Positions 1 to 64,000 of a stretch of 64,000 bases of DNA are shown piece by piece; within the stretch, counting starts at the first letter, position 1; every line of letters starts with the position of its first letter. The translations under genes and the position numbers were made by a program. The DNA is taken from NCBI GenBank assembly GCA_021325355.1, contig JAJPHI010000018.1, positions 1-64,000 on the forward strand. The letters are read 5' to 3'. This DNA comes from Pseudomonadota bacterium. Its GTDB lineage: Bacteria > Desulfobacterota > Binatia > Binatales > Binataceae. A model generated the notes under the pieces. It saw only the letters and a program-made list of their open reading frames with translations. It did not search any database and was not told where the DNA came from.

Positions 1-42
1 CGCCCGGTTTGCTGCCGAATTGAGTGAGCGGTAGATGCTCCC

Positions 43-780
43 TTAATCCGCATCCCCGCCAAGAACTTCGCGAAAGAGCTTCGCCAGGCCCGCAAGCGCC
101 TCCTGCCCGTCGCCCGCGAAAGCCGATCCGTGCATCGGCGCGATTACCGCCGGCTTCAGCGCCGCCAGCTTGCCGATCAGCTCCTCCGTCGCCGGCGTAA
201 ACGGCAGGTAGTTCGAAAACGGTCCGCTTTGATAGCGAACCAGCGCCTCCCGCGCACGCTCGAGCAGAACCTCTGCCGATGAGATAAGCGGCTCGACGTC
301 GCCCTCCTGATGGAACAAATCCGAGCACAAGAGCGTCCGCGTGGATTCCTCGAAAAGATGCCCGGCCTCCCAGCAGTGCGGCAGATGCGGCGTGCGGACG
401 AAACGAAGCCGCCGCTCGCCGACGCCAAGCAGCTCGCCATCCTGTAGCCCGCGCGCCGGCCGGATCGCGAAATCGTTGACGCTCACCATCGCGCCCACCA
501 GACTGCACACCGGCGCCGCGTTCGGAGCAAGCGCCAGAAACTCATTGAGCGCCCCGCATTCATCCGCCTCGAAATGGCTGAACGCAATCCAGCGCAGCGC
601 GCGCGGCTCGATCAACTGCGCCAGCGCGTCGCGCACCGTCGCAAACATCGCACGCATCCCGGTGTGATAGAGCAGCGGCTCGCGATCGCGCACAAGGAAC
701 TGATTGAACTGCAACTTGAGCGTCGCATCGAGCGTGCTGATCCGAAAGATCTCCGGAGCGATTTCCGTAATCGTGCTCAT
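43..780 (-). CDS. MBL-fold metallo-hydrolase, flavodiiron-like (ODP type)
   Basis: A 245-residue metallo-beta-lactamase-fold protein. The metal-site series of the oxygen-binding diiron (ODP) subgroup is visible: SHFEADE (H69, E71, D73), TPHLPH (H132), SDLF (D154) and PMHGSAF near the C-terminus. These match all the ligand positions of flavodiiron proteins, although no flavodoxin domain follows. Members of this group bind a diiron or dizinc centre, and the substrate here is unknown. I place the start at the ATG at 780 because [10 protein letters not shown] matches how the family begins. An upstream in-frame ATG at 795 has a comparable ribosome site and would add five residues. It stands alone, facing the window's left edge. 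Confidence 0.8.
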
Positions 781-795
781 GCCTACTGCCCCCAT

Positions 796-1508
796 CCATT
801 CCTATGGTTACGCCGTGCCGCCGCCGCGCCGCGCGCGGGCTTCATATCAGTGCCGCTAAAGTACGCCACCGCCAGCACCACCACCAGCATTGTCGCATCC
901 GCAAGGCGGAAGGCCGCCGCGACCTCGCCCTCAACGTGATCAACCCTGGATGCCGCGCCGCTCTCGACGACTCCCCCAGCGCGGCGCGACTCTCCGCCGG
1001 CGGCTCGCAATCCGCAGCCCTTGAGCATCGTTCGCCGGCCATCGCGCGACGCGCTCCGTCCGCCGCGCCGCCCCTCGCCCGCCCTGACCTTCTCCGCTCG
1101 AGCGGGGCAAACAGCCTCTGTGATGTGGGAAATTGGTTGCAAACCGCCCCGCGCTCCAGGATTTTGCTGGAGCCAATCGGCCGGAACGCCGAATCCCGCC
1201 AAACGCGCGCGGCCGCGGTAACATCCTTGTAGACCGCCAAACGGCTCTATACCAACTGCCGCACCCGCCCGGCCAGGGGGCAACTGGAGCTTCCCCCTCG
1301 CCCGTCGATCAAGCGCCGCTCAATCAGCTCGCCGAAACCCAACCGTTCGTTCAGTTTGCCGCACCCGCCCTTTAAGCGGCCTGTTCGCTGTCGTCAACCC
1401 TGCGCGCGCCGCGATTCAATTCCGCAGCCCACAGTCCGAGCGTTCCCGTATTGCGATGAGCTTTTCGATAAGGCGGTCGTCGTTGGCCCGGTGGCGGGTG
1501 ATGGTGCG
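796..1508. other. Gene-poor, GC-rich stretch
   Basis: About 700 bases between the MBL gene and the protease-like debris. Several overlapping open frames exist on both strands, but all have low-complexity Arg/Ala/Pro composition and none resembles a family I know. I see no RNA gene or clear repeat. Confidence 0.5.
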
Positions 1509-1832
1509 ATGCGGATTTCTGATGAAGCGCTAAAGACTGTTGTCTATATTGGTGGCCTGATTGCGCCCGAACCGATCCCAGCAATCTTGAAATCTTCGGG
1601 ACCGGCTTCCTTGTTTTGCACGATTCTGTTTCCGACGACGGCCAACGCGCCGTTCTATACGATCATGGCAAGGCACGTTATTGATGACATTCGTTCGACG
1701 CTCGGCGCGGTACCATTAGCCGGTTCGAGAAGGTGCTGAAAGCGCTGACTTCGGTCCCGAAGAAAGAAATCGACGAAAAGGCCGCTGAACCGAAACGTAA
1801 ACGCGAGAAGCAAAAGCAAGAATTCTTGACAT
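1509..1832 (+). pseudogene. Protease-like remnant with a frame change (decayed hypothetical)
   Basis: The frame starting at ATG 1509 reads MRISDEALKTVVYIGG and later FYTIMARHVIDDI. This recalls the beginning of bacterial trypsin-like hypothetical proteins, where a (T)ARHV(I/V) motif carries the catalytic His. The frame then runs out into unrelated sequence and stops at 1739. A second frame, open from 1688, reads GTISRFEKVLKALTSVPKKE followed by a Lys/Arg-rich tail. That looks like the end of a different small conserved protein (VPKxEID motif). It has no good start codon and runs into the oppositely oriented DUF3800 gene. I read this as two truncated pieces joined by deletion. The similarity is from memory, not a search. 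Confidence 0.4.
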
Positions 1833-1837
1833 CCTCG

Positions 1838-2677
1838 CTACCCCAGACGTTCCTGAATGCGCCGCCGAATATTCATAAGCCTCTCCGCATTCAGAGGCAC
1901 GTGCACGCATGGGATTTTCAGAAGCGCATCATAGACACGCGAATGAAATTCGCGTTCTTGTGACAGCGCGAGTAATTCATCCCTCACATAACTGGCGAAT
2001 AAGTCGGCGGCCTGGATCGGATAGAAATTGTCATCGGTTTCATGTCGGAAACCTTTGATGACCCGCGCCGCTCTGTAAGGCAAATCTTCAATTGCCTCAT
2101 TATACATATCGCGCAATTGATTGGGGCTCATGATGTTTTCGTCAAAGATGAATTCGAACGTCTGTCGCATTTTGCGATCAAGAGCAAATTCAATTGTCCG
2201 CGTGACAAGCGCTACGGTAGGCAGCGCATACATTTTTTTAAGCGCTCCCTTTTGCTGCTTCAGAATTCGTTCGAAGTCTCCCTTGGTTATGGCCAACCGA
2301 ATACTGGCAAACGCATGACGTTTTATAACTTCGACGAAATGCAGCAAACGTTTGTCGCGGTCATCAGCATCCCATCCTCCAAATTCCTTTCTTAAATTGA
2401 TCGCATCCCGCCCTTTCAAGAGCTTAATAGGCGGATGAAGTTCTAGGCATTTTTGCCATTCGTCGGCAAAGCGAGCCCAGTTCTCCGCACGACCCATGAA
2501 GCCAGCAAGAATAAACGCGGGCGCATCCTCTTGCCCGCGATTGCTGTCATCAATCGCGACTTGGATCACGCTGATTACCCTTGCCCTGCGCTCCGTTGAG
2601 GGCAATCCCGATATAAGCCGCAAAACCTGCCAGCACAGACTGTCATCGCCGTGACTCCAGTGAGTCGCGAGGTTCAT
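1838..2677 (-). CDS. DUF3800 family protein
   Basis: A 279-residue protein of the DUF3800 family, predicted to have an RNase H-like fold and often found near mobile or defence genes. The family landmarks are visible: an N-terminal acidic motif (IQVAIDDSNRGQ), FILAGFMGRAENWARFADEW, a central IFDEN and a C-terminal IQAADLFASYVRDEL. Together these supply the conserved acidic residues. The ATG at 2677 has a GAGG ribosome site but lies inside a perfect 13-bp inverted repeat. An in-frame GTG at 2569 (VIQVAIDDSN, 243 residues) fits the usual family start better. The gene is less GC-rich than its neighbours and is flanked by decayed DNA, suggesting transfer. Its cellular role is unknown. Confidence 0.8.
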   Translation of the reverse strand: MNLATHWSHGDDSLCWQVLRLISGLPSTERRARVISVIQVAIDDSNRGQEDAPAFILAGFMGRAENWARFADEWQKCLELHPPIKLLKGRDAINLRKEFGGWDADDRDKRLLHFVEVIKRHAFASIRLAITKGDFERILKQQKGALKKMYALPTVALVTRTIEFALDRKMRQTFEFIFDENIMSPNQLRDMYNEAIEDLPYRAARVIKGFRHETDDNFYPIQAADLFASYVRDELLALSQEREFHSRVYDALLKIPCVHVPLNAERLMNIRRRIQERLG

Positions 2678-2693
2678 ATCGAACCTCGCGACT
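2663..2693. repeat. Perfect 13-bp inverted repeat over the DUF3800 start
   Basis: Arms AGTCGCGAGGTTC (2663-2675) and GAACCTCGCGACT (2681-2693) are perfectly complementary around a 5-base loop. The repeat spans the upstream ATG of the DUF3800 gene, so it could be an operator or an mRNA hairpin covering the initiation site. Confidence 0.7.
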
Positions 2694-3736
2694 AAACTTT
2701 GGCATCACCGTGACGTATCGATCCATGGTTAGGCAGGTATATTATTGCCCAAATTAGGACACTACCCGCTGCGCGCGAACCCTTGACTGCGTCGCGGCGC
2801 GCAGGCCATCTGACGCATTACCCAAATTCAACTGTCAGATCGAGTACTAAGTTTTATACATTCATCGAGGTAGCATCGTTCTCGAAAATGACGCCGTGGC
2901 AGGTGCGGCCTCGGATTGTCGACCATCAGCTCGAGCGGCTGACGCCATCCCCGGTCGTTCAACAGTGTCGCGATCAGCTTCGGCCTCTCGCGCCCGTCGT
3001 CGCCCGGATTGCGCACCCGTCCCCCGCGGCCGCGCCCCGCCAGGACCTCGGGCTGGTAGTTTCGTCACGCTAATCATCGAACCACGAACGGTATTTTCGT
3101 TCGCTGGGAGCCACCAAACCAACTTCTACGACCACCGCCAGGCGTCGATGGAAAAATTACCGCTCTGATATCGGCCGTCCCGACCCTGCCATGGATCGGC
3201 GCCGCGATCTTATGCGCGTCGTCGCCCTATCCGCTGCCGGCGCGCCGAACTCCCTTCCACTAATCAGCCGCCCGCAACATCAGACTATTGAGTCAGCCCG
3301 AAATGGCGTCACGAGATTTGCTCCCGCCACGACGCCGATCACCGGCTGCTACACTCCGATGCCGGCTTGATTGACCGGCATTGATCAGCGCTGGCGAGCC
3401 GCCCCGGCGTCGCTTTGGCGCCGGGCCCCGCTGCCGCGACTAATCCGCCGCCGCGACGCCCCACTCGGCTCGCGATTCCCGCCTTCGTGCCGCCGCCCCT
3501 GGCGCTCCGGTCGAGGGTGGCCGCCACCCCGCCATCCGTTGCCAGCCACCCCCGGCATGACCAATCATCAGAATAGCTTATTTTCAACATAAGTATAATA
3601 AATGCACATCGACACCTGATTTTGAGGCACCATCAAGCTGAAACAATCAAGCAGATGCTCCAGCAGCTTATAGTGTCGCTAAGATCTTCCCGAGGATCCA
3701 CTCACGATCGCCTGCACCTTCCATCTCCGCCCGCGA
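2694..3736. other. Gene-poor region left of the partition locus
   Basis: About 1 kb with no convincing gene on either strand. It mixes AT-richer patches (2700-2890 and 3570-3610) with very C-rich plus-strand sequence. At 3421-3480 I count 31 C against 16 G. A TATAAT hexamer lies in the AT-rich patch near 3595, but no gene follows closely. Confidence 0.55.
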
Positions 3737-3752
3737 CGTTTCACGTGAAACC
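3737..3752. promoter_or_regulatory. parS: parS site 1
   Basis: CGTTTCACGTGAAACC contains the perfect 14-base palindrome GTTTCACGTGAAAC, the core of the bacterial chromosomal parS bound by ParB. First of nine sites around parAB. Confidence 0.93.
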
Positions 3753-3867
3753 TGCCCGCTCGCCGCTCCGCCATCCGCGCCAGCGCTTCCTCATCCTCCT
3801 TAATCGTCCACCTGAAGCTCCGGGACTTGGACTCGCTGCGGCTGGTCACGCTTCAGAACTGTCGCGA

Positions 3868-3883
3868 CGTTTCACGTGAAACC
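3868..3883. promoter_or_regulatory. parS: parS site 2
   Basis: CGTTTCACGTGAAACC, same palindromic core as site 1, 131 bases to its right. Confidence 0.93.
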
Positions 3884-3937
3884 TTCGCCATTTCTTCTCC
3901 GGCCCCTCTCACGTTAACCGCCCGCACCCACTCCCGA

Positions 3938-3953
3938 TGTTTCACGTGAAACA
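3938..3953. promoter_or_regulatory. parS: parS site 3 (full 16-base consensus)
   Basis: TGTTTCACGTGAAACA is the perfect 16-base parS consensus. It overlaps an ATG at 3937, which makes an open frame beginning MFHVKH run into rsmG. I regard that upstream start as accidental. Confidence 0.95.
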
Positions 3954-4125
3954 TCCGCGCGCTCATCAAGCCCGATCGCCCGCCGATCCACTCCGACGCT
4001 CCGGGCTCCGCCGGTCGCATTCGGTCGATTCAGGCTGCCGGACCTGCCCGGCGCGTTTCCCCGGAAGCCGCACCATGACGCCCTGCCGGACCGCCGCGGT
4101 TGACCGCGCCGTCGGAACTGCCACG

Positions 4126-4884
4126 ATGTTTCACGTGAAACCTGCCGCCGCTGCCGAGCCTCTCGACTTCGCCGCCTGCGTCGGCGCCGCCGTCGCCCGA
4201 CTTCTCGAGCGTTTCGATTTCGTCCCGCCCCCATCCCTCCTCCCGCGTCTCGAACGCTTCGCCGCGACCCTCCACCGCTGGGGCCAACGGACCAATCTCA
4301 CCGCCGCCCCGACCGACCCCTCCGCGGTCGCCTTCCACATCGCCGACAGTCTCGCCCCCCTGATCCTCGCCGGCCACCCCCCGCTCACCGCCGCCTTCAC
4401 CCGCGCCACCTCCGCACTCGACCTCGGCAGCGGCGCCGGCTTCCCCGGCCTCATCCTCGCCGCCGCCACAGAGGGCTCCTTTACGCTACTCGAGCGCCGC
4501 CGCAAACGCGTGAGCTTCCTCCGGGTCGCCGCCGCCGCCATGGAGCTCACCAACGTCCGCATCGCCAGCGCACTCGACGACCTGGCCGAAGTCGGCGGCC
4601 AACTCCGCGCTCAAGTCAGCGACCAGGTCAACCGCCGGGTCGGATACGATCTCGCCGGATATGATCTCGCCCTCGCCCGCGCCTTCGCCAACCCGGCCGA
4701 GGTCTTTCCGATCGCCGCCCGCGTGATCCGCCCCACCGGCCGCCTTATCCTCTACCTGACTAGCGCGCAGAGCGTTCCGGCGCCGCCGCCCGGTTTTGCC
4801 ACCGCCGGCAGCCTGAGCTACTCGCTTCCCCGCGACAACGGCGCCTTTCAGGGCCGCCTCCTGATCGTGCGCCGCCGCGATTGA
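4126..4884 (+). CDS. rsmG: 16S rRNA (guanine-N7)-methyltransferase RsmG (GidB)
   Basis: RsmG methylates N7 of a conserved guanine in the 530 loop of 16S rRNA using SAM; its loss can give low-level streptomycin resistance in other bacteria. The 252-residue protein has the family's N-terminal RLERFAATLHRWGQRTNLTA segment (about 41-60) and the SAM motif LDLGSGAGFPG (about 98-108). The open frame reaches back to 3937, which would give 315 residues with a low-complexity extension. The ATG at 4126 gives a typical length, and its MFHVK start encoded by a parS site is familiar from alphaproteobacterial rsmG genes. The gene precedes parA-parB, the classical order near many bacterial origins. Confidence 0.92.
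   Translation: MFHVKPAAAAEPLDFAACVGAAVARLLERFDFVPPPSLLPRLERFAATLHRWGQRTNLTAAPTDPSAVAFHIADSLAPLILAGHPPLTAAFTRATSALDLGSGAGFPGLILAAATEGSFTLLERRRKRVSFLRVAAAAMELTNVRIASALDDLAEVGGQLRAQVSDQVNRRVGYDLAGYDLALARAFANPAEVFPIAARVIRPTGRLILYLTSAQSVPAPPPGFATAGSLSYSLPRDNGAFQGRLLIVRRRD
4127..4142. promoter_or_regulatory. parS: parS site 4, embedded in the rsmG start
   Basis: TGTTTCACGTGAAACC overlaps the chosen rsmG start codon (ATG 4126-4128), so the protein begins MFHVKP. The site therefore has both coding and ParB-binding roles. Confidence 0.93.
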
Positions 4885-4931
4885 TTCACGGGGACGGGCG
4901 TGCGGCCCCGGCAATCGCGGCTTCATCGCAA

Positions 4932-4947
4932 TGTTTCACGTGAAACC
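4932..4947. promoter_or_regulatory. parS: parS site 5
   Basis: TGTTTCACGTGAAACC in the rsmG-parA intergenic region, 47 bases after the rsmG stop. Confidence 0.93.
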
Positions 4948-5058
4948 TTCGCGCTCTCCCGTCATCGATCACCCTCACCGGCCGACCGCGCCCTGTGGAC
5001 TGGTCGCCCGCAGCCTTTTTGATCTGGGTAGCCTCCCTATCTAGAATCGAGATGCCGA

Positions 5059-5074
5059 CGTTTCACGTGAAACA
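5059..5074. promoter_or_regulatory. parS: parS site 6, upstream of parA
   Basis: CGTTTCACGTGAAACA, 74 bases before the parA GTG start. ParB binding here could also influence parA transcription (inference). Confidence 0.93.
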
Positions 5075-5148
5075 TCGGAGCTGGCTTCTGTGAAACCCCG
5101 AGCGAAAACCCGGCCCGCGACGGTCCGGGAGAATCAAAGGCGGCGGCG

Positions 5149-6054
5149 GTGGGTCGGATAATCGCGATTGCAAATCAGAAAGGCGGCGTCGGCAAGACCA
5201 CCACCGCAATCAACCTCGCTTTTGCGCTGGCCCAGCCCGAGAGGAAAATTCTGCTGGTCGACCTCGATCCCCAGGCGAACTCCTCTTCCGGGCTGCTCGC
5301 CCCCGACGATCTGAGGGCCGCCCGTCAACAGAAGCTGACCGCCTACGAGGTCCTGCTGGCCGATGCCGACCCGCAGCGGGTGTTCTGCAAAGCTCGCGAA
5401 TCGCTCTACCTGCTGCCCTCCGGTCCCGACCTGGTCGGCGCCGAGGTCGAGCTGGCGAGCGCCGCGCGCCGCGAGTATCGCCTGAGCGACCTGCTCGCCC
5501 GAAGTCGCGATGACTTTTCACTCATCCTCATCGACACGCCCCCCTCACTCGGCCTTCTCACGCTCAACGCCCTGGTGGCGGCGGACGCGGTGATTGTCCC
5601 GATGCAATGCGAGTATTACGCGCTTGAGGGCTTATCCGCGCTGCTCGACACGCTGAAGCGGGTACGACAGGCGCTGAATCCGCGGCTCGCGATTCAGGGC
5701 GTCGTCCTCACCATGTACGACGCCCGCAACCGGCTGAGCCACGAGATCGCGCGCGAGGTGGCAAAGTTCCTGCCGAGCGAACTCTTCGAGACGGTCATCC
5801 CGCGCAACGTCCGCCTCTCGGAGAGCCCGAGCCATGGTTTGACGGCCTTGGAGTATGATCCGCGCTCGGCCGGAGCCGAAGCGTATCGCGAGCTCGCGGC
5901 CGAGCTGCTGGCCCGCGTCGCCGGAACGAGCCATGCAATCCTCGAAACGCCGCCGCCCGACGGCGGGGAGAGCGGCCCGGGGCCGCGCAAATGGGGCTTG
6001 CGTGCGCTCTTCGCGCGGAGCGGCGAGCGCGCGCGGAAGCGCGCGGGGGGCTGA
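5149..6054 (+). CDS. parA: Chromosome-partitioning ATPase ParA (Soj)
   Basis: ParA is a nucleoid-bound ATPase that moves or segregates ParB-parS complexes. The 301-residue protein has the deviant Walker A motif KGGVGKTT (11-18), the Walker A' segment LLVDLDPQAN (35-44) and the ParA signature DTPPSLGLLTLNAL. It starts at a GTG preceded by AAAGG. The last ~45 residues, after the conserved domain, are Gly/Arg/Ala-rich and likely disordered. It lies between rsmG and parB with parS sites on both sides, as expected for a chromosomal parABS system. A tandem parS separates it from parB. Confidence 0.95.
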   Translation: MGRIIAIANQKGGVGKTTTAINLAFALAQPERKILLVDLDPQANSSSGLLAPDDLRAARQQKLTAYEVLLADADPQRVFCKARESLYLLPSGPDLVGAEVELASAARREYRLSDLLARSRDDFSLILIDTPPSLGLLTLNALVAADAVIVPMQCEYYALEGLSALLDTLKRVRQALNPRLAIQGVVLTMYDARNRLSHEIAREVAKFLPSELFETVIPRNVRLSESPSHGLTALEYDPRSAGAEAYRELAAELLARVAGTSHAILETPPPDGGESGPGPRKWGLRALFARSGERARKRAGG

Positions 6055-6096
6055 GCCGAACGCTACGCTGCGGGTCGGGTGGGCGCATGATCGTGG

Positions 6097-6140
6097 CGCG
6101 CGAGGTTTCACGTGAAACGTTTCACGTGAAACCTCGCGCG
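6097..6140. promoter_or_regulatory. parS: Tandem parS sites 7 and 8 in a 44-bp perfect palindrome
   Basis: Two parS palindromes lie back to back (GTTTCACGTGAAAC at 6105-6118 and 6119-6132). They are flanked by mirror-image arms CGCGCGAG and CTCGCGCG. The whole segment 6097-6140 is one perfect palindrome. It sits in the parA-parB gap, just upstream of the parB ribosome site. Confidence 0.95.
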
Positions 6141-6210
6141 TGGAACATCCGCCGTGAAGATCCCCAAGGCGATTGCGAATGACCTCGATCTCAGGATAGG
6201 AGAGCCGCAC

Positions 6211-7125
6211 ATGGCGATACGAAGACCCTTGGGCCGCGGCCTGGAGGCTCTGATCCCCAGCCACGCCGAATCCGCTGATGCAACGACCCCGGACATCCCC
6301 GCTGAAGGAAGCGCGGCCCCGGCCCAGCCGGCGTTGACCATGGTGGCGACCGAGCGGATTCAGCCCGGTCGCCTGCAACCGCGGCAGTACTTCGACGAGG
6401 GGGCGCTGGCGGAGCTCGCCGCGGCGATCAAGGCGCAGGGCGTGATCGAGCCGCTTATCGTGCGGCGCATGGGCGACGGTTTCGAACTTATCGCCGGCGA
6501 GCGGCGCTTACGGGCCGCACGGCTCGCCGGGCTGACGAGCGTCCCGGTCGTGGTGCGCGACGACCTCGACGATCGCGCCGCGCTCGAGGTCTCGCTGGTC
6601 GAAAATCTGCTGCGCGAGAATCTGAGCGTTATCGAGGAGGGGCAGGCCTTTGCCCGACTCAATCGGGAGTTCGGGCTGACCCACGAGATGATCGCGACGC
6701 GGCTCGGCAAGAGCCGCTCCTACGTAACCAATGTGATCCGGATGCTGGAGCTGCCGGACGAGGTGCGGGCGATGATCCAGCGGGGCGAATTGACCGCGGG
6801 GCAGACGCGGCCGCTGCTGGCGCTGGATTCGGCGGCGGCGCAGGTGGCGGGGGCGCGGCGGATCGCGGCCGAGGGACTGCCCGCGCGGGCGGCGGAGCGG
6901 CTCGCCGCCGAGCATAAGGCGGGGGCGCGCGGCGGGGCGGAGGGACAGGCGGCGGCGCGCAATCCGTTTCTGGCTGCGCTGACCGAGAGCCTGCAGCGCG
7001 CGCTCCATCGCAAGGTGCGAATCGTGCGGGGGCGGGGGGCCGGCCCGGGCTATATCGAGCTTGAATTTTACGACGACGAGGACCTGACGGCGCTTGCGCG
7101 GATGCTGGCGGCGGCCGGCGAGTGA
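6211..7125 (+). CDS. parB: Chromosome-partitioning protein ParB (Spo0J), CTP-dependent clamp
   Basis: ParB binds parS and spreads along DNA as a CTP-dependent sliding clamp. The open frame starts at 6154, but I choose the ATG at 6211 because MAIRRPLGRGLEALIP is the canonical ParB start and AGGATAGGAGAG precedes it. That gives 304 residues. The nucleotide-binding box is seen as GVIEPLIVRR and GERRLRAARLAG, followed by ENLLRENLSVIEEG. The helix-turn-helix is LTHEMIATRLGKSRSYVTNV. The C-terminal ~50 residues form the usual dimerisation domain. Confidence 0.95.
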   Translation: MAIRRPLGRGLEALIPSHAESADATTPDIPAEGSAAPAQPALTMVATERIQPGRLQPRQYFDEGALAELAAAIKAQGVIEPLIVRRMGDGFELIAGERRLRAARLAGLTSVPVVVRDDLDDRAALEVSLVENLLRENLSVIEEGQAFARLNREFGLTHEMIATRLGKSRSYVTNVIRMLELPDEVRAMIQRGELTAGQTRPLLALDSAAAQVAGARRIAAEGLPARAAERLAAEHKAGARGGAEGQAAARNPFLAALTESLQRALHRKVRIVRGRGAGPGYIELEFYDDEDLTALARMLAAAGE

Positions 7126-7168
7126 CCGACCCCCCGGGCCGGCGGACGTAGCGAGGGGCGGGCGGAGG

Positions 7169-7197
7169 CTTTGCGCGCGCGGCAAGCGCGCGCAAAG
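7169..7197. terminator. Strong GC hairpin after parB
   Basis: Perfect 12-base arms CTTTGCGCGCGC and GCGCGCGCAAAG around the loop GGCAA, 43 bases after the parB stop. There is no long T run, so it may stop transcription only partly or protect the 3' end. Confidence 0.6.
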
Positions 7198-7252
7198 GCG
7201 AAAGTCGGGGGGCTGCGCCGGAGGGCTGCACTGGGGGTCGGCGGGCGGGGGA

Positions 7253-7268
7253 TGTTTCACGTGAAACA
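7253..7268. promoter_or_regulatory. parS: parS site 9 (full 16-base consensus)
   Basis: TGTTTCACGTGAAACA, perfect 16-base consensus, 127 bases after parB. Rightmost site of the cluster. Confidence 0.95.
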
Positions 7269-7412
7269 TCGGCGGTCGGCTCCGGATCGGCAGGATCGGC
7301 TATCCCAGGTAAAGAAAGGTCAGCGTGAAGCCTGCGCAGGGTTGAGGGCGGCGCGGCCGCAGGGTGCGGCGCGGAGCGGGGGGGCGGGCGCCGCGAGGGG
7401 GCGAACCTATTC

Positions 7413-7468
7413 GGGATAAATGGCAGTAATATCTATATCTTCCGTATTCGGTTATTAGCTATACTTAT
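7413..7468. other. AT-rich island in G-rich intergenic DNA
   Basis: A ~55-base AT-rich patch (including ATAAATGGCAGTAATATC and GTTATTAGCTATACTTATG) inside otherwise extremely G-rich, gene-free sequence downstream of parB. It could be a promoter region or a DNA-unwinding element if the origin is here; I see no canonical DnaA boxes around it. Confidence 0.35.
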
Positions 7469-7550
7469 GTCAGTTCCGGGTTTGGAGGTCGCGGCGTCGA
7501 GCAGCCAAGGCGCGCGCGGGGCGGCAGCGGGAGCCCTCAAGCGGCGCCAG

Positions 7551-8136
7551 GCGGCGCCGACCCCCAACACGATCGCCTCCGAGTATCGTCGCGCCAGGCC
7601 AGGCGACCGGGCCGGTGTGGCAGCGGGGGCCGGGGGAGTCGTGACGGTAATCCGCTCGGCTGACGGCGGCGGCGGTGTCGGAGCCGGGGGGCGGGGGTAA
7701 CCGGTTTGCGGAGGTCGCCGCTGAACAGTTAACGGCCGGCGGTCTGAAAGGCGCGTGGGTAGCGGGCGCGGGGTCTGGGGCTTGCGGGTGGCAAAGAGGG
7801 TGCGGCGCGGAGCAGGGGGGCGGGCGCCGCGCGTTGAGCGGTGAGCTGAATGGAATCAATGAGGGCGCGCGCTGGGCGGCGCCGACCCCCAACACGATCG
7901 CCTCCTAGTATCGTCGCGCCAGGCCAGGCGACCGGGTGGGTGTGGCAGAGGGTGCCGGGGGAGTCGTGACGGTGATCCGCTCGGTCTGGCGGCGGCAGCG
8001 GTGTCGGAGCGGGTGGGGCGGGGGAACCGGTTTGCGGAGGTCGCCGCTGAACAGTTACCGGCCGACGGTCTGAAGGGCGCGTGGGTAGCGGGCGTGGGGT
8101 CGGGGGCTTGCGGGTGGCAAAGAGGTGGCGGCGCGG
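7551..8136. repeat. Direct repeat, two ~260-base copies with a ~325-base period
   Basis: The segment from about 7551 to 7811 is repeated at about 7876-8136 with scattered differences. Shared landmarks are GCGGCGCCGACCCCCAACAC, GGTTTGCGGAGGTCGCCGCT and CTTGCGGGTGGCAAAGAG. A further partial copy of the spacer (GGTGCGGCGCGGAGC) lies near 7363. The copies contain no convincing gene. This is a local tandem duplication of gene-free DNA. Confidence 0.75.
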
Positions 8137-8600
8137 GCGTGGGGGCGGCGCGGGTTGCCGCTGACGGTGTCCCTCGACAGAAATTGGTACAACCTTGGCG
8201 GTAACGTGGTCGGGCGATTACGCGGATCGGGACGCAACCTTCTTCAGGCGGGTCCAGGGAAACGGCTGTTTCGCTTGCGCGCCGCACGAAGCGGGAGTCA
8301 GGCGAGGTCGACGCGCAGTTGGTCGCGGCCCGCGCCGTCGGTGAAACGGCGCCAAGGCGCGATCGCGGGAAATGCGGGCATCCTGCTGGAACTACCCCGC
8401 TGCGGATGACGGTTTGGGGCTTGGTTTCAAGTCACCAATTTAACCTCATCGGAGGCTCGGTCCGGGCATTGCTGGTAGTAGCAGCTTTTTGGCTCGCTCT
8501 TCATCCGGATTTGAGAGCGAGCCGCAAAGCGTTAGGGACGCTTCGGTCGAGACCGCGGCGGCGTGCGCCGCGCCGGCCGCTTTGAGCGGCCAAGCGGTGC
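8137..8600. other. Gene-poor region between the repeats and the IS remnant
   Basis: No recognisable gene. Short open frames here are low-complexity shadows, and the right part merges into the tail of the transposase remnant on the minus strand. Confidence 0.5.
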
Positions 8601-8659
8601 GCACAGCGGTCGAGCTCCTCATGGTCTGACTCGTCAGATCTCGGTAAAGGCGTTCGGAT

Positions 8660-8860
8660 TCGCACGGTGACCGATAATCGAGGGCGGAATGGCGGCGGTG
8701 GGGATTGTAGAAGCAATCGAACACCGCCATACGCGCCTCGACTTGAGTCTTGAAGCGGCGCCGGTTGAGCAATTCGCCTTCGAGCGTGGCGAAAAAGCCC
8801 ACGCACATCGCGTTGTCGAAACAGTCGCCCACCGCACCCATCGAGTGTAGTTGGTGCCAA
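8660..8860 (-). pseudogene. IS3-family transposase (OrfB, DDE integrase core) C-terminal remnant
   Basis: Reading leftward, the frame contains MGAVGDCFDNAMCVGFFATL, then ELLNRRRFKTQVEARMAVFD and YNPHRRHSALDYRSP. This is the end of the IS3-family OrfB integrase core, including the final catalytic Glu region. Only about 65 residues are left; the upstream half and OrfA are missing, and the frame continues into unrelated sequence after SP. I see no intact terminal inverted repeats, so it is a dead fragment. Confidence 0.85.
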
Positions 8861-8928
8861 GCGCCTCGGTTTGCGGCCTTGCTTCAATAAATTCCTGCCA
8901 GATAAACCGCTCGGCTGCCGTTAGCGAT

Positions 8929-9624
8929 TTAACTCAGCCTATATCCGCCAAATACCGCGAACATCCCGGCCTTGAACGCGCAATCCACGCTCGCGAAGCC
9001 CGCTTCCTGAAGCCATCGCAACTGCGCCGCGACGGTGGCGGGCCGATCGCATTTCATCCGGTCGATCGCGGCCGCAAGATCGTCTTCGGCGACCCCGAGC
9101 GCACGCGCGTGCGCGATCCATTCGTCCTTGTGGCGGCGTTCGCGCGCTGGCGTCGCGCCGGCCACCTGATCGGCGTTGACGAAAATTCCTCCCGGCTTGA
9201 GCGCGCCAAAAATCCGCCCGAACAGGCCGCGCTTGTCCGGATCCTCCAGATGATGGATCGACAAGGCCGATACGATCGCGTCGAAGGGACCACCGAGCGG
9301 CGCCTGGACGTAATCGGCCTCGATTATCCGAATACGATCGATGACCGGCGCGAGCCGCGCTTGCGCCCGCGCCAGCATCGCCGGCGCGATATCGATTAGC
9401 GTGATCCGCGCGCCGGGAAACGCCGACGCGACAAAGCCCGCCATCAGCCCGGTTCCCGCGCCGAGGTCGAGGGCTTCGAGCGGTGCCTCGCGCGGAAAAT
9501 CCAGCATCGCGACGGCAGCGCGATAAAATTCGTCAAAGCAGGGAACGAGTTGCCGGCGGGCGCGATCGTACTCGGTCGCGGTCAGGTCGAACGCGGAACG
9601 AACGGTGGAGTGCGCAGCGCTCAT
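8929..9624 (-). CDS. Class I SAM-dependent methyltransferase
   Basis: A 231-residue Rossmann-fold methyltransferase with SAM motif I LDLGAGTGL (52-60), the acidic end of strand 2 in ITLIDIAP, and the post-motif region FDAIVSALSIHHLEDPDK. The layout resembles UbiE/Methyltransf-12-type small-molecule methylases. The substrate cannot be told. It stands alone, next to the IS3 remnant. Confidence 0.85.
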   Translation of the reverse strand: MSAAHSTVRSAFDLTATEYDRARRQLVPCFDEFYRAAVAMLDFPREAPLEALDLGAGTGLMAGFVASAFPGARITLIDIAPAMLARAQARLAPVIDRIRIIEADYVQAPLGGPFDAIVSALSIHHLEDPDKRGLFGRIFGALKPGGIFVNADQVAGATPARERRHKDEWIAHARALGVAEDDLAAAIDRMKCDRPATVAAQLRWLQEAGFASVDCAFKAGMFAVFGGYRLS

Positions 9625-9907
9625 CGACGGTTTCTTAGGTCGAACAAAACAGATGGTGCAAACCGGAATTTCCGTTTGGACCTCTTTCGTTCAGCAGAAC
9701 TATGGGACGAACGAGCGCCGCGGCGCAAGTTTCGGGAGCGCCTGCCGTCGCGCGGCTTGGCTGCGGGCAAAGCGGTTAGTTTCGATCGCTTCGCCGGCCT
9801 GAGCGGCCGATCGGGGACGCGTAGCGGTGCAATGGAAATGATGCGACGCGGCTTGCCGACAACGGTTGTCATCCGGAGGGATTAGTCTCCTTAGCGAGGT
9901 GGCCCGA

Positions 9908-10258
9908 ATGGCGCAGGAACTGGTCAACGTCGGCTTTCTGCATACCGTCAAGTGCGAATGGTGCGAAATCGTGATGTCGTGCAATTGCTGGGACGGCAGC
10001 CAAGCGGATCGCGAGGGACATATCCTCGTGCTCTGCCCGCGATGCCAGGTCACGAACTATCTGAACGTGATCTTCGGCGGTAAGGACCTCAGGTCGCTGC
10101 TGGTTTCCAGAATAGCGGCGGCGGGAGGGCCGCGGCGACGGCGCCAGGCGTCGCCACGACCGGCGCTGAAGCTCGTCGCCGACAACGCCAGGGCTCACGC
10201 CAAGGGCCGCATCGGGAGAGAATCTTCAACTACCGCCCCCGGAAAGCGCCGCAAGTGA
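9908..10258 (+). CDS. Small Cys-rich, probably zinc-binding hypothetical protein
   Basis: A 116-residue protein that I do not recognise. It carries CEWC (16-19), CNC (25-27) and CPRC (43-46), a pattern suggesting a zinc ribbon. A basic tail rich in Arg, Lys and Ala follows and could contact nucleic acid. I chose the ATG at 9908, with GAGGTGG just upstream, over a TTG at 9866. It is followed after 143 bases by the copper protein gene, but no functional link is evident. Confidence 0.6.
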   Translation: MAQELVNVGFLHTVKCEWCEIVMSCNCWDGSQADREGHILVLCPRCQVTNYLNVIFGGKDLRSLLVSRIAAAGGPRRRRQASPRPALKLVADNARAHAKGRIGRESSTTAPGKRRK

Positions 10259-10401
10259 GGGGACCTTTGAGCAGCGGCGCTATATAGCGCAGGCGGCAAG
10301 GATTCTCGGCGGTCTGTCGGGGGCGCGACGGCGGGGCGGGGCAGGTGAAACCTTTGCGCCGCGCCGCCGAAATGCCTTATTGATGCCGAGGTCCGGGAAT
10401 C

Positions 10402-11475
10402 ATGCGAGCGCTGCTGTCACGACGGGAACTGTTACGCTGGCTCGGGGCCGGAGCGGCCCTGCTAGGTCTCGAAGCGCGCGACGTCATGGCCGCGGCGGGT
10501 GGTGACGCCGCCAAGGCGGCGGGGGCGGGCGCGGCGGGGCCGGGCGCGGTGGCGGCCCGGGTGGTCGCGGATCCGCGCGACCTGCCGCCGCCGATCCGCA
10601 GAGACGCGCCGCTTGCGCATGAGTTCGTGCTCGAAGCGCGCGAGGTGACGGCCGAAATCGAGCCGGGCGCCGCCTACGACTACATGACCTTCAACGGCCG
10701 GGTGCCGGGACCGCTGCTGCGCGTGCGCGAGGGCGATACGGTGACGCTGACGCTGCGCAACAGTATCCATAGCCGCACCTGGCACTCGATTGATCTGCAT
10801 GCGGTTTATGGCCCGGGCGGGGCGGCGGACGTCCTGCAGGTGTTGCCCGGGCAGGCGCGAAGCGTGCGCTTCAAGACGGTCTATCCGGGCGCCTTCATCT
10901 ACCACTGCGCGGTGCCGGGCGAGATGGACGTGCATATGGCGCGCGGGATGTTCGGCATGATCGTGGTCGAACCGGCGGGCGGCTTGCCGCCGGTCGATCG
11001 TGAGTTCTATCTGGGTCAGCATGAGACCTACACGCGGCAGTTGCCGGGCACGCCGGGGCCGCGCGAGTTTGACGCCGAGCGGCTTTTGCGCGAGCAGGCG
11101 ACCTACGTGGTCTTCAACGGCGCCTTCAACGCGCTGACCGCCGCGCGCTTCGGCGCGATGCAGGCGCGGGTGGGCGAGACCGTGCGGGTGTTCATGGTCA
11201 ATGGCGGGCCGAACCTGCTGTCGAGTCTCCATCCGATCGGCAACGTCTGGTCGCGGGTGTGGTTCATGGGCGCGTTCGCGACCCCGTCGATGCGTTTCCT
11301 GCAGAGCGTGCCGGTGCCGCCGGGCAATGCGATCGTGGCCGAGATGGAACTGCCGGTGCCGCAGACGATCAAAATCGTCGACCATGCGATGACGCGGGCG
11401 CTGAGCAAGGGGGCGGTGGCCGAGCTGGTGGTGAGCGGGCGGGAGAATCCGGCGCTTTTCGCTGCGCGGCCGTAG
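10402..11475 (+). CDS. nirK: Copper-containing nitrite reductase-like two-domain cupredoxin (NirK type)
   Basis: A 357-residue multicopper protein resembling NirK/AniA, which reduces nitrite to nitric oxide in the periplasm. The N-terminus (SRRELLRW plus a hydrophobic stretch) looks like a Tat or related export signal. Type 1 copper ligands are visible as H128 in TWHSIDLH, C169 and H178 in YHCAVPGEMDVH, and M183. Type 2 ligands are H133, H168 and H277 in SSLHPIG, with the catalytic Asp as D131. The C-terminal VDHAMTRALSKGAVAELVV matches the NirK end. No nor or nos genes, NirV or cytochrome are nearby; a two-component system follows after 88 bases. A related laccase-like oxidase is possible. 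Confidence 0.85.
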   Translation: MRALLSRRELLRWLGAGAALLGLEARDVMAAAGGDAAKAAGAGAAGPGAVAARVVADPRDLPPPIRRDAPLAHEFVLEAREVTAEIEPGAAYDYMTFNGRVPGPLLRVREGDTVTLTLRNSIHSRTWHSIDLHAVYGPGGAADVLQVLPGQARSVRFKTVYPGAFIYHCAVPGEMDVHMARGMFGMIVVEPAGGLPPVDREFYLGQHETYTRQLPGTPGPREFDAERLLREQATYVVFNGAFNALTAARFGAMQARVGETVRVFMVNGGPNLLSSLHPIGNVWSRVWFMGAFATPSMRFLQSVPVPPGNAIVAEMELPVPQTIKIVDHAMTRALSKGAVAELVVSGRENPALFAARP

Positions 11476-11563
11476 CGGGCGCGGGGGACCTCAGCGGCGC
11501 GCGATCTGGTAGACTCGAAGCGCCGCGCGGCGCGCGGACGGCGGGGCGCGGCGGACGCGTCAA

Positions 11564-12286
11564 ATGGATGTCAATCTCCTAGCGGCACGGCTGCTGGTGG
11601 TCGAAGACGAGGCGCGGCTCGCGGCGAATCTGGCCCAGGGGCTGAGCGAGGCGGGCTACACGATCGTGCTGGCGGGCAGCGCCGAGGAGGCGCGCGCGCG
11701 GCTCGGCGCCGAACACTACGATCTGCTGGTGCTCGACCTCCGGCTGCCGGGTCAGGACGGCCTCGCCTTCCTGCGCGAGCTGCGCCGCGAGGGGTCGGTG
11801 CTGCCGGTGCTGATCCTGACGGCGCGCGATGGCACGGCCGACCGGGTGACGGGGCTCGACAGCGGCGCCGACGACTATCTGGTCAAGCCGTTTGCATTCA
11901 GCGAGCTGCTCGCGCGGCTGCGCGCGCTGCTGCGGCGGCGGCTCGCGGCCGGCGCGCCGGTGGTCGAGGTGGGCGAGCTCAGGCTCGACACGCTCAGTCG
12001 GCGGGCGTGGCGCGGGCGGCGCGAGCTCGGGCTTTCGCCGAAGGAGGCGGCGGTGCTCGAGTACCTGATGCGCCATGCCGGGGTGACGGTGGCGCGCGAC
12101 GCGCTCGGCGCGGCGGTGTGGGGGGAGAGCTACGACCCGTGCTCGAACCTGGTCGGGGTGTTTATCAATCGGCTGCGGCAGAAGATCGATCAGGTTCGCG
12201 AGCCGTCGGCGATCGTGACCGTGCGCGGGGCGGGCTACCTGCTGCGGGTCGGCGCGCGCGGCGACGGGGACGGGGGCGCGACGTGA
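11564..12286 (+). CDS. OmpR/PhoB-family response regulator
   Basis: A 240-residue transcriptional regulator. The receiver domain (about 9-125) has the acidic pair in VVEDE, phospho-acceptor D58 in LLVLDLRLPG, and the switch Lys in DDYLVKPF. The C-terminal winged helix (about 140-232) ends in the typical FINRLRQKID and VRGAGYLL. It overlaps the sensor kinase start (GTGA overlap, translational coupling). Targets are unknown; nirK just upstream is a plausible candidate, but nothing in the sequence proves it. Confidence 0.93.
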   Translation: MDVNLLAARLLVVEDEARLAANLAQGLSEAGYTIVLAGSAEEARARLGAEHYDLLVLDLRLPGQDGLAFLRELRREGSVLPVLILTARDGTADRVTGLDSGADDYLVKPFAFSELLARLRALLRRRLAAGAPVVEVGELRLDTLSRRAWRGRRELGLSPKEAAVLEYLMRHAGVTVARDALGAAVWGESYDPCSNLVGVFINRLRQKIDQVREPSAIVTVRGAGYLLRVGARGDGDGGAT

Positions 12287-13644
12287 GTATTCGGGCGCGG
12301 CTCACGCTCTACTGGGCGATCGTTACGGCGGCGATCCTGCTGGGGGCGGGGGCGCTCACGCTCGCGCTGTTCGCCCGCGGGGCGTGGCTGGCGCTCGACG
12401 AGGCGCTGCTCGAGGAGGCGGACACGATCGCGCCGGCGATCGCGCGCGCCACACAGCCGGCGGCGATCGCGTTGCTGCGCCATCTGGTGGCCGAGAAGGA
12501 TCTCGGACCGGGGCGGCGGGTGCGCCTGATCGTCGGCGGGCGGGTGCTGCTCGACGCCGGCGATCGGGCCACCGCGCTGCCGCCCGGGCTGCCGGCGCCG
12601 GGGGCGGCGGGGCGGGTGGTGAGCGGGCGCGGATCGCGCTTTGCGGAGGTGCCGCTGCGCTTCGCCGGGGAGGCGGCGTGGCTGCAGGACGGCGTCGACA
12701 GTCGGCCGCTCGGCTATACGGTGGCGCGGCTGGGGCGGACGATGATGCTGCTGCTGCCGGCGATCCTCGCGCTCAGCGTGGCGGGCGGCTACGGGCTCGC
12801 GGGGCTCGCGCTGCGGCCGATTGCGGCTACCGCGGCGGCGCTCGCGCGGATCGGGCCGGGCGATCGCGGGTCGCGGCTGCCGCCGGCGCCGGTGCGTGAT
12901 GAAGTGGGGCGGCTGGTCGGGGAGATCAACGACCTGCTCGGGCGGCTCGAGCGCGCCTCGGTCGCGCAGCAGCGGTTCGTCGCCGAGGCGGCGCATGAGC
13001 TGCGGACGCCGCTCACGGTCCTGCGCAGCGGTCTCGAGGTGAGCCTGCAGCGCCCGCGCAGCGCGGCGGAAAGCCGCGCGGCGCTGGTCGCGGCGCTCGC
13101 CGAGGTCGAGCGGCTGTGCGCGATTGCCGAGGACCTGCTCGCGCTCGCCCGGCTGGAAGCGGTCAAGGAAGCGGCGGCCGAGCCGGTCGATCTCGGCGCG
13201 CTGGTCGGCGCGCTCGGGGCGCGGGTCGCGCCGCTCGCCGCGGCCAAGGATCAACGGCTGACGGTGCGGGCGGCCGCGGGCGTGGTGGTCAGCGGGAATC
13301 GCAGCGACCTGCAGCGGGTGATGCTCAATCTGCTCGACAACGCGATCAAGTTTACCGGCGCGGGCGGCGCTATCGAGATCGCCGCGGCCGTGGCGGACGG
13401 CTGGGCGCTGGTCACGGTCAGCGACGACGGTCCGGGAATCCCGGCGGAGGAGGTCGAGCGGGTCTTCGACCCCTTCTATCGGAGCCGCCGCGCCGGCGCC
13501 GGCGGCGGGGGACTCGGGCTCGCCGTGTGCCGGGAGATCGTCGCGGCCCATCGGGGGGAGATAAGCGCGGCGAATCGGCCCGGCGGCGGTTGCGCGATCG
13601 CGCTGCGCCTGCCGCTCGCGGCGGTATCCGCCGCGGCGTCCTAA
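12283..13644 (+). CDS. Sensor histidine kinase partner of the upstream regulator
   Basis: A 453-residue membrane kinase starting at a GTG that overlaps the regulator's stop. Order: transmembrane helix near 8-30, periplasmic sensor about 31-150, second helix about 160-180 and a HAMP linker. The HisKA box AEAAHELRTPLTVL follows, then the ATPase domain with NLLDNAIKF (N box), SDDGPGIP (G1) and GGGGLGLAVCREI (G2). This is the canonical PhoR/QseC-like layout. The short periplasmic domain gives no hint of the signal. Its last four bases overlap the end of the convergent DNA methyltransferase gene. Confidence 0.92.
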   Translation: MSIRARLTLYWAIVTAAILLGAGALTLALFARGAWLALDEALLEEADTIAPAIARATQPAAIALLRHLVAEKDLGPGRRVRLIVGGRVLLDAGDRATALPPGLPAPGAAGRVVSGRGSRFAEVPLRFAGEAAWLQDGVDSRPLGYTVARLGRTMMLLLPAILALSVAGGYGLAGLALRPIAATAAALARIGPGDRGSRLPPAPVRDEVGRLVGEINDLLGRLERASVAQQRFVAEAAHELRTPLTVLRSGLEVSLQRPRSAAESRAALVAALAEVERLCAIAEDLLALARLEAVKEAAAEPVDLGALVGALGARVAPLAAAKDQRLTVRAAAGVVVSGNRSDLQRVMLNLLDNAIKFTGAGGAIEIAAAVADGWALVTVSDDGPGIPAEEVERVFDPFYRSRRAGAGGGGLGLAVCREIVAAHRGEISAANRPGGGCAIALRLPLAAVSAAAS

Positions 13645-14939
13645 TCCGCTCCGGCGGGCGACGGCCGGGCGGATGGCGGGCGGCGCAGCACCACGACCTC
13701 CTCACGGAGCGCGGCGCGCGTCGCCGTCGCCGTGCGCGTGCGGAACAGGTCGATGGCCTCGACCTCGTAGCCGATCCGCCGGGCGAGATCGGCCAGGATG
13801 GCTCCCGTCCGAATCATCACTTGCAGATAGGAGGCCTGGTCGCCGACGACATAGGCGAGGCGGGCGCCGGGTCGCAGGACGCGCCAGAGGCTCGCGAGGT
13901 GGCGGACGAGGCCGCCGAAATAGAGGCGGGTGACCCGCGCGTACATCCGCTCGAAGCCCGAGGTCTTGCCGAGCGCTAGCCGGCGCTGCTCGATGGCCGC
14001 GGTGATGCGGCGGATTTCCGGATGATCGGCGACGAGGGTGTCGTCGCGGTCGAGGCGGTAGACGCTCCGGGTGTTCGAGCGGAGGAGCTCCTGTTTGAGG
14101 GCGCGGAGCTCGCTGCGGTCGTTGATCAGGCCGAGAATCACCGATTCGAGCCGGGTCGTGCGGGTGTAGTCCTTTTCGTTCGGATAGGGCGGCGAGGTGA
14201 TGACGGCGTCGACCGAGGCCGGGGCGAGCAGGCGCGCGAGCTCGCGCGCGTCGGCGCGGTAGACCGTGGCGGGGATGGCCGCGCGGTCGGCCAGATGGCG
14301 CAGGTCGGCGGCGATGGCGCGCACTTTACGCATCCAGGCGTCGACCACCGCGGCGTCGGCCCTGGGCGGCCCGACGCCCACCTCGGGACCGAAGCGGAGA
14401 TTGCTCGCCTCGTGGACGATGACGTGGGCGAGCGCGAGCCGCTCGTGATCGTGGAATTCGGCGCGCCCGTGCCGCTCGAGGGCGTCGCGCAGCACCAGCA
14501 CCTGGTGCAGGGGGCGGGGGCTGATCGAGCCCTTCAGCAAAAGGGCGGCGGCGGGCGCCGGCAGCGCGCGCAGTTGCCGCTCGGGTCCGCCCGGGCCGGC
14601 GGCGAGCTCGGCCGCGGCGGCGGTGGCGACGGCGCGGGCGTGGGCGACGAGCGCGCGCGGATCCACGCTCCAGTTGAGCTTGGCGGCGCTGGCGAGCGCG
14701 GCTATCGGGTTGCGCTCGACGCCGGCGCTGGCGATGCCGCGCTTGCGGCATTCGACCAGGGTGGTGCCGGTGCCGCAGAAGGGATCGAGCACCAACTGAC
14801 CGCGGGCGACGCCGAAGCGCTCGAGATAGGTGCGGACCAGATGCGGCGGAAAGGCGAGGACGAAGCGGTACCAGTCGTGCACGCGGCGATCGCTCGGGCG
14901 CAGACGGTTGGCGGCGACCGGGGCGGCGTAGGCGTCCAT
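13641..14939 (-). CDS. Solo DNA methyltransferase (N4-cytosine or N6-adenine type)
   Basis: A 432-residue amino-DNA methyltransferase. SAM motif I appears as LVLDPFCGTGTTL (about 49-61) and the catalytic motif IV as ITSPPYPNEKDYTR (about 255-270). SPPY is usual for N4-cytosine enzymes but also occurs in some N6-adenine ones. The ~200 residues between the motifs may hold target recognition. No restriction endonuclease or specificity gene is adjacent, so it may act in gene regulation or as an anti-restriction orphan. The 3' end overlaps the sensor kinase stop by four bases. Confidence 0.85.
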   Translation of the reverse strand: MDAYAAPVAANRLRPSDRRVHDWYRFVLAFPPHLVRTYLERFGVARGQLVLDPFCGTGTTLVECRKRGIASAGVERNPIAALASAAKLNWSVDPRALVAHARAVATAAAAELAAGPGGPERQLRALPAPAAALLLKGSISPRPLHQVLVLRDALERHGRAEFHDHERLALAHVIVHEASNLRFGPEVGVGPPRADAAVVDAWMRKVRAIAADLRHLADRAAIPATVYRADARELARLLAPASVDAVITSPPYPNEKDYTRTTRLESVILGLINDRSELRALKQELLRSNTRSVYRLDRDDTLVADHPEIRRITAAIEQRRLALGKTSGFERMYARVTRLYFGGLVRHLASLWRVLRPGARLAYVVGDQASYLQVMIRTGAILADLARRIGYEVEAIDLFRTRTATATRAALREEVVVLRRPPSARPSPAGAD

Positions 14940-15399
14940 CGTGGGGAGAGCTTAGCGAAGGGCGCGGGCGCCTTCGACCTGGCGCGGCGGGGGTCGGCGC
15001 GGCGCGGCGCACGTCCTGGGCCAAGGAAAGGAGTCCTGGCCGGCGCCGGCAGAGACGAGGGGCCTTCGCGTCCCTGATGGTTAAACCGCTCCTCCCCCCA
15101 ACCCCGCATCTTTCCATCGCGGCCGCCAGAGATGGATGAGAGGCCGGGGGGAAAGATGCTCAGTTCTGCGCCTTGTCCCGCAATACCAGTGGCGGCGCGG
15201 CGGGCCATTTTCGCGCCGCGGAAGCGGTAAGCCCCGCGGCGCCGTGCGTGCGGGGCGGCGGGCGTGCGGGGCGGTGAACTTTGAGGCGCCTTTTGCTACT
15301 GGCGGTAGCAGACGGGGGCGGCGGCGCCGGGGCGACGGCGCCGGAGATAAACGTTTGTTTATTAGGCCGCCGCCCTGACGCCTGTTAAATCTGAAGCCC
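14940..15399. promoter_or_regulatory. Divergent intergenic region with small inverted repeats
   Basis: 460 bases between the DNA methyltransferase and the efflux operon, with no gene visible. Two small dyads lie on the efflux side: TGCTAC/GTAGCA (15294-15310, 5-base loop) and TAAAC/GTTTA (15348-15361, 4-base loop). Either could be an operator for a local repressor, but no regulator gene is adjacent. Weak evidence. Confidence 0.35.
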
Positions 15400-16674
15400 A
15401 TGCGGATGCGCAAAGTGGCGCGCGGCCTGCTCCTTTGGTTGTTGTTGCTGTGGTTGCTGCTGCTGCCGGCGCCCGGCGCCGCCGACGCGCCGCTCACCCT
15501 CGAGGACTGTGTCGCGCGGGCGCTCGCGACGATTCCGCAAATGGCTGCGGCCGACGCCGCGCTCGATCTCGCCGACGCCCAGCGCCGCGAGGCCGCGGCG
15601 AGCCTCTGGCCGAGCGTGCGCACCGACGTCCAGTACCTGCAGGAGCCCGGCTACCGCGAGGTGATCACGAATCGCGGGCTTTCGGCCGCGCAGCTTATCG
15701 GCGATTACACGGTTTACGACGGCGGGCGGCGGCTCGCTGAGGTGCATGCCGCCGAATATGCCGAACAGGCGCGCCGCTTCGGCGTGGCGGCGGCGCGCAG
15801 CGAGGTGGTCTTCGCCACTACGGTGGCCTTTTACGGACTGGAGCGGGCCGCCGATCAGGTCGCCGCGCTGCAGGCGAGCGTCGCCGAACTGACGCGCTAT
15901 CTGGCGGTCGTGCAGGCGCTGCGGCAAAGCGGCCGCGCCACCGCGAGCGACGTGCTGCGGATCGACCTGCTGCTCCGTCAGAGCCGCCTCCAGTTGAACG
16001 CCGCCACGCATGGGCGGACTGAGGCTTCGTTCGCGCTGGGGGCGCTTATCGGCACTTACGGCCGCGGCGACCTGACGGTCAGCGCGCCGCGTAATCCGCC
16101 GGAGCAGGCGGGGGGCGGCAGCGTGGCGAATAATCCCACGCTGCGGGCGCTCGAGGGTGATCGCGCGGCGGCGGCCGCCGCGCTCGCGGCGGCCGAGGCG
16201 GAGCGTTATCCGACGCTGCGGATGGAGCTGACGTCAGGGTTTCTCGGCACCGATCCGCCCTCGACGCTGAGCCGTTATGCCGGGGCGTCGTACGGCGGCG
16301 TGCTCTCGGTGCCGCTCTTCGAGGGCGGGGCGGTGCGCGCGCGAATCGATGAGGCGCGCGCGCGGATCCGTCAGGCGGGGGCGGCGGCGGACGCCGCGCG
16401 GATCGATCTCGACGAGCGGCTCGCGGCGGCGGAGTCGCGCTTCGATGAAGCGCGGCAGGCGCTCGGGCTGCTGCAGCAGACGCTGCCGGTGGCGCAAGGA
16501 TCGTTCGCGCTCTGCTGGGCGCGTTTTTTGGGCGGGGGCACGGCGACCCTGCTCGAGGTGGCGGACAGTTACGGCCAACTGCTGAGCACGCGCCTCGCGA
16601 TCCTCGACCAGCAGTTCGCGGCGCGGCAGGCGGCGGCCGAGGTGGCGGAGTTGACCGGGAGCGGCTTGAAGTGA
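15400..16674 (+). CDS. TolC-family outer-membrane efflux protein
   Basis: A 424-residue outer-membrane factor with a strongly hydrophobic Leu-rich signal peptide (about 8-29). It then starts as LTLEDCVARALATIP, the standard TolC-family opening. The long Ala/Arg-rich helices, two related halves and GGVLSVPLFEGGAVRARIDE near residue 300 are typical. It forms the exit duct of a tripartite exporter. The next gene begins at a GTG overlapping its stop, so the three efflux genes are translationally coupled. Confidence 0.9.
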   Translation: MRMRKVARGLLLWLLLLWLLLLPAPGAADAPLTLEDCVARALATIPQMAAADAALDLADAQRREAAASLWPSVRTDVQYLQEPGYREVITNRGLSAAQLIGDYTVYDGGRRLAEVHAAEYAEQARRFGVAAARSEVVFATTVAFYGLERAADQVAALQASVAELTRYLAVVQALRQSGRATASDVLRIDLLLRQSRLQLNAATHGRTEASFALGALIGTYGRGDLTVSAPRNPPEQAGGGSVANNPTLRALEGDRAAAAAALAAAEAERYPTLRMELTSGFLGTDPPSTLSRYAGASYGGVLSVPLFEGGAVRARIDEARARIRQAGAAADAARIDLDERLAAAESRFDEARQALGLLQQTLPVAQGSFALCWARFLGGGTATLLEVADSYGQLLSTRLAILDQQFAARQAAAEVAELTGSGLK

Positions 16675-17654
16675 TTGGGCGGGGGCGGTGCCGGGGCGGC
16701 GTGTGGCTGCTCGTGTGGCTGGCGATGGCCGGCTGCACGCGGTCGGGGCGCACGCCGGAGGAGAGCGCGCCTCCGCCCTCCCTGGTGGTCAGCGCGGCGC
16801 GCGTCGTCGTCGCGCCGCTCACCGTCACGGTGACGCTCGCCGGCACGACGGTGGCGGCGGAGCGGCTTATTGTACGCGCGCCGGCGGCGGGCTTTCTGTC
16901 GGACCTTACGGTCCAGCCGGGCGACAGCGTGACACGCGGCCAATTATTGGCGCGCCTGACCACGCGCGAAGATGCGGCGGCGCGGGCCGGGGCGCGGATC
17001 GCGGCCCATCTGGATGCCGCCGACAGCGCGGCGGTCGCGCAGGCGGTCGGCCGCTACGCGACCGCTCCCGCCCTGCCGCTTAGCGCGCCGCAGGGCGGCG
17101 TGGTGGCGCAGCGCCTCGCGAGCGACGGCCAGTTCGTCAACGAGTTCGACCCGGTGGTCGAAATGGTCAACCCCGCGAGTCTCGCGGTTGAGGCCGAGGC
17201 GCCGCTCGGGGTGCTCGGCGCGCTGCGCGTCGGACAGGCGGTGACACTGACATCGGCGGCGCTGGCGCGGCCGGTGGCGGGGCGGGTCGCGGCGATCCTG
17301 CCGAGCGCGGCCGCGAGTAGTGAGACCGTGCCGGTGCGGATCGCCGTTTTGGGCGGGGCCCGGGCGCTCGCCGCCACCGGGATCGCGGTGCAGGCGGTGG
17401 TGGTGACGGCGGCGGTGCCGGACGCGCTGGTGATCCCGCGGGCGGCGCTCTTCGTGAATCCCGCCGACGACACCAATTACGTGTTCGTCGCGGGAGCGGA
17501 CGGCCGGGCCCATCGGCGAGTGATCGTGACCGGACTCCGCGAAGCGACGCGCGTGCAGGTGCTGCGCGGCCTCGGCGCGGGGGAGCTGGTGATTACCTCG
17601 GGCGGCTATGCCCTGTCGGACGGGTTGGCGGTGCGCGCGCTGGTCGGGCGATGA
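16671..17654 (+). CDS. RND efflux periplasmic adaptor (HlyD/MFP family), lipoprotein
   Basis: A 327-residue membrane-fusion protein. The N-terminus has a lipobox (LAMAGC, Cys near 22), so it is probably lipid-anchored in the inner membrane. Family features include the biotinyl-lipoyl-like halves (ERLIVRAPAAGFLSDLTVQP and LPLSAPQGGVVAQRL) and the C-terminal GLREATRVQVLRGLGAGELV. Its hairpin is short. It starts at a GTG overlapping the TolC-gene stop, and its own stop overlaps the ATG of the pump. Confidence 0.9.
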   Translation: MIGRGRCRGGVWLLVWLAMAGCTRSGRTPEESAPPPSLVVSAARVVVAPLTVTVTLAGTTVAAERLIVRAPAAGFLSDLTVQPGDSVTRGQLLARLTTREDAAARAGARIAAHLDAADSAAVAQAVGRYATAPALPLSAPQGGVVAQRLASDGQFVNEFDPVVEMVNPASLAVEAEAPLGVLGALRVGQAVTLTSAALARPVAGRVAAILPSAAASSETVPVRIAVLGGARALAATGIAVQAVVVTAAVPDALVIPRAALFVNPADDTNYVFVAGADGRAHRRVIVTGLREATRVQVLRGLGAGELVITSGGYALSDGLAVRALVGR

Positions 17655-20600
17655 GGGGTGAGGGGAATTCGGCGCTGGCGGTGTTTCTCGCCCTGAGCGC
17701 GGGGCTGATCGGGGTCTATCTGGCCTTTATCCTGCCGAGCGCGGTGTTCCCGGAGCTGGTGTTCCCGCGCGCCGTGATTCTCGCCGACAGCCCGGGGCAG
17801 CCGCGCGAGCAGATGCTGGTGGCGGTCACGCGGCCGCTCGAGGAGGCGGCCTACGGGGTGACGGGCACCAGTCTTGTGCGCTCGACGACCAGCCGCGGGA
17901 GCGCGGAGATCGACGTGACCTTCGGCCCGGGCGTCGATCCGCAAACGGCCTTCCAGGCGCTCAACACCGCGGTGGCCGAGGTTCGCGGCCAATTGCCGGC
18001 CGGCACCGCGATCGCCGCGCGGCTGCTGACCAGCGGCACCTTTCCGATTATCGAGTTCGGGCTGAGCTCGCGGGTGCGGAGCCTGCCGGAGCTGACCGAT
18101 ATCGCGACCTACGACCTGATTCCGGCGATCCATCGGATTGCCGGGGTGTATCGGGCCGAGGTGGTGGGGGGCAAGTACCGGGAATACGAAGTCCGTCTCG
18201 ATCCGGCCGCCCTGCAGGCCTATCACCTGAGCACGCAGGACGTGGTGAACGGGCTCGCCGCGGCCAACCAGGTGACGTCGCCGGGGCGGCTCCTCGATGC
18301 CCATCGGATGCTGCTCACGGTGGCGACGGCGGGGATCGTGAGCGCCGCGGACCTGGCGCGGGCGGCGATCGTCAATGTCGGCGGGCAGGCGGTCACGGTG
18401 GGCGAGCTCGGCACGGTGCGCGAGAGTATCCGTGAGGACTATATCCGGACGGCGGACGAGCAGGGGCCGGCGGTGCTGCTGACGGTGGCGCGCCAGCCGA
18501 ACGGGAATATCGCCGAGATTGCGGCGGCGGTCCGGGCGCTCGTCGCGGCGGCGCGCGGCCGCTATCCGGACGTGACCTTTTCGGTGTCCTACGATCAGTC
18601 GGCGATCGTGGCGGAATCGTTCCGCAGCGTGCGCGATGCGATCGCGCTCGGGCTCGGCCTCGCGTTCGTGATCGTGCTCGTCTTCACTGGCAGCGCGGCG
18701 AGCGCCGGAATCGCGCTGCTGGTGGTGAGCGATTGCGTGGCGGCGACGGTGCTGGTGATGCGGGCGGCGGGGCTAACCTTCAACATGATGACGCTCGGCG
18801 GTCTGGCGGCGGGAATCGGGCTGTTTATCGACGATGCGATCGTGATGATCGAAGGGATTGATCGCGAACGGGCCGCGGGTGGGGGTGAAGCGACGGTGGA
18901 CGCCGGGGAGGCGGCGGTGGCGCGCGCGCGGGCGCGGCTCACGCGGCCGCTGGTCGCGGCGACGCTGACGGCGATGGTGGTGTTCGTGCCGTTGGCGGGG
19001 CTCGCCGGCGTCACCGGTACGTTCTTTCGGGCGCTCGCGGTGACGCTCGGGGCGGGACTGGCGATTTCGCTGCTGCTCGCGCTCTACGTGACGCCGGCGC
19101 TCGAGCGCGCGACCGCGTCGCGGCGGCGCGCGACGGTGGGCGAGGGGCGCGTAATGCGGCGGGTCACGGCGGGCTTCGCCCGGGTGATCGGGCCCTTTGT
19201 CGCGCGCTGGCGGATGCTGCCGGTGCTCGGGCTGGTGCTGCTGACCGCCGGCGTGACGGTCTTCCTTTACGATCGTCTCGGCACCGACTACATGCCGCCG
19301 ATGGACGAGGGCGCGTTCATTCTCGACTACACGACGCCGTCTGCAAGCACGCTGCCGGATACGCTCGATCTGCTCGGCCGGATCGCGGCTATCCTGCGGT
19401 CGACGCCGGAGGTGGCGGCCTTCGCGGTGCGGACCGGGACGAGTCGGGGATTCGGCCTGACGGAATCGAACAGCGGCGATTTTTCGGTGCGGCTGAAGCC
19501 GGAGCGACGGCGCGGAATCGACGAAATAATCGCCGACGTGCGCGGCCGGATCGCGGCCACGGTGCCGGGCGTGCGGGTCGAATTCGCTCAGGTGCTGCAG
19601 GATTTCCTCGGCGACCTGGCGGGGACGCCGGAGCCGATCGAGGTCAAGGTGTTCGGCGCCGACCAGGATCAGATCGAGGGGACGGCGCGCGAGGTGGCGG
19701 CGGTGCTCAGGCGCACGCCGGGACTGGTCGATGTGTTCGACGGGATCGTCTGGTCGAGTCCCGAAGAGTACCTGGTGGTGAATTCGCCGGCGGCCGCGCG
19801 CTACCGGATCACGCCGAGCGACGTGCAGGCCGCGCTGGCGACGGTAATCGAGGGGACGGTGGCGACGAGCGTGCGCGCCGGCGATCGGCTGGTCGACGTG
19901 CGCGTCCGCTATCCGGCGGTGTTTCATAACGATCTCGGCGCGCTCGACAAGGTGACGCTGGCCAGTCCGGGCGGCGGTTATGTGCCGCTCGCGGCGCTGG
20001 TCAGTCGGCGCTGGGGCGGGGCGAGTCCCGAGCTCGAGCGCGAGCGGCTGAGTCCGGTCGTGCATGTGACGGCGCGGCTCGAGGGGAGCGATCTCGGGAG
20101 CGCGGTCGGGGCGGTTGAGGCGCGGCTCGCGCGGCTCGCGCTGCCCGCCGGGGTCCATCTGGAGTTGGGCGGGCTTTATGCAGAGCAGCAGCAGGCCTTT
20201 CGCGGTCTCGCGATGGTGATGGTGGTGGGGCTCTTCGGAGTGTTCGCAGTGCTGTTGTGGGAGTTCGCGCGGCCGGGTCCGGCGATCGCGGTGCTGGTGG
20301 CGGCGGTGGGATGCCTCAGCGGGGGACTCGCCGGGCTTTACCTGATGGGACTCACGCTCAATGTCTCGTCGCTGATGGGCCTGATCATGGTGGTGGGAAT
20401 CGCCGCCAAGAACGGGATCCTGCTGCTCGATCATGCCGAGCGCAACGCCGCGGCCGAAGGTCCGGTGGCGGCGGTAAGGGAGGCGGTGGCGGGGCGGCTG
20501 CGGCCAATCCTGATGACGGCGCTGGCGACGGCCGCAGGGATGCTGCCGCTCGCGCTCGGGCTGGGGGCGGGGGCGAAGATCCAGCAGCCGCTGGCGGTGG

Positions 20601-20692
20601 TGGTGATCGGCGGCCTGCTGGTCTCGATCGTGCTGTCGGCGCCGCTCACGGTGGGTATCTACCTGATGCTGGGCGGCCGCGACGTGCGGTGA
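17651..20692 (+). CDS. RND-superfamily efflux pump, inner-membrane transporter
   Basis: A 1013-residue proton-driven exporter of the AcrB/CzcA superfamily with 12 expected membrane helices and two large periplasmic loops. Helix 4 contains GIGLFIDDAIVMIEGI, with the double Asp of the proton relay seen in drug-type (HAE-1) pumps rather than the DxG pattern of many metal pumps. The C-terminal GGLLVSIVLSAPLTVGIYLM is also typical. The substrate is not predictable from sequence. It is the last gene of a tolC-adaptor-pump operon and converges on mnmG with a 32-base gap. Confidence 0.92.
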   Translation: MRGEGNSALAVFLALSAGLIGVYLAFILPSAVFPELVFPRAVILADSPGQPREQMLVAVTRPLEEAAYGVTGTSLVRSTTSRGSAEIDVTFGPGVDPQTAFQALNTAVAEVRGQLPAGTAIAARLLTSGTFPIIEFGLSSRVRSLPELTDIATYDLIPAIHRIAGVYRAEVVGGKYREYEVRLDPAALQAYHLSTQDVVNGLAAANQVTSPGRLLDAHRMLLTVATAGIVSAADLARAAIVNVGGQAVTVGELGTVRESIREDYIRTADEQGPAVLLTVARQPNGNIAEIAAAVRALVAAARGRYPDVTFSVSYDQSAIVAESFRSVRDAIALGLGLAFVIVLVFTGSAASAGIALLVVSDCVAATVLVMRAAGLTFNMMTLGGLAAGIGLFIDDAIVMIEGIDRERAAGGGEATVDAGEAAVARARARLTRPLVAATLTAMVVFVPLAGLAGVTGTFFRALAVTLGAGLAISLLLALYVTPALERATASRRRATVGEGRVMRRVTAGFARVIGPFVARWRMLPVLGLVLLTAGVTVFLYDRLGTDYMPPMDEGAFILDYTTPSASTLPDTLDLLGRIAAILRSTPEVAAFAVRTGTSRGFGLTESNSGDFSVRLKPERRRGIDEIIADVRGRIAATVPGVRVEFAQVLQDFLGDLAGTPEPIEVKVFGADQDQIEGTAREVAAVLRRTPGLVDVFDGIVWSSPEEYLVVNSPAAARYRITPSDVQAALATVIEGTVATSVRAGDRLVDVRVRYPAVFHNDLGALDKVTLASPGGGYVPLAALVSRRWGGASPELERERLSPVVHVTARLEGSDLGSAVGAVEARLARLALPAGVHLELGGLYAEQQQAFRGLAMVMVVGLFGVFAVLLWEFARPGPAIAVLVAAVGCLSGGLAGLYLMGLTLNVSSLMGLIMVVGIAAKNGILLLDHAERNAAAEGPVAAVREAVAGRLRPILMTALATAAGMLPLALGLGAGAKIQQPLAVVVIGGLLVSIVLSAPLTVGIYLMLGGRDVR

Positions 20693-20724
20693 GCGGGCGA
20701 CGAACCCGACCGCTGCGCGAAGGT

Positions 20725-22596
20725 TTAGTGGGGGCGGAGGTGGACGGCGAGCAGGGAGATGGCGGCGGGCGTTATTCCGGGCATCCGGGCGGCCTGGCCG
20801 AGCGAGCGCGGGCGGACGCGGGTCAACCGCTCGCGCACTTCGGTCGAGAGGCCGGGAACGGCGGCGAAGTCGAGGGAGTCGGGGATGAGGCTTTCTTCGA
20901 GGCGGCGGAAGCGCTCGATGGCTTCGAGCTGGCGGCGGACGTAGCCGGCGTATTTGACCTCGGTCTCGAGTTCGGCGGCGGCGTCGCTCGCCAGGGTGGG
21001 GGCGAGACCGGCCATCGCGAGGACGGCGGAATAGGCGAGCGCGGGACGGCGGAGGAGGTCAAAGGCGCGGGCGGGCGCCTCGAGGGGGCTCGTGCCGAGC
21101 GCGGTGAGGGCGGCATTGACGGCCGGCGTCGCGGGCACGATGGTCGCCTTGAGGCGCTCGACCTCGCGGGCGATGGCGGCGTCCTTGGCGGTGGTGCGAT
21201 CGGCGGTGGCGGCGTCGAGCAGGCCGAGGCGGCGGGCGATGGGGGCGAGGCGGCGGTCGGCGTTGTCCTCGCGCAGGGCGAGGCGGTATTCGGCGCGTGA
21301 GGTGAACATCCGATACGGTTCGCCGCCGATGCCGCGGGTGACGAGGTCGTCGATCATGACGCCGATATAGGCCTGGTCGCGGCGCAGAATGAGGGGCGGT
21401 TCGCGCCGGACCTGGAGCGCGGCGTTGATGCCGGCGATGAGGCCCTGCGCGGCGGCCTCTTCGTAGCCGGTGGTGCCGTTGAGTTGGCCGGCGAAGAAGA
21501 GGCCCGCGATGAGACGGGTTTCGAGCGAGGGGTGAAGCTGGGTCGGGTCGGCGAAGTCGTACTCGATGGCGTAGCCGGGGCGCATGATTTCGGCCGCTTC
21601 GAGGCCCGCGATGGAACGGACCATCGCGAGCTGGATATCGAGGGGCAGGCTGGTGGAGAGGCCGTTGGGATAGACCTCGACGGTGTCGCGGCCCTCGGGT
21701 TCGAGAAAGATCTGATGACGGGGCTTGTCGGCAAAGCGCATCACCTTGTCTTCGACCGAGGGGCAGTAGCGCGGACCGCGGCTCTGGATCACGCCGGAAT
21801 AGATGGGCGAGCGGTCGATGCCGCGGCGGATGATGGCGTGGGTCGCGGCGTTGGTCCAGGTCAGGTGGCAGGGGATCTGCGGGCGGGTGATGGCGGTGGT
21901 GCGGAAGGAGAAGGGCGGCGGCGGTTCGTAGCCGGGCTGGAGCTCGAGCCGGGAGAAATCGATGGTGCGGCGATCGAGGCGCGGGCAGGTGCCGGTCTTG
22001 AGGCGGCCGATGCGGAAGCCGTGCCGGGCGAGGTCTTCGCTGAGGCCCATCGCGGCGAAATCGCCGGCGCGGCCGGCGGCGTAGTTTTTGAGTCCGATGT
22101 GGACGAGGCCCTTGAGAAACGTGCCGGTGGTGAGGATGACGGTGGCGGCTTCGAAGACTTCGCCAATCTGCGTTTCGACGCCGAGGACGCGGGGCGGAGC
22201 GGCGGAAGCGGCGGCTGAGGTCAGGAGGCGTTCGACGCTGGCCTGGCGCAGGGTGAGGTTGGGGGTGGTTTCGAGGACGCGCTTCATGCGGGCGCGATAG
22301 GCGGCCTTGTCGGCCTGGGCGCGGCGGGCGCGGACGGCGGGGCCCTTGCGGGTATTGAGGAAGCGGAACTGGATGCCGGTCTCGTCGATGGCGAGGCCCA
22401 TCTCACCGCCGAGCGCGTCGATTTCGCGGACCAGGTGACCTTTGCCGATACCGCCGATGGCGGGATTACAGGACATCTGGCCGATATGGTCGAGGTTCAG
22501 CGTGAGCATCAGGGTGCGCGCGCCCATCCGGGCGGCGGCGAGCGCGGCCTCGATGCCGGCGTGGCCGGCGCCGACGACGATGACGTCCCAGGTCAT
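20725..22596 (-). CDS. mnmG: tRNA uridine 5-carboxymethylaminomethyl modification enzyme MnmG (GidA)
   Basis: MnmG, with MnmE, builds the cmnm5 modification at wobble uridine 34 of several tRNAs. The 623-residue protein has the FAD site VVGAGHAGIEAALAAARMG at the N-terminus, the hallmark MSCNPAIGGIGKGHLVREID, and the GidA signature GPRYCPSVEDK. The C-terminal helical MnmE-binding domain ends with PGITPAAISLL. Length is normal. In many genomes it adjoins rsmG and parA; here it is about 15 kb away. Confidence 0.96.
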   Translation of the reverse strand: MTWDVIVVGAGHAGIEAALAAARMGARTLMLTLNLDHIGQMSCNPAIGGIGKGHLVREIDALGGEMGLAIDETGIQFRFLNTRKGPAVRARRAQADKAAYRARMKRVLETTPNLTLRQASVERLLTSAAASAAPPRVLGVETQIGEVFEAATVILTTGTFLKGLVHIGLKNYAAGRAGDFAAMGLSEDLARHGFRIGRLKTGTCPRLDRRTIDFSRLELQPGYEPPPPFSFRTTAITRPQIPCHLTWTNAATHAIIRRGIDRSPIYSGVIQSRGPRYCPSVEDKVMRFADKPRHQIFLEPEGRDTVEVYPNGLSTSLPLDIQLAMVRSIAGLEAAEIMRPGYAIEYDFADPTQLHPSLETRLIAGLFFAGQLNGTTGYEEAAAQGLIAGINAALQVRREPPLILRRDQAYIGVMIDDLVTRGIGGEPYRMFTSRAEYRLALREDNADRRLAPIARRLGLLDAATADRTTAKDAAIAREVERLKATIVPATPAVNAALTALGTSPLEAPARAFDLLRRPALAYSAVLAMAGLAPTLASDAAAELETEVKYAGYVRRQLEAIERFRRLEESLIPDSLDFAAVPGLSTEVRERLTRVRPRSLGQAARMPGITPAAISLLAVHLRPH

Positions 22597-22653
22597 GGGG
22601 GGAGATTATGGCCGAGGGGCGGGTGGCGAGAAAAGTCGCCGCGGGGCGGAGGA

Positions 22654-23553
22654 TCAGCGCGGCTTGACGAACTTCAGCATGAAGCGGTCCTGGTGGTGAT
22701 CGAGCTTCCAGAAGGGCTGGGTGCGCGGATCGTGGGGATTGCGGTAGAGGCTCGAGGCGGCCACGAGGCGAAAGCCGGCCTTTTCGATCTGGGCGATTTC
22801 GAGCTGCTCGTCGATGCGATGGAGCGTGGCGGCGTCGCGGGCGCCGGAGCCGGGCTGGGCGCTGTTATCGACGGTGCCGAAGATGCCGCCGGGTTTGAGC
22901 GCGCGGAAGACGGCCTGGTTGAAGCGGGCGGTATCGAAGCCGCGGGCGATGAGGTCGTGGTAGTTGAGGTTGATGAGGGCGGCGTCGAGGGTGGCGGGCG
23001 GAACGCCGAGGAAATCGGGCTGGTCGAAGCCTTTGGTGACCTCGACGACGTTGCCGAGGCCGGGTTCCTTCAGGCGGTCGTGCCAGGCGGTTTCGGCGTC
23101 CTTGAATTTTGCCGGGAAGGGGGCGTTTTGCGAATAGACCGTGCCGGTGGGACCGACGATGCGGGCGAGCAGTTCGGTGGTGTAGCCGCCGGCGGCCCAG
23201 ATATCAGCGACCTTCATGCCGGGCTTGATGCCGAAGAAGGCCATCATCTGGGCCGGATCGCGCGAGGCGTCCTTGTCCTTGTCGGCGGCGGGCCGATCGG
23301 GCGAGTTGACGGCGGCGGTGATGTAGCCGGGGATGGCGGAGGCGGGGAGGGGGCCGAGCTCCTGCTCAACGGCCGCCGCGGGGCGTTGGGTGGCGAGGAT
23401 GAGGACGGCGACGAGCGCGGTCGCGACGGCAGCGCGGACGCGAATCGAGGAGCGGCGGGCGGTAGCAAGGTTCGATACGGGCTTGACGGGGTTCGACACG
23501 GGCTTAAGGCGCCTCCTGGGGTCGGAAGGGTGCGGGGTGCGGTCGGGGTTCAT
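22654..23553 (-). CDS. Exported predicted methyltransferase (COG4798-like)
   Basis: A 299-residue protein with a basic N-terminus, then a hydrophobic export segment (about 40-60, ending RPAAA). A Rossmann-type methyltransferase domain follows: GMKVADIWAAGGYTTELLAR resembles SAM motif I, with LKPGGIFGTVDN later. Similar predicted secreted methyltransferases are widespread, but their substrates are unknown. Motif I is atypical (DIWAAGGYT instead of DxGxGxG), so catalysis should not be assumed. The start ATG overlaps the stop of the upstream enoyl-CoA hydratase gene. The residues KPVSNPVKPVSNL near the start form a small direct repeat. Confidence 0.8.
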   Translation of the reverse strand: MNPDRTPHPSDPRRRLKPVSNPVKPVSNLATARRSSIRVRAAVATALVAVLILATQRPAAAVEQELGPLPASAIPGYITAAVNSPDRPAADKDKDASRDPAQMMAFFGIKPGMKVADIWAAGGYTTELLARIVGPTGTVYSQNAPFPAKFKDAETAWHDRLKEPGLGNVVEVTKGFDQPDFLGVPPATLDAALINLNYHDLIARGFDTARFNQAVFRALKPGGIFGTVDNSAQPGSGARDAATLHRIDEQLEIAQIEKAGFRLVAASSLYRNPHDPRTQPFWKLDHHQDRFMLKFVKPR

Positions 23554-24332
23554 GATTTGGCGGCCTGGCGGCGGCCGTGGCTGATGACGCTCGCGTGGGC
23601 GGCGCCGAGTTCCTCGCGGTTGACGCGGCGGTTGAAGTCGCGGAAGGCCGCCTGTTCGAGGCGGAGGGCCTCGTCGAGCGTGGTGCCGACGCTGCGGTCA
23701 TAGAGCTGCTTCATCGCGCGGACGATGGTCTGGTTGGCGCCGGCTATCTGCAGGGCGAGTTCGCGGGCGGTAGTCATCAGATGGTCCGGCGGCACGACCT
23801 GATTGACGAGGCCGAGCCGTTCGGCGTCGCGGGCGCTCAGATAGCGGCCGGTGAGCGAGAGTTCCTTGGCTTTGCGGAGGCCGACGGCGCGGGGTAAGCG
23901 GGCGGACATCCCGCCGCCGGGCATCACGCCGACCCGGGCATGAGTATCGGCGAACTGGGCGGTTTCGGCGGCGATGAGGATATCGCAGGCAAGGGCGAGC
24001 TCGAAGCCGCCGGTGATGGCAAACCCGTTGACGGCGGCGATGACCGGGATGGGCATCGCCTCGATGACGGTGATGAAGGTGTCGCCGCTCTCCTCGTAGA
24101 TGCCGCTTTGGCGGGTGCCGAGCTCGCGCAGGTCGAGGCCGGCGCAGAAGGCGCGGCCGGCGCCGGTGATAATCACAACGTCGACGTCGGTCGCGGCGCG
24201 CAGCTCGCGCATCGTGGCGCAGAAGGCGGTGCGCAGCTCGTGATTGAGGGCGTTCAGCTTGTCGGGCCGATTGAGGGTTACGGTGGCGATACGATCGCTG
24301 CGGTCGAGCAGGACTACCGGCGCGTCGGGCAT
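23550..24332 (-). CDS. Enoyl-CoA hydratase/isomerase (crotonase) family protein
   Basis: A 260-residue crotonase-superfamily enzyme acting on acyl-CoA thioesters. The CoA/oxyanion-hole elements are visible: AFCAGLDLRELG (first oxyanion loop) and NGFAITGGFELALACDILIA (second), followed by FADTHARVGVMPGGGMSARLP with the usual catalytic-loop position. The open frame extends to 24368, but the ATG at 24332 has a GGGAG ribosome site and gives the canonical MPDAPVVLLDRSDR start. It overlaps the next gene by an ATGA. The pathway cannot be assigned. Confidence 0.88.
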   Translation of the reverse strand: MPDAPVVLLDRSDRIATVTLNRPDKLNALNHELRTAFCATMRELRAATDVDVVIITGAGRAFCAGLDLRELGTRQSGIYEESGDTFITVIEAMPIPVIAAVNGFAITGGFELALACDILIAAETAQFADTHARVGVMPGGGMSARLPRAVGLRKAKELSLTGRYLSARDAERLGLVNQVVPPDHLMTTARELALQIAGANQTIVRAMKQLYDRSVGTTLDEALRLEQAAFRDFNRRVNREELGAAHASVISHGRRQAAKS

Positions 24333-24431
24333 GCGAGGACTCCCGTTGGGATGGGCAAGAGGTAACACAGGCGGGGGCGCGGGGGCAAAGCGGGATGAGC
24401 GCGGGGCGGTGCGCGTTCAGACGATGCGCTA

Positions 24432-26510
24432 ATGCGGCGCGGATGGTTTATTATCCTGATGATGGACAGAGCGGCGGAAAGGGCGGCGCCGTCGTTCGGC
24501 GGACGGACGGTGGTCGCGTTCGAGAGCCGGATGGCGGGGGAAACGGCGCGCTTGATCGAGCGCTATGGCGGGCGGGCGCTGGTGGCGCCGGCGCTCAGCG
24601 AGGCGCCGCTCGCGGAAAACGCCGCGGCGCTGAGATTTGCCGAGAAGCTCATAGCAGACGGCTTCGACCTGGTGATTTTCCTGACCGGGGTGGGGACGCG
24701 CGAGCTGCTGCGCGTGATCGCCGCGCGCTACGGGCCGGAGGTTATCCGCGCGGCGCTCGGGCGCACGCTGACGGTCGCGCGCGGACCGAAGCCGGCGGCG
24801 GCGCTGCGCGAGTTCGGGGTGAGCGCGGGGCTGACGGTCGCGGAGCCGAACACCTGGCGCGAGATTCTGCGCGCGCTCGACGGGGCGGTGGCGATCGCCG
24901 GCAAGCGCGTCGCGATCCAGGAATACGGGATGGCGAATCCCGAGCTGACGGCGGCGCTCGAGGCGCGCGAGGCCGAAGTGACGACGGTGCCGGTCTATCG
25001 CTGGACGCTGCCGGCGGATCGCGGTCCGGTGCGCGAGGCGATTCGGGTGATTGCCGCGGGCGGCGCGGCCGCGGTGCTGTTTACCAGCTCGCAGCAGGTG
25101 ACCAACGTGCTGCAGATTGCCGAGGCGGCGGGCGCGGGCGCGGACCTGCGGCGCGGGCTCGGCGGTCTCGTGGTCGCCTCGATCGGGCCTATCTGCAGCG
25201 CTCGGCTGCGCGGGCAGGGGATTGGGATCGCGGTCGAGCCCGAGCATCCGAAGCTCGGCCATCTGGTGCGGGCGGCGGCGGGGGCGGTCGCCGCGCGCGG
25301 GGCGGCCGCGAGCGGCGCCGGCGCGGTCAGCGGTAGCGTCGCGGACGCGGCGGACTATCCCGCGGCCGCGATCAAACCGGTGGCCGTGACGAATCCGGTG
25401 ACGGCGACGAATCCGGTGACGGCGACGAATCCGGTGGCGGCGGCGAATCCGGTGACGGCCGAGCAGTTGGCGGCGAATCCTTTGCGCGCGACGCCGTTTC
25501 TGCGGGCCTGTCGGCGCGAGCCGGTGCCGTACACGCCGATCTGGCTGATGCGGCAGGCGGGGCGTTACATGCCGGAGTATCGGCGGGTGCGCGCGCGCTA
25601 TCCGTTTATCGAGATGTGCCGGCGGCCGGAGGTCGCGGCCGAGGTGACGGTGACGGCGGTCGAGCGGCTGGGGGTCGATGCGGCGATCATCTTCGCCGAT
25701 ATCCTGCTGCCGCTTTTGCCGATGGGGGTCGGGCTCAAGTACGAGAGCGGGGACGGTCCGCTGATCGAGCGGCCGGTGCGGACGCTGCGCGACCTTGCGC
25801 AGATCCCGGAGTTTGCCGCGGGCGAGGAGTTGGGCTTCGTCGGCGCGGCGATCGGGCTGGTGGCGCGGGCGCTGGGCGGGCGGACGCCGATTATCGGCTT
25901 TGCCGGCGCGCCGTTTACGCTCGCGTCGTACCTGATCGAGGGCGGCGGATCACGCCAGTATCAGGCGACCAAGACCATGATGTACACGGCGCCGGAGCTG
26001 TGGGATGGCCTGATGGGGCGCCTTGCACGGATCACCGCGGATTACCTGCGGATGCAGATCGCGGCGGGGGCCGACGCGGTGCAGATCTTCGACAGTTGGG
26101 TGGGGAGTCTCGGGCCGGACGACTATCGACGCTACGTGCTGCCCTACACGCGGCAGGTGATCGCGGCGGTGCGCGGAGCGGTGCCGGTAATCCATTTCGG
26201 GACCGTCACCGGGAATCTGCTCGAACTGATGCGCGAGGCGGGCGGGGATGTAATCGGGCTCGATTGGCGGGTCGATCCGGGGGCGGCGTGGGCGCGGCTC
26301 GGGTACGACGTGGCGATCCAGGGGAATCTCGATCCGGTGGCGTTGTTCGCCGAAGTCGGCGAGATTCGGCGCCGGACGCGGGAGATTCTCGATTCCGTGG
26401 GCGGACGCCCGGGCCATATCTTCAACCTCGGTCATGGGATTCTGCCGGAGACGCCGGTCGATCACGTAATCGCGCTGGTTGACGCGGTGCATGAGCTCAG
26501 TCGGCGCTGA
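24432..26510 (+). CDS. hemE: Fused uroporphyrinogen-III synthase (HemD) and uroporphyrinogen decarboxylase (HemE)
   Basis: A 692-residue two-domain haem enzyme. The N-terminal part (about 20-290) has HemD traits such as FDLVIFLTGVGTRELL, NTWREIL and AAVLFTSSQQVTNVL. The C-terminal part (about 350-690) is a complete HemE with TPIWLMRQAGRYMPEYR, GFAGAPFTLASYLIEG, FDSWVGSLGPDDY and FNLGHGILPETP. Together they would close hydroxymethylbilane to uroporphyrinogen III and decarboxylate it to coproporphyrinogen III. The linker contains four near-identical NPVTAT-type hexapeptides. ATGs at 24459 and 24462 are alternative starts. First gene of a hemDE-hemH-hemY-dinB cluster. Confidence 0.93.
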   Translation: MRRGWFIILMMDRAAERAAPSFGGRTVVAFESRMAGETARLIERYGGRALVAPALSEAPLAENAAALRFAEKLIADGFDLVIFLTGVGTRELLRVIAARYGPEVIRAALGRTLTVARGPKPAAALREFGVSAGLTVAEPNTWREILRALDGAVAIAGKRVAIQEYGMANPELTAALEAREAEVTTVPVYRWTLPADRGPVREAIRVIAAGGAAAVLFTSSQQVTNVLQIAEAAGAGADLRRGLGGLVVASIGPICSARLRGQGIGIAVEPEHPKLGHLVRAAAGAVAARGAAASGAGAVSGSVADAADYPAAAIKPVAVTNPVTATNPVTATNPVAAANPVTAEQLAANPLRATPFLRACRREPVPYTPIWLMRQAGRYMPEYRRVRARYPFIEMCRRPEVAAEVTVTAVERLGVDAAIIFADILLPLLPMGVGLKYESGDGPLIERPVRTLRDLAQIPEFAAGEELGFVGAAIGLVARALGGRTPIIGFAGAPFTLASYLIEGGGSRQYQATKTMMYTAPELWDGLMGRLARITADYLRMQIAAGADAVQIFDSWVGSLGPDDYRRYVLPYTRQVIAAVRGAVPVIHFGTVTGNLLELMREAGGDVIGLDWRVDPGAAWARLGYDVAIQGNLDPVALFAEVGEIRRRTREILDSVGGRPGHIFNLGHGILPETPVDHVIALVDAVHELSRR
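25387..25461 (+). repeat. 18-bp tandem repeat coding for the HemD-HemE linker
   Basis: The unit GCGACGAATCCGGTGACG and close variants occur about four times in a row, coding NPVTAT-like hexapeptides between the two enzyme domains. It is in frame, so copy-number change would alter only linker length. Confidence 0.8.
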
Positions 26511-27462
26511 GGAGGCGGCGCAGGTTTTGGCGATGGCGGAGGCGGCTTACGATGGCGTGATGCTGGTGGGTTTCGGCGGACCGGAGGGGCCGGCCGAAAT
26601 CGCGCCGTTTCTCGCGCGCGTCCTGGAGGGGCGGCCGATCCCGGCCGCGCGTTACGCCGAGGTGGTACGCCATTACGAGCTTATCGGCGGATCGCCCTAC
26701 AACGCGCTGACCGCGCGGCAGGCGGCGGCGCTCAGCACAGTGCTCGCGCGGCGCGGGCGGCCGTTGCCGGTCGCGGTCGGGCTGCGCCATGCGCGGCCGT
26801 CGTTCGCCGACGCGCTCGCCGCGCTGGGTGGGGCGGGATGCCGGCGGGTGCTGGGCTTTATCCTGTCGCCGTTTCAGTGCGAGGCGAGCTGGGAGCGGTA
26901 TCAGCGGGAGGTGGCGGCGGCGCAGGCAGAGGTGAGCGGGGCGCCGGTAGTGAGTTATCCGCCGCAGTGGCATCTGGAGGGCGGCTTTATTCGGGCGGCG
27001 GCGGCGCAGGTGGCGGCGGCGCGGGCGCGGTTGACCCCCGATGCGGCGGTCGAAGTTATCTTTACGGCACACTCGATACCGCGCGCCATGGCGGCGGGCG
27101 CGCCGTACGAGGGACAACTGCGGGCGAGTGCGGCCGCCGTGGCGGCGGCGAGCGGCGTCGCGCGCTGGACGGTGGCGTATCAGAGCCGCAGCGGGAATCC
27201 GCGCGAGCCGTGGCTCGAACCGGATATAAGAGATGCGATCGTGGCGAATCGGGCGGCCAAGATTGTCGCGCCGCTCGGCTTCCTGGTCGATCACGTCGAG
27301 GTGCTCTACGACCTCGATATCGAGGCGGCCGCGGTGGCCGCGGCGGCGGGCGTCGCGATGGTGCGGGCGGGCACGGTCGGGCTCGCGGCGGAATTTATCG
27401 AGCTTATCAGTGCGCTGGCGACGGCCGGACGTCCGGACGGGGCGGCATCGGCGCCCCTCTGA
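26491..27462 (+). CDS. hemH: Ferrochelatase (HemH)
   Basis: HemH inserts Fe2+ into the porphyrin ring at or near the end of haem synthesis. The ~323-residue protein has MLVGFGGPEGP, the catalytic-His motif FTAHSIP, and YQSRSGNPREPWLEPDI with the partner Glu. FLVDHVEVLYDLDIEA is also present. These cover the full ferrochelatase signature. The frame opens at a TTG at 26479; I prefer the ATG at 26491, which still overlaps hemE. An ATG at 26533 is also possible. The sequence does not tell whether protoporphyrin or coproporphyrin is the substrate; pairing with a HemY-type oxidase is compatible with both routes. Confidence 0.92.
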   Translation: MSSVGAEEAAQVLAMAEAAYDGVMLVGFGGPEGPAEIAPFLARVLEGRPIPAARYAEVVRHYELIGGSPYNALTARQAAALSTVLARRGRPLPVAVGLRHARPSFADALAALGGAGCRRVLGFILSPFQCEASWERYQREVAAAQAEVSGAPVVSYPPQWHLEGGFIRAAAAQVAAARARLTPDAAVEVIFTAHSIPRAMAAGAPYEGQLRASAAAVAAASGVARWTVAYQSRSGNPREPWLEPDIRDAIVANRAAKIVAPLGFLVDHVEVLYDLDIEAAAVAAAAGVAMVRAGTVGLAAEFIELISALATAGRPDGAASAPL

Positions 27463-27478
27463 AGGCGGGGCGGGGCGG

Positions 27479-28891
27479 ATGGCGGCGCGGGTCGCGGTAA
27501 TCGGCGGCGGGATCAGCGGGCTCGCGGCGGCCTATCGGCTGAGCGAGCTCGCGCGCACGCGGGAGTTCCCGCTGGAAGTGACGCTGTTCGAGGCGGGGGC
27601 GCGGGTCGGCGGTCCGCTCGAAACGGTGCGTCGCGAGGGGCTCGTGATGGAGACCGGGGCGGATGCGTTTTTGTCGGAAAAGCCCGAAGCGCTCGCGCTG
27701 GCGGAGCGGATCGGACTCGGCGGGCGGCTCGTCCGCACCCGGGAAGCGTTGCGGCGGACGCTGGTGGTGCGCGCGGGGCGGCTGGTCGAGGTGCCGGAGG
27801 GTTTTGCGCTGATGGCGCCAACGTATCTCGGACCGGTGCTGCTAAGCCCGCTGTTCAGTCTCAAAGGGAAGCTCAGGATGCTGCTCGAGCCGCTGCTGCC
27901 GCGCCGCCGCGCGGACGGCGACGAGAGTCTCGCGGCGTTCGTCACCAGACGGCTGGGGGTCGAGGTGCTCGAGCGGGTGGCGCAGCCGTTGGCGGCGGGT
28001 ATCTATACCGGCGACCCGTACCATCTGAGCGTCGCGGCGACGATGCCGCGGTTCGTCGAGATGGAGCGGCGGTACGGCAGCGTGATCCTGGGGTTGCGGG
28101 CGGCGGCGCGGCAGGCGGCGGAGAAGCGCGGCGTGAGCGGCGCGCGCTGGAGCCTGTTCGTGAGCCTCGCGGGGGGGATGGGCGAGCTGGTCGAGGCGCT
28201 GCGCGAGCGGCTCGGCGCGACGCTGCGGGTGGGCGCCGAGGTGCAGGAGCTCCGCCGGGAGGGGGTGCGGTGGCGGATCGCGGTTGGCGGCGAGGCGCTC
28301 ACGGCCGATGCGGTTATCTGCACGGTGCCGGCGTATGCGGCGGCGCGGCTGCTCGAGCCGGTCGCCCCGGTGCTGGCGGCCGAGCTGCGGCCGGTTCGCT
28401 ATGCCTCGGCGGTGGTGATCAATCTGGCGTATGCGGCGGCGGCGCTGCCGGCGCTGCCGAGCGGTTTCGGTTTCGTGGTGCCGGCGATTGAACGGCGGAA
28501 AATAATCGCCGGGAGCTTTTCGAGTCTCAAGTTCGCCGGGCGGGCACCGGCCGGAATCGTGCTGCTGCGGGTGTTTCTCGGCGGCGCGCTGCAGGCCCAT
28601 CTGGCGGAGCTCGACGAGGCGGCGCTGGTGGCGGCGGCGCGGGAGGAGCTCTCGGCGCTGCTCGGAATCACGGCGGCGCCACAGGTAATCGAGGTGCGGC
28701 GCTGGCCGGAGGCGATGCCGCAGTATGCGGTCGGCCATCGCCATCGCGTGGCCTCGATCCGGAAGCGGCTGACGGAGGTGCCGGGGCTTTTTCTCGCGGG
28801 GGCGTATCTCGACGGGGTGGGGATTCCGGATTGCGTGCGACAGGGTGAGGCGGCGGCGGGGGCGGCGCTGGCCGCCGTGATGGGGGTCTAG
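27479..28891 (+). CDS. hemY: Protoporphyrinogen/coproporphyrinogen oxidase, HemY (HemG) type
   Basis: An FAD-dependent, oxygen-using porphyrinogen oxidase of 470 residues. The FAD dinucleotide motif VIGGGISGLAAAYRL is right at the N-terminus, METGADAFLSEKPEA is the substrate-side loop typical of HemY, and LFLAGAYLDGVGIPDCVRQG is the C-terminal FAD motif. I start it at the ATG at 27479, 16 bases after hemH, with a GGCGGGGCGG ribosome site. The frame is open further upstream only as an antisense-like extension. It acts directly next to HemH in the pathway, matching the gene order. Confidence 0.93.
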   Translation: MAARVAVIGGGISGLAAAYRLSELARTREFPLEVTLFEAGARVGGPLETVRREGLVMETGADAFLSEKPEALALAERIGLGGRLVRTREALRRTLVVRAGRLVEVPEGFALMAPTYLGPVLLSPLFSLKGKLRMLLEPLLPRRRADGDESLAAFVTRRLGVEVLERVAQPLAAGIYTGDPYHLSVAATMPRFVEMERRYGSVILGLRAAARQAAEKRGVSGARWSLFVSLAGGMGELVEALRERLGATLRVGAEVQELRREGVRWRIAVGGEALTADAVICTVPAYAAARLLEPVAPVLAAELRPVRYASAVVINLAYAAAALPALPSGFGFVVPAIERRKIIAGSFSSLKFAGRAPAGIVLLRVFLGGALQAHLAELDEAALVAAAREELSALLGITAAPQVIEVRRWPEAMPQYAVGHRHRVASIRKRLTEVPGLFLAGAYLDGVGIPDCVRQGEAAAGAALAAVMGV

Positions 28892-28911
28892 AGCAGGAAG
28901 CTAGCGCGGCG

Positions 28912-30156
28912 ATGCTCAAGGGCGGCGAAGGTCAGGCGACGGCGGGTTGGCCGCGGGTGATCGCCCATGCCGACATGGATGCGTTCTATGCGTCGGTGGA
29001 GCAGTTGGACCGTCCGGAGTTGCGCGGGAAGCCGGTAATCGTCGGCGGGCGGTCGGCGCGCGGGGTGGTGACTTCGGCGTCGTACGAGGCGCGACGCTAT
29101 GGGGTACGGGCGGCGATGCCGTCGGCGCAGGCGCGGCAGCTTTGTCCGCAGGCGGTGTTCGTGGCGGGGCGGATGGGGCGTTATGCGGAGGTTGCGCGGA
29201 CGCTCCGGGCGGTGTTCGACGAGTTCAGTCCGGTGGTCGAACCGCTGTCGCTCGACGAGGCGTTCCTCGACCTGACGGGCGCCGAGCGGCTGCTCGGGCC
29301 GCCGCTCGTGATCGGGCGGGAGCTCAAGCGGGCGGTGCGCGAGCGGACCGGGCTCGTGGTGTCGGTGGGAATCGCGCCGGTCAAGATGGCGGCGAAAATT
29401 CTGAGCGATCTCGCGAAGCCGGACGGGCTCCTGCTGATCGGCCCGGAGGATTTGCCGGAGTTTCTGGCGGGGTTGCCGGTCGAGCGGCTGTGGGGGGTGG
29501 GACGGGTGACGCTCGCGCGGCTGAATCAGGCGGGAATCCGCACGATGGGCGATCTCGCGGCGCGCGATGCGGCGGAGCTGCGGAGCCGGTTCGGGGCGAG
29601 CGGCGCCTATCTGCATCAGTTGGCGCAGGGGCGCGATGCGCGGCCGGTGGTCGGCGACTGGCAGCGGAAATCCTATGGCGAGGAGAACACCTTCGCGCAC
29701 GATCTGGCGCGCGACGCGCTCGCCCTCCGGCGGGCGCTGATTGCCCATAGCGAGGCGATCGGACGGCGGCTGCGGGCCGACGCGGTGCGCGCGCGGACGA
29801 TCACGCTGAAGCTCAAGACGGCGCGGGGGCTGGGGGGCGGGCGCTATCCGGTGATCACGCGGAGCCATACGCTGGGAACGGCGAGCGATGATACGGCGGT
29901 AATCGCGCGGACCGCTTTGGCGCTGCTGGCGCGAGTCGGCGACGGCGACAAAATCCGCCTTGCCGGAATCCATGCCCATAACCTGGAGCGGCGCGACGTG
30001 CGGCAGCCCGACCTGTTCGAAGGCTGGCAGGCGGCGAGCAAGGCGCGGCGGCTCAATCAGGCGCTCGACCTGCTGGCGCAACGGTTCGGGGCGGAGGCGG
30101 TGACGCGGGGACTGACGCGGGTCGAACGGGCCGCGCCGTCGCGCCGGGTCAAGTGA
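28912..30156 (+). CDS. dinB: Y-family DNA polymerase IV (DinB)
   Basis: A 414-residue translesion polymerase. Catalytic acidic residues are in HADMDAFYASVEQ (D21, with D23 nearby) and PLSLDEAFLDLTG (D115, E116). YEARRYGVRAAMPSAQA is the conserved palm motif and WGVGRVTLARLNQAGI the thumb helix-hairpin-helix. Near the C-terminus RQPDLFEGW matches the beta-clamp binding motif (QxxLF), so it should dock on the DnaN encoded 3 kb away. It follows hemY by 20 bases and may be cotranscribed with the haem genes, an unusual pairing. I see no LexA box in that short gap. Confidence 0.93.
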   Translation: MLKGGEGQATAGWPRVIAHADMDAFYASVEQLDRPELRGKPVIVGGRSARGVVTSASYEARRYGVRAAMPSAQARQLCPQAVFVAGRMGRYAEVARTLRAVFDEFSPVVEPLSLDEAFLDLTGAERLLGPPLVIGRELKRAVRERTGLVVSVGIAPVKMAAKILSDLAKPDGLLLIGPEDLPEFLAGLPVERLWGVGRVTLARLNQAGIRTMGDLAARDAAELRSRFGASGAYLHQLAQGRDARPVVGDWQRKSYGEENTFAHDLARDALALRRALIAHSEAIGRRLRADAVRARTITLKLKTARGLGGGRYPVITRSHTLGTASDDTAVIARTALALLARVGDGDKIRLAGIHAHNLERRDVRQPDLFEGWQAASKARRLNQALDLLAQRFGAEAVTRGLTRVERAAPSRRVK

Positions 30157-30234
30157 GGGAGCGGGCGAGGCCGGGAAATCGCTTGGAGGAATCGGAAGCT
30201 TCGGGCGGCATCATCGCGCCAGGAGCGGCCGGTC

Positions 30235-32655
30235 CTAGTGGAAGAGCCCTTTGAGGCGATTCAGCGGGTTGCCGAGGCTGCCCTCACCCTTGTTGAGCAG
30301 CTTGCCGACGGTGTTCGCGAAGGCATGTGAGCCGATGCGCGCGGTCAGCGTGCCGACGTCGGGTACGACCTGCGGATGGGGGAGGCGGCCGCTCACGCGG
30401 AGCGGGACTTCGACCTCGCCCCGTCCATTTTCCAGATAGGCGACGGGCGGGCGCGCGGCGGCCAGTTCGGCACTGAAGGGCGGGGCGAGCAGAATGCGTG
30501 CGGCGAGATCGAGATTTTTGTCCATATCGAACCAGCCGTCGCCAAGGATCGAGTAGTCGGGGGCGGCGGCGCGAAGATCGTGCGAAATGAGGCGCGGGCC
30601 GTGGAGGGTGAAGGTCAGGCTCGCCTCGTCGATGACGGTATCCGGGGACTGGAAGAGTTCGGGATGGCGGGCGACGACGGCGGGCGGCACCAGCGCACCG
30701 ATGGCGGGCAGGTTATCAAGCTTTTTGAGCGCTTCGGCGACGAGGTTGGTGCCGACCAGGCGGCCGTCGGTGAGGACGGCGTTGCCGTCGCCGCGCAGGG
30801 TGGGGCGGATCCGGGCAAAATCGGTGCCATGACCGGTGACGCGGAGCGTGCCGGTGAGAATGCCGCGCAGGTTGTCGGCGGCTTTGGCCTGCTGCGACGC
30901 GAGCGCCTGCTGGAGGTCGATGTGGTGCGCGGTGAGGGTGAGGGCGAAGTTCGGCGCGGCGCCGGTAAGGGCCTCGCCGGCGACGCCGACGGTCCCGGCA
31001 AAGGCCGCGAAGTTGAGCGCGGCGAGGGTTAGCCGACCCGCGTCATAGGCGGCGGCGGTCGTGAGATTCTGATAGGCGACGTTGAAGATGGTGCCGGCGG
31101 TCGAGGATGCCGTGGCGTTGAGGACGAGCGCATCGCCCTCGCGGCGGAAGTCGCCGTTCGCGGCGAGCATCCGGATCTGGTCGCCGGACTGGCGGCGGCC
31201 GGGGATAAGATCGCCGAGGTTGAGGGTGGCGGACCTGACCTGATAGCGGCCGCGCAGGGGCGCGAGTGAGATGGCCTCGGCGGTGACGGTAATGGGGCTC
31301 GCGCCGAGGTCGAGATTCAGCGGGCCGATCCTGGCGGTGGTCGCGGCGATGGCCACGGGGCCGGTCAGGTTGGTCACGGGCGGGAGCTTGCTGTCGGGGA
31401 GCGTTGCGCTGACTTTGACCAGGTCGAGGGTGCCGTCGAGCGCGGGTTGGGCCTGCGCGAGGGTGAGGGTGCCGTGGAAGGTAGCTTGGCCGGCGGGGTG
31501 GTAGGGGCGGAGGCGGGGGATGGCGGCGGCCAGATTGGCCAGATCGCAATGATCGCAGTCGATCATCGCGGTGAGTCTGGCAGGCGTCAGGAGGACGTCG
31601 GCGGCGCGGGCGCGCAGCGTGCCAAGCGCGAGCGTGGCCGCCGCGAGGCGTATCTGGCGGCCCTCGCGCGAGCCGGCGAGATCGATGGCGGCGGTGAAGC
31701 CGGCCGGCTTGTCGAGGAGATCGCGATAGACCAGATGGTTCGCCGTAAAGTCGCCGCGGCTGGTGAAGGCGAAGGCGCGCAGGTCGCCGTGAAGGGTGGC
31801 GGTGAGGGTCAGCGGGTTGGTGACCTCGAGTCCGGCGGGAAGGATCGCGGCGACGTGCGGCAGGGCGGCGAGTTGCGCGAGGGTGACGGGTCCGAGCGTG
31901 GTCTTGAGATCGAAGGGCAGGTGGTCGGGATCGAGGCGGCCGTCGCGCAAGAGCGGGCCGACGGTGCCGGAGAGCGTGACGTCGCGAGCCGAACCGAGGG
32001 CGGAGAGGGTCGCGCTGATGGTAAAGGGCCGGTCGGCGCGGACACCCTTCGCGTCGAGATCGAGATCGGTTACTTCGACGGGCGGGGCGGGAAGATCGCG
32101 GTAGTGGATCCGACCGTCGCGGACGGCGAAGGTGCCGACGCTAAGCGCCGTGAGCTCGACCGGCGCGCGGCCGGCGCTGCTCGGCAGGGCGATGGCGGAG
32201 GGGGGCGACGGAGGGCCGGGCGATCGCGGGGTCGAGTGGATGGGGGCGCGGGGCGGGCCGTGGGCGCCGAGGGAATCGAAGTTGAAGCGGCCGTCGGGAT
32301 GGCGAATCACGTTGAATTCGGGCTGGGTCAGGCGAAAGCTCTCGAGGCGCACCGCGCGGAAGAGGAGCGGCAGCAATTCCACGCGGGCGTGGATCTTGCG
32401 GACGACGGCAAAGGGTGCGGCGGAAAAGGCCGGATCGTCGGCCACGGTCAGGTTTTCGAGATCGACGCCGAGGCCCCATCCGAGGGTGGCGCGAATTTTC
32501 GCGACGGTCACGGGCCGCCCGAGGGCGGCGCCGACGCGCGCCAAGAGGCGCTGCTGGTTGGCCTTGATAATCGCGTTCAGGGAAAAGAAGGCATAGAGGA
32601 AGACCGCGAGGATAAGCGCGGCGAGCGCGCCGGCGGCAACCCATACCCAGCGCAT
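30235..32655 (-). CDS. AsmA-family envelope protein
   Basis: An 806-residue protein with one N-terminal membrane helix (WVWVAAGALAALILAVFLYA) followed by a long beta-rich periplasmic region. The AsmA signature LGRPVTVAKIRATLGWGLGV, and the C-terminal region with LRGILTGTLRVTGHGTDF and GSHAFANTVGKLLNKGEG, place it in the AsmA/TamB-like superfamily. That group is thought to bridge the envelope and move phospholipids. The frame is open to 33054, but I use the ATG at 32655, which overlaps the upstream glycosylase stop (TGATG) and puts the helix first. Confidence 0.88.
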   Translation of the reverse strand: MRWVWVAAGALAALILAVFLYAFFSLNAIIKANQQRLLARVGAALGRPVTVAKIRATLGWGLGVDLENLTVADDPAFSAAPFAVVRKIHARVELLPLLFRAVRLESFRLTQPEFNVIRHPDGRFNFDSLGAHGPPRAPIHSTPRSPGPPSPPSAIALPSSAGRAPVELTALSVGTFAVRDGRIHYRDLPAPPVEVTDLDLDAKGVRADRPFTISATLSALGSARDVTLSGTVGPLLRDGRLDPDHLPFDLKTTLGPVTLAQLAALPHVAAILPAGLEVTNPLTLTATLHGDLRAFAFTSRGDFTANHLVYRDLLDKPAGFTAAIDLAGSREGRQIRLAAATLALGTLRARAADVLLTPARLTAMIDCDHCDLANLAAAIPRLRPYHPAGQATFHGTLTLAQAQPALDGTLDLVKVSATLPDSKLPPVTNLTGPVAIAATTARIGPLNLDLGASPITVTAEAISLAPLRGRYQVRSATLNLGDLIPGRRQSGDQIRMLAANGDFRREGDALVLNATASSTAGTIFNVAYQNLTTAAAYDAGRLTLAALNFAAFAGTVGVAGEALTGAAPNFALTLTAHHIDLQQALASQQAKAADNLRGILTGTLRVTGHGTDFARIRPTLRGDGNAVLTDGRLVGTNLVAEALKKLDNLPAIGALVPPAVVARHPELFQSPDTVIDEASLTFTLHGPRLISHDLRAAAPDYSILGDGWFDMDKNLDLAARILLAPPFSAELAAARPPVAYLENGRGEVEVPLRVSGRLPHPQVVPDVGTLTARIGSHAFANTVGKLLNKGEGSLGNPLNRLKGLFH

Positions 32656-33335
32656 CAAAGGTCCGCGCCGCGAGTGGTGTCGGTTGGGGTGGTGAGCGGC
32701 AGGAGCCGCTGAACCGCGAGGCGCGCGAACTCGCGGCGAAACAGCTCGGTGAGTTGCGCTTCGTAATGGTCGAGCGAGCGGAGGCCGACGCGGTGAAAGC
32801 CGGCGATATTGATGGTCGAGGGATGCATCAGGGGGATCACGCGGTAGCCTGCGGGATGGTCGAGCGGACGGGCGTGGTTTTCGCTGAGGCGCAGGGGTCG
32901 CTCGAACAGGGCGGTCGCGGCGCGGACGCCGAAGGCGAAGATGACGCGCGGGCGGAGCAGGGTCAATTCGCGGCGGAGATGGAGACGCGCGCAGGTCGCG
33001 GCTTCGCGGGCGGTCGGCGAGCGATTGGCGCCGGAGGGCGCGGAGGGCCAGCATTTAACCGCGTCGGTGAAGTAGATGAAGCTCTCGGGCGGCGCGGTGA
33101 GGGGTGCGATGGCGCGGGCGATAGCGGAGCGGATGATGAGATTGCGCGGGTTGGAGAAGGGCCGCTGATTATCGAGTGAAACGCGGCCGGGAGCCTCGCC
33201 GAGGATAATCACGCCCGCGGCGGGATTGCCGCGGGCAGCAGGATCGAACTTGCGCCAGGGCGCGAGGGTGGGGCATTCGCGACAAGCCATCGCGTGCTGC
33301 CAGAAGCGGGCGAATTGGCGGGTGGGCGGGGACAC
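32655..33335 (-). CDS. Fe-S uracil-DNA glycosylase (family 4/5 type)
   Basis: A 226-residue glycosylase that would remove uracil from DNA. It has the phosphate/uracil motif IILGEAPGRVS (GEAPG at 46-50) and the C-terminal motif MHPSTINIAG (H171). Four Cys at 18, 21, 95 and 115 have the spacing of the 4Fe-4S cluster in family 4/5 enzymes. The DNQRPFSNPRNLII segment differs from textbook family 4, so the exact family is open. It sits between dnaN and the AsmA gene, a repair function near the replication genes. Confidence 0.85.
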   Translation of the reverse strand: MSPPTRQFARFWQHAMACRECPTLAPWRKFDPAARGNPAAGVIILGEAPGRVSLDNQRPFSNPRNLIIRSAIARAIAPLTAPPESFIYFTDAVKCWPSAPSGANRSPTAREAATCARLHLRRELTLLRPRVIFAFGVRAATALFERPLRLSENHARPLDHPAGYRVIPLMHPSTINIAGFHRVGLRSLDHYEAQLTELFRREFARLAVQRLLPLTTPTDTTRGADL

Positions 33336-33346
33336 CGGCGGCGCGC

Positions 33347-34477
33347 TCAGAGGCGCATCGGCATGACGACGTACTGGAAGGCCGAGTCGGTTTCGGCGGT
33401 GATGACGCCGGGGCTGACGTCGTCGGTGAGGCCCAGGGTGATGGGGCCGTCGTCGAGGACGGCCAAGACCTGTTGGAGATAGGCGGCATTGAAGCCGACG
33501 CTGAATTCGTCGCCATGGAAATCGACTTCGACGGTTTCGCTCGCCTCGCCGGTTTCGGGACTGGTCGAGGATACGGTCATGGTACCGGGGGCGAAGGCAA
33601 GTTTAACGCCGTGGAAGCGCTCGTTGGAGAAGATGGCGGCGCGGCGGATGGTGCTTATCAGGGTTTCGCGGGGGAGCGCGATATGGAAGCGGGAGGTTTT
33701 GGGGATGACGCCGCGGTAATCGGGGAATTCGCCTTCGATAAGGCGCATCGAGACCTCGCTTGGCCCGCGACGGCATCGGGCGAGCTGACCGTCGAGGACG
33801 AGTTCGACGGTCGTTTCAGCGGCGGGTTCGGCGAGCAGTTTGCGCAGTTCAGCGAGGCCCTTGCGGGGAATGATGACGCCGCCGGTCATGGTGAAGCCGG
33901 CGGCTTCGCGGTCGATGAGGGCGAGGCGATGGCCGTCGGTCGCGACCATCCGGGCGGCGCCGGCGGCGGGGGATTCGAGATAAACGCCGCTCAGATTGTA
34001 GCGGGCTTCGTCGGGGCTGACGGCGAAGATGGTGCGATCGATCATCTGGGCGAGGACGGCGGCGTCGAGGGTGAGGGTGCCGGCGGTTCGGCGCGCGGCG
34101 CCGTCGGCATTCCGCTCGGGCATCGCGGGGAAGCTGCGCGGATCGAGGCCCATCATTTTGAACCGCGCGCGACCGCATCGCAGTTCGATCCAGTCGTTAT
34201 CGAGGGTTTTGAGGGTGATGGTGTCGCCTTCGGCCTCGCGGACGACCTCGAAGAGTTTGCGGGCGCCGAGGGTGAATTGCGCGTCGGCTTTGGCGGCGGC
34301 GCAGGGCAACTGGGTGCGGATGCCGACTTCGAGGTCGGTGGCGGCGAGTTTTAAGGCGGTGTCCTCGACGTGCATCAGGACATGGCCAAGGATGGGCACG
34401 GTGTTGCGACGTTCGACGATGCCCTGAACCATGGCGAGGCCGGCGAGGAAATCGGTGCGTTTGAGCGTGAGTTCCAT
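33347..34477 (-). CDS. dnaN: DNA polymerase III beta sliding clamp (DnaN)
   Basis: A 376-residue clamp subunit that holds polymerase III and other proteins such as DinB on DNA. It opens MELTLKRTDFLAGLAMVQGI and shows TNMLSH-equivalent and VATDGHRLALIDRE segments. It ends with the canonical YVVMPMRL. Length and the three-domain pattern are normal. It lies downstream of dnaA on the same strand, separated by 248 bases containing DnaA-box-like sequences. Confidence 0.96.
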   Translation of the reverse strand: MELTLKRTDFLAGLAMVQGIVERRNTVPILGHVLMHVEDTALKLAATDLEVGIRTQLPCAAAKADAQFTLGARKLFEVVREAEGDTITLKTLDNDWIELRCGRARFKMMGLDPRSFPAMPERNADGAARRTAGTLTLDAAVLAQMIDRTIFAVSPDEARYNLSGVYLESPAAGAARMVATDGHRLALIDREAAGFTMTGGVIIPRKGLAELRKLLAEPAAETTVELVLDGQLARCRRGPSEVSMRLIEGEFPDYRGVIPKTSRFHIALPRETLISTIRRAAIFSNERFHGVKLAFAPGTMTVSSTSPETGEASETVEVDFHGDEFSVGFNAAYLQQVLAVLDDGPITLGLTDDVSPGVITAETDSAFQYVVMPMRL

Positions 34478-34725
34478 CAGCGTGGCTTTCTATTCCTGAG
34501 GATTTTGATCTGGAAAAGAAATTTCCAGAAATGATAGCAGGGCCTGTGAATTTGTGGACAAGCGGCCGAGGTCCGTGTCGGGCGCGGGCAAACGCGCGGG
34601 GACAAGTTGTGGAGGGATGGCGCGGTTATCCACGGGGCGGACGGTCGGGAGCGCCGCGGTGTGGAAAAGGGCGCGGCGCTGCGGGGGCCATCCCCAGGCT
34701 TTGAACAGATGGTTGGTGGACATGG
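34478..34725. promoter_or_regulatory. dnaA-dnaN intergenic region with DnaA-box-like motifs
   Basis: Contains TTATCCACG (34626-34634, one mismatch to the DnaA box) and, on the other strand, TTGTCCACA (34553-34561 complement). Weaker TGTGGA matches occur at 34607-34615 and 34660-34668. A dyad TCTGGAAA/TTTCCAGA (34509-34529) lies just upstream of dnaN. It could be DnaA autoregulation of dnaN or an origin element. Confidence 0.6.
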
Positions 34726-36135
34726 TCAGGCGGCGTTGGCGTGCTGGGTTTTGAGCCCGCGCTCGATCTTCTCGATGGAGAAGCGGAAGGCCGAATCGCT
34801 GGTGATGCGGGCATGGATGAGATTGTAGGCGTGGATGACGGTTGAGTGATCGCGGCCGAAGGCGTCGCCGATGCTGGGGAAGGAGGCATTGGTGAGTTTG
34901 CGGCAGAGGTACATCGCGACCTGGCGGCAGAAGGCGATGTGCTGGGTGCGTTTTTTGGATTTGAGGTCGGCGAGGCGGATATGGAAAAAGTCGCCGACGG
35001 CGCGCTGGATGGTTTCGATATCGGGTTTGGAGTCGTTGGTGCGGATCATGTCGCGGAGCGCCTCGCGGGCGAAATCGACGGTGATGGGTTTGCGGCTGAT
35101 CGAGGCGAGGGCACTCAGGCGGGTGAGCGAGCCCTCGATCTCGCGGACGTTGGAGGAGACGTTCTGAGCGATCCAGAGGGCGACCTCGGCAGGAAAGACG
35201 AGGTGTTCGAGGTCGGCCTTTTTCTGCACGATGGCGACGCGGGTTTCGAGATCGGGCGGGGCGATATCGGCGATGAGGCCGGATTCGAAGCGATTGCGCA
35301 GGCGCTCTTCGAGACCGTTGATGTCGCGCGGGGCTTTATCGGAGGTAAGGACGATCTGATGGCGTTCGGCGTGGAGGGAGTTGAAGGTGTGGAAGAATTC
35401 CTCCTGGGTGCGTTCGCGGCCGGCGAGGAACTGAACGTCGTCGAGGATGAGGACGTCGGCGCGGCGGAAACGCTCCTTGAATTCGGCCATCCGATCGCGG
35501 CGCAGCGAGCCGATGAGCTCGTTCATGAAGACTTCGGCGGGCATGAAGAGGATGCGCTGATAGTTACCGGCGGCCCAGATGTGGTGGCCGATCGCGGTGG
35601 CGAGGTGGGTTTTGCCGAGACCGACGCCGCCGTAGATAAAGAGCGGATTGTATTTTTCGCCGGGTTGATTGGCGGCGGCGAGGGCGGCGGCGTGAGCGAA
35701 CTGATTGCTCGAGCCGACGACGAATTCGGCGAAAGTATAGCGCGGGATAAGTTGGGGATGGAGGGTTTTGCGGGCGTCGGCGGGATCGGCTAAAGCGCTT
35801 GCGGGGCGCGGGTTTTTGAGCGCTCCGGCGGCGTGGCCGTTGCTGTGGCCATTGGCGCTGTGGCCGTTGGTCGAGCCGTTGGCGCCGAGCGGGCTGCGCG
35901 CGCATACGGCGAGTTTGATTTCGACCGGCTCGCCGACCTCCTGGGAGAGCGAGTTGCTCATCAGGAGCAGGTAGCGTTCGACGACGATATCGCGAAAGAA
36001 TTTATTGGGGGCCTCGATGGTCGCCGTTTGATTTTCGAGACTGATGAAATTGAGGGGTTTGATCCACGCCTCGTAACCGACCTGACCGATGACATCACGG
36101 ATGCGATCCGCCGCCTTCTGCCAGACACCATTCAT
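34726..36135 (-). CDS. dnaA: Chromosomal replication initiator DnaA
   Basis: DnaA binds origin DnaA boxes and opens the duplex. Domain I begins VWQKAADRIRDVIGQVGYEAW. A Gly/Asn/His-rich linker with NGHSANGHSNGH repeats follows (about 100-125). The AAA+ domain has Walker A IYGGVGLGKTHLATAIG, Walker B VLILDDVQFL and the arginine finger region RLRNRFESGL. The DNA-binding domain IV ends in GDAFGRDHSTVIHAYN. The frame is open to 36252, but the ATG at 36135 has a perfect GGAGG eight bases upstream and gives the standard start, 469 residues. Confidence 0.96.
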   Translation of the reverse strand: MNGVWQKAADRIRDVIGQVGYEAWIKPLNFISLENQTATIEAPNKFFRDIVVERYLLLMSNSLSQEVGEPVEIKLAVCARSPLGANGSTNGHSANGHSNGHAAGALKNPRPASALADPADARKTLHPQLIPRYTFAEFVVGSSNQFAHAAALAAANQPGEKYNPLFIYGGVGLGKTHLATAIGHHIWAAGNYQRILFMPAEVFMNELIGSLRRDRMAEFKERFRRADVLILDDVQFLAGRERTQEEFFHTFNSLHAERHQIVLTSDKAPRDINGLEERLRNRFESGLIADIAPPDLETRVAIVQKKADLEHLVFPAEVALWIAQNVSSNVREIEGSLTRLSALASISRKPITVDFAREALRDMIRTNDSKPDIETIQRAVGDFFHIRLADLKSKKRTQHIAFCRQVAMYLCRKLTNASFPSIGDAFGRDHSTVIHAYNLIHARITSDSAFRFSIEKIERGLKTQHANAA

Positions 36136-36662
36136 CTTGTAAGCCTCCATTAAATGCTTAAGCCACGGTCGTTCCGGCCGCCGTAAACAGGTTTTCAACA
36201 GATGTCGAAAACCGCGTTTTTCCCCGTTGAGGCAGGCACTTCGCACCACCAATAAAAGGGGTTATTAACGGGCATGAGCGGGAGCGGGACGATGAGCGAC
36301 GGTCGAAACGGTTTGAAGACCAGTCGCCATGAGCCCCGACGCTCTTCACGACACTGACGCGATCCCCCCGGCGAGCGCGATGTGCAAAACCGCTCGCAGT
36401 GATGAAGGCAGATTCATTACGACGTTGTGACATCGCTCGCAATATGGTTCGGCAAAAGAAGGAAAAACCCCGCGTGTTTACACGAAAAAAATTGGCGACG
36501 GCGCGGCGCGAAGCAAGTTAATGTAGCGCGTCAGCTTGCCGACGAATGCCGTCATCGAGGCTCCTGGAGCCTTCGCGAAGCGATTTTTCGGGCAGGCGGC
36601 AGCGAATCGGCGGCGGCAGTGATCGGCAAAGATGGGCTATGGCCGGCTGAAGGCCTACAATC
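36136..36662. other. dnaA-hemL divergent intergenic region
   Basis: About 530 bases, less GC-rich than the surroundings, with AT-rich patches (AATAAAAGGGGTTATTAACG; AAAAAAATT). Small hairpins are CGTGT/ACACG near 36468 and GGCTC/GAGCC near 36558. No gene is convincing. It must hold the dnaA and hemL promoters and could contribute to an origin, although I see no canonical DnaA box. Confidence 0.5.
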
Positions 36663-37964
36663 GTGGGCGATATGACGACAAACAAATCGCGTGAATGGTT
36701 CGCGCGGGCGGTCGAGCGGATTCCGGGCGGCGTGAATTCGCCGGTGCGCGCGTGGCGCGCGGTCGGCGGCGCGCCGCGTTTTATCGCGCGCGCCGAAGGC
36801 GCCTGGGTCGTCGACGTCGATGGGAATCGGTTGATCGATTATGTCGGCGCGTATGGTCCGGCGATCCTCGGCCATGCCCATCCGCGGGTGGTCGAGGCGG
36901 TGGCGGAGCAGGCGCGCGAGGGCTTTTCGTTCGGCGCGGCGACGGCGCTCGAGGTCGAACTGGCGGAGCGTCTTGGCGCGGCTATCGCGGGGGCCGAGAA
37001 GGTGCGGCTGGTGAGTTCGGGCACGGAAGCGGGGATGACGGCGCTCCGCGTGGCGCGGGCGGCGACGGGGCGCACGGGACTTATCAAGTTCGACGGCTGC
37101 TATCACGGTCACTCCGATGCTTTACTGGTGCGCGCCGGCTCGGGCGCGCTGACGCTCGGCGTGGCTGACAGCGCGGGCGTGCCGGAAGCGATCGCGGCGA
37201 GCACGCGGGTGGCGACCTACAATGCGCTGGAGGAGGTCGAGCGCTATCTGGCGGCGGACCCGCGGGGGATCGCCGCGGTAATCATCGAGACGGTGGCGGC
37301 CAATATGGGCGTGGTGGCGCCGGCCGCGGAGTTTCTGCGGGAGCTCACGGCGCTGGTCCATCGTTATGGCGCGCTGCTTATCTGCGACGAGGTGATCACG
37401 GGTTTTCGGCTGCGCTACGGCGCGGCGTACGAACTTTACGGCGCGGCGCCGGATCTGATCATGCTGGGCAAGGTGATCGGCGGCGGGCTGCCGGTGGGCG
37501 CGCTGGCGGGGCGGGCGGAGCTGATGGATTTGCTAGCGCCGCTCGGGCCGGTGTACCAGGCGGGCACGCTGGCGGGAAATCCGCTCGCCGTGCGGGCGGG
37601 AATCGAGACCCTGAAGCTGCTGGCCGAGGACGGCGTTTATGCGCGGCTCGAGAGCCTCGGCGCGCGGCTCGAGACGGGGCTTCGCGCGGCGCTCAAGGCG
37701 AGTGGCGCGCGCGGGTGCGTGAATCGGGTCGGATCGCTGGTGACGCTCTTTCACGGGGTCGAGGAGGTCGGCGACGGACGCGCGGCGCGGGCGGCGGATA
37801 CCGCGGCGTTCGCGCGGTTTTTCCAGGGGATGACGGCGCGCGGAATCCATCTCGCGCCGTCACAGTTCGAGGCCATGTTCGTGTCGTTGGCCCATACGGA
37901 GAACGAGATCGACGCGACGGTGGCGGCGGCGCGGGAAGCGCTCGACGAGGCGCGGGGCGGGTGA
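36663..37964 (+). CDS. hemL: Glutamate-1-semialdehyde 2,1-aminomutase (HemL)
   Basis: HemL makes 5-aminolevulinate in the C5 pathway from glutamyl-tRNA, so this organism does not rely on ALA synthase alone. The 433-residue PLP enzyme shows IPGGVNSPVRAW at the start and SSGTEAGMTALRVAR. ICDEVITGFR holds the PLP-contacting Asp, and LGKVIGGGLPVGA the Schiff-base Lys. The frame starts at a GTG (36663) with an ATG three codons in (36672); either is possible. It leads a cluster with four ATP-synthase genes. Confidence 0.95.
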   Translation: MGDMTTNKSREWFARAVERIPGGVNSPVRAWRAVGGAPRFIARAEGAWVVDVDGNRLIDYVGAYGPAILGHAHPRVVEAVAEQAREGFSFGAATALEVELAERLGAAIAGAEKVRLVSSGTEAGMTALRVARAATGRTGLIKFDGCYHGHSDALLVRAGSGALTLGVADSAGVPEAIAASTRVATYNALEEVERYLAADPRGIAAVIIETVAANMGVVAPAAEFLRELTALVHRYGALLICDEVITGFRLRYGAAYELYGAAPDLIMLGKVIGGGLPVGALAGRAELMDLLAPLGPVYQAGTLAGNPLAVRAGIETLKLLAEDGVYARLESLGARLETGLRAALKASGARGCVNRVGSLVTLFHGVEEVGDGRAARAADTAAFARFFQGMTARGIHLAPSQFEAMFVSLAHTENEIDATVAAAREALDEARGG

Positions 37965-37981
37965 ACGGGGAATCAACGCGG

Positions 37982-38197
37982 ATGAGCGAGGAACCATCGG
38001 GGCCGGGTTTGTGGCGGTTTCTAGGGATTGGGGCGGAATTTTTCTCGCCGATCCTCGGCGGGGCAGTCCTGGGCTATTACCTGGACGAATACTGGCGGTG
38101 CGCGCCGGTGCTGGCGGTGAGCGGCGTGCTGCTCGGGATGGTGCTCGGGTTTTACCGTTTGTTCGTCGAGCTGCGGAGTTTTCAGAAGCGTTTGTAA
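37982..38197 (+). CDS. atpZ: AtpZ-like F0F1-assembly small membrane protein
   Basis: A 71-residue protein with two membrane helices (GAEFFSPILGGAVLGYYLDE and VLAVSGVLLGMVLGFYRL). This matches the ATPase gene 1/AtpZ family that precedes atpI in many bacteria and has been linked to Mg2+/Ca2+ handling or assembly. The start could also be a GTG at 37961 overlapping the hemL stop. Confidence 0.8.
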   Translation: MSEEPSGPGLWRFLGIGAEFFSPILGGAVLGYYLDEYWRCAPVLAVSGVLLGMVLGFYRLFVELRSFQKRL

Positions 38198-38238
38198 GTT
38201 GCCGCGTGCGGCATTTTCCGGCACCATAAGGCGCTGCG

Positions 38239-38640
38239 ATGAACTGGGCGGTGCCCACAATCCAGGGGATTCAGCGAACGACGGCGTTGGTGGTCGTGGC
38301 CGCGGCCGGCGTGCTGCTGGCGGCGGATTCGACGCGAGCGGCGGCGGCCTGCCTGGTTGGCGGCGGCTTGATGATGGCGAATCTCTACCTGCTGGCGGTG
38401 ATCGGGCGGATGATCGTCGGGCTGGCGCAGGGCGGCGCGATGGTGCGGGTCGGCGCGCTTATAGCACCGTTCAAGATGCTGATATTGGGCGTCGCGGCCT
38501 ACTGGCTGGTGGTGTGGGTGCAGGTGGACGGGCTCGGGTTTTGTGTCGGGGTGGCGGCGCAAATCGCAGCAATTTTGCTGGAAACGGTGTGGGTCGCGCT
38601 GCGCGCGCGGCCGCTTCTGGCGGAGGAAGGCAAGGTTTGA
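38239..38640 (+). CDS. atpI: ATP synthase protein I (AtpI)-like
   Basis: A 133-residue, four-helix membrane protein in the position of AtpI, the small chaperone for c-ring assembly. Hydrophobic segments are at about 14-30, 37-60, 68-90 and 97-118. The sequence is divergent, so the call relies on size, topology and placement between atpZ and atpB. Its stop overlaps the probable TTG start of atpB. Confidence 0.75.
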   Translation: MNWAVPTIQGIQRTTALVVVAAAGVLLAADSTRAAAACLVGGGLMMANLYLLAVIGRMIVGLAQGGAMVRVGALIAPFKMLILGVAAYWLVVWVQVDGLGFCVGVAAQIAAILLETVWVALRARPLLAEEGKV

Positions 38641-39332
38641 GGCCGGTCAATTTTATCGACATGATGGCCCATCTGCTGGGCGATATCCCGCCGGTGCTGG
38701 TGGGGACGTGGCTCGTGATGGCGATTCTGCTGGTGGTCGGATGGGCGGCGGGGCGCGCTGTGCGGCGGGCCGCCGATCCGACGCTTCCGGACGAGGGCGC
38801 GACGCTGCGCCATCTGGGGGAAGTGTTCACGGAATGGATCGACGGGTTCGTCGCGCAGGTTTCGGAACTTCATGGGGCGCGGCGGTTCGTGCCGTTTTTC
38901 GGGAGCCTTTTCCTGTTTATCCTCGCGGGGAATTTCCTCGGCCTGATTCCGGGGATGGAGCCGCCGACCAGCGATACCGATCTGACGTTCGCGCTGGCGA
39001 TAATCTGTTTTGCGTACTACCTCTACCAGGGCTTTCGCAGCCAGGGGGTGAGTTATCTAAAAAGTTTTCTCGGGCCGGTGCTGTTTCTGCTGCCGTTGAT
39101 GATGCCGATCGAGATTGCGGACAATCTGTTTCGTCCGTTTTCGCTGGGCGTTCGGCTTTACGCGAACATGTTCGCCGACCATCAGGTGCTGGGCCTGTTC
39201 ACGGGCCTGACCTATCTGGTGTTTCCGCTGGCGTTTTACGCCCTGGGTTCGATCGTGTGTATCGTGCAGGCGCTGGTCTTCACGATTCTGGCGATCAGTT
39301 ACGTGCGGATGGCCGCCGCGGCCCATCATTGA
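38637..39332 (+). CDS. atpB: ATP synthase F0 subunit a (AtpB)
   Basis: Subunit a provides the proton half-channels of ATP synthase. The ~231-residue protein has multiple membrane helices and the essential Arg in FRPFSLGVRLYANMFADH, the signature of subunit a. FFGSLFLFILAGNFLGLIPG is also typical. I choose the TTG at 38637 (overlapping the atpI stop) because GGAGGAAGG precedes it by six bases. An ATG at 38661 (MMAHLLGD) is the alternative, but has no good ribosome site. Confidence 0.93.
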   Translation: MRPVNFIDMMAHLLGDIPPVLVGTWLVMAILLVVGWAAGRAVRRAADPTLPDEGATLRHLGEVFTEWIDGFVAQVSELHGARRFVPFFGSLFLFILAGNFLGLIPGMEPPTSDTDLTFALAIICFAYYLYQGFRSQGVSYLKSFLGPVLFLLPLMMPIEIADNLFRPFSLGVRLYANMFADHQVLGLFTGLTYLVFPLAFYALGSIVCIVQALVFTILAISYVRMAAAAHH

Positions 39333-39507
39333 GGATCGGGTGCAGTTGGGGTCGGCGCGGGGAAGGCGGGGCAGCGTCGGCAATTTGACAGGTATCGAAA
39401 AAATCCGCGACTCGCGACCGGCGCGGGCCGAAGCGTGGAAGAGGATAGAGGCGAGGTTAAATAGCCTGGGACGGCAGGACGAGCGCGGGAATCAAGGAGG
39501 ACAGGGA

Positions 39508-39840
39508 ATGCTACGGAAAGTATGGCGAATCGGTAGCGCCGCATTGGTGGTGCTGATGGCGTCGCCGATGCTGGCGCTGGCGCAGGAAGGCGCGGCGCCG
39601 GGCGGCAGCGCGCGCGGCGGGCTAATCGGTCTCGGGATCGGGCTTGGCCTCGGGCTCGCGGCGTTCGGCTGCGGGATGGGCCAGGGCAAGCTGGCGGCGT
39701 CGGCGATGGAATCGATCGGGCGGAATCCGAACAGCACGAATCAACTGTTCGTGCCGATGATCATTGGGCTCGCGTTTATCGAATCACTGACCCTGTACTC
39801 GCTGGTCATGTCGTTCTTCCTGTTGGGGAAGATCGTCTGA
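39508..39840 (+). CDS. atpE: ATP synthase F0 subunit c (AtpE)
   Basis: A 110-residue c-subunit with an N-terminal signal-like segment (about 10-26, ending ALAQE), then two helices. Helix 1 carries Q59 in FGCGMGQG and helix 2 the ion-binding E92 in GLAFIESLTLYSL, followed by S93 and Y97. The polar loop is SIGRNPNS. The Gln/Glu/Ser/Tyr set resembles ion-binding sites of Na+-type rings, but T67 of those rings is Leu here. AAGGAGGACAGGG precedes the ATG. It ends the cluster and is followed by a strong terminator; subunits b, delta and F1 are not here. Confidence 0.95.
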   Translation: MLRKVWRIGSAALVVLMASPMLALAQEGAAPGGSARGGLIGLGIGLGLGLAAFGCGMGQGKLAASAMESIGRNPNSTNQLFVPMIIGLAFIESLTLYSLVMSFFLLGKIV

Positions 39841-39861
39841 GAGCGAGGCGAAGAGCGTGGC

Positions 39862-39895
39862 AAAAAAAGGAGCCGGCTTCGGCTCCTTTTTTTTT
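39862..39895. terminator. Bidirectional intrinsic terminator after atpE
   Basis: An A run, the stem AGGAGCCG/CGGCTCCT with a four-base loop, and a T run of about nine. It works in both directions and serves atpE and the convergent radical SAM gene. Confidence 0.93.
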
Positions 39896-39943
39896 GCTGG
39901 GGGCAGGAGGGTGCAACTCGTCGCGCGCGCTTTGTGGCGGGCG

Positions 39944-41620
39944 TCAGGCAGGAGCGGGGACGGCGACCGCCGAATTGGCCTCGAGTGTCGAGTCGGCCTC
40001 GAGCGCGCTCAGCAGGACCCGCTCGTTCAGCGACACGAAGGCGTGGCGTTCGCCGAGGAGCTGATGCTGAAAGGCCAGGGCGAGCTCCTTGACGCGGTTG
40101 GGAGTCCATCGGCGGCGGCCGTGATCGCGATATTCGGCGAGGACGTCGGCGACGATGCGAAAGAGCGTGTGATTGGCCTGGGCGGTGATGGAGCGGACGG
40201 TCTCGCGATACTGATCGAAGCGCGCGAGGTGCGGGAAGAGGGCTTCCATCACGGCGATTTCGCCCTTCACGTACTGGAGTTGGACGGTCAGGGCGCCGAT
40301 GCCGTGAATCCATCCGGAGACGTGGATGAGGCGGTTGAGGGCGTGGAAGAAGGCGTCGACGCGGGGGTCGAGGAAGTCGTAGTCGGGATGGCAGATATCG
40401 CCTTTGAGGCGCCCGCTTTGGGCGAGCTGGTCTTTGATGGGCGTGCCGTCGTAGGGGATCATGCGGCAGAAGGTGGCGGGGGCGGCGCCGTCGCCGACGA
40501 TGGCGCGCAGGAAGCCGAGGCTCTCTTCGACCGCGGCGAAGGTGGTTGAGGGATCGAAGAGCATGAAGCCGAATTCGAACATCAGGCCGAGCTCCTTCAG
40601 AATGGCAACGGCGCGCAGGTTCTGATCGACGGTGATCTGTTTATGGAGGGTGCTGAGGCCCTCTTCGCTGCCGGACTCGAGGCCCATATAGACCATAAAG
40701 AGGCCCGCCTCGCGCATCTCACGGAAAAGCACGGGGTCGACGGCGTCGGCGCGGCAGTTGATTTTCCAGATGACGCGGCCGGGCAGGTGGTGGCGGTGGA
40801 GTTCGGCGACGAACTCGCGCGCCCAGCGCTGCCAGACGACGCCATAGACGGGGAAGTCGTCGTCCTGGAAGAGGAAGATGGTGATGCCGTGGCGCTCGTG
40901 CAGCCAGCGCATCTCCTCGACCACGCGGGCGGGTTTGCGGGTGCGCACGACCTTGCCGGGGGCGGTGCGATAGAAGACATGGATCGAGCAGAAGGAGCAG
41001 GTGCGGATACATCCGCGGCTGGCGAGGAGAGGGACGGCGCGGCGGCCCAGGATGCGCATCCCGGAGCTCGCGTCGCGCTCGGGATAGGGGAGGGAATCGA
41101 GGTCGGCGACGAGGGGGCGGGCCGGGGTGAGGCGGAACTCGCCGTTATGGCGGAAGGCGAGGCCGGCGACGTCGTGCCAATCGGCGGCGGCGGCGAGGCG
41201 TTCGACCAGTTCGAGGAGGGTGGTCTCGCCTTCGAAGCGGACGACGCTATCGAGTTCGGGCACCAGGTCGAGGGTCTGTTGGGGGCTCAAGGAGGGGAAG
41301 TGACCGCCCATCGTGAAGTGACAATCGATGCCGGCGGCGCGCAGATAGCGGATGAGATCGCCGAAGCGGTCGATATAGAACTGGAAGATGAGCGAGAAGC
41401 CGATGAGGAGGGGGTTGAGGGAGCGGGCGGCGGCGAGGATCCGGGCGCGGTCCTGCTCGAAATCGAAGACGGTGACCTCGTAGCCGGCGTTGCGCAGGAC
41501 GGCGGCGAGATAACCGAGGCCGAGGTTGGCCTGTTCCTGGAAACCGATGAGCATCACGGGGCGGCCGCCGGCCGCCTGTGCCATCGTGGTTGCCGAATCG
41601 ACGATATCGCGCAGATTCAT
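39944..41620 (-). CDS. B12-binding-domain radical SAM protein
   Basis: A 558-residue enzyme. The N-terminal cobalamin-binding-like domain (about 18-150) reads VMLIGFQEQANLGLGYLAAV and later CHFTMGGHFPSLSP. The radical SAM core starts with SRGCIRTCSFC, the CxxxCxxC that binds the 4Fe-4S cluster, and continues with FLFQDDDFPV and MGLESGSEEGL. Such B12-radical SAM enzymes methylate or rearrange unactivated carbons. The product is unknown. GGAGAAG precedes the ATG. A 74-residue protein is encoded 99 bases upstream on the same strand. Confidence 0.88.
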   Translation of the reverse strand: MNLRDIVDSATTMAQAAGGRPVMLIGFQEQANLGLGYLAAVLRNAGYEVTVFDFEQDRARILAAARSLNPLLIGFSLIFQFYIDRFGDLIRYLRAAGIDCHFTMGGHFPSLSPQQTLDLVPELDSVVRFEGETTLLELVERLAAAADWHDVAGLAFRHNGEFRLTPARPLVADLDSLPYPERDASSGMRILGRRAVPLLASRGCIRTCSFCSIHVFYRTAPGKVVRTRKPARVVEEMRWLHERHGITIFLFQDDDFPVYGVVWQRWAREFVAELHRHHLPGRVIWKINCRADAVDPVLFREMREAGLFMVYMGLESGSEEGLSTLHKQITVDQNLRAVAILKELGLMFEFGFMLFDPSTTFAAVEESLGFLRAIVGDGAAPATFCRMIPYDGTPIKDQLAQSGRLKGDICHPDYDFLDPRVDAFFHALNRLIHVSGWIHGIGALTVQLQYVKGEIAVMEALFPHLARFDQYRETVRSITAQANHTLFRIVADVLAEYRDHGRRRWTPNRVKELALAFQHQLLGERHAFVSLNERVLLSALEADSTLEANSAVAVPAPA

Positions 41621-41719
41621 GAGGCTTCTCCCGCAGCGTTTTCCCGCCGAGCGCGGGGTTGGGGGGACGAGCGGGAGGCGGCCGCGAGGGCGCGTCCCGA
41701 GGTCCCCCGGGGTTGACGA

Positions 41720-41944
41720 CTAGGGTTTCTGGCCCTTGGCGCGGTTCAGGATGGCGATGTTGCGTTCGATCGCCTTGCCTTGCGCGGCGGTGACCTCGCG
41801 CTGATATTCGAGCTGGCTGACCACCAGCTCGACGCGGACCTCCTGGCTGACCTCCTCGATGATCCAGGGCCAGTCGGGGCCGGGGTCGGCTTTGCGCCAC
41901 CAGGGCAGGTTGTAAATGATTTCGGTCAAATCTTCTTTCGGCAT
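41720..41944 (-). CDS. Small hypothetical protein upstream of the radical SAM gene
   Basis: A 74-residue soluble protein that I do not recognise. It begins MPKEDLTEIIYNLPWWRKAD, has Trp-rich segments (PWW and WPW) and no Cys. Its second half is a predicted helix with many Glu, Gln and Val. GGAGGAG sits five bases before the ATG, so it is surely translated. The same-strand position suggests cotranscription with the B12-radical SAM enzyme. It could be that enzyme's partner or substrate, but nothing proves it. Confidence 0.7.
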   Translation of the reverse strand: MPKEDLTEIIYNLPWWRKADPGPDWPWIIEEVSQEVRVELVVSQLEYQREVTAAQGKAIERNIAILNRAKGQKP

Positions 41945-42183
41945 GACTCCTCCGTGCGGATCGGCCGCGGTTGAAATGGCTGCGCAGAGGGATGAGCAAG
42001 GGCTGAGCCGCGGCGGAAGAGGTCGTGGGCGGGGCAGTAGGCGCTCACCGTGCAATAAAGAGCTAAACAGAGCGAAAGCCGCGCGGCGGGGCGATGCTCG
42101 CGGGACTGAGCGGTGCCAAGCGGGCTTGGCGGGGGCGGCTGAGCGGGCGCGGGAGCAGTGTGACGTGGCGGTGGGGGGGCGGA

Positions 42184-44094
42184 TCAGCCGATGCGGCGCA
42201 GTTTCGCGATGAGGGCGTCGGGGTCGATGGGTTTGACGAGGAAATCGTCGAAGCCGGCGGCGCGGGCGTCGGTGCGGTCTTTCTCGCGGCCGAAACCGGT
42301 CAGGGCGATCAGGTGGATGGCGGCGCCGAACTCGGCGCGCAGGCGGCGGGCAACTTCAAAGCCGTCCCAGGTGGGAAGGGCGAGATCGATAAGGGCGATG
42401 CGCGGCTGGAAGCGGCGGGCGAAGTCGAGGGCGGCGGGACCGTCGGCGGCGTCGGCGACCCGGAAGCCCTGCAACTCGAGCAGGGTGCGGGTGATTTCGC
42501 GGGCGTCGTCGTTGTCTTCGACGAGGAGAATGGGGCGGGGGGCGGCCGGATCGACGGCGGGCGCGGCGGCCGGGGTCGGTAGCGGGGGATCGATGAGCGG
42601 CAGGGTGACGACGAAGGTGGCGCCGCGGTCGGGACCGTCGGCGGCGACGGACACCGCACCGCCATGCATCTCGACCAACTGCTTGACGAGGGCGAGGCCG
42701 AGGCCGAGCCCGCTCGGGCGGCCGCTGAAGGCCGGTTTGGCCTGAGCGAAGGGTTGGAAGAGCTGGGGAAGGAATTCGGCGGCGATGCCGATGCCGCGAT
42801 CGGTCACGGTGAGGATGGCGCGACCGTCGGCGGCGGCGACGGCGAGGGTAATCGGAGCGTCGTCGGGGCTAAATTTGAGGGCGTTATCGAGCAGGTTATC
42901 GACGATCTGGGCGAGGCGGTCGGGATCGGCGTTGACCCAGGCGGGCGCGGTGGTCAGTTGGACGGGATGGGCGGCGATGCGGCCGCCGAGCTCGAAGGTT
43001 TCGAAGGAGCGGCGCACGACTTCGGCGAGGTCAACGGGGACGCGGGCGAGATTGATGCGGCCGGCGATGAGGCGGCCGGTATCGAGCAGATCATCGGTGA
43101 TGCGGCTCAGGTGAGCGAGCTGGCGCTGGATAATGGCGCCGGCGCGGCGGGCCGGTTCGGCGTCGGCGGCGAAACGGTCGAGGATGGCGACGGCGTTGCT
43201 GATGGCGGCCATCGGGTTGCGCAGTTCGTGGCTGAGGACGGCGATGAATTCGTCCTTCTGGCGGTTGGCTTCGCGCAACGCCTCCTCGGCGGTTTTGCGC
43301 TCGGTGATATCGAAGGTGATGCCGGTATAGCCAAGGAAGCGGTCGCGGTTTTTGCGAGGGGCGGCGACGACCTCGAACCAGCGATAGACGCCGTCATGAC
43401 GGCGGATGCGGAGTTCGGCGCGCCATTCGCGCTGATCGGCGAGGGCCGCCTGGGAGGCGGCCATGTAGCTTGCGCGGTCGTCGGGATGAAAGAAGGAGAG
43501 CCAATCCTGGACGAGCTCTTCGGCGGCGACGCCGGTGAACTTCTCGAAGGCCTGGTTGACGAAGGTGGTGGCGCGTTGCTCGTCGGTCAGCCAGGCGATG
43601 GCGGGGAGGCTGTCGACGAGTTCGCGGAAGCGCAGTTCATTGTCCATCAGGCGCTGGGCGGCGCGCTGTTGTTCGATCGGATCGTAGGGCATCATGACCC
43701 AGCCGTCGGGGCGGCCGGCGGCGTCGAGCGTGGGGGCATAGATGACGTGGACCCAGCGCCAGACGTGATCGCCGCCCAAAAAGCGCTGGTCGTCTTCGAC
43801 GAACTCGCCGGCGAGGGCGCGTTCGATACGGGGGCGAAGCAGTTCGAGGGCTTCGTCGCCGAGGATGTCGAAGAGGGAGTGTCCGGCGATCTCCGCAGGG
43901 GGGCGGCCGAGGGTGCGGGCGACCTCCTGACTGACCCATCGCCAGGTGAGGTCGGGGGTGCCGCAGGCGGCGGGGACGCCGAGCAGGTCGGTGATGGCGC
44001 GAGCGTTATTGGTATCGTCGCGCAGCGTGCGGGCGCTCGCGATGATGATGCGACCCAGCGTCGAGGCGGGATCGATGGGGGCGGGCGAGACCAT
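42184..44094 (-). CDS. Hybrid sensor histidine kinase with PAS domains and receiver
   Basis: A 636-residue soluble kinase. Two PAS domains are apparent: a first at about 45-145 (LTWRWVSQEVARTLGRPPAE) and a second at about 155-275 ending FLGYTGITFDITERK. HisKA follows with the phospho-acceptor in VLSHELRNPMAAISN. The ATPase domain (VDNLLDNALKF, DRGIGI, GLGLGLALVKQLV) is next, then a C-terminal receiver with RIALIDLALPTWDG and LVKPID. There is no membrane helix, so it senses a cytoplasmic signal. No output regulator lies next to it. Confidence 0.92.
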   Translation of the reverse strand: MVSPAPIDPASTLGRIIIASARTLRDDTNNARAITDLLGVPAACGTPDLTWRWVSQEVARTLGRPPAEIAGHSLFDILGDEALELLRPRIERALAGEFVEDDQRFLGGDHVWRWVHVIYAPTLDAAGRPDGWVMMPYDPIEQQRAAQRLMDNELRFRELVDSLPAIAWLTDEQRATTFVNQAFEKFTGVAAEELVQDWLSFFHPDDRASYMAASQAALADQREWRAELRIRRHDGVYRWFEVVAAPRKNRDRFLGYTGITFDITERKTAEEALREANRQKDEFIAVLSHELRNPMAAISNAVAILDRFAADAEPARRAGAIIQRQLAHLSRITDDLLDTGRLIAGRINLARVPVDLAEVVRRSFETFELGGRIAAHPVQLTTAPAWVNADPDRLAQIVDNLLDNALKFSPDDAPITLAVAAADGRAILTVTDRGIGIAAEFLPQLFQPFAQAKPAFSGRPSGLGLGLALVKQLVEMHGGAVSVAADGPDRGATFVVTLPLIDPPLPTPAAAPAVDPAAPRPILLVEDNDDAREITRTLLELQGFRVADAADGPAALDFARRFQPRIALIDLALPTWDGFEVARRLRAEFGAAIHLIALTGFGREKDRTDARAAGFDDFLVKPIDPDALIAKLRRIG

Positions 44095-44145
44095 GGCCGG
44101 CTGAGGCGTTCAGGCTGGAGGAATCGCTGCCACGGCAAGAGCGGG

Positions 44146-45201
44146 TCAGACGTGGGAACCGTTGCGTATCGGGAAGGCGGCGGGATCGTCGAGGTCGGCG
44201 CCGCCGAAGAGGGCCTGGGCGAAGAGATCGCGCAGCCGGAGTTCGATGGTGGAATCGCGCAGGGTGCCCTCGCGCTGACGCCATCGGCTGAGCGGGATGA
44301 CGGCCTTGGCCATATCGCGATGACCGCCGGCGGAACCGATATCGGCGAAGACGCGTTTGGCGAGATCGCCGGCGTTGAGGCCTTTGCCGAGGCCGCGATT
44401 GCGCACAGCGACGACGAGGTCGCGGCCGAGTTTGCCGGCGACGGCGACCCATTTGACGCTCTCGAACTGGAGCAGAAATTCGGCCATCTGGACGATGATA
44501 TCGTCGCGATCGACCTTGCCGAGGTGGAGCACGACGAGGCCGTCGATGATGCGAAAGCGGGTCATCGCGCGGGCGAGGACGCGGGCGAAGCTGAGCGGCA
44601 GTTCGGGCTGGTCGATCTGGCGGAGGAGGTTCAGATTGGCGAGGGGGTAGAGCTGGGTGAAGGCCCAGACGTCGGCTTCGGTGGCGCGGCGGGAGAGGGC
44701 GAGCGTATCGCTGCGGATGCCGTAGAGGAGGGCGGTGGCGAGGCGTTCGCTGATGCGCTCTTCGGCGGTGACGAGGTATTCGGTCATGATGGTGGCGGTG
44801 GCGCCGTAATCGACGCGGACGTCCTCGAAGGGGGCGTTGCCGGCGGCATAGCCGGGATGGTGGTCGATGACGACGTCGGCGCGCGGAAGGCGGGGGCCGA
44901 AGTAGGGAGGTTCGACGTCAACCATCGCGATCTTGTCGTAATCGGCGAGGGTCTCGGAGACGGCGGGGGTGATTTCGATTTCGAGGATGCGGGTCATCGC
45001 GCGATTTTCGGGGCGGGTGACCGGTTTGAAGGCGAAGATGGGGGTGGTCTGCTTGTTGCGTTTGAGCAGGACGCGGAGTGCTATCGCGCTGGCCATCGCG
45101 TCGGGATCGGGATCGTCCTGAAGGACGATGGCGATGCGATCGTCGTCGCCGATGAGGCTGCGGAGGTCACGAATTTTCTGGCGCGTGAGAACTTGATCCA
45201 T
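44146..45201 (-). CDS. DHH-family phosphoesterase (NrnA/RecJ-like)
   Basis: A 351-residue DHH phosphoesterase. Metal-binding motifs are QDDPDPDAMASA (about 28-39), DVEPPYFGPRLP and VIDHHPG (DHH at about 112-114). The C-terminal DHHA1-type substrate motif is IGSAGGHRDMAKAV. Proteins of this build act as nano-RNases, pAp phosphatases or cyclic-dinucleotide hydrolases; the sequence does not decide among them. It lies 51 bases upstream of the hybrid kinase on the same strand and may be cotranscribed. Confidence 0.88.
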   Translation of the reverse strand: MDQVLTRQKIRDLRSLIGDDDRIAIVLQDDPDPDAMASAIALRVLLKRNKQTTPIFAFKPVTRPENRAMTRILEIEITPAVSETLADYDKIAMVDVEPPYFGPRLPRADVVIDHHPGYAAGNAPFEDVRVDYGATATIMTEYLVTAEERISERLATALLYGIRSDTLALSRRATEADVWAFTQLYPLANLNLLRQIDQPELPLSFARVLARAMTRFRIIDGLVVLHLGKVDRDDIIVQMAEFLLQFESVKWVAVAGKLGRDLVVAVRNRGLGKGLNAGDLAKRVFADIGSAGGHRDMAKAVIPLSRWRQREGTLRDSTIELRLRDLFAQALFGGADLDDPAAFPIRNGSHV

Positions 45202-45353
45202 GGGGTTGGAGCGTTCAGCGAGGGCTCCCTTTTTTACCGCGCGTCCACCATCGTCAGGGGTGGCAAGCGGGGCGGTACGAGGGTCTTATACCATCCCGCG
45301 TGCGCCCGACCTAGCGTGGCGTGAGGCGGCGGTGGGGGACGTGCGGGCGGGCG

Positions 45354-45383
45354 TGATGAACGCAAGAGCCGTTCCGGTATAAT
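45354..45383 (+). promoter_or_regulatory. Candidate promoter for the small zinc-ribbon gene
   Basis: A perfect TATAAT (45378-45383), 27 bases before the ATG at 45410. A weak -35 TGATGA (45354-45359) lies at 18-base spacing. Confidence 0.55.
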
Positions 45384-45409
45384 AGCAGGTATTCTCGCCG
45401 GCGTCGTTC

Positions 45410-45622
45410 ATGGAAAGCTCACGGTGCGAAATCTGCCGCCGGCCGGTTGCCGAGTGGCTGGTGCGGGTCACGGTCGAAGACCGCGGCGGCTTTGTGCAGC
45501 AGGCGCTGATTTGCGCGAACTGCGGGGTGAAGCTGCGTCTCGCGTCGGAGAAGATGCGGGACCTGCAGATCGATCCGTGGCTGCACGAAGCCCTGGCGCG
45601 GGTGCTGCGCGGCAGGGAATAG
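45410..45622 (+). CDS. Small zinc-ribbon-like protein
   Basis: A 70-residue protein with two CxxC knuckles (C6/C9 and C35/C38), probably holding one zinc. The Cys-flanked part resembles the ribbon seen in many tiny bacterial proteins of unknown role; the tail is helical and basic. A TATAAT box lies just upstream. It precedes the lysyl-tRNA synthetase gene by 27 bases and is likely cotranscribed with it. Confidence 0.7.
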   Translation: MESSRCEICRRPVAEWLVRVTVEDRGGFVQQALICANCGVKLRLASEKMRDLQIDPWLHEALARVLRGRE

Positions 45623-45649
45623 ACGGTTGGCGCGGGACAGGGAGTGCGG

Positions 45650-47248
45650 ATGGCGAGCGAAACGGCAGGAAGCGTATCGGCGGAGTTATGGCCCTACGAT
45701 GAGGCGCGGCGGCTGAGTGCGCGGGTCGCCGCTTATCCGGCGGAGCGGGCGGTGGTGCTGCAGAGCGGGTTTGGGCCGTCCGGCCTGCCCCATCTGGGGA
45801 CCATGGGCGAGGTGCTCCGACCGTCGTACGTGCGGCAGGCGTTTTTGCGGCTGCAGCCCGCGCGGGCGACGCGCTTCGTGGTGTTTATCGACGACATGGA
45901 CGGTCTCCGCAAGGTTCCCGAGAGCACGCCCGGGCGGGAGGAGACGGCGCGCTATCTGGGCTGGCCGGTGTCGCGGATTCCGGATCCGTTCGGCGGCTGT
46001 CACGAGAGCTTCGCCGGGCACATGATCGCGCTGCTCGAGGAGTTTCTGGCGCCGGTCGAGGTCGAGTACGAGCTTTTGCGATCGAGCGCGATGTACGGGA
46101 GCGGACGTTTCGATGAGGCGCTGCGGCTTATCCTTGCGCGCCATCGGGAGATAATCGGGATCGTGGCGCCGACGCTGCGCGAGGAGAATCGCGCGCAGTG
46201 GTCGCCGTTCATGCCGCTCTGTCCGCAGTGCGGGCAGATCAATTCGACGCTGGTGACGGCCTATTATCCGGAGCGGGGGACGGTCGGCTTTGCCTGCGAG
46301 CGGAGTTTCGGCGGGGCGCGCGGCTGCGGTTATACGGGTGAGCAGAGCGTGCTCGGCGGCCGGGCCAAGGTGCAGTGGAAGGTGGACTGGGCGCTGCGCT
46401 GGCTGGTGCTCGGCGTCGACTACGAGATGTACGGCAAGGACCTGATCGATTCGGCGGAGGTTTCGGGGCGGATCGTGCGGCTGTTGGGCGGCGCGCCGCC
46501 GCTCGGCTTCGCCTTCGAGATGTACCTCGACGAGGAGGGGCACAAGGTTTCGAAATCGATCGGGCGCGGGGTGACGGTCGAGCAATGGCGGCGCTATGCG
46601 CCGATCGAGGTGCTGAAGTATTTCCTGATGCTGAATCCGCGGCGGGCGCGGAAGTTGTTTCTCGAGGCGATTCCCCAATACGTCGATGACTATCTGAACG
46701 CGCTGCGCGAATGGCAGGCGGGCGGGGAGGAGGCGCAGGCGCGATCGCCACTCGCCTTCGTGCTGCAGCGTTCGAGCGCGCGGCGCTTCAACAGCACGGT
46801 GGGCTTTGCGCTGATGATGAACCTGGTGCCGGCGGTCGGCAGCGACGACGCGGAGCTGCTCTGGCGCTATCTCGAGACCTACGACCCGCAAATCACCGCC
46901 GACCGCGAGACGGAGGCGCTCGCGCGGACGCTGATGGCGTGCGCGATCAATTTTTATCGCGATCTGGTGCAGCCGACGCAGCCGCGGCAATACACGCCGA
47001 CGGCGGCCGAGCGGGAGCAACTGGCGCGGCTGGCGGAGTGGCTCGAGGGCCATGGCGCGGCCGACGCGGAGACGATCGAGCGGACGATCTATGATTTGGG
47101 GCGGACGTATTATGACAAGCCGGGCAAGATTTTCCCGGTGATCTATCGGACGCTGCTGGGTCAGGAGCGGGGGCCGCGGCTCGGCGCGTTCATCCGGCTG
47201 GCGACGCCGGCGAAGATCGCCGAGGCGCTGCGCGCGCGGCTGGGCTGA
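45650..47248 (+). CDS. lysS: Class I lysyl-tRNA synthetase
   Basis: Charges tRNA-Lys with lysine. The 532-residue enzyme belongs to the archaeal-type class I family (LysRS1) rather than the common class II. The HIGH-like motif is GPSGLPHLGTM (about 42-52) and the KMSKS-like motif is EGHKVSKSIGRG in the middle. CPQCGQINSTLV and a later Cys pair form a zinc-finger-like insertion. I use the ATG at 45650, six bases after CAGGGAG; a GTG at 45644 is the only close alternative. Class I LysRS occurs in archaea, alphaproteobacteria, spirochaetes and scattered other bacteria. Confidence 0.93.
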   Translation: MASETAGSVSAELWPYDEARRLSARVAAYPAERAVVLQSGFGPSGLPHLGTMGEVLRPSYVRQAFLRLQPARATRFVVFIDDMDGLRKVPESTPGREETARYLGWPVSRIPDPFGGCHESFAGHMIALLEEFLAPVEVEYELLRSSAMYGSGRFDEALRLILARHREIIGIVAPTLREENRAQWSPFMPLCPQCGQINSTLVTAYYPERGTVGFACERSFGGARGCGYTGEQSVLGGRAKVQWKVDWALRWLVLGVDYEMYGKDLIDSAEVSGRIVRLLGGAPPLGFAFEMYLDEEGHKVSKSIGRGVTVEQWRRYAPIEVLKYFLMLNPRRARKLFLEAIPQYVDDYLNALREWQAGGEEAQARSPLAFVLQRSSARRFNSTVGFALMMNLVPAVGSDDAELLWRYLETYDPQITADRETEALARTLMACAINFYRDLVQPTQPRQYTPTAAEREQLARLAEWLEGHGAADAETIERTIYDLGRTYYDKPGKIFPVIYRTLLGQERGPRLGAFIRLATPAKIAEALRARLG

Positions 47249-47265
47249 GGGCGGCGCGGTTCAGC

Positions 47266-47294
47266 TTGACTGCGCGGGCGGGCGTCCTTATGTT
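47266..47294 (+). promoter_or_regulatory. Sigma-70-type promoter of trxA
   Basis: TTGACT (47266-47271) and TATGTT (47289-47294) with exactly 17 bases between, 31 bases before the thioredoxin ATG. Confidence 0.75.
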
Positions 47295-47325
47295 CTGGTC
47301 TGATCGGCCAGACAGGAGAAAGATA

Positions 47326-47658
47326 ATGGCTGCTGCCAATGTAACGCATGTGACCGACGCGAATTTCGAACAGGAAGTGATGAAGTCAGCGACGCCGGTG
47401 CTGGTGGATTTCTGGGCGCCGTGGTGCGGACCGTGCCGGGCGATTGCGCCGATCGTGGATGAGCTCGCGACCCAGTACGACGGCCGGCTGAAGGTGGTCA
47501 AGGTCAATGTCGATGATAATCCGCAGGCGCCGATGCGTTTCGGCGTGCGCGGAATCCCGAACCTGCTGATCGTGCGCGACGGGCAGGTCAAAGAGCAGAT
47601 CGTGGGCGCGGTGCCGAAGGCGCAACTGGTGCGCGCGGTCGATAACGCGATCGCCTAA
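47326..47658 (+). CDS. trxA: Thioredoxin
   Basis: A 110-residue classic thioredoxin, a cytoplasmic disulfide reductant. The active site is WCGPC (33-37) in VDFWAPWCGPCRAIAP. The cis-Pro is in RGIPNLL, and the buried Asp lies in VDFW. AGGAGAAAG precedes the ATG. It has its own promoter, and its downstream hairpin separates it from cvpA. Confidence 0.97.
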   Translation: MAAANVTHVTDANFEQEVMKSATPVLVDFWAPWCGPCRAIAPIVDELATQYDGRLKVVKVNVDDNPQAPMRFGVRGIPNLLIVRDGQVKEQIVGAVPKAQLVRAVDNAIA

Positions 47659-47681
47659 GGGCGCGCAGGCGCCGCGAGGGC

Positions 47682-48254
47682 TCAAGTCCCGCCGGCCGAC
47701 CTTATCGGGGTCGGGGCGGGACTTTCTTTTTGGTCGGCCCAATAATGGGCGAGCTCGTCGCGTTTGCGCTCGAACAGGCTGACCGCGTCGGGCGGCACAT
47801 AGGCGAGGAGGGCGCTATCGAAGGCGAGCACGCGCGGGGCGACGCGCGAGGCGGCGAGCGGAGGCCATCCGGCGGGCATCGCGGCGGTCAGCACGACCAC
47901 CACGATGCCGGCGAGGGCGGCGCCGAGGATGGCGCCGAGGAGGATGCCGCCGAGGCGGTCGAACCAGTTGAGATTGATGGCCTGGACCAGCAGGATGATG
48001 CGGCGGCCGCTGAACTCGACCACGATGGCGACGGCGATGAAGATGATGACGTAGCCGAGGGCGTCGGCCAAAGTGGGCGCCAGATGCCATCGTTGCTGCA
48101 GGAAAGCGGCGGGGATGGCGTACCAGGTCGCGGCGGCGGCGGTGCCGAGGACCAGCGAGAGAATCGAGGTGGCGATGCGCAGGACGCCGCGGCCGAGGCC
48201 ATAGAGGGCGCAGAAACCGATGAGCGCGGCGAGGGCGTAATCGAGATTGTTCAT
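47682..48254 (-). CDS. cvpA: CvpA family membrane protein
   Basis: A 190-residue inner-membrane protein of the CvpA (colicin V production) family. It opens LDYALAALIGFCALYGLGRG and has four hydrophobic segments, with FIAVAIVVEFSGRRI and NWFDRLGGILLGAILGA as the recognisable CvpA core. The C-terminal tail is soluble. CvpA affects envelope stress or purine-related phenotypes in other bacteria; its biochemical role is not known. Confidence 0.87.
   Translation of the reverse strand: MNNLDYALAALIGFCALYGLGRGVLRIATSILSLVLGTAAAATWYAIPAAFLQQRWHLAPTLADALGYVIIFIAVAIVVEFSGRRIILLVQAINLNWFDRLGGILLGAILGAALAGIVVVVLTAAMPAGWPPLAASRVAPRVLAFDSALLAYVPPDAVSLFERKRDELAHYWADQKESPAPTPIRSAGGT
47684..47732. terminator. 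Intrinsic terminator between trxA and cvpA
   Basis: Arms AAGTCCCGCC and a matching GGCGGGACTT, extended by CCGACC/GGTCGG with a two-base bulge, then TTTCTTTTT. It overlaps the last bases of the convergent cvpA gene. Confidence 0.85.
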
Positions 48255-48436
48255 CAGGGGGAGGATTGTACCGCGGGCGCGAAACGGCCGACACCTGGCG
48301 GGCGGTGGGCGGCGGTCCCGCTTATCGGATGCGCTTGTATCGCGATTGTTTACTTGGCAAATTATTGTGCCCTGGCAAGTTCTGATGCGGGCGCACGCCT
48401 AAAGCCGAGCTAGAGAAGGACAGGTCGAAACCGTCG

Positions 48437-49999
48437 ATGGCCGCAGCGCCCGAGCAAGCCTCAGTTCCCGTCGCGGCGGCGCCGTCGGGCAAATGGATAG
48501 TCGCGGTCGCGGTGATGCTGGCGACGGTGATGGAGGTGCTCGACTCGACCATCGCCAACGTTTCGCTGCTGCATATCCGCGGCAGTCTCTCGGCCGACGT
48601 GGACGAGGCGACGTGGGTGCTGACCTCGTATATCGTCGCGAACGGGATCATGATCCCGCTGACCGGCTGGTGCAGCGCGTACTTCGGGCGCAAGCGGTTT
48701 TTCAATTTCTGTATCCTGTTGTTCGTTGGCAGCTCGCTCGCCGCGGGGGCGGCGCCGACGCTGACGGTGCTGGTCATTTTCCGGGTGCTGCAGGGGCTGG
48801 GCGGCGGCGCGATGATGCCGCTCTCGCAGGCGATTCTGATGGAGACGTTTCCACCGGAAGAGCAGGCGATGGCGATGGCGGTGTGGGGGCTCGGGATGAT
48901 GGTGGCGCCGGTGATGGGGCCGATGCTGGGCGGCTGGATCACCGACAATTACAGTTGGCGGTGGATCTTTTATATCAACGTGCCGACCGGGCTGGTGGCG
49001 TCAATCATGGTGGCCGCCTACGTGCATGATCCGGCCTATATCCGCAAGCAGGTGCAACGGATCGACTGGTGGGGGCTCGGCTACCTCGTGCTCGGGGTGG
49101 CGTCGCTGCAGATCATGCTCGATCGGGGTGAGCGGCTCGACTGGTTCAACTCGCACGTCATCATCTGGCTGACGGTTATCGGCGTGGCGGCGCTCATCTT
49201 TTTCACCGTGCGGGAGTTGCGGGTGGCCGAGCCGATCGTGAATCTGCAGGTGCTGGGGAATCGCGATTTCGCGGTCGGGACCTTCTTTACGACGCTCATC
49301 ATGTTCGCGATGTATTCGACCTTCGTGCTGATTCCGCTCTTCTGCCAGCAGATTGCCGGCTACACGCCGCTGCTCGCCGGCAAGGTGCTGTCGATCCAGA
49401 GTCTCGGGACGTTTCTCTCGATCCTGATCGCGGGGCGGCTGTTCAACCTGATCGATCCGCGACTGCTGGTGGCGCTGGGCTGCGTGATGGCCGGACTCGG
49501 GACGACCTACATGGCGGATTTCTACGCGCAGATCGATTTCTGGAATATCGCGATTCCGGGTCTGCTGCGCGGAATCGGGTCGGGGTTTATTTTTATCCCG
49601 ATCACGACGCTGACGCTGGGGGCGGTGCCGCGCGAACAGATGGGCGCGGCGGCGAGCCTCTTCAACATGGTGCGGACGGTGGGCGGCAGTGTCGGGATCG
49701 CGATCCTGGTGGCGCTGCTGTCGAGCAACGCCCAGATCCATCAGAGCTACTTGAGCGGGCACGTCGATGCGTTCCGGCTGAGCGCGCTGGCCGGCGCGCC
49801 GGGAATCGGGGCGTCGGTGCTGCGGGCGGGGCCGGAGCATTTCCTGGGGATGATCTACCTCGAGATGCAGCGGCAGGCGTCGGTGCTGTCGTTTATCGAC
49901 GATTTTCGCCTGCTGGCGTTCATTTTCTTCGCCCTGACGCCGATCATTTTTCTGATGCGGCGACCGGCGCGCGGCGGGGCGATCGCCGGGGGCCATTAG
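48437..49999 (+). CDS. DHA2-family MFS drug exporter (EmrB type)
   Basis: A 520-residue proton antiporter with 14 expected helices. The family motifs are visible: VLDSTIANVSLLHIRGSL (DHA motif D1), SAYFGRKRFF (motif A), RVLQGLGGGAMMPLSQAIL (motif B) and GPMLGGWITDNYSWRWIFYIN (motif C), which is diagnostic for DHA2 exporters. No EmrA-type adaptor or TetR regulator is adjacent. A 17-base tandem repeat follows the stop. Confidence 0.92.
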   Translation: MAAAPEQASVPVAAAPSGKWIVAVAVMLATVMEVLDSTIANVSLLHIRGSLSADVDEATWVLTSYIVANGIMIPLTGWCSAYFGRKRFFNFCILLFVGSSLAAGAAPTLTVLVIFRVLQGLGGGAMMPLSQAILMETFPPEEQAMAMAVWGLGMMVAPVMGPMLGGWITDNYSWRWIFYINVPTGLVASIMVAAYVHDPAYIRKQVQRIDWWGLGYLVLGVASLQIMLDRGERLDWFNSHVIIWLTVIGVAALIFFTVRELRVAEPIVNLQVLGNRDFAVGTFFTTLIMFAMYSTFVLIPLFCQQIAGYTPLLAGKVLSIQSLGTFLSILIAGRLFNLIDPRLLVALGCVMAGLGTTYMADFYAQIDFWNIAIPGLLRGIGSGFIFIPITTLTLGAVPREQMGAAASLFNMVRTVGGSVGIAILVALLSSNAQIHQSYLSGHVDAFRLSALAGAPGIGASVLRAGPEHFLGMIYLEMQRQASVLSFIDDFRLLAFIFFALTPIIFLMRRPARGGAIAGGH

Positions 50000-50033
50000 C
50001 GGCGGCCCGGTGCCGGTCAGGAGTCAGGGCGGC

Positions 50034-50067
50034 TTAGCGCTCAGCACGGGTTAGCGATCAGGACGGC
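50034..50067. repeat. 17-base tandem repeat after the MFS gene
   Basis: TTAGCGCTCAGCACGGG and TTAGCGATCAGGACGGC are adjacent. TTAGCG recurs at 50068 and again near 50117, giving a short repetitive gene-free patch between convergent genes. Confidence 0.6.
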
Positions 50068-50159
50068 TTAGCGGCGCGGCGGCTGCGGGCTTTGCGCGGG
50101 TGGTGGTGCGCCGACTTAGCGGCGGCTAGGGCTTAGATCCCGTTTGGCAGAGGGCGGGG

Positions 50160-51071
50160 TTAGCTGACCGCGGCGTAGACGTTGGCCGAGGTGACGTCGC
50201 GCAGGAGTGCGGCGACCGGTTCGTCGGCGACCACGATCGAAACGTAGTGGTCGGGATGGAAGGTCAGGCAGAGGCTATGGCCGGCGTATTCGTAAAAGGT
50301 ATGGGAGCCGGCCCAGTAACGGGCGCCGACGGGGGCATAGAAGTTGGGCGCGCGCAGGCAGATGCTGATGATCTCGCCGTTCTGGCTGCGATAGAGGGTG
50401 AAGGTTGCGGGGGCGCCGTCGTCGGTGCTGTCGATGCGGCCGCCGGCGAGGCGGTAGCCGGCGAAGTCGTAGACATCTTCAGGGACCTCGGCGTTGCGAT
50501 AAGCCTCGGCGAGATCGGCGACCTCGTCGGCGACGTAGCCGTGCGACTCCCGTTCGATGACCCAGGCGTAGTCGGCGCCGGCGCTGCTGGTTTCGACTGC
50601 GGCATTGGGGACGAATTCCTCGGCCAGCGCCTCATACTTGCTGACGGCATAGTCGAAGGTCGGGGTGGGCGGGACCGCGGCGAAGACCACGGGCGCGCCG
50701 GTTTGCCGTTTGAGGGCGAGGGCGAGGATGAGGGAGGCGGCGAGCGCGGCGGCGATACCGAGGGGCAGGCGGCGCCGCAGCGCGGCCGGACGGCGGGCGG
50801 CGCGGCGAATGGTCTCGCGCCAGGGGCGGCGCGGCGGCGCGTCGCTGATTTCGCCGAGGGCGGCGCGGATGCGCAGGCGCAGGTCGGGCGGCACCTTGCC
50901 GGGGGCGAAGCGGGTGCGGACGAGGGCCTTCAGGCGGCGTTCCTGGGCGAGCGCCGTACGGCATCCGGCGCAGCGGCCGACATGATCGTCGGCGGCGCGG
51001 CGGTCACGGCCGATGAGTTCGTCGTCGGCGTGGGCGGTGAGAAAGCTCTCGCGATATTCGCCGCAGGTCAT
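50160..51071 (-). CDS. Membrane anti-sigma factor with ZAS zinc-binding domain
   Basis: A 303-residue predicted anti-sigma factor. The N-terminal zinc-associated anti-sigma motif is complete: C3 and H30-V-G-R-C34-A-G-C37. A basic linker, one membrane helix (LGIAAALAASLILALAL, about 104-120) and an extracytoplasmic sensor domain of about 180 residues follow. It would hold the sigma factor encoded 67 bases upstream at the membrane until a signal arrives. The sensor domain ends in FYAPVGARYWAGSHTFYEYA and is not one I recognise. Confidence 0.85.
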   Translation of the reverse strand: MTCGEYRESFLTAHADDELIGRDRRAADDHVGRCAGCRTALAQERRLKALVRTRFAPGKVPPDLRLRIRAALGEISDAPPRRPWRETIRRAARRPAALRRRLPLGIAAALAASLILALALKRQTGAPVVFAAVPPTPTFDYAVSKYEALAEEFVPNAAVETSSAGADYAWVIERESHGYVADEVADLAEAYRNAEVPEDVYDFAGYRLAGGRIDSTDDGAPATFTLYRSQNGEIISICLRAPNFYAPVGARYWAGSHTFYEYAGHSLCLTFHPDHYVSIVVADEPVAALLRDVTSANVYAAVS

Positions 51072-51138
51072 GGTTGATCACCGCGAGTTAGCGCGGCGAG
51101 GCGCCAGAGATCCTGAGTAAGGCCGTGCCGGGCGCGTG

Positions 51139-51717
51139 TCAAGTGCCGGTTTTGGTCGCGGCGGAAGCGGCGAGGGCGACGCGCAGCAGGGCGCGGGCGC
51201 GGGAGACGCGGGACTTGACGGTGCCGAGCGGAACTTCGAGGACGCGGGCGGCTTCCTGATAGTTGAGTTCGTGGAGGTCAACGAGGAGCAAAGTTTCGCG
51301 AAAATCGACCGGGAGCGCGTCGACGGCGCGGCGGAGCCGGGCGGCTTCGGCGCGGTCAGCCAGCAGATCTTCGGGGCTGAGCGGCGCGGCGCCCTGGTCC
51401 AGACGGTTGCTTTCGAGTTCGCGTTCAAAGTCCTCGACCGTGGCCGCCAGTTGCTCGAACCTGCCGCGGCGGTAACGGGTACGAAAGAGATTGTACAGGA
51501 TGGTTAACAACCAGGCGCGGCAATTGGTTCCGCGCGCGAACTGGTAGAAGCATCGGTAGGCGCGCAGGACGGTTTCCTGGAGCAGGTCGTCGGCTTCGTC
51601 GCGATCCCGCGTAAGGCGCATCGCGGCACTATAGAGGGCGTCGAGATGGGGCAGGGCGAGCTGTTCGAATTCGAGCCGCCAGTTCTGCGCCGGGGGGTTG
51701 CGCATGCCATGGCTCAT
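51139..51717 (-). CDS. ECF-type RNA polymerase sigma factor
   Basis: A 192-residue extracytoplasmic-function sigma factor. Region 2 (about 15-85) includes LTRDRDEADDLLQETVLRAY and AWLLTILYNLFR. Region 4 (about 125-180) includes LPVDFRETLLLVDLHELNYQ and the recognition helix VPLGTVKSRVSRAR. It forms an operon with the ZAS anti-sigma gene downstream. A GGTAAC-like -35 (complement of 51739-51744) lies upstream and could be its own promoter. It is divergent from the bufferin operon 225 bases away, which it may control. Confidence 0.92.
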   Translation of the reverse strand: MSHGMRNPPAQNWRLEFEQLALPHLDALYSAAMRLTRDRDEADDLLQETVLRAYRCFYQFARGTNCRAWLLTILYNLFRTRYRRGRFEQLAATVEDFERELESNRLDQGAAPLSPEDLLADRAEAARLRRAVDALPVDFRETLLLVDLHELNYQEAARVLEVPLGTVKSRVSRARALLRVALAASAATKTGT

Positions 51718-51942
51718 AGCACGATCGCGGCGGGAGGTGTTACCCCGGGGTCGCGGTGTCGCAGAGGTACGCGCGGCGGCGGCGTTTGGATGACGGTGGC
51801 CGCGGGCGGCAATCCAGGGAGGAGGGGCGTGCGTAATGGAAGGCGCAAGCGTTGACTCGGCGGCCGATCAAGAGCAGTCAAAGAGGCTGACGCGATGCGG
51901 GACCGCGGATCGTCGCGAGGTTTCGGACAAGGAGCGAACAGG

Positions 51943-52200
51943 ATGGAGAAGACCAAGGTTGCAGGGGCGTTGCTGGCAGCGGCGGTGGGGATGATTTTCA
52001 CGGCGCAGCCGCTGCTCGCGCAGGACAGTTCGGCGACGCAGGTGAAGTGCGTCGGCGGCAACAGTTGCAAGGGGCAGAGCGCGTGTCAGAGCGCGAGCAA
52101 CAGTTGCAAGGGGCAGAACTCGTGCAAGGGCAAGGGCTGGATCATGACCTCGAGCGCGCAGGACTGCACGCAGAAGGGCGGCCACGTCGAGCAGCAGTAG
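51943..52200 (+). CDS. bufA: Bufferin precursor peptide (BufA-like, copper-binding RiPP)
   Basis: An 85-residue exported peptide: signal peptide about 1-26 (LLAAAVGMIFTAQPLLA), then a Cys-containing core. Six Cys lie at 36, 42, 48, 55, 61 and 75, with repeated SCKGQxxC units and a C-terminal GWIMTSSAQDCTQKGG. This is the hallmark of bufferin (BufA2/DUF2282-like) precursors, whose cysteines are converted to copper-binding thiooxazoles by the MNIO enzyme BufB with BufC. Both partner genes follow directly. ATG at 51943 chosen, with ACAAGGAG upstream; a longer in-frame ATG at 51895 would precede the signal peptide. Confidence 0.9.
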   Translation: MEKTKVAGALLAAAVGMIFTAQPLLAQDSSATQVKCVGGNSCKGQSACQSASNSCKGQNSCKGKGWIMTSSAQDCTQKGGHVEQQ

Positions 52201-52201
52201 G

Positions 52202-53083
52202 ATGGGGGTGACCGCGCCGGCGCGGGCGGCGCGGTCTCTAAAGATGGACGGCTGGGGTAGCGGCGGACTGGGCGCCGGGGTGGGGCTCCGGCGCGAGCAT
52301 TACGGCTACGTGCTCGAGAATCGGCCGGCGGTCGGCTGGTTCGAGGTGATAAGCGAGAATTTCATGGTTGAAGGCGGGCGGCCGCTGCGGGTGCTCGAGC
52401 AGGTGCGGGCGGACTATCCGGTGGTGCTGCACGGGGTCGCGATGTCGCTGGGGGCGAGCGAACCGCTCGACCTCGACTACCTGCGCGGGCTCGCGCGGCT
52501 CGCGCAGCGTTGCGAGCCGGCGTGGCTTTCCGACCATCTGTGCTGGACCGGGGCGGGCGGGCGCAATCTGCACGATCTGCTGCCGCTGCCGTTCACCGCG
52601 GCGACGGTCAAGCATGTGGCCGCGCGGATCGCGCAGGCGCAGGAGGTGCTCGGACGGCGGCTGGTGATCGAGAATATCTCGAGCTACCTGCAGTACCGCG
52701 AGTCAGAGATGACGGAATGGGAATTCGTGCGCGAGGTAGCGGCGGCGGCGGACTGCGGGATTCTGCTGGATATCAACAATATTTACGTCAATGCCTGCAA
52801 CCACGGCTTTGCGGCGCGGGAGTATATCGCGCAGATGCCGCGTGAGCGCGTGGTGCAGTTTCATCTGGCGGGTCATCGCGATTGCGGCAGTTATCTGCTC
52901 GACACCCACGACCAGCCGATTTGCCCGGAGGTGTGGCGACTGTTCGAGTACGCCGTGGCGCGGATCGGACCCGTGGCCACGCTGATCGAGCGGGACGACA
53001 ATCTGCCGGAGTTCCCGGAACTGCTGCGGGAAGTGGAGGCGGCGCGCGTGCGGTTGGCAGCGGCGGGCGGCGCGGGCGGATGA
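52202..53083 (+). CDS. bufB: MNIO-family (DUF692) iron oxidase BufB
   Basis: A 293-residue multinuclear non-haem iron oxidase that would oxidise Cys residues of the bufferin precursor. Metal-ligand motifs of the DUF692 TIM barrel are visible: VVLHGVAMSLGAS, WLSDHLCW, LVIENISSYL, ILLDINNIYVNA, VVQFHLAGHRD and TLIERDDNLPEF. The start could be the ATG at 52202 (right after the bufA stop) or 52244 (MDGWGSGG), which gives a more typical N-terminus. Its stop overlaps bufC in an ATGA. Confidence 0.93.
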   Translation: MGVTAPARAARSLKMDGWGSGGLGAGVGLRREHYGYVLENRPAVGWFEVISENFMVEGGRPLRVLEQVRADYPVVLHGVAMSLGASEPLDLDYLRGLARLAQRCEPAWLSDHLCWTGAGGRNLHDLLPLPFTAATVKHVAARIAQAQEVLGRRLVIENISSYLQYRESEMTEWEFVREVAAAADCGILLDINNIYVNACNHGFAAREYIAQMPRERVVQFHLAGHRDCGSYLLDTHDQPICPEVWRLFEYAVARIGPVATLIERDDNLPEFPELLREVEAARVRLAAAGGAGG

Positions 53084-53895
53084 AGCTCGCTGAGCTGCAG
53101 GCGTTGTTGTATCGGCTGATCACGGCGCCGGGCGGGGTGGCGGAGGGGCTCGTGGCGGAGCGCGGATTGCCGCCGGGGGGACTCGAGGAGTTGATTGTCG
53201 GAGATGCGCGGATGGCGGCGCGCGAGCGCGTCGCGATCTATGCGGACGCCTATTTCTATCGGCTGCTCGAGGTGTTGCGGGAGGATTATGCGGCGACGCT
53301 CGCGGTGGTGGGCGAGACGGCCTTCCACAATCTGGTGACCGGCTATCTGGCGGCGTATCCGCCGACCGCGCGAGTGATCCAAGAGGCCGGGCGCGCGCTG
53401 CCGGACTATCTGCGGCGCCATCCGCTGAACGAGGCGCGGCCGTATCTTGCCGAGCTGGCGGCGTTCGAGCGCGCGCTGAGCGAGGTCTTTCAGGCGGCGG
53501 ATGGGCCGGCGCTCGAGGCGGCGGCGCTCGGCGCCGTCGCACCGCACGCGTGGGGCGCGCTGCGGCTGCGAACCCATCCGGCGGTGCGCGTCCTGCGCTG
53601 CGAGTGGAAGGTTGCGGAGACGTATCGGAGCTACGAACGGGGCGAGGGGGTGGTGGCGGCGGCGCGCGGGCGGCACGAGCTCCTGATCTCGCGCAAGGAT
53701 GACCGGGTATTCTATCGCGAGCTCGAGGCGGGCGAGGGCGACGCCCTGCGTCTCGCGATGGGCGGCACGACTTTCGGCGCGATGTGCGAGGTGATCGCGG
53801 CGGCGCGGGGGGACGCGGAGGTGGCGGCGGTAATCAGTCGGCTTTTGGGGAGCTGGATCGCCGCGGGCGTGCTGAGCGCTGACGCACCGGCCTGA
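53080..53895 (+). CDS. bufC: DUF2063 partner protein BufC
   Basis: A 271-residue DUF2063-family protein. The N-terminal helical DNA-binding-like domain has IYADAYFYRLLEVLREDYAATL and VTGYLAAYPPTARVIQEAGR. The C-terminal half reads LLISRKDDRVFYRELEAG and would bind the precursor leader for BufB. It is translationally coupled to bufB. Its last 62 bases overlap the 3' end of the convergent accD gene. Confidence 0.92.
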   Translation: MKLAELQALLYRLITAPGGVAEGLVAERGLPPGGLEELIVGDARMAARERVAIYADAYFYRLLEVLREDYAATLAVVGETAFHNLVTGYLAAYPPTARVIQEAGRALPDYLRRHPLNEARPYLAELAAFERALSEVFQAADGPALEAAALGAVAPHAWGALRLRTHPAVRVLRCEWKVAETYRSYERGEGVVAAARGRHELLISRKDDRVFYRELEAGEGDALRLAMGGTTFGAMCEVIAAARGDAEVAAVISRLLGSWIAAGVLSADAPA

Positions 53896-54715
53896 CGGGA
53901 GGGGCGAGGAGGTCGAGGAGCAGCGCGAACGTATGGCGCATCGCGGCGCGCGGCACGATCGTATCGAGCATCCCGTGTTTCAACAGGAATTCGGCGGTCT
54001 GAAAGTCGTCGGGCAACTGCTGATTGGTGGTCTGCTCGATGACGCGGCGGCCGGCGAAGCCGATGACGGCGCCGGGCTCGGCGAGGTTCAGGTCGCCGAG
54101 GCTCGCGAAGGAGGCGGCGACGCCGCCGGTGGTGGGATCGCAGGCGACGGCGATATAGGGCAGGCGGGCGTCGCGCAGGCGGCCGAGGGCGGTGGCGACC
54201 CGCGCCATCTGCATCAGGGCGAGCGCGCCCTCCTGCATCCGGGCCCCGCCGGAGGCGGCGAAGACGATGACCGGCAGATGGTGGGTGCGGGCGAAATCGA
54301 TGAGACGGGCGAGCTTGTGACCGACGACGATGCCCATGCTGCCGCCCATGAAATTGAAATCCATGATGGCGAGGGCGGTGGGATGCGCTTCGATGGCGCC
54401 GGTGCCGACGACTATCGCGTCGTGGCGGCCGGCCGAGCGGCGGGCGGCGGCGAGGCGTTCGGGGTAGGTGCGGGAATCGGTGAAGTTCAGCGGATCGCCG
54501 CCGGCGAGATCGGCGAAGAGTTCGCGCCAGGTGCCGCGGTCGAGGGTGATGGCGAGGCGCTGCTCGACGGTCAGGCGAAAATGGTGGCCGCACTTGAGAC
54601 AGACGTTAAGGTTGCGTTCGACCTCCTTGCGGAAGGCGATTTCGCGGCATCCGGGGCATTTGAGCCAGATGTCGTCGGCGGGCGGGGCGGTGGGCGCGGC
54701 GGCTTGCTGGGGCAT
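53834..54715 (-). CDS. accD: Acetyl-CoA carboxylase carboxyltransferase subunit beta (AccD)
   Basis: Transfers the carboxyl group to acetyl-CoA, the first committed step of fatty-acid synthesis. The 293-residue protein has the four-Cys zinc finger (CPGC near 20 and CLKC near 39) and the carboxyltransferase core with MDFNFMGGSMGIVVG, ASGGARMQEG and PTTGGVAASFASLGD. The C-terminal ~25 residues are Arg/Pro-rich and overlap bufC. It follows trpA by 19 bases, the common trpA-accD arrangement. Confidence 0.94.
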   Translation of the reverse strand: MPQQAAAPTAPPADDIWLKCPGCREIAFRKEVERNLNVCLKCGHHFRLTVEQRLAITLDRGTWRELFADLAGGDPLNFTDSRTYPERLAAARRSAGRHDAIVVGTGAIEAHPTALAIMDFNFMGGSMGIVVGHKLARLIDFARTHHLPVIVFAASGGARMQEGALALMQMARVATALGRLRDARLPYIAVACDPTTGGVAASFASLGDLNLAEPGAVIGFAGRRVIEQTTNQQLPDDFQTAEFLLKHGMLDTIVPRAAMRHTFALLLDLLAPPVRPVRQRSARPRRSSSPKAD

Positions 54716-54734
54716 AGGAAACCTCGAAACAAAG

Positions 54735-55559
54735 TCAGGCGCGCTCGAGCATCGCGCGCTTGAGTGAGCCGACGAAGTCGCCGACCGCAGTTATAAGACG
54801 GTCGGAGCCGGCGTGGGTTTCGATCAGTTGCGAGATGGCGCTGCCGACGACGACGGCGTCGGCGAAGCGGGCGACGGCGGCGGCGTGGGCGGGGGTGGAG
54901 ATGCCGAAGCCGACGCCGATCGGCAGGTCGGTGACGGCGCGCAGCGCGGTGACGTTGGCTTCGAGATCGGCGGGGAGGGTGGCGCGGGCGCCGGTGACGC
55001 CGGTGACCGAGACGAAGTAGAGAAAGCCGCCGGCATTGCGGGCGATGGCGCGGCTGCGGGCGAGCGGGGTGGTCGGGGCGAGCAGGTAGATGAGGTCGAG
55101 GCCGGCGGCGCGGGCGGGGGCGGCGAGTTCGGCGGCTTCCTCGGGCGGCAGATCGACGACCAGCAGGCCGTCGAGGCCGGCGGCGGCGGCGTCGGCGCAG
55201 AACCGGGCGCATCCGTAGTGGAAGATCGGATTGAAGTAGCCGAAGAGGATGATGGGGATCTCGGTGGTCTTGCGCAGATCGGCGACCATCGAGAGGATGG
55301 CGGGGAGGGTGGCGCCGGCCTTGAGGCCGCGGGCGGAGGCGCGCTGGTTGGCGGGTCCATCCGCCATCGGGTCGGAAAATGCTACACCGAGTTCAATGAG
55401 ATCGGCGCCGCGCGCGGCGCATTCGAGAACCAGGCGGCGGGTGGAGGCGAAGTCGGGATCGCCGGCGACGAAGTAGGGGACGAGCGCGCGCTGACCGTTC
55501 GCGCGCAGCGCGCTGAAAGTCCGGGTGATGCGGCTCGGGGCGCCGTTCTGCGGGCTCAC
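54735..55559 (-). CDS. trpA: Tryptophan synthase alpha chain (TrpA)
   Basis: Cleaves indole-3-glycerol phosphate to indole. The 274-residue TIM barrel shows the catalytic region [20 protein letters not shown] with its catalytic Glu, and later [12 protein letters not shown] with the second acidic residue. The phosphate-binding [15 protein letters not shown] is also present. It starts at a GTG overlapping the trpB stop. The partner subunit is encoded immediately upstream. Confidence 0.95.
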
Positions 55560-56749
55560 AGGCTCACTCCGAAGGCCTGGGCGACGGTCTGCATATCCTT
55601 GTCGCCGCGACCGGAGAGGTTGACGATCATGAGCTGTTCGCGGGAGAGCGTCGGCGCGAGCTTGATCGCGTGGGCGAGAGCGTGGGCCGATTCGAGGGCC
55701 GGGATGATGCCTTCGGTTTCGGCGAGGAGGCGGAGCGCGTCGAGCGCCTCGGCGTCGGTTGCGGGGACGTATTGGGCGCGGCCGGTGTCCTTGAGCCAGG
55801 CGTGCTCGGGGCCGACGGCGGGATAGTCGAGGCCGGCGGCGATGGAATGGGTTTCGCGCACCTGGCCCGTCTCGTCCTGCAGCAGATAGGTTTTGTTGCC
55901 GTGGAGCACGCCGACGGAGCCGGCGGTCATGGTGGCGGCGTGATGGGGACCGTTGAGGCCGAGGCCGGCGGCTTCGACGCCGATGAGGCGCACGGCGCTA
56001 TCGGCGATGAAGGGGTAGAAGATGCCGATGGCGTTGGAGCCGCCGTTGACGCAGGCGACGACGAGGTCGGGGAGGCGGCCTTCGGCGGCGAGGATCTGGC
56101 GGCGGGCCTCGCGGCCGATGACGGCCTGAAAGTCGCGCACGATCATCGGATAGGGATGAGGTCCGGCGGCGGTGCCGATGAGGTAGTAGGTATCGCGCAC
56201 GGTGGCGATCCAGTCGCGCAGCGCTTCGTTGAGGGCGTCCTTGAGGCTGCGACTGCCGGCATCGACGGGGGTGACGGTGGCGCCGAGGAGTTTCATGCGG
56301 AAGACGTTGAGGGCCTGCCGTTCGACATCGACGCGGCCCATGAAGACTTCGCATTTTTTCTTGAAGAGGGCGGCCATCGTGGCGGTGGCGACGCCGTGCT
56401 GGCCGGCGCCGGTTTCGGCGGTGATGCGGGATTTGCCCATGCGGACGGCGAGCAGGGCCTGGCCGAGGGTATTGTTCACCTTGTGGGCGCCGGTATGACA
56501 GAGATCCTCGCGTTTGAGATAGATTTTGGCGCCGCCGAGGCGGGCGGAGAGGTTGGCGCAGTGAAAGAGCGGGGTGGGGCGGCCGACGTACTCGCGGGCA
56601 TAGCGCTGGAGGGTGGCGCGGAAGTCGGGGTCGCGCCGGGCCTGCTTGTAGGCGGTTTCGAGCTCGAACAGCGCGGGCATCAGGGTTTCGGCGACGTAGC
56701 GGCCGCCGTAGATGCCGAAGTGGCCGTGCTTATCCGGCAGACTTTGCAT
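55556..56749 (-). CDS. trpB: Tryptophan synthase beta chain (TrpB)
   Basis: PLP enzyme that condenses indole with serine. The 397-residue protein has [17 protein letters not shown] at the start and the Schiff-base Lys in [32 protein letters not shown] and the phosphate loop [15 protein letters not shown] are also present. The frame opens at a TTG at 56755; I use the ATG at 56749 ([12 protein letters not shown]). The start lies inside the last 20 bases of trpF. Confidence 0.96.
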
Positions 56750-57341
56750 TGGCAATAAAGCTCCTGACTTTAGCGTGGTCCTTGATACCGGGGGCGGACT
56801 CGACGCCGCTCGCGGTATCCACGGCGAAGGGTTTCAAGCGGGCGGCGGCGGCGACATTGTCGGGGGTGAGGCCGCCGGCAATGAAGACGCGGCCGAGGTC
56901 GCGTCCGGCGAGCTGGTCGAGGGCGAGAGTGCGGCCGGTGCCGCCGTAGAGTCCGGCGACGGCGGCGTCGAGGAGGAGGTAATCGGCGCCGTCGGCGGGC
57001 AGGGCGGTCAGCGGCGCGGTGGGGGCGAGGCGGAGCGCGCGGATGGTCGGTGCGGGCCATCCGCGGAGCGCGGCCGCGTCCTCGTCGCCGTGAAACTGGA
57101 GATAATCGAGCCGCAGCGCTTCGCGCAGCGCGGCGATATGAGCACGGTCGGCGTTGACGAAGACGCCGACGACGGCGCATCGGGGGCCGATCGCGTCGCG
57201 GATGCGGCGGGCGGTGTCGAGGGAGACGGCGCGGGGGCTTGGCGGATAGAAGTTGAGGCCGATGAAGTCGGCGCCGCAGGCGATGGCGGCTTCGGCGTCG
57301 GCGGGGCGGGTGATGCCGCAGATTTTGACGCGGACGGTCAT
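56730..57341 (-). CDS. trpF: Phosphoribosylanthranilate isomerase (TrpF)
   Basis: Isomerises phosphoribosylanthranilate to CdRP. The 203-residue barrel has the active-site Cys in [29 protein letters not shown], the substrate-binding LQFHGDED, and the phosphate motif [14 protein letters not shown]. Start ATG overlaps the trpC stop (ATGA). Normal length; free-standing rather than fused to TrpC. Confidence 0.94.
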
Positions 57342-58144
57342 CGGGGGGCGGTCCCGGGGGTGAGGGCTGCGACGAGCGGGGTGAGCGCAAGGCGCGGGTT
57401 GCCGCCGCGCAGCAGGCTTTCGCCGATGAGAAAGGCGCGCGCGCCCGCGGCGTCGAGGCGGCGCAGATGGTCGGGGGTCTCGATGCCGCTTTCGGCGACG
57501 ATGAGGGCGCGGCCGGCGTATCCGCGCAGGAGCATTTCGGTCGTCGCGAGGTCGGTCTTGAAGGAGTGCAGGTCGCGATTGTTGATGCCGATGAGGTCGG
57601 GGTCGAGGGTTTGGGCGCGGCGAAATTCCTCGGCGTTATGGACTTCGATGAGCGTGGCGAGGCCGAGGTCCCGGGCGCAGGCGGCGAGCTCAGCCATCAG
57701 CGGCTGCTCGAGCATCGCGGCGATCAGCAGGATCGCGTCGGCGCCGGCGGCGCGAGCCTCGTAGATTTGATACGGGTCGAAGATGAAGTCCTTGCGCAGG
57801 ATGGGCAAGGAGACCGCGGCGCGCACGGCGCGGAGGTCGTCGAGGGTGCCCTTGAAATGGCGGTCGGTGAGGACCGAGATGGCGGCGGCGCCGTTGGCGG
57901 CATAGGCGGCGGCGACGGTTGCGGGATCGAGGTCGGGAAAGATGTCGCCCTTGCTGGGCGAGGCGCGTTTGATTTCGGCGATGATGGCCGGGCGCCGGGC
58001 GCGCAGCGCGCCGACGAAATCGCGCGGTGGTGGGGCGGCGAGGACGGCGGCGCGGACGGCGTCGAGGGGAAGCGCGGCGCGACGGGCCTGCAGCTCTTCG
58101 CGCTTGGCGGCAAAGATGCGGTCGAGGATCGAGCCGGTGGCCAT
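57338..58144 (-). CDS. trpC: Indole-3-glycerol phosphate synthase (TrpC)
   Basis: Closes the indole ring from CdRP. The 268-residue barrel contains ILDRIFAAKREELQARR, the catalytic Glu/Lys segment AEIKRASPSKGDI, VLTDRHFKGTLDDL, ILRKDFIFDPYQI, and the phosphate site AESGIETPDHLRRL. Its ATG shares bases with the trpD stop, so the genes are coupled. Confidence 0.95.
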   Translation of the reverse strand: MATGSILDRIFAAKREELQARRAALPLDAVRAAVLAAPPPRDFVGALRARRPAIIAEIKRASPSKGDIFPDLDPATVAAAYAANGAAAISVLTDRHFKGTLDDLRAVRAAVSLPILRKDFIFDPYQIYEARAAGADAILLIAAMLEQPLMAELAACARDLGLATLIEVHNAEEFRRAQTLDPDLIGINNRDLHSFKTDLATTEMLLRGYAGRALIVAESGIETPDHLRRLDAAGARAFLIGESLLRGGNPRLALTPLVAALTPGTAPR

Positions 58145-59163
58145 CAGGGGACCTCGTGGCGGCTGGCGGCGCGGAGCCGTTCGATGGTGGCAAGGGGGCG
58201 GCCGGCGGCAAGAATTTCCTGGGCGCGGCGCACGCCGTCGGCGAGGGTTGGGGCGCCGCCGCCGGCATAGATGGCGGCGCCGCCGTTGAGGGCGAGGATA
58301 TCGCGGGCCGGGCCGGGGTCGCCGGCGAGGGCGGCGCGCAGAATCTGCACGGCTTCTTTGGCATCGGCGGTGAGCAGGGCTGCGGGGTCGGCCTCGCGGA
58401 TGCCGAAGGCGCGCGGGGTAATCTCGAAGCGGCGCACGGCGCCGTTGGTGATCTCGATGACCGACGAGGGGGCGGCGAGGGAGATTTCATCGAGACCGTC
58501 ATGGCCGTGAACGACGAGGGCATGGTGCACGCCGAGGGCGGCGAGGGCCTCGGCGAGCGGATCGAGGAGGATGGGTTCGGCCACGCCGAGCAGTTGAAAA
58601 CGGGGGCGGGCCGGATTTGCGAGCGGCGCCATCAGGTTGAAGATCGTGCGCACGGCGAGGGTGCGGCGCAAGACCGCGAGCCGGGCCAGCACGGGATGAT
58701 AGGCGGGGGCGAAGACGAAGCAGATGCCGGCCTCGGTGAGGCATCGGCGGAGCGCCGGCGGTTCGAGTTCGAGATTGACGCCGAAGTGTTCGAGGACGTC
58801 GGCGGCGCCGACGCGGCCGCTGACGGCGCGATTGCCGTGTTTGGCGGTGGGGATACCGGCGGCGGCGGCGACCAAAGCGGCGCCGGTCGAGATATTGAAG
58901 GTACCGGCGCCGTCGCCGCCGGTGCCGGCGGTATCGAGGACGGGACCGAGGTCGAGGGGGCGCGCCCGCTGGAGCATCGCGCGGGTGGCGCCGGTCAGCT
59001 CGGCGGCGCTCTCGCGCTTCATGCGAAGCGCGATGAGGAGGGCGGCGACGAGGGGATCGGCGACGAGATCGTCGAGGATTTCAGCAAAGACGCTTTCGGC
59101 GGCGGCGGCGTCGAGGGAGCGGCCGCGCAAGACGGCGTCGAGGGCCTGACGGACGGTCAGCAT
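58144..59163 (-). CDS. trpD: Anthranilate phosphoribosyltransferase (TrpD)
   Basis: Adds phosphoribose to anthranilate. The 339-residue protein shows the PRPP loop [17 protein letters not shown], the [18 protein letters not shown] motif, and FAPAYHPVL and [12 protein letters not shown] of the anthranilate site. KHGNRAVSG carries the conserved Lys, Arg and Ser. It overlaps trpG upstream by seven bases. Confidence 0.95.
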
Positions 59164-59735
59164 CCGCGGAGTCCCTCGAGGAAATTCTGCAGGAGGCGTT
59201 TGCCGTCGGGGGTGCCGATGGATTCGGGATGGAACTGGACGCCCTCGATCGGATAGTCGCGATGGCGCAGCGCCATGATTTCCCCCTCGGCGGTGCGGGC
59301 GCTGACTTCGAGGCAGGCGGGCAGGCGCGTGGTTTCCACAAGCAGCGAATGATAGCGCATCGCTTCGAACGGATTGGAGAGGCCGCGGAAAAGGGTGCGG
59401 CCGTCATGGAGGATGGGCGAGGTCTTGCCGTGCATCAGGCGCCCGGCGCGGACGACCGCGGCGCCGAAGGCTTCGCCGATGCACTGATGGCCGAGACAGA
59501 CGCCGAGAATCGGCAGGCGGCCGGCGAAGGCGCGAATCAGGGGCACGGAGATGCCGGCGGCGGCGGGGGTGCAGGGTCCGGGGGAGACGATGATGGCAGT
59601 GGGCGCAAGGCTTTCGACGGCGGCGAGGTCGAGGGCGTCGTTGCGGCGGACGATGATTTCGGCGCCGAGTTCGCCGAGGTATTGGACGAGGTTGTAGGTG
59701 AAGGAGTCGTAGTTATCGATCATCAGGATGGGCAC
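59157..59735 (-). CDS. trpG: Anthranilate synthase glutamine amidotransferase component (TrpG)
   Basis: Supplies ammonia to TrpE. The 192-residue class I amidotransferase has [32 protein letters not shown], the nucleophile Cys in [14 protein letters not shown], and the His/Glu pair in [12 protein letters not shown]. The start is a GTG, with an ATG at 59723 (MIDNYDSF) as alternative. Six bases separate it from trpE. Confidence 0.95.
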
Positions 59736-59741
59736 GGCGGG

Positions 59742-61256
59742 CTAGCTCCTCGTGGTCTCGAGTTCGAACTGACGGGCGGCGGCGAGGGCGCCGATGAGGG
59801 CGCGCGCCTTGTTGCAGGACTCGTCGAATTCGGCGGCGGGATCGGAATCGGCGACGACGCCGCCACCGGCCTGGATATAGACGCGATCGCCCTTGACGAG
59901 GAGGGTGCGGAGGGCGATGGCGGTATCGGTATTACCGGTATAGCTGAAGTAGCCGACGGCGCCGGCATAGACGCCGCGGCGGACGGGTTCGAGCTCGTCG
60001 ATGATCTCCATCGCGCGGATTTTGGGCGCGCCGGAGACGGTGCCCTGAGGAAAGGTGGCGCGGAAGGCGTCGAAGGCGTCCATCCCGGGGTTCAGTTCGC
60101 CGACGACGTTCGAGACGATATGCATCACGTGCGAGTAGCGTTCGACGGTCATCAGTTCGGTCACTTTGACGGAGCCGATGCGGGCGACGCGGCCGACGTC
60201 GTTGCGGCCGAGGTCGACCAGCATGATGTGCTCGGCGCGCTCCTTGGGATCGGCGAGCAGCTCGCGTTCGAGTTGGCGATCCTCGGCTTCGGCGGCGCCG
60301 CGGCGGCGGGTGCCGGCGATGGGCCGGAGAGTGATTTCGCGGCCTTCCACGCGCACCATCGTTTCGGGTGAGGCGCCGACCAGGGTGAGATCGCCGAGGC
60401 GCAGATAGAACATGTAGGGCGAGGGATTGATGGTGCGGAGGCTGCGATAGAGGTTGAAGGGATGAGCGGTGAGGGGGGCCTCGAAGCGCTGGGAGGGGAC
60501 GACCTGGATGATATCGCCGGCGACGATATAGCGTTTGGCCGCCTCGACCATCGCGAGATAAGCCTCGCGGGTGAGATTTGACGTGATGTGAATCTCGCCG
60601 TTGAGGCTGCGGGGCGGGGTGGCGAGGCGCGGGGCGACGGCGGGCTCGCGCAGGCGGGCGAGGAGCTCGTCGATCTGCGCGGTGCCGGCGCGGTAGGCCT
60701 CGGCGACCGTGGCGTACTCTTCGATGGGCACGCTGGCGATGACGCGGAGGGTCTGGCGGAGGTTGTCGAAGACGAGGACGGTCTGCGTGAGCATCAGGTA
60801 GAGATCGGGGACGCCGAGATCGTCGGCGACGGTTTGCGGGATGCGAGGCTCGAACTCGCGCACGAGGTCATAGGCGAGGAAGCCGACAGCGCCGCCGAAG
60901 AAGCGGGGGAAGCCGTCGATTTCGGGGGCGCGGAAATGTTGCAGTTCGGCGCGGAGGGCGTCGAAGGCGTAATCGACCGGGCGGGACTCGACGGCGCGGC
61001 CGGGGCGGATGAGGTCCATGCGGTGGCCGCGGGCGCGGATGACGAGGGCGGGTTCGGCGCCGAGGAAGGTGTAGCGGCCCCATTTTTCGCCGCCGCGGAC
61101 GCTTTCGAGGAGGAAGGCATAGTCGCCGCGGGCGATTTTGAGGAAGGCGGAGACAGGGGTTTCGAGATCGGCGGCGACCTCGCGGGCGACGGGGACAAGG
61201 TTGAAGCCGGCGGCGGCGAGCCGTTCGAATTCGGCGCGATCGGGGGTGGTGGTCAC
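59742..61256 (-). CDS. trpE: Anthranilate synthase component I (TrpE)
   Basis: Converts chorismate and ammonia to anthranilate. The 504-residue enzyme has LVPVAREVAADLETPVSAFL with the LESVRGG tryptophan-feedback region at the N-terminus. The chorismate-binding domain has FYLRLGDLTLVGASPE, RPIAGTRRRG, HIMLVDLGRNDVGRV and PQGTVSGAPKIRAMEII. The frame extends to 61379, but the GTG at 61256 follows a strong GGAGGAG by seven bases and matches the family start. The leader region upstream contains an attenuator. Confidence 0.95.
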   Translation of the reverse strand: MTTTPDRAEFERLAAAGFNLVPVAREVAADLETPVSAFLKIARGDYAFLLESVRGGEKWGRYTFLGAEPALVIRARGHRMDLIRPGRAVESRPVDYAFDALRAELQHFRAPEIDGFPRFFGGAVGFLAYDLVREFEPRIPQTVADDLGVPDLYLMLTQTVLVFDNLRQTLRVIASVPIEEYATVAEAYRAGTAQIDELLARLREPAVAPRLATPPRSLNGEIHITSNLTREAYLAMVEAAKRYIVAGDIIQVVPSQRFEAPLTAHPFNLYRSLRTINPSPYMFYLRLGDLTLVGASPETMVRVEGREITLRPIAGTRRRGAAEAEDRQLERELLADPKERAEHIMLVDLGRNDVGRVARIGSVKVTELMTVERYSHVMHIVSNVVGELNPGMDAFDAFRATFPQGTVSGAPKIRAMEIIDELEPVRRGVYAGAVGYFSYTGNTDTAIALRTLLVKGDRVYIQAGGGVVADSDPAAEFDESCNKARALIGALAAARQFELETTRS

Positions 61257-61270
61257 GTGGCGGCTCCTCC

Positions 61271-61312
61271 AAAAGCAAGGAGGCCACGAGCGACTGGGCG
61301 CCCGTGGCCTCC
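61271..61312 (-). terminator. trp attenuator terminator
   Basis: Arms GGAGGCCACG and CGTGGCCTCC (61279-61288 and 61303-61312) form a 10-bp stem, followed in the transcript by UUGCUUUU. It lies between the leader peptide and trpE, where an attenuation terminator is expected. Confidence 0.9.
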
Positions 61313-61336
61313 GGTGAATCGGTTCAGCGCGAACGG

Positions 61337-61420
61337 CTACCAATCCCGAGGACGGGCGTGGGCGCGGCGACGCCAGCACCAGTGGGCCCGAAGATCGAGA
61401 ATGAGAGCACAGCCGTTCAT
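61337..61420 (-). CDS. trpL: Tryptophan operon leader peptide (TrpL)
   Basis: A 27-residue open frame upstream of trpE beginning MNGCALILDLRAHWCWRRR and ending DW followed by the TAG stop. It contains three Trp codons (positions 14, 16 and 27); the last directly precedes the stop. This density in so short a frame is a strong sign of Trp-sensing attenuation. The predicted transcript begins only a few bases before the ATG, so translation may be nearly leaderless. The leader's AACGGCU segment can pair with a downstream AGCCGUU just after the stop, an additional structure relevant to switching. Confidence 0.88.
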   Translation of the reverse strand: MNGCALILDLRAHWCWRRRAHARPRDW

Positions 61421-61432
61421 GATTGTGGTCAA

Positions 61433-61460
61433 ATTATGCAAGCGGCAGGCGGGTTGTCAA
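61433..61460 (-). promoter_or_regulatory. trp operon promoter
   Basis: Reading leftward: perfect TTGACA (complement of 61455-61460), 16 bases, then CATAAT (complement of 61433-61438, one mismatch). It sits in the 3' flank of the SPOR gene, just ahead of the Trp leader peptide. Confidence 0.85.
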
Positions 61461-61462
61461 TG

Positions 61463-62095
61463 CTATTCCTCGGGCGGTGGGGCGGGACTGGAGGCAGGGG
61501 CGGCGACGCGCCCGTTGTCGTAGGTCGAGTTGTAGCGCTGGCGCATCTCCTCTTCGGCGGCGGCAGCGTCGTCGGCGGTGGCATAGGGGCCGATCTGGAC
61601 CTTGTACCAGGTTTCGCCGTTGATGATGGTCGGAATACGGCGCGGATGGTAACCCAGTTCCTCGAGCCGCTGGACCATCTGATCGGCGCTATCGGAATCC
61701 ATCGCAGCCTGAATCGTGATGTTATAGCCGTGATGGCGCGGTTTGGCTGCGGCGGGGGCGGGGGATGAGGGGGCGGCGCCTTCGTCTTCGGCAGGGTTCG
61801 GGTTAGGGGAATTGGCGGCGACGGCGGCGGGGGCGACCTTCGGTGGCGGGGTCGTCACGGCGACGGGTGATGGCGCGGCGGGGGAGGCGGCGGGCTGGGC
61901 GGCGAGGGTGGTGACGGCGGCGGGGGAGGCGGGCGGCGCCACGGCATAATCGACGGCGGATTTCTGCGCGTCGAGGGCGGTTTGGCGGCCAACGTCGTAA
62001 CCCGCGACCACTCCCATCAGGAAGACCACGCCGGACAGCGCGGCGAGGGTGAGCAGAATCGCGATGAATCCTCCAGAGCCTACATCAAAGCGCAT
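61463..62095 (-). CDS. SPOR-domain membrane protein
   Basis: A ~210-residue bitopic protein. One membrane helix lies near the N-terminus (GGFIAILLTLAALSGVVFLMG), then a Pro/Ala-rich linker of about 85 residues. The C-terminal SPOR domain has YNITIQAAMDSDSADQMVQR and TWYKVQIGPYATADDAAAAE, and should bind denuded septal peptidoglycan. The start is either the GTG at 62104 or, better, the ATG at 62095, which has AGGTGG upstream. It directly follows argS, a common pairing. Confidence 0.88.
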   Translation of the reverse strand: MRFDVGSGGFIAILLTLAALSGVVFLMGVVAGYDVGRQTALDAQKSAVDYAVAPPASPAAVTTLAAQPAASPAAPSPVAVTTPPPKVAPAAVAANSPNPNPAEDEGAAPSSPAPAAAKPRHHGYNITIQAAMDSDSADQMVQRLEELGYHPRRIPTIINGETWYKVQIGPYATADDAAAAEEEMRQRYNSTYDNGRVAAPASSPAPPPEE

Positions 62096-62104
62096 CGTTG
62101 CCAC

Positions 62105-63769
62105 CTACATCCGCTCTGGCGCGGTCACCCCCAGCAGGTCGAGTCCCGACGCGATAACCTGCCGGAGGACGTGAGCCAGCAGCATCCTGGCTCGGGTTTG
62201 CGCAGGTTCCTGCGGGTTGATTATACGGTTCGCCGGTTTGTTGTAATAGCGATGGAAATCGCCGGCGAGATCGAACAGGGCGAAGGGCAGGCGATGGGGT
62301 TCGAGCGCGGTGACAGCGGCCTCGACAATTTCGGGCATCGCGACGATTTTGCGCACGAGGGCCATCTCTTCGTCGTTGAGGCAGGCCAGGTCGACGGCGG
62401 CGGGAGTGGGCAGGGCGACGCCGGCGCGATCGGCCTCGCGGAAGACGCCGGTCAGCCGCGCGTGCGCATACTGGACGTAGAAGACCGGATTTTCTGGGGC
62501 CTGGCGGCGGGCGAGGTCGAGATCGAAATCGAGGTGGCTGTCGTGTTTGCGGAAGAGGAAGAAGAAGCGGACGACGTCGCTGCCGACCTCATCGATGAGC
62601 TCGTCGAGGGTGATGTAGGTGGCTTTGCGGGTGGACATTTTGACCTTTTCACCGCCGCGGGTGAGGGTCACGAACTGATAGATGATGGCGCGGATCGCCG
62701 CGGTGTCGTAACCGAGGGCGCGTAGCGCGGCGAGCACGCCCTGATGCTCGGCGATATGGTCGGCGCCGAAGACGTCGATGATGAGATCGAAGCCGCGCTC
62801 AAGCTTATCGATATGGTAGGCGATATCGGGGGTGCGATAGGTCGGTTCGCCGGTCGAGCGCACCAGGACCTGGTCCTTGGCGTTGGGGAGATCGAGGCGC
62901 TCGGCGTCGAGCCAGAGCGCGCCGTCGCGCTCGCGGACGAGGTCGCGGGCGCGCAAGGCCTCGAGCACGCGGCTGACGCGGCCGTCCTGCATGAGATCGA
63001 GTTCGTTGGTGTAAACGTCGAAGGTGATACCGAGGCGTTCGCAGCTCCGGCGGATATCGGCGAAGATCGCTTCGACGGCTGCGGTGCGAAAGACGTCGGC
63101 GTCGGGCGGGAGCGCGGCGAGGGCGTCGTGGTGACGGTCGCGGAGGGCGGCGGCGATGGCGGCGATGTATTCGCCCTGGTAGCCGTCGGCAGGGAGATCG
63201 GCGGGGCGGCCGAGGGCCTGGAGATAGCGGGCGCGGACCGATTCGCCGAGCAGGCGCATCTGGCGGCCGCCGTCATTGAAGTAGTATTCGCGGGTGACGG
63301 CGTGGCCGGTGGCGGTAAAGAGGCGGGCGAGGGTATCGCCGATGACGGCATTGCGGCCGTGGCCGATGGTGAGCGGACCGGTGGGATTGGCGGACAGAAA
63401 TTCGATTTGCACCTTGCGGCCGCGTCCGAGGGGTGGATGGAGGAAGGCGGGGCCCTCGGCGGCGGCGCGGCGCAACTCGGCGTGCCAGTATGCGGGGGCC
63501 ATCCGGAAGTTGATAAAGCCGGGTCCGGCGACCTCGGCGGTGGCGATTTCCGGCGGCAGTTCGAGATGATCGCAGAGGAGGGCGGCGAGGACGCGCGGTG
63601 GCTTTCCTTCGGCACGGGCCAGGGTGAGGGCGAGATTGGTCGCCATATCGCCGTGGGACGGATCGTTGGGCGCGGTGAGGGTGATGGTGGGCGTCGCGGT
63701 GCGGAGCCGGCCCTGTTGATGGGCTCGGGCGACGGCGGCGCTTAGGGCGGCGGTGATCAATTGCTTCAT
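62105..63769 (-). CDS. argS: Arginyl-tRNA synthetase (ArgRS)
   Basis: Charges tRNA-Arg. The 554-residue class I enzyme shows the HIGH-type motif in EFLSANPTGPLTIGHGRNAV, YYFNDGGRQMRLLGESVRAR, VFGADHIAEHQG and the KMSKS-type KMSTRKATYITLDELIDEVG. The C-terminal DALR anticodon-binding domain contains YNKPANRIIN. I choose the ATG at 63769 (MKQLITAALSAAV), where homology would begin, over the longer low-complexity frame to 63967. Confidence 0.95.
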   Translation of the reverse strand: MKQLITAALSAAVARAHQQGRLRTATPTITLTAPNDPSHGDMATNLALTLARAEGKPPRVLAALLCDHLELPPEIATAEVAGPGFINFRMAPAYWHAELRRAAAEGPAFLHPPLGRGRKVQIEFLSANPTGPLTIGHGRNAVIGDTLARLFTATGHAVTREYYFNDGGRQMRLLGESVRARYLQALGRPADLPADGYQGEYIAAIAAALRDRHHDALAALPPDADVFRTAAVEAIFADIRRSCERLGITFDVYTNELDLMQDGRVSRVLEALRARDLVRERDGALWLDAERLDLPNAKDQVLVRSTGEPTYRTPDIAYHIDKLERGFDLIIDVFGADHIAEHQGVLAALRALGYDTAAIRAIIYQFVTLTRGGEKVKMSTRKATYITLDELIDEVGSDVVRFFFLFRKHDSHLDFDLDLARRQAPENPVFYVQYAHARLTGVFREADRAGVALPTPAAVDLACLNDEEMALVRKIVAMPEIVEAAVTALEPHRLPFALFDLAGDFHRYYNKPANRIINPQEPAQTRARMLLAHVLRQVIASGLDLLGVTAPERM

Positions 63770-63849
63770 GAGCGATTCGGTTCGGCGGATTACGCACGCG
63801 GGCGCAGGTGTTTGGCCGCGGCGATCCGCTGGGTTATTGTAGCGGACGG

Positions 63850-64000
63850 ATGGTGCCCCTGCCGACTGAGCCGGTCGTTTTAGCGGCGCGCAGCATGGAA
63901 TTTCTCGCGCGCCTGCGGCGCACGCTGAGCGATGCGCAGGCGGTCGCGGTGCCGGCGGTGACGGCACGGCCGGCGGCGGTGCTGATACCGCTCGTCGCGC
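63850..64000 (+). CDS. NUDIX-family hydrolase N-terminus (partial, runs off the window)
   Basis: From the ATG at 63850 the frame reads to the window's end without a stop, beginning MVPLPTEPVVLAARSMEFLA and reaching TARPAAVLIPLVA. The RPAAVLIPLV segment just before where a Nudix box would lie is typical of CoA pyrophosphatase-like (YeaB/Nudt7) proteins. The box itself is outside the window, so the call is provisional. It is divergent from argS. Confidence 0.5.
   Translation, partial: MVPLPTEPVVLAARSMEFLARLRRTLSDAQAVAVPAVTARPAAVLIPLVA

Follow-up and report, generated by a model that had tools for sequence, protein, structure and literature searches.

The window analysed here, a stretch of 64,000 nucleotides, comes from an uncultured soil bacterium of Candidatus Binataceae. 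On the forward strand, positions 51943-53895 carry a coupled Buf2-type bufferin operon in the order bufA2, bufB, bufC, and on the reverse strand positions 50160-51717 carry a gene for an ECF sigma factor, followed by a gene for a membrane anti-sigma factor with a zinc-binding (ZAS) domain (Table 1). The first-pass annotation had called these genes at 50160-53895, describing bufA (six Cys), bufB and bufC as a coupled operon, a zinc-binding membrane anti-sigma factor next to an ECF sigma factor and a gap of 225 bases between the two units; gene calls and coordinates were confirmed, and each of these descriptions was borne out. One base separates the stop of bufA from the start of bufB, and bufB and bufC overlap in ATGA. 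The six cysteines of BufA stand, as judged by eye, after a Sec-type signal, and BufB also matched PF05114 (367.8 bits, cut-off 25) and PDB entry 3bww (E 1.3e-49). BufC scored below the cut-off of the HvfC equivalog model (40.7 vs 142 bits). A BufA2 precursor with signal and six Cys, a BufB-type MNIO maturase and a DUF2063 partner are the components by which a Buf2 bufferin operon is recognised; inspection by eye recognised no DoxX gene beside the operon in the window.

Table 1. Positions of the features at the bufferin locus in the window
Feature	Position	Strand	Description	Evidence or remark
Anti-sigma factor	50160..51071	-	303 aa; ZAS/ASDI domain at the N-terminus, then a single membrane stretch and an outer domain	HX3CX2C
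Outer (extracytoplasmic) part	50163..50672	-	Residues 134-303, ~170 residues	Holds Cys238 and Cys268
Hydrophobic, probably transmembrane stretch	50712..50768	-	Residues 102-120	By eye; helix H105-123 in the model
ECF sigma factor	51139..51717; start 51717 or 51705 (uncertain)	-	192 aa	Sigma70_r2 and r4_2 above cut-off
GTGCTATG element	51715..51722	-	Overlaps the start of the sigma gene	Like element in relatives at near-fixed distance from GGGAAC
Divergent intergenic region	51718..51942		225 bases	Without an ECF box of the relatives' kind for either unit
bufA	51943..52200	+	Buf2-type bufferin precursor, 85 aa, six Cys	NF050166 (NCBIfam BufA2), 83.3 bits, cut-off 60
bufB	52202..53083; alternative start 52244	+	MNIO (DUF692) maturase	NF050167, 375.6 bits, cut-off 310
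bufC	53080..53895	+	DUF2063 partner protein	PF09836, 57 bits, cut-off 27.2

The sigma gene product contains regions 2 and 4 and matched the NCBIfam model sigma70-ECF with 82.8 bits (cut-off 42.9), which identifies it as an ECF sigma factor. In the anti-sigma factor of the window the motif HX3CX2C corresponds to H30, C34 and C37 and is invariant in 17/17 aligned members of the family. The zf-HC2 model remained below its cut-off on the window protein (14.8 vs 22.2 bits) and was matched at E≤10 by all 17 members (best E 6e-12), and the family profile retrieved RsiW (1e-7) and RsrA (3.8e-6) from the PDB. Fold comparison gave Z scores of 6.7 for RslA, 5.5 for RsiW and 3.9 for ChrR. With HX3CX2C, an N-terminal helical domain and a gene adjoining that of an ECF sigma factor, the protein belongs to the ZAS-type class I anti-sigma factors (ASDI). 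NrsF-type proteins are defined by DUF1109 (PF06532), a family absent from those matched by the 17 members (E≤10), and have six membrane helices, whereas a single hydrophobic stretch was seen by eye here; the anti-sigma factor is thus of another type than the multi-helix protein of Caulobacter, as had been proposed.

The outer part of the anti-sigma factor had been described as unrecognised, which holds for Pfam, where no match was obtained (17 family members at E≤10), but not for its predicted fold. AlphaFold2 modelled this part alone with a pLDDT of 85.2 and a pTM of 0.82, and in a Foldseek search with the domain alone ranks 1-10 were all RseB/MucB (probability 1.00, E 2.9e-4 to 4.3e-3, TM by query 0.34-0.40, rmsd 4.2-4.8). 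VIA-align against RseB/MucB gave a Z of 8.5 with 96 aligned residues and an rmsd of 3.2, a modest margin over the best unrelated chain (6.8). The predicted fold of residues ~190-303 is therefore similar to that of the RseB/MucB C-terminal domain. RseB was not among the results of a PDB sequence search with the outer-domain profile, hhalign of the outer domain against E. coli RseB was not significant, and a search of 143 Binatia genomes with PF17188 (RseB_C) gave no match over the cut-off. As fold comparison finds the match and sequence methods do not, the domain was filed as an RseB-like fold and not as a member of PF17188; its putative kinship with RseB/MucB, which no sequence method confirmed, rests on the predicted fold. 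A fused ZAS-RseB anti-sigma factor was not found in the titles or abstracts of the papers retrieved, which is not proof of absence.

The first-pass annotation had staked its reading on the adjacency being conserved in relatives, and it is. A search of 148 Binatia genomes, including that of the window, gave 25 anti-sigma matches above 250 bits, of which 20 adjoin bufA divergently (10 genera); the ECF-linked bufA loci number 21, likewise from 10 genera. Because the divergent arrangement was found again in 20 other loci, the pairing exceeds what chance would give; an ordinary locus with chance adjacency and no regulatory link, in whose favour only the lack of a motif in the window can be cited, is already contradicted by this conservation and is highly improbable. 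In a tree of sigma factors a branch supported at 98/97 sets 26 sequences apart, all 21 linked ones among them, and the tree requires five changes of the linkage label.

The pair and the buf unit occur in at least three genomic settings. With gene names assigned by eye, 15 of the 21 linked loci have a purF-like gene at their anti-sigma end and 16 have a GNAT-like flank, the buf side carries accD-like genes in the window and in genomes G020 and G038, and the unit of G027 has no flank in common with the other loci. In G011, G016 and G038 bufA remains beside the pair with bufB not adjoining, and in G029 another ECF sigma factor and a short ZAS-like protein are encoded divergently from bufA2. Sixteen bufA loci of Binataceae are without the sigma pair, and in G021, G022 and G031 bufAB stands behind a purF-like gene without it. 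The pair is present but away from bufA in G034 and G035, and G009 retains the pair, with bufA and bufB not found. In 20 loci from other Binatia families no ECF gene was detected within 2 kb of bufA2 with the window sigma factor as query, which can miss distant ECFs; the nearest, in one of these loci (L222), is at ~2.4 kb. These distributions bear on a reading in which the two units are neighbours and not partners, the pair controlling itself and envelope genes (e.g. a PF00174 gene), buf being transcribed from a housekeeping promoter and the block being inherited as such. The common purF-like and GNAT-like flanks and G009 agree with such block inheritance, whereas the upkeep of the unit in other flanks (accD side; G027), the three genomes with bufA alone beside the pair and the different ECF/ZAS pair adjoining bufA2 in G029 argue against it.

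Upstream regions were also searched for a common promoter motif, which had been expected for both units. For the sigma gene this expectation holds in the relatives, where an ECF-type box GGGAAC-N16-RRATTT occurs in 19/29 upstream regions; in the window it holds for neither unit, as the sigma gene lacks a GGGAAC box of its own, no matching box precedes bufA (p=0.26), and a common ECF box was rejected with the motif profiles used. The promoter model had no match anywhere in the window's genome or in its congener G020. In a first trial, with a profile from the sigma-gene boxes alone, bufA upstream regions matched in 5/21 linked loci (p≤0.055) and in 1/16 unlinked loci. A second profile, to which five PF00174 sites and the sigma-gene site of G027 were added and which was not trained on bufA, matched at p≤0.05 in 7/21 linked loci, 1/16 unlinked loci and 1/21 antisense stretches, the latter being 140 bases long vs 210 bases. 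With this profile a box before bufA was undetectable in 14/21 linked loci, and in several bufA upstream regions sigma70-like -10 hexamers were seen instead by eye. Exact GGAAC-N16-CGGTT was rejected as a general bufA box, since it was found only in locus L042 (G010), with a GGAAT variant in L051. A clear promoter of the sigma gene next to a bufA-side box missing in the window and in most linked loci is what mere neighbours would show, whereas the higher frequency of bufA-side boxes with the pair than without it is not, and we consider that reading unlikely.

A further putative target encodes a protein of the sulfite-oxidase family (PF00174). Among the matches listed for the promoter model, G010 and G009 have only one each, in both cases before a PF00174 gene. 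PF00174 gave 25 matches in 22 of 40 genomes, from which six were dropped (two pieces from G028 and four weak matches of ≤132 bits). GGAAC-N16-CGGTT precedes the gene in 5/19 genomes overall, 5/13 with the sigma pair and 0/6 without, of which only G033, G040 and G003 are independent cases, since the CGGTT form was first noticed in G010 and G009. The PF00174 homologue in the window's genome has no box upstream, and the protein of G010 may belong to another subfamily than YedY/MsrP, as it also matches Mo-co_dimer. In available accounts, SigF of Caulobacter controls buf operons together with a PF00174 gene of the YedY/MsrP kind (PMC3511200, PMC8224329). Thirteen further matches of the promoter model (E 0.04-1) are candidate sites, a few of them before propeller-like genes.

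Control of bufA by the adjacent sigma factor is likely, although unproven. It is supported by a pairing kept across settings, by bufA kept beside the pair without bufB, by linked sigma factors on one side of the tree, by the sigma-gene box, by a box before some PF00174 genes, a family also represented in the SigF regulon, by bufA-side boxes commoner with the pair, and by the other ECF/ZAS-like pair of G029; the boxes missing in the window, the linked loci lacking a bufA box and the Binataceae bufA loci lacking the pair speak against it. The recurrence of the pairing suggests, without proving, that expression of the peptide is switched on by the sigma pair.

The explanation we favour, and hold to be fairly probable, is that the adjacent ECF sigma factor determines expression of the bufferin operon, with a ZAS and RseB-like anti-sigma factor sensing a periplasmic signal. 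The ZAS domain would tether the sigma factor at the membrane, and the outer domain, RseB/MucB C-terminal-like and with a conserved cysteine, would sense the signal, which is probably an excess of copper or thiol/oxidative damage, and the sigma factor would then be released. The free sigma factor would transcribe its own operon, the buf operon and, in some relatives, the PF00174 gene; BufB and BufC would modify the cysteines of BufA before export, and mature BufA, a copper-chelating thiooxazole peptide, would bind copper in the periplasm. Thiooxazoles formed from Cys are expected to show as a shift in mass and as absorbance near 305 nm (PMC13097082). The genomes with the pair away from bufA or without buf, the five label changes in the tree and the absence of both Cys236 and Cys238 from the anti-sigma factors of G038 and G034 weigh against this explanation. 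A variant that overlaps with it, possible but somewhat doubtful in our view, is that the pair controls bufA in response to damaged envelope proteins or to thiol oxidation, not to copper. The RseB/MucB-like fold predicted for the outer domain, the PF00174 gene as putative co-target and the profile match to RsrA, a protein with a redox role, would suit such a signal; a common fold, however, does not show function, and SigF of Caulobacter, with comparable targets, is described as induced by copper and, independently of oxidants, by Cr and Cd (PMC8224329, PMC3511200).

Bufferin-type peptides are said to rank among the most populous classes of modified peptides in public genomes (PMC13097082), and the conserved ECF/ZAS pair beside Buf2 is a concrete candidate for a switch. 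Tentatively, the anti-sigma factor may belong to a new class that senses copper or thiols and joins a ZAS domain to an RseB-C-like sensor whose cysteine positions are exchangeable; it would control Buf2 bufferins and an exported molybdoenzyme and would have independently re-created the NrsF-run bufferin regulon of Caulobacter. If so, comparable gene sets would have been taken over by two unrelated anti-sigma types, implying a connection between copper trapping and redox repair of the envelope, and the single-protein ZAS and RseB-like build would offer a simple model for envelope sensing.

Compared with known systems, the anti-sigma factor resembles RsiW, RsrA, ChrR and RslA in its N-terminal domain, HX3CX2C motif and helical fold and differs from them in outer part and neighbourhood. 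With the envelope-stress systems RseA-RseB and MucA-MucB (sigma E/AlgU) it shares the predicted fold of the RseB/MucB C-terminal domain, although here a ZAS anti-sigma factor carries this domain in cis, as a fusion, and the large N-terminal domain of RseB is absent. As in Buf2 (Buf_6/12Cys) clusters, a BufA2 precursor, an MNIO and a DUF2063 partner are encoded; the parts of the survey available to us assign sigma factor and NrsF genes to Buf1 and not to Buf2 clusters and state no switch for Buf2 operons, so that the window, where an ECF/ZAS pair adjoins Buf2, is an exception to it (PMC12452194). As far as the accounts of SigF-NrsF go, both systems place a gene pair for an ECF sigma factor and a membrane anti-sigma factor near a buf operon (DUF2282/DUF692/DUF2063 in Caulobacter), the outer side of each anti-sigma factor carries a conserved Cys (exchange of Cys for Ser in NrsF is reported to give constitutive activity), SigF recognises its own promoter as the own-promoter box suggests for the Binatia relatives, and a PF00174 gene is a target of SigF and a putative co-target here. 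They differ in the anti-sigma factor, NrsF being a six-helix DUF1109 protein and the one described here a ZAS protein that spans the membrane once and has an RseB-like outer domain, in the promoter, which is GTAACC-N16-CGAA for SigF whereas relatives of the window have GGGAAC-N16-RRATTT or GGAAC-N16-CGGTT, and in the bufferin type, Buf1 in Caulobacter and Buf2 here.

In the window, a bufABC operon of the Buf2 type (precursor BufA2, MNIO maturase and DUF2063 partner) and a unit of ECF sigma and ZAS anti-sigma genes (the pair) are divergently oriented and separated by a gap of 225 bases.

Features of the window, with start codons picked by rule or by eye
Feature	Positions	Strand	Remark
Long frame	45644-47248	+	resembles class I (archaeal-type) lysyl-tRNA synthetase, by eye only
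Anti-sigma gene	50160-51071	-	HX3CX2C and one hydrophobic stretch
ECF sigma gene	51139-51717	-	
TGCTATG element	51715-51722		overlaps start codon of sigma gene
bufA	51943-52200	+	curated model BufA2, above cut-off
bufB	52202-53083	+	curated bufferin maturase model, above cut-off
bufC	53080-53895	+	third gene of tightly coupled bufABC operon

This arrangement is conserved in the Binataceae. A bufB gene is present in 33 of 41 genomes of the family (32 with an above-cut-off match), and in 17 of the 35 bufB neighbourhoods fetched besides that of the window (34 above cut-off and one truncated at a contig edge) the divergent pair adjoins bufA, bufC being recognised in 15 of these 17. Anti-sigma profile A1 gave 25 matches above 250 bits in 148 Binatia genomes, all of them in Binataceae, and the next match scored 199 bits. 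Twenty of the 25, including that of the window, adjoin bufA, and genome G017 provides a 21st linked locus, in which the anti-sigma is cut by a contig end. The 21 linked loci span 10 genera. Among named genomes, the anti-sigma profile detected 17 loci, all from metagenome bins. Matches that do not adjoin bufA were found at a contig edge in G004 and for a second copy in G036, and away from bufA in G034 and G035 (one genus), which have bufB elsewhere in the genome; in G009 the pair is present and searches for bufA and bufB gave no match. In G011, G016 and G038, bufA adjoins the pair and has no bufB beside it. In G016 and G011 (loci L184, L185, L034 and L037), bufBC was seen elsewhere, beside a weakly matching BufA (39 bits), and one maturase may serve both precursors.

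Flanking genes, named by eye, are purF-like on the anti-sigma side in at least 15 of the 21 linked loci and GNAT-like on the buf side in at least 16. On the buf side, accD-like genes are present in the window and in G020, neither of which has the purF-like gene. G038 combines the purF-like flank at one end with the accD-like flank at the other, and G027 has, among the matches listed, no flank in common with other linked loci. In G021, G022 and G031, bufAB directly follows the purF-like gene and the pair is absent, which looks like loss. In a tree of 36 sigma factors, a branch with support 98/97 sets apart a group of 26 that contains all 21 linked ones, and the linkage label changes five times; one gain followed by several losses or moves would fit. 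No ECF gene was detectable within 2 kb at 20 sampled BufA2 loci outside the Binataceae. Divergent from bufA2 in G029 (L044, 6290-7628) are a different, weakly similar ECF gene (Sigma70_r2 and r4_2 above cut-off) and a gene for a short ZAS-like protein (by eye), and therefore recruitment of ECF/ZAS pairs to Buf2 may have occurred twice. The survey by Antoine and colleagues (PMC12452194) records sigma and NrsF genes in Buf1 clusters and none in Buf2 clusters, to which the present loci are an exception. An open frame of about 490 codons containing BufA2 (L214, 4567-6036, in G465) may represent a bufferin joined to a larger protein, or may simply be open upstream of the gene.

The sigma gene has its own promoter box in the relatives. 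GGGAAC and TGNTAT are found within 46-48 bases in 19 of 29 sigma-gene upstream regions (47 bases in 15 cases, 46 in three and 48 in one), with RRATTT conserved between them, 16 bases past GGGAAC in most rows; the pattern is absent upstream of the sigma gene in the window, G020, G010, G027, G038 and five others. On both strands of the 20 linked loci besides the window (424,572 bases), it occurs 16 times, once per sigma gene having it. Strong matches of a 42-position sequence model in 40 genomes of the family are mostly these sigma-gene promoters, with no match in G000, the genome of the window, or in G020. Several loci lacking GGGAAC at the usual distance (the window, L064, L186, L190 and L191) retain the TGCTATG element. 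It resembles the extended -10 box that a housekeeping sigma factor would use, but in the window it overlaps the start codon of the sigma gene. Weak matches to the box were also seen before genes for secreted proteins in L192 (3730-3760, E 0.99) and L257 (4985-5020, E 0.06); these proteins, mutually alike by eye, gave no match in Pfam, and in G024 a weak box and such a gene directly adjoin a paralogous ECF/anti-sigma pair.

The only match listed for the promoter model in G010 (E 0.0013), and likewise in G009 (E 0.0077), lies before the same kind of protein gene, whose G010 product matches PF00174 and Mo-co_dimer and has a start that is Tat-like by eye. Homologues were inspected at 19 loci, and GGAAC-N16-CGGTT precedes the gene in 5 of 13 genomes with the pair (G003, G009, G010, G033 and G040) and in none of 6 without it; the homologue in G000 has no site upstream. 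Because the pattern was derived from G009 and G010, three of these cases are independent. In 400 rounds with shuffled upstream regions, a mean of 0.0025 genes, and at most one, had the pattern. All fetched loci together (1,966,628 bases) contain it 15 times, a count that includes several sites already described. In another family of Binatia it likewise precedes related ECF genes (L198 at about 257 and L201 at about 6371; genomes G440 and G443), and therefore the recognition sequence may predate the pairing with bufA.

Upstream of bufA, 7 of the 21 linked loci score at p<=0.05 with a profile trained on the sigma-gene and PF00174 sites (Fisher p 0.001), compared with 1 of the 16 unlinked loci (Fisher p 0.81) and 1 of 21 antisense stretches, which are shorter (Fisher p 0.71). 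This enrichment is modest, and the 21 loci, being relatives, do not represent independent events. The sole unlinked match belongs to G031. Two genomes of the same genus, G032 and G033, retain the pair, which gives the impression of a site that persisted after loss of its sigma factor. Exact GGAAC-N16-CGGTT precedes bufA in G010 only, and no box precedes bufA in the window (profile p 0.26).

The N-terminal domain of the anti-sigma matches RsiW and RsrA in profile searches and RslA, RsiW and ChrR in fold comparison. Its outer part (extracytoplasmic residues 134-303) has no convincing Pfam match in 17 members. AlphaFold2 with 16 relatives gave pLDDT 79.1 for the whole protein; the outer part modelled by itself reached pLDDT 85.2 and pTM 0.82. 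Foldseek placed RseB/MucB chains at ranks 1-10 for the predicted outer part (probability 1.00, E 2.9e-4 to 4.3e-3, TM by query 0.34-0.40), and VIA-align gave Z 8.5 (rmsd 3.2, 96 residues) against 6.8 for the best unrelated chain, a modest margin since best Z values of 7-8 are common with this program. Kinship with RseB/MucB is unsupported by sequence comparisons, and 143 Binatia genomes gave no above-cut-off match to PF17188, the RseB/MucB C-terminal domain. Cys268 is invariant in the 17 aligned anti-sigmas; positions 236 and 278 carry Cys together in 11 of them and Ser together in the other 6, which have Cys238 instead and include the window's. The anti-sigmas of G038 and G034, outside this alignment, have neither Cys236 nor Cys238. 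This covariation tracks subfamilies and may be a single event; residues paired in a disulphide or in metal binding would be expected to covary in this way.

According to PMC3511200, the targets of SigF in Caulobacter include a YedY gene (PF00174) and two operons of the DUF2282/DUF692/DUF2063 kind, and its anti-sigma NrsF has two conserved, probably periplasmic cysteines whose replacement raises the regulon; PMC8224329 describes this regulon, MsrPQ included, as copper-induced and a sigF mutant as copper sensitive. As its parts are comparable to those of SigF-NrsF, we consider it more likely than not that the Binataceae pair regulates a periplasmic metal/redox regulon to which bufABC belongs. 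Gene content, its conservation and the sigma gene's promoter box in relatives were observed directly; that the pair acts on bufA, which signal it answers, how the sigma factor is released and how the peptide is modified are inferred. The Binataceae pair differs from SigF-NrsF in having another anti-sigma, another promoter and another bufferin type.
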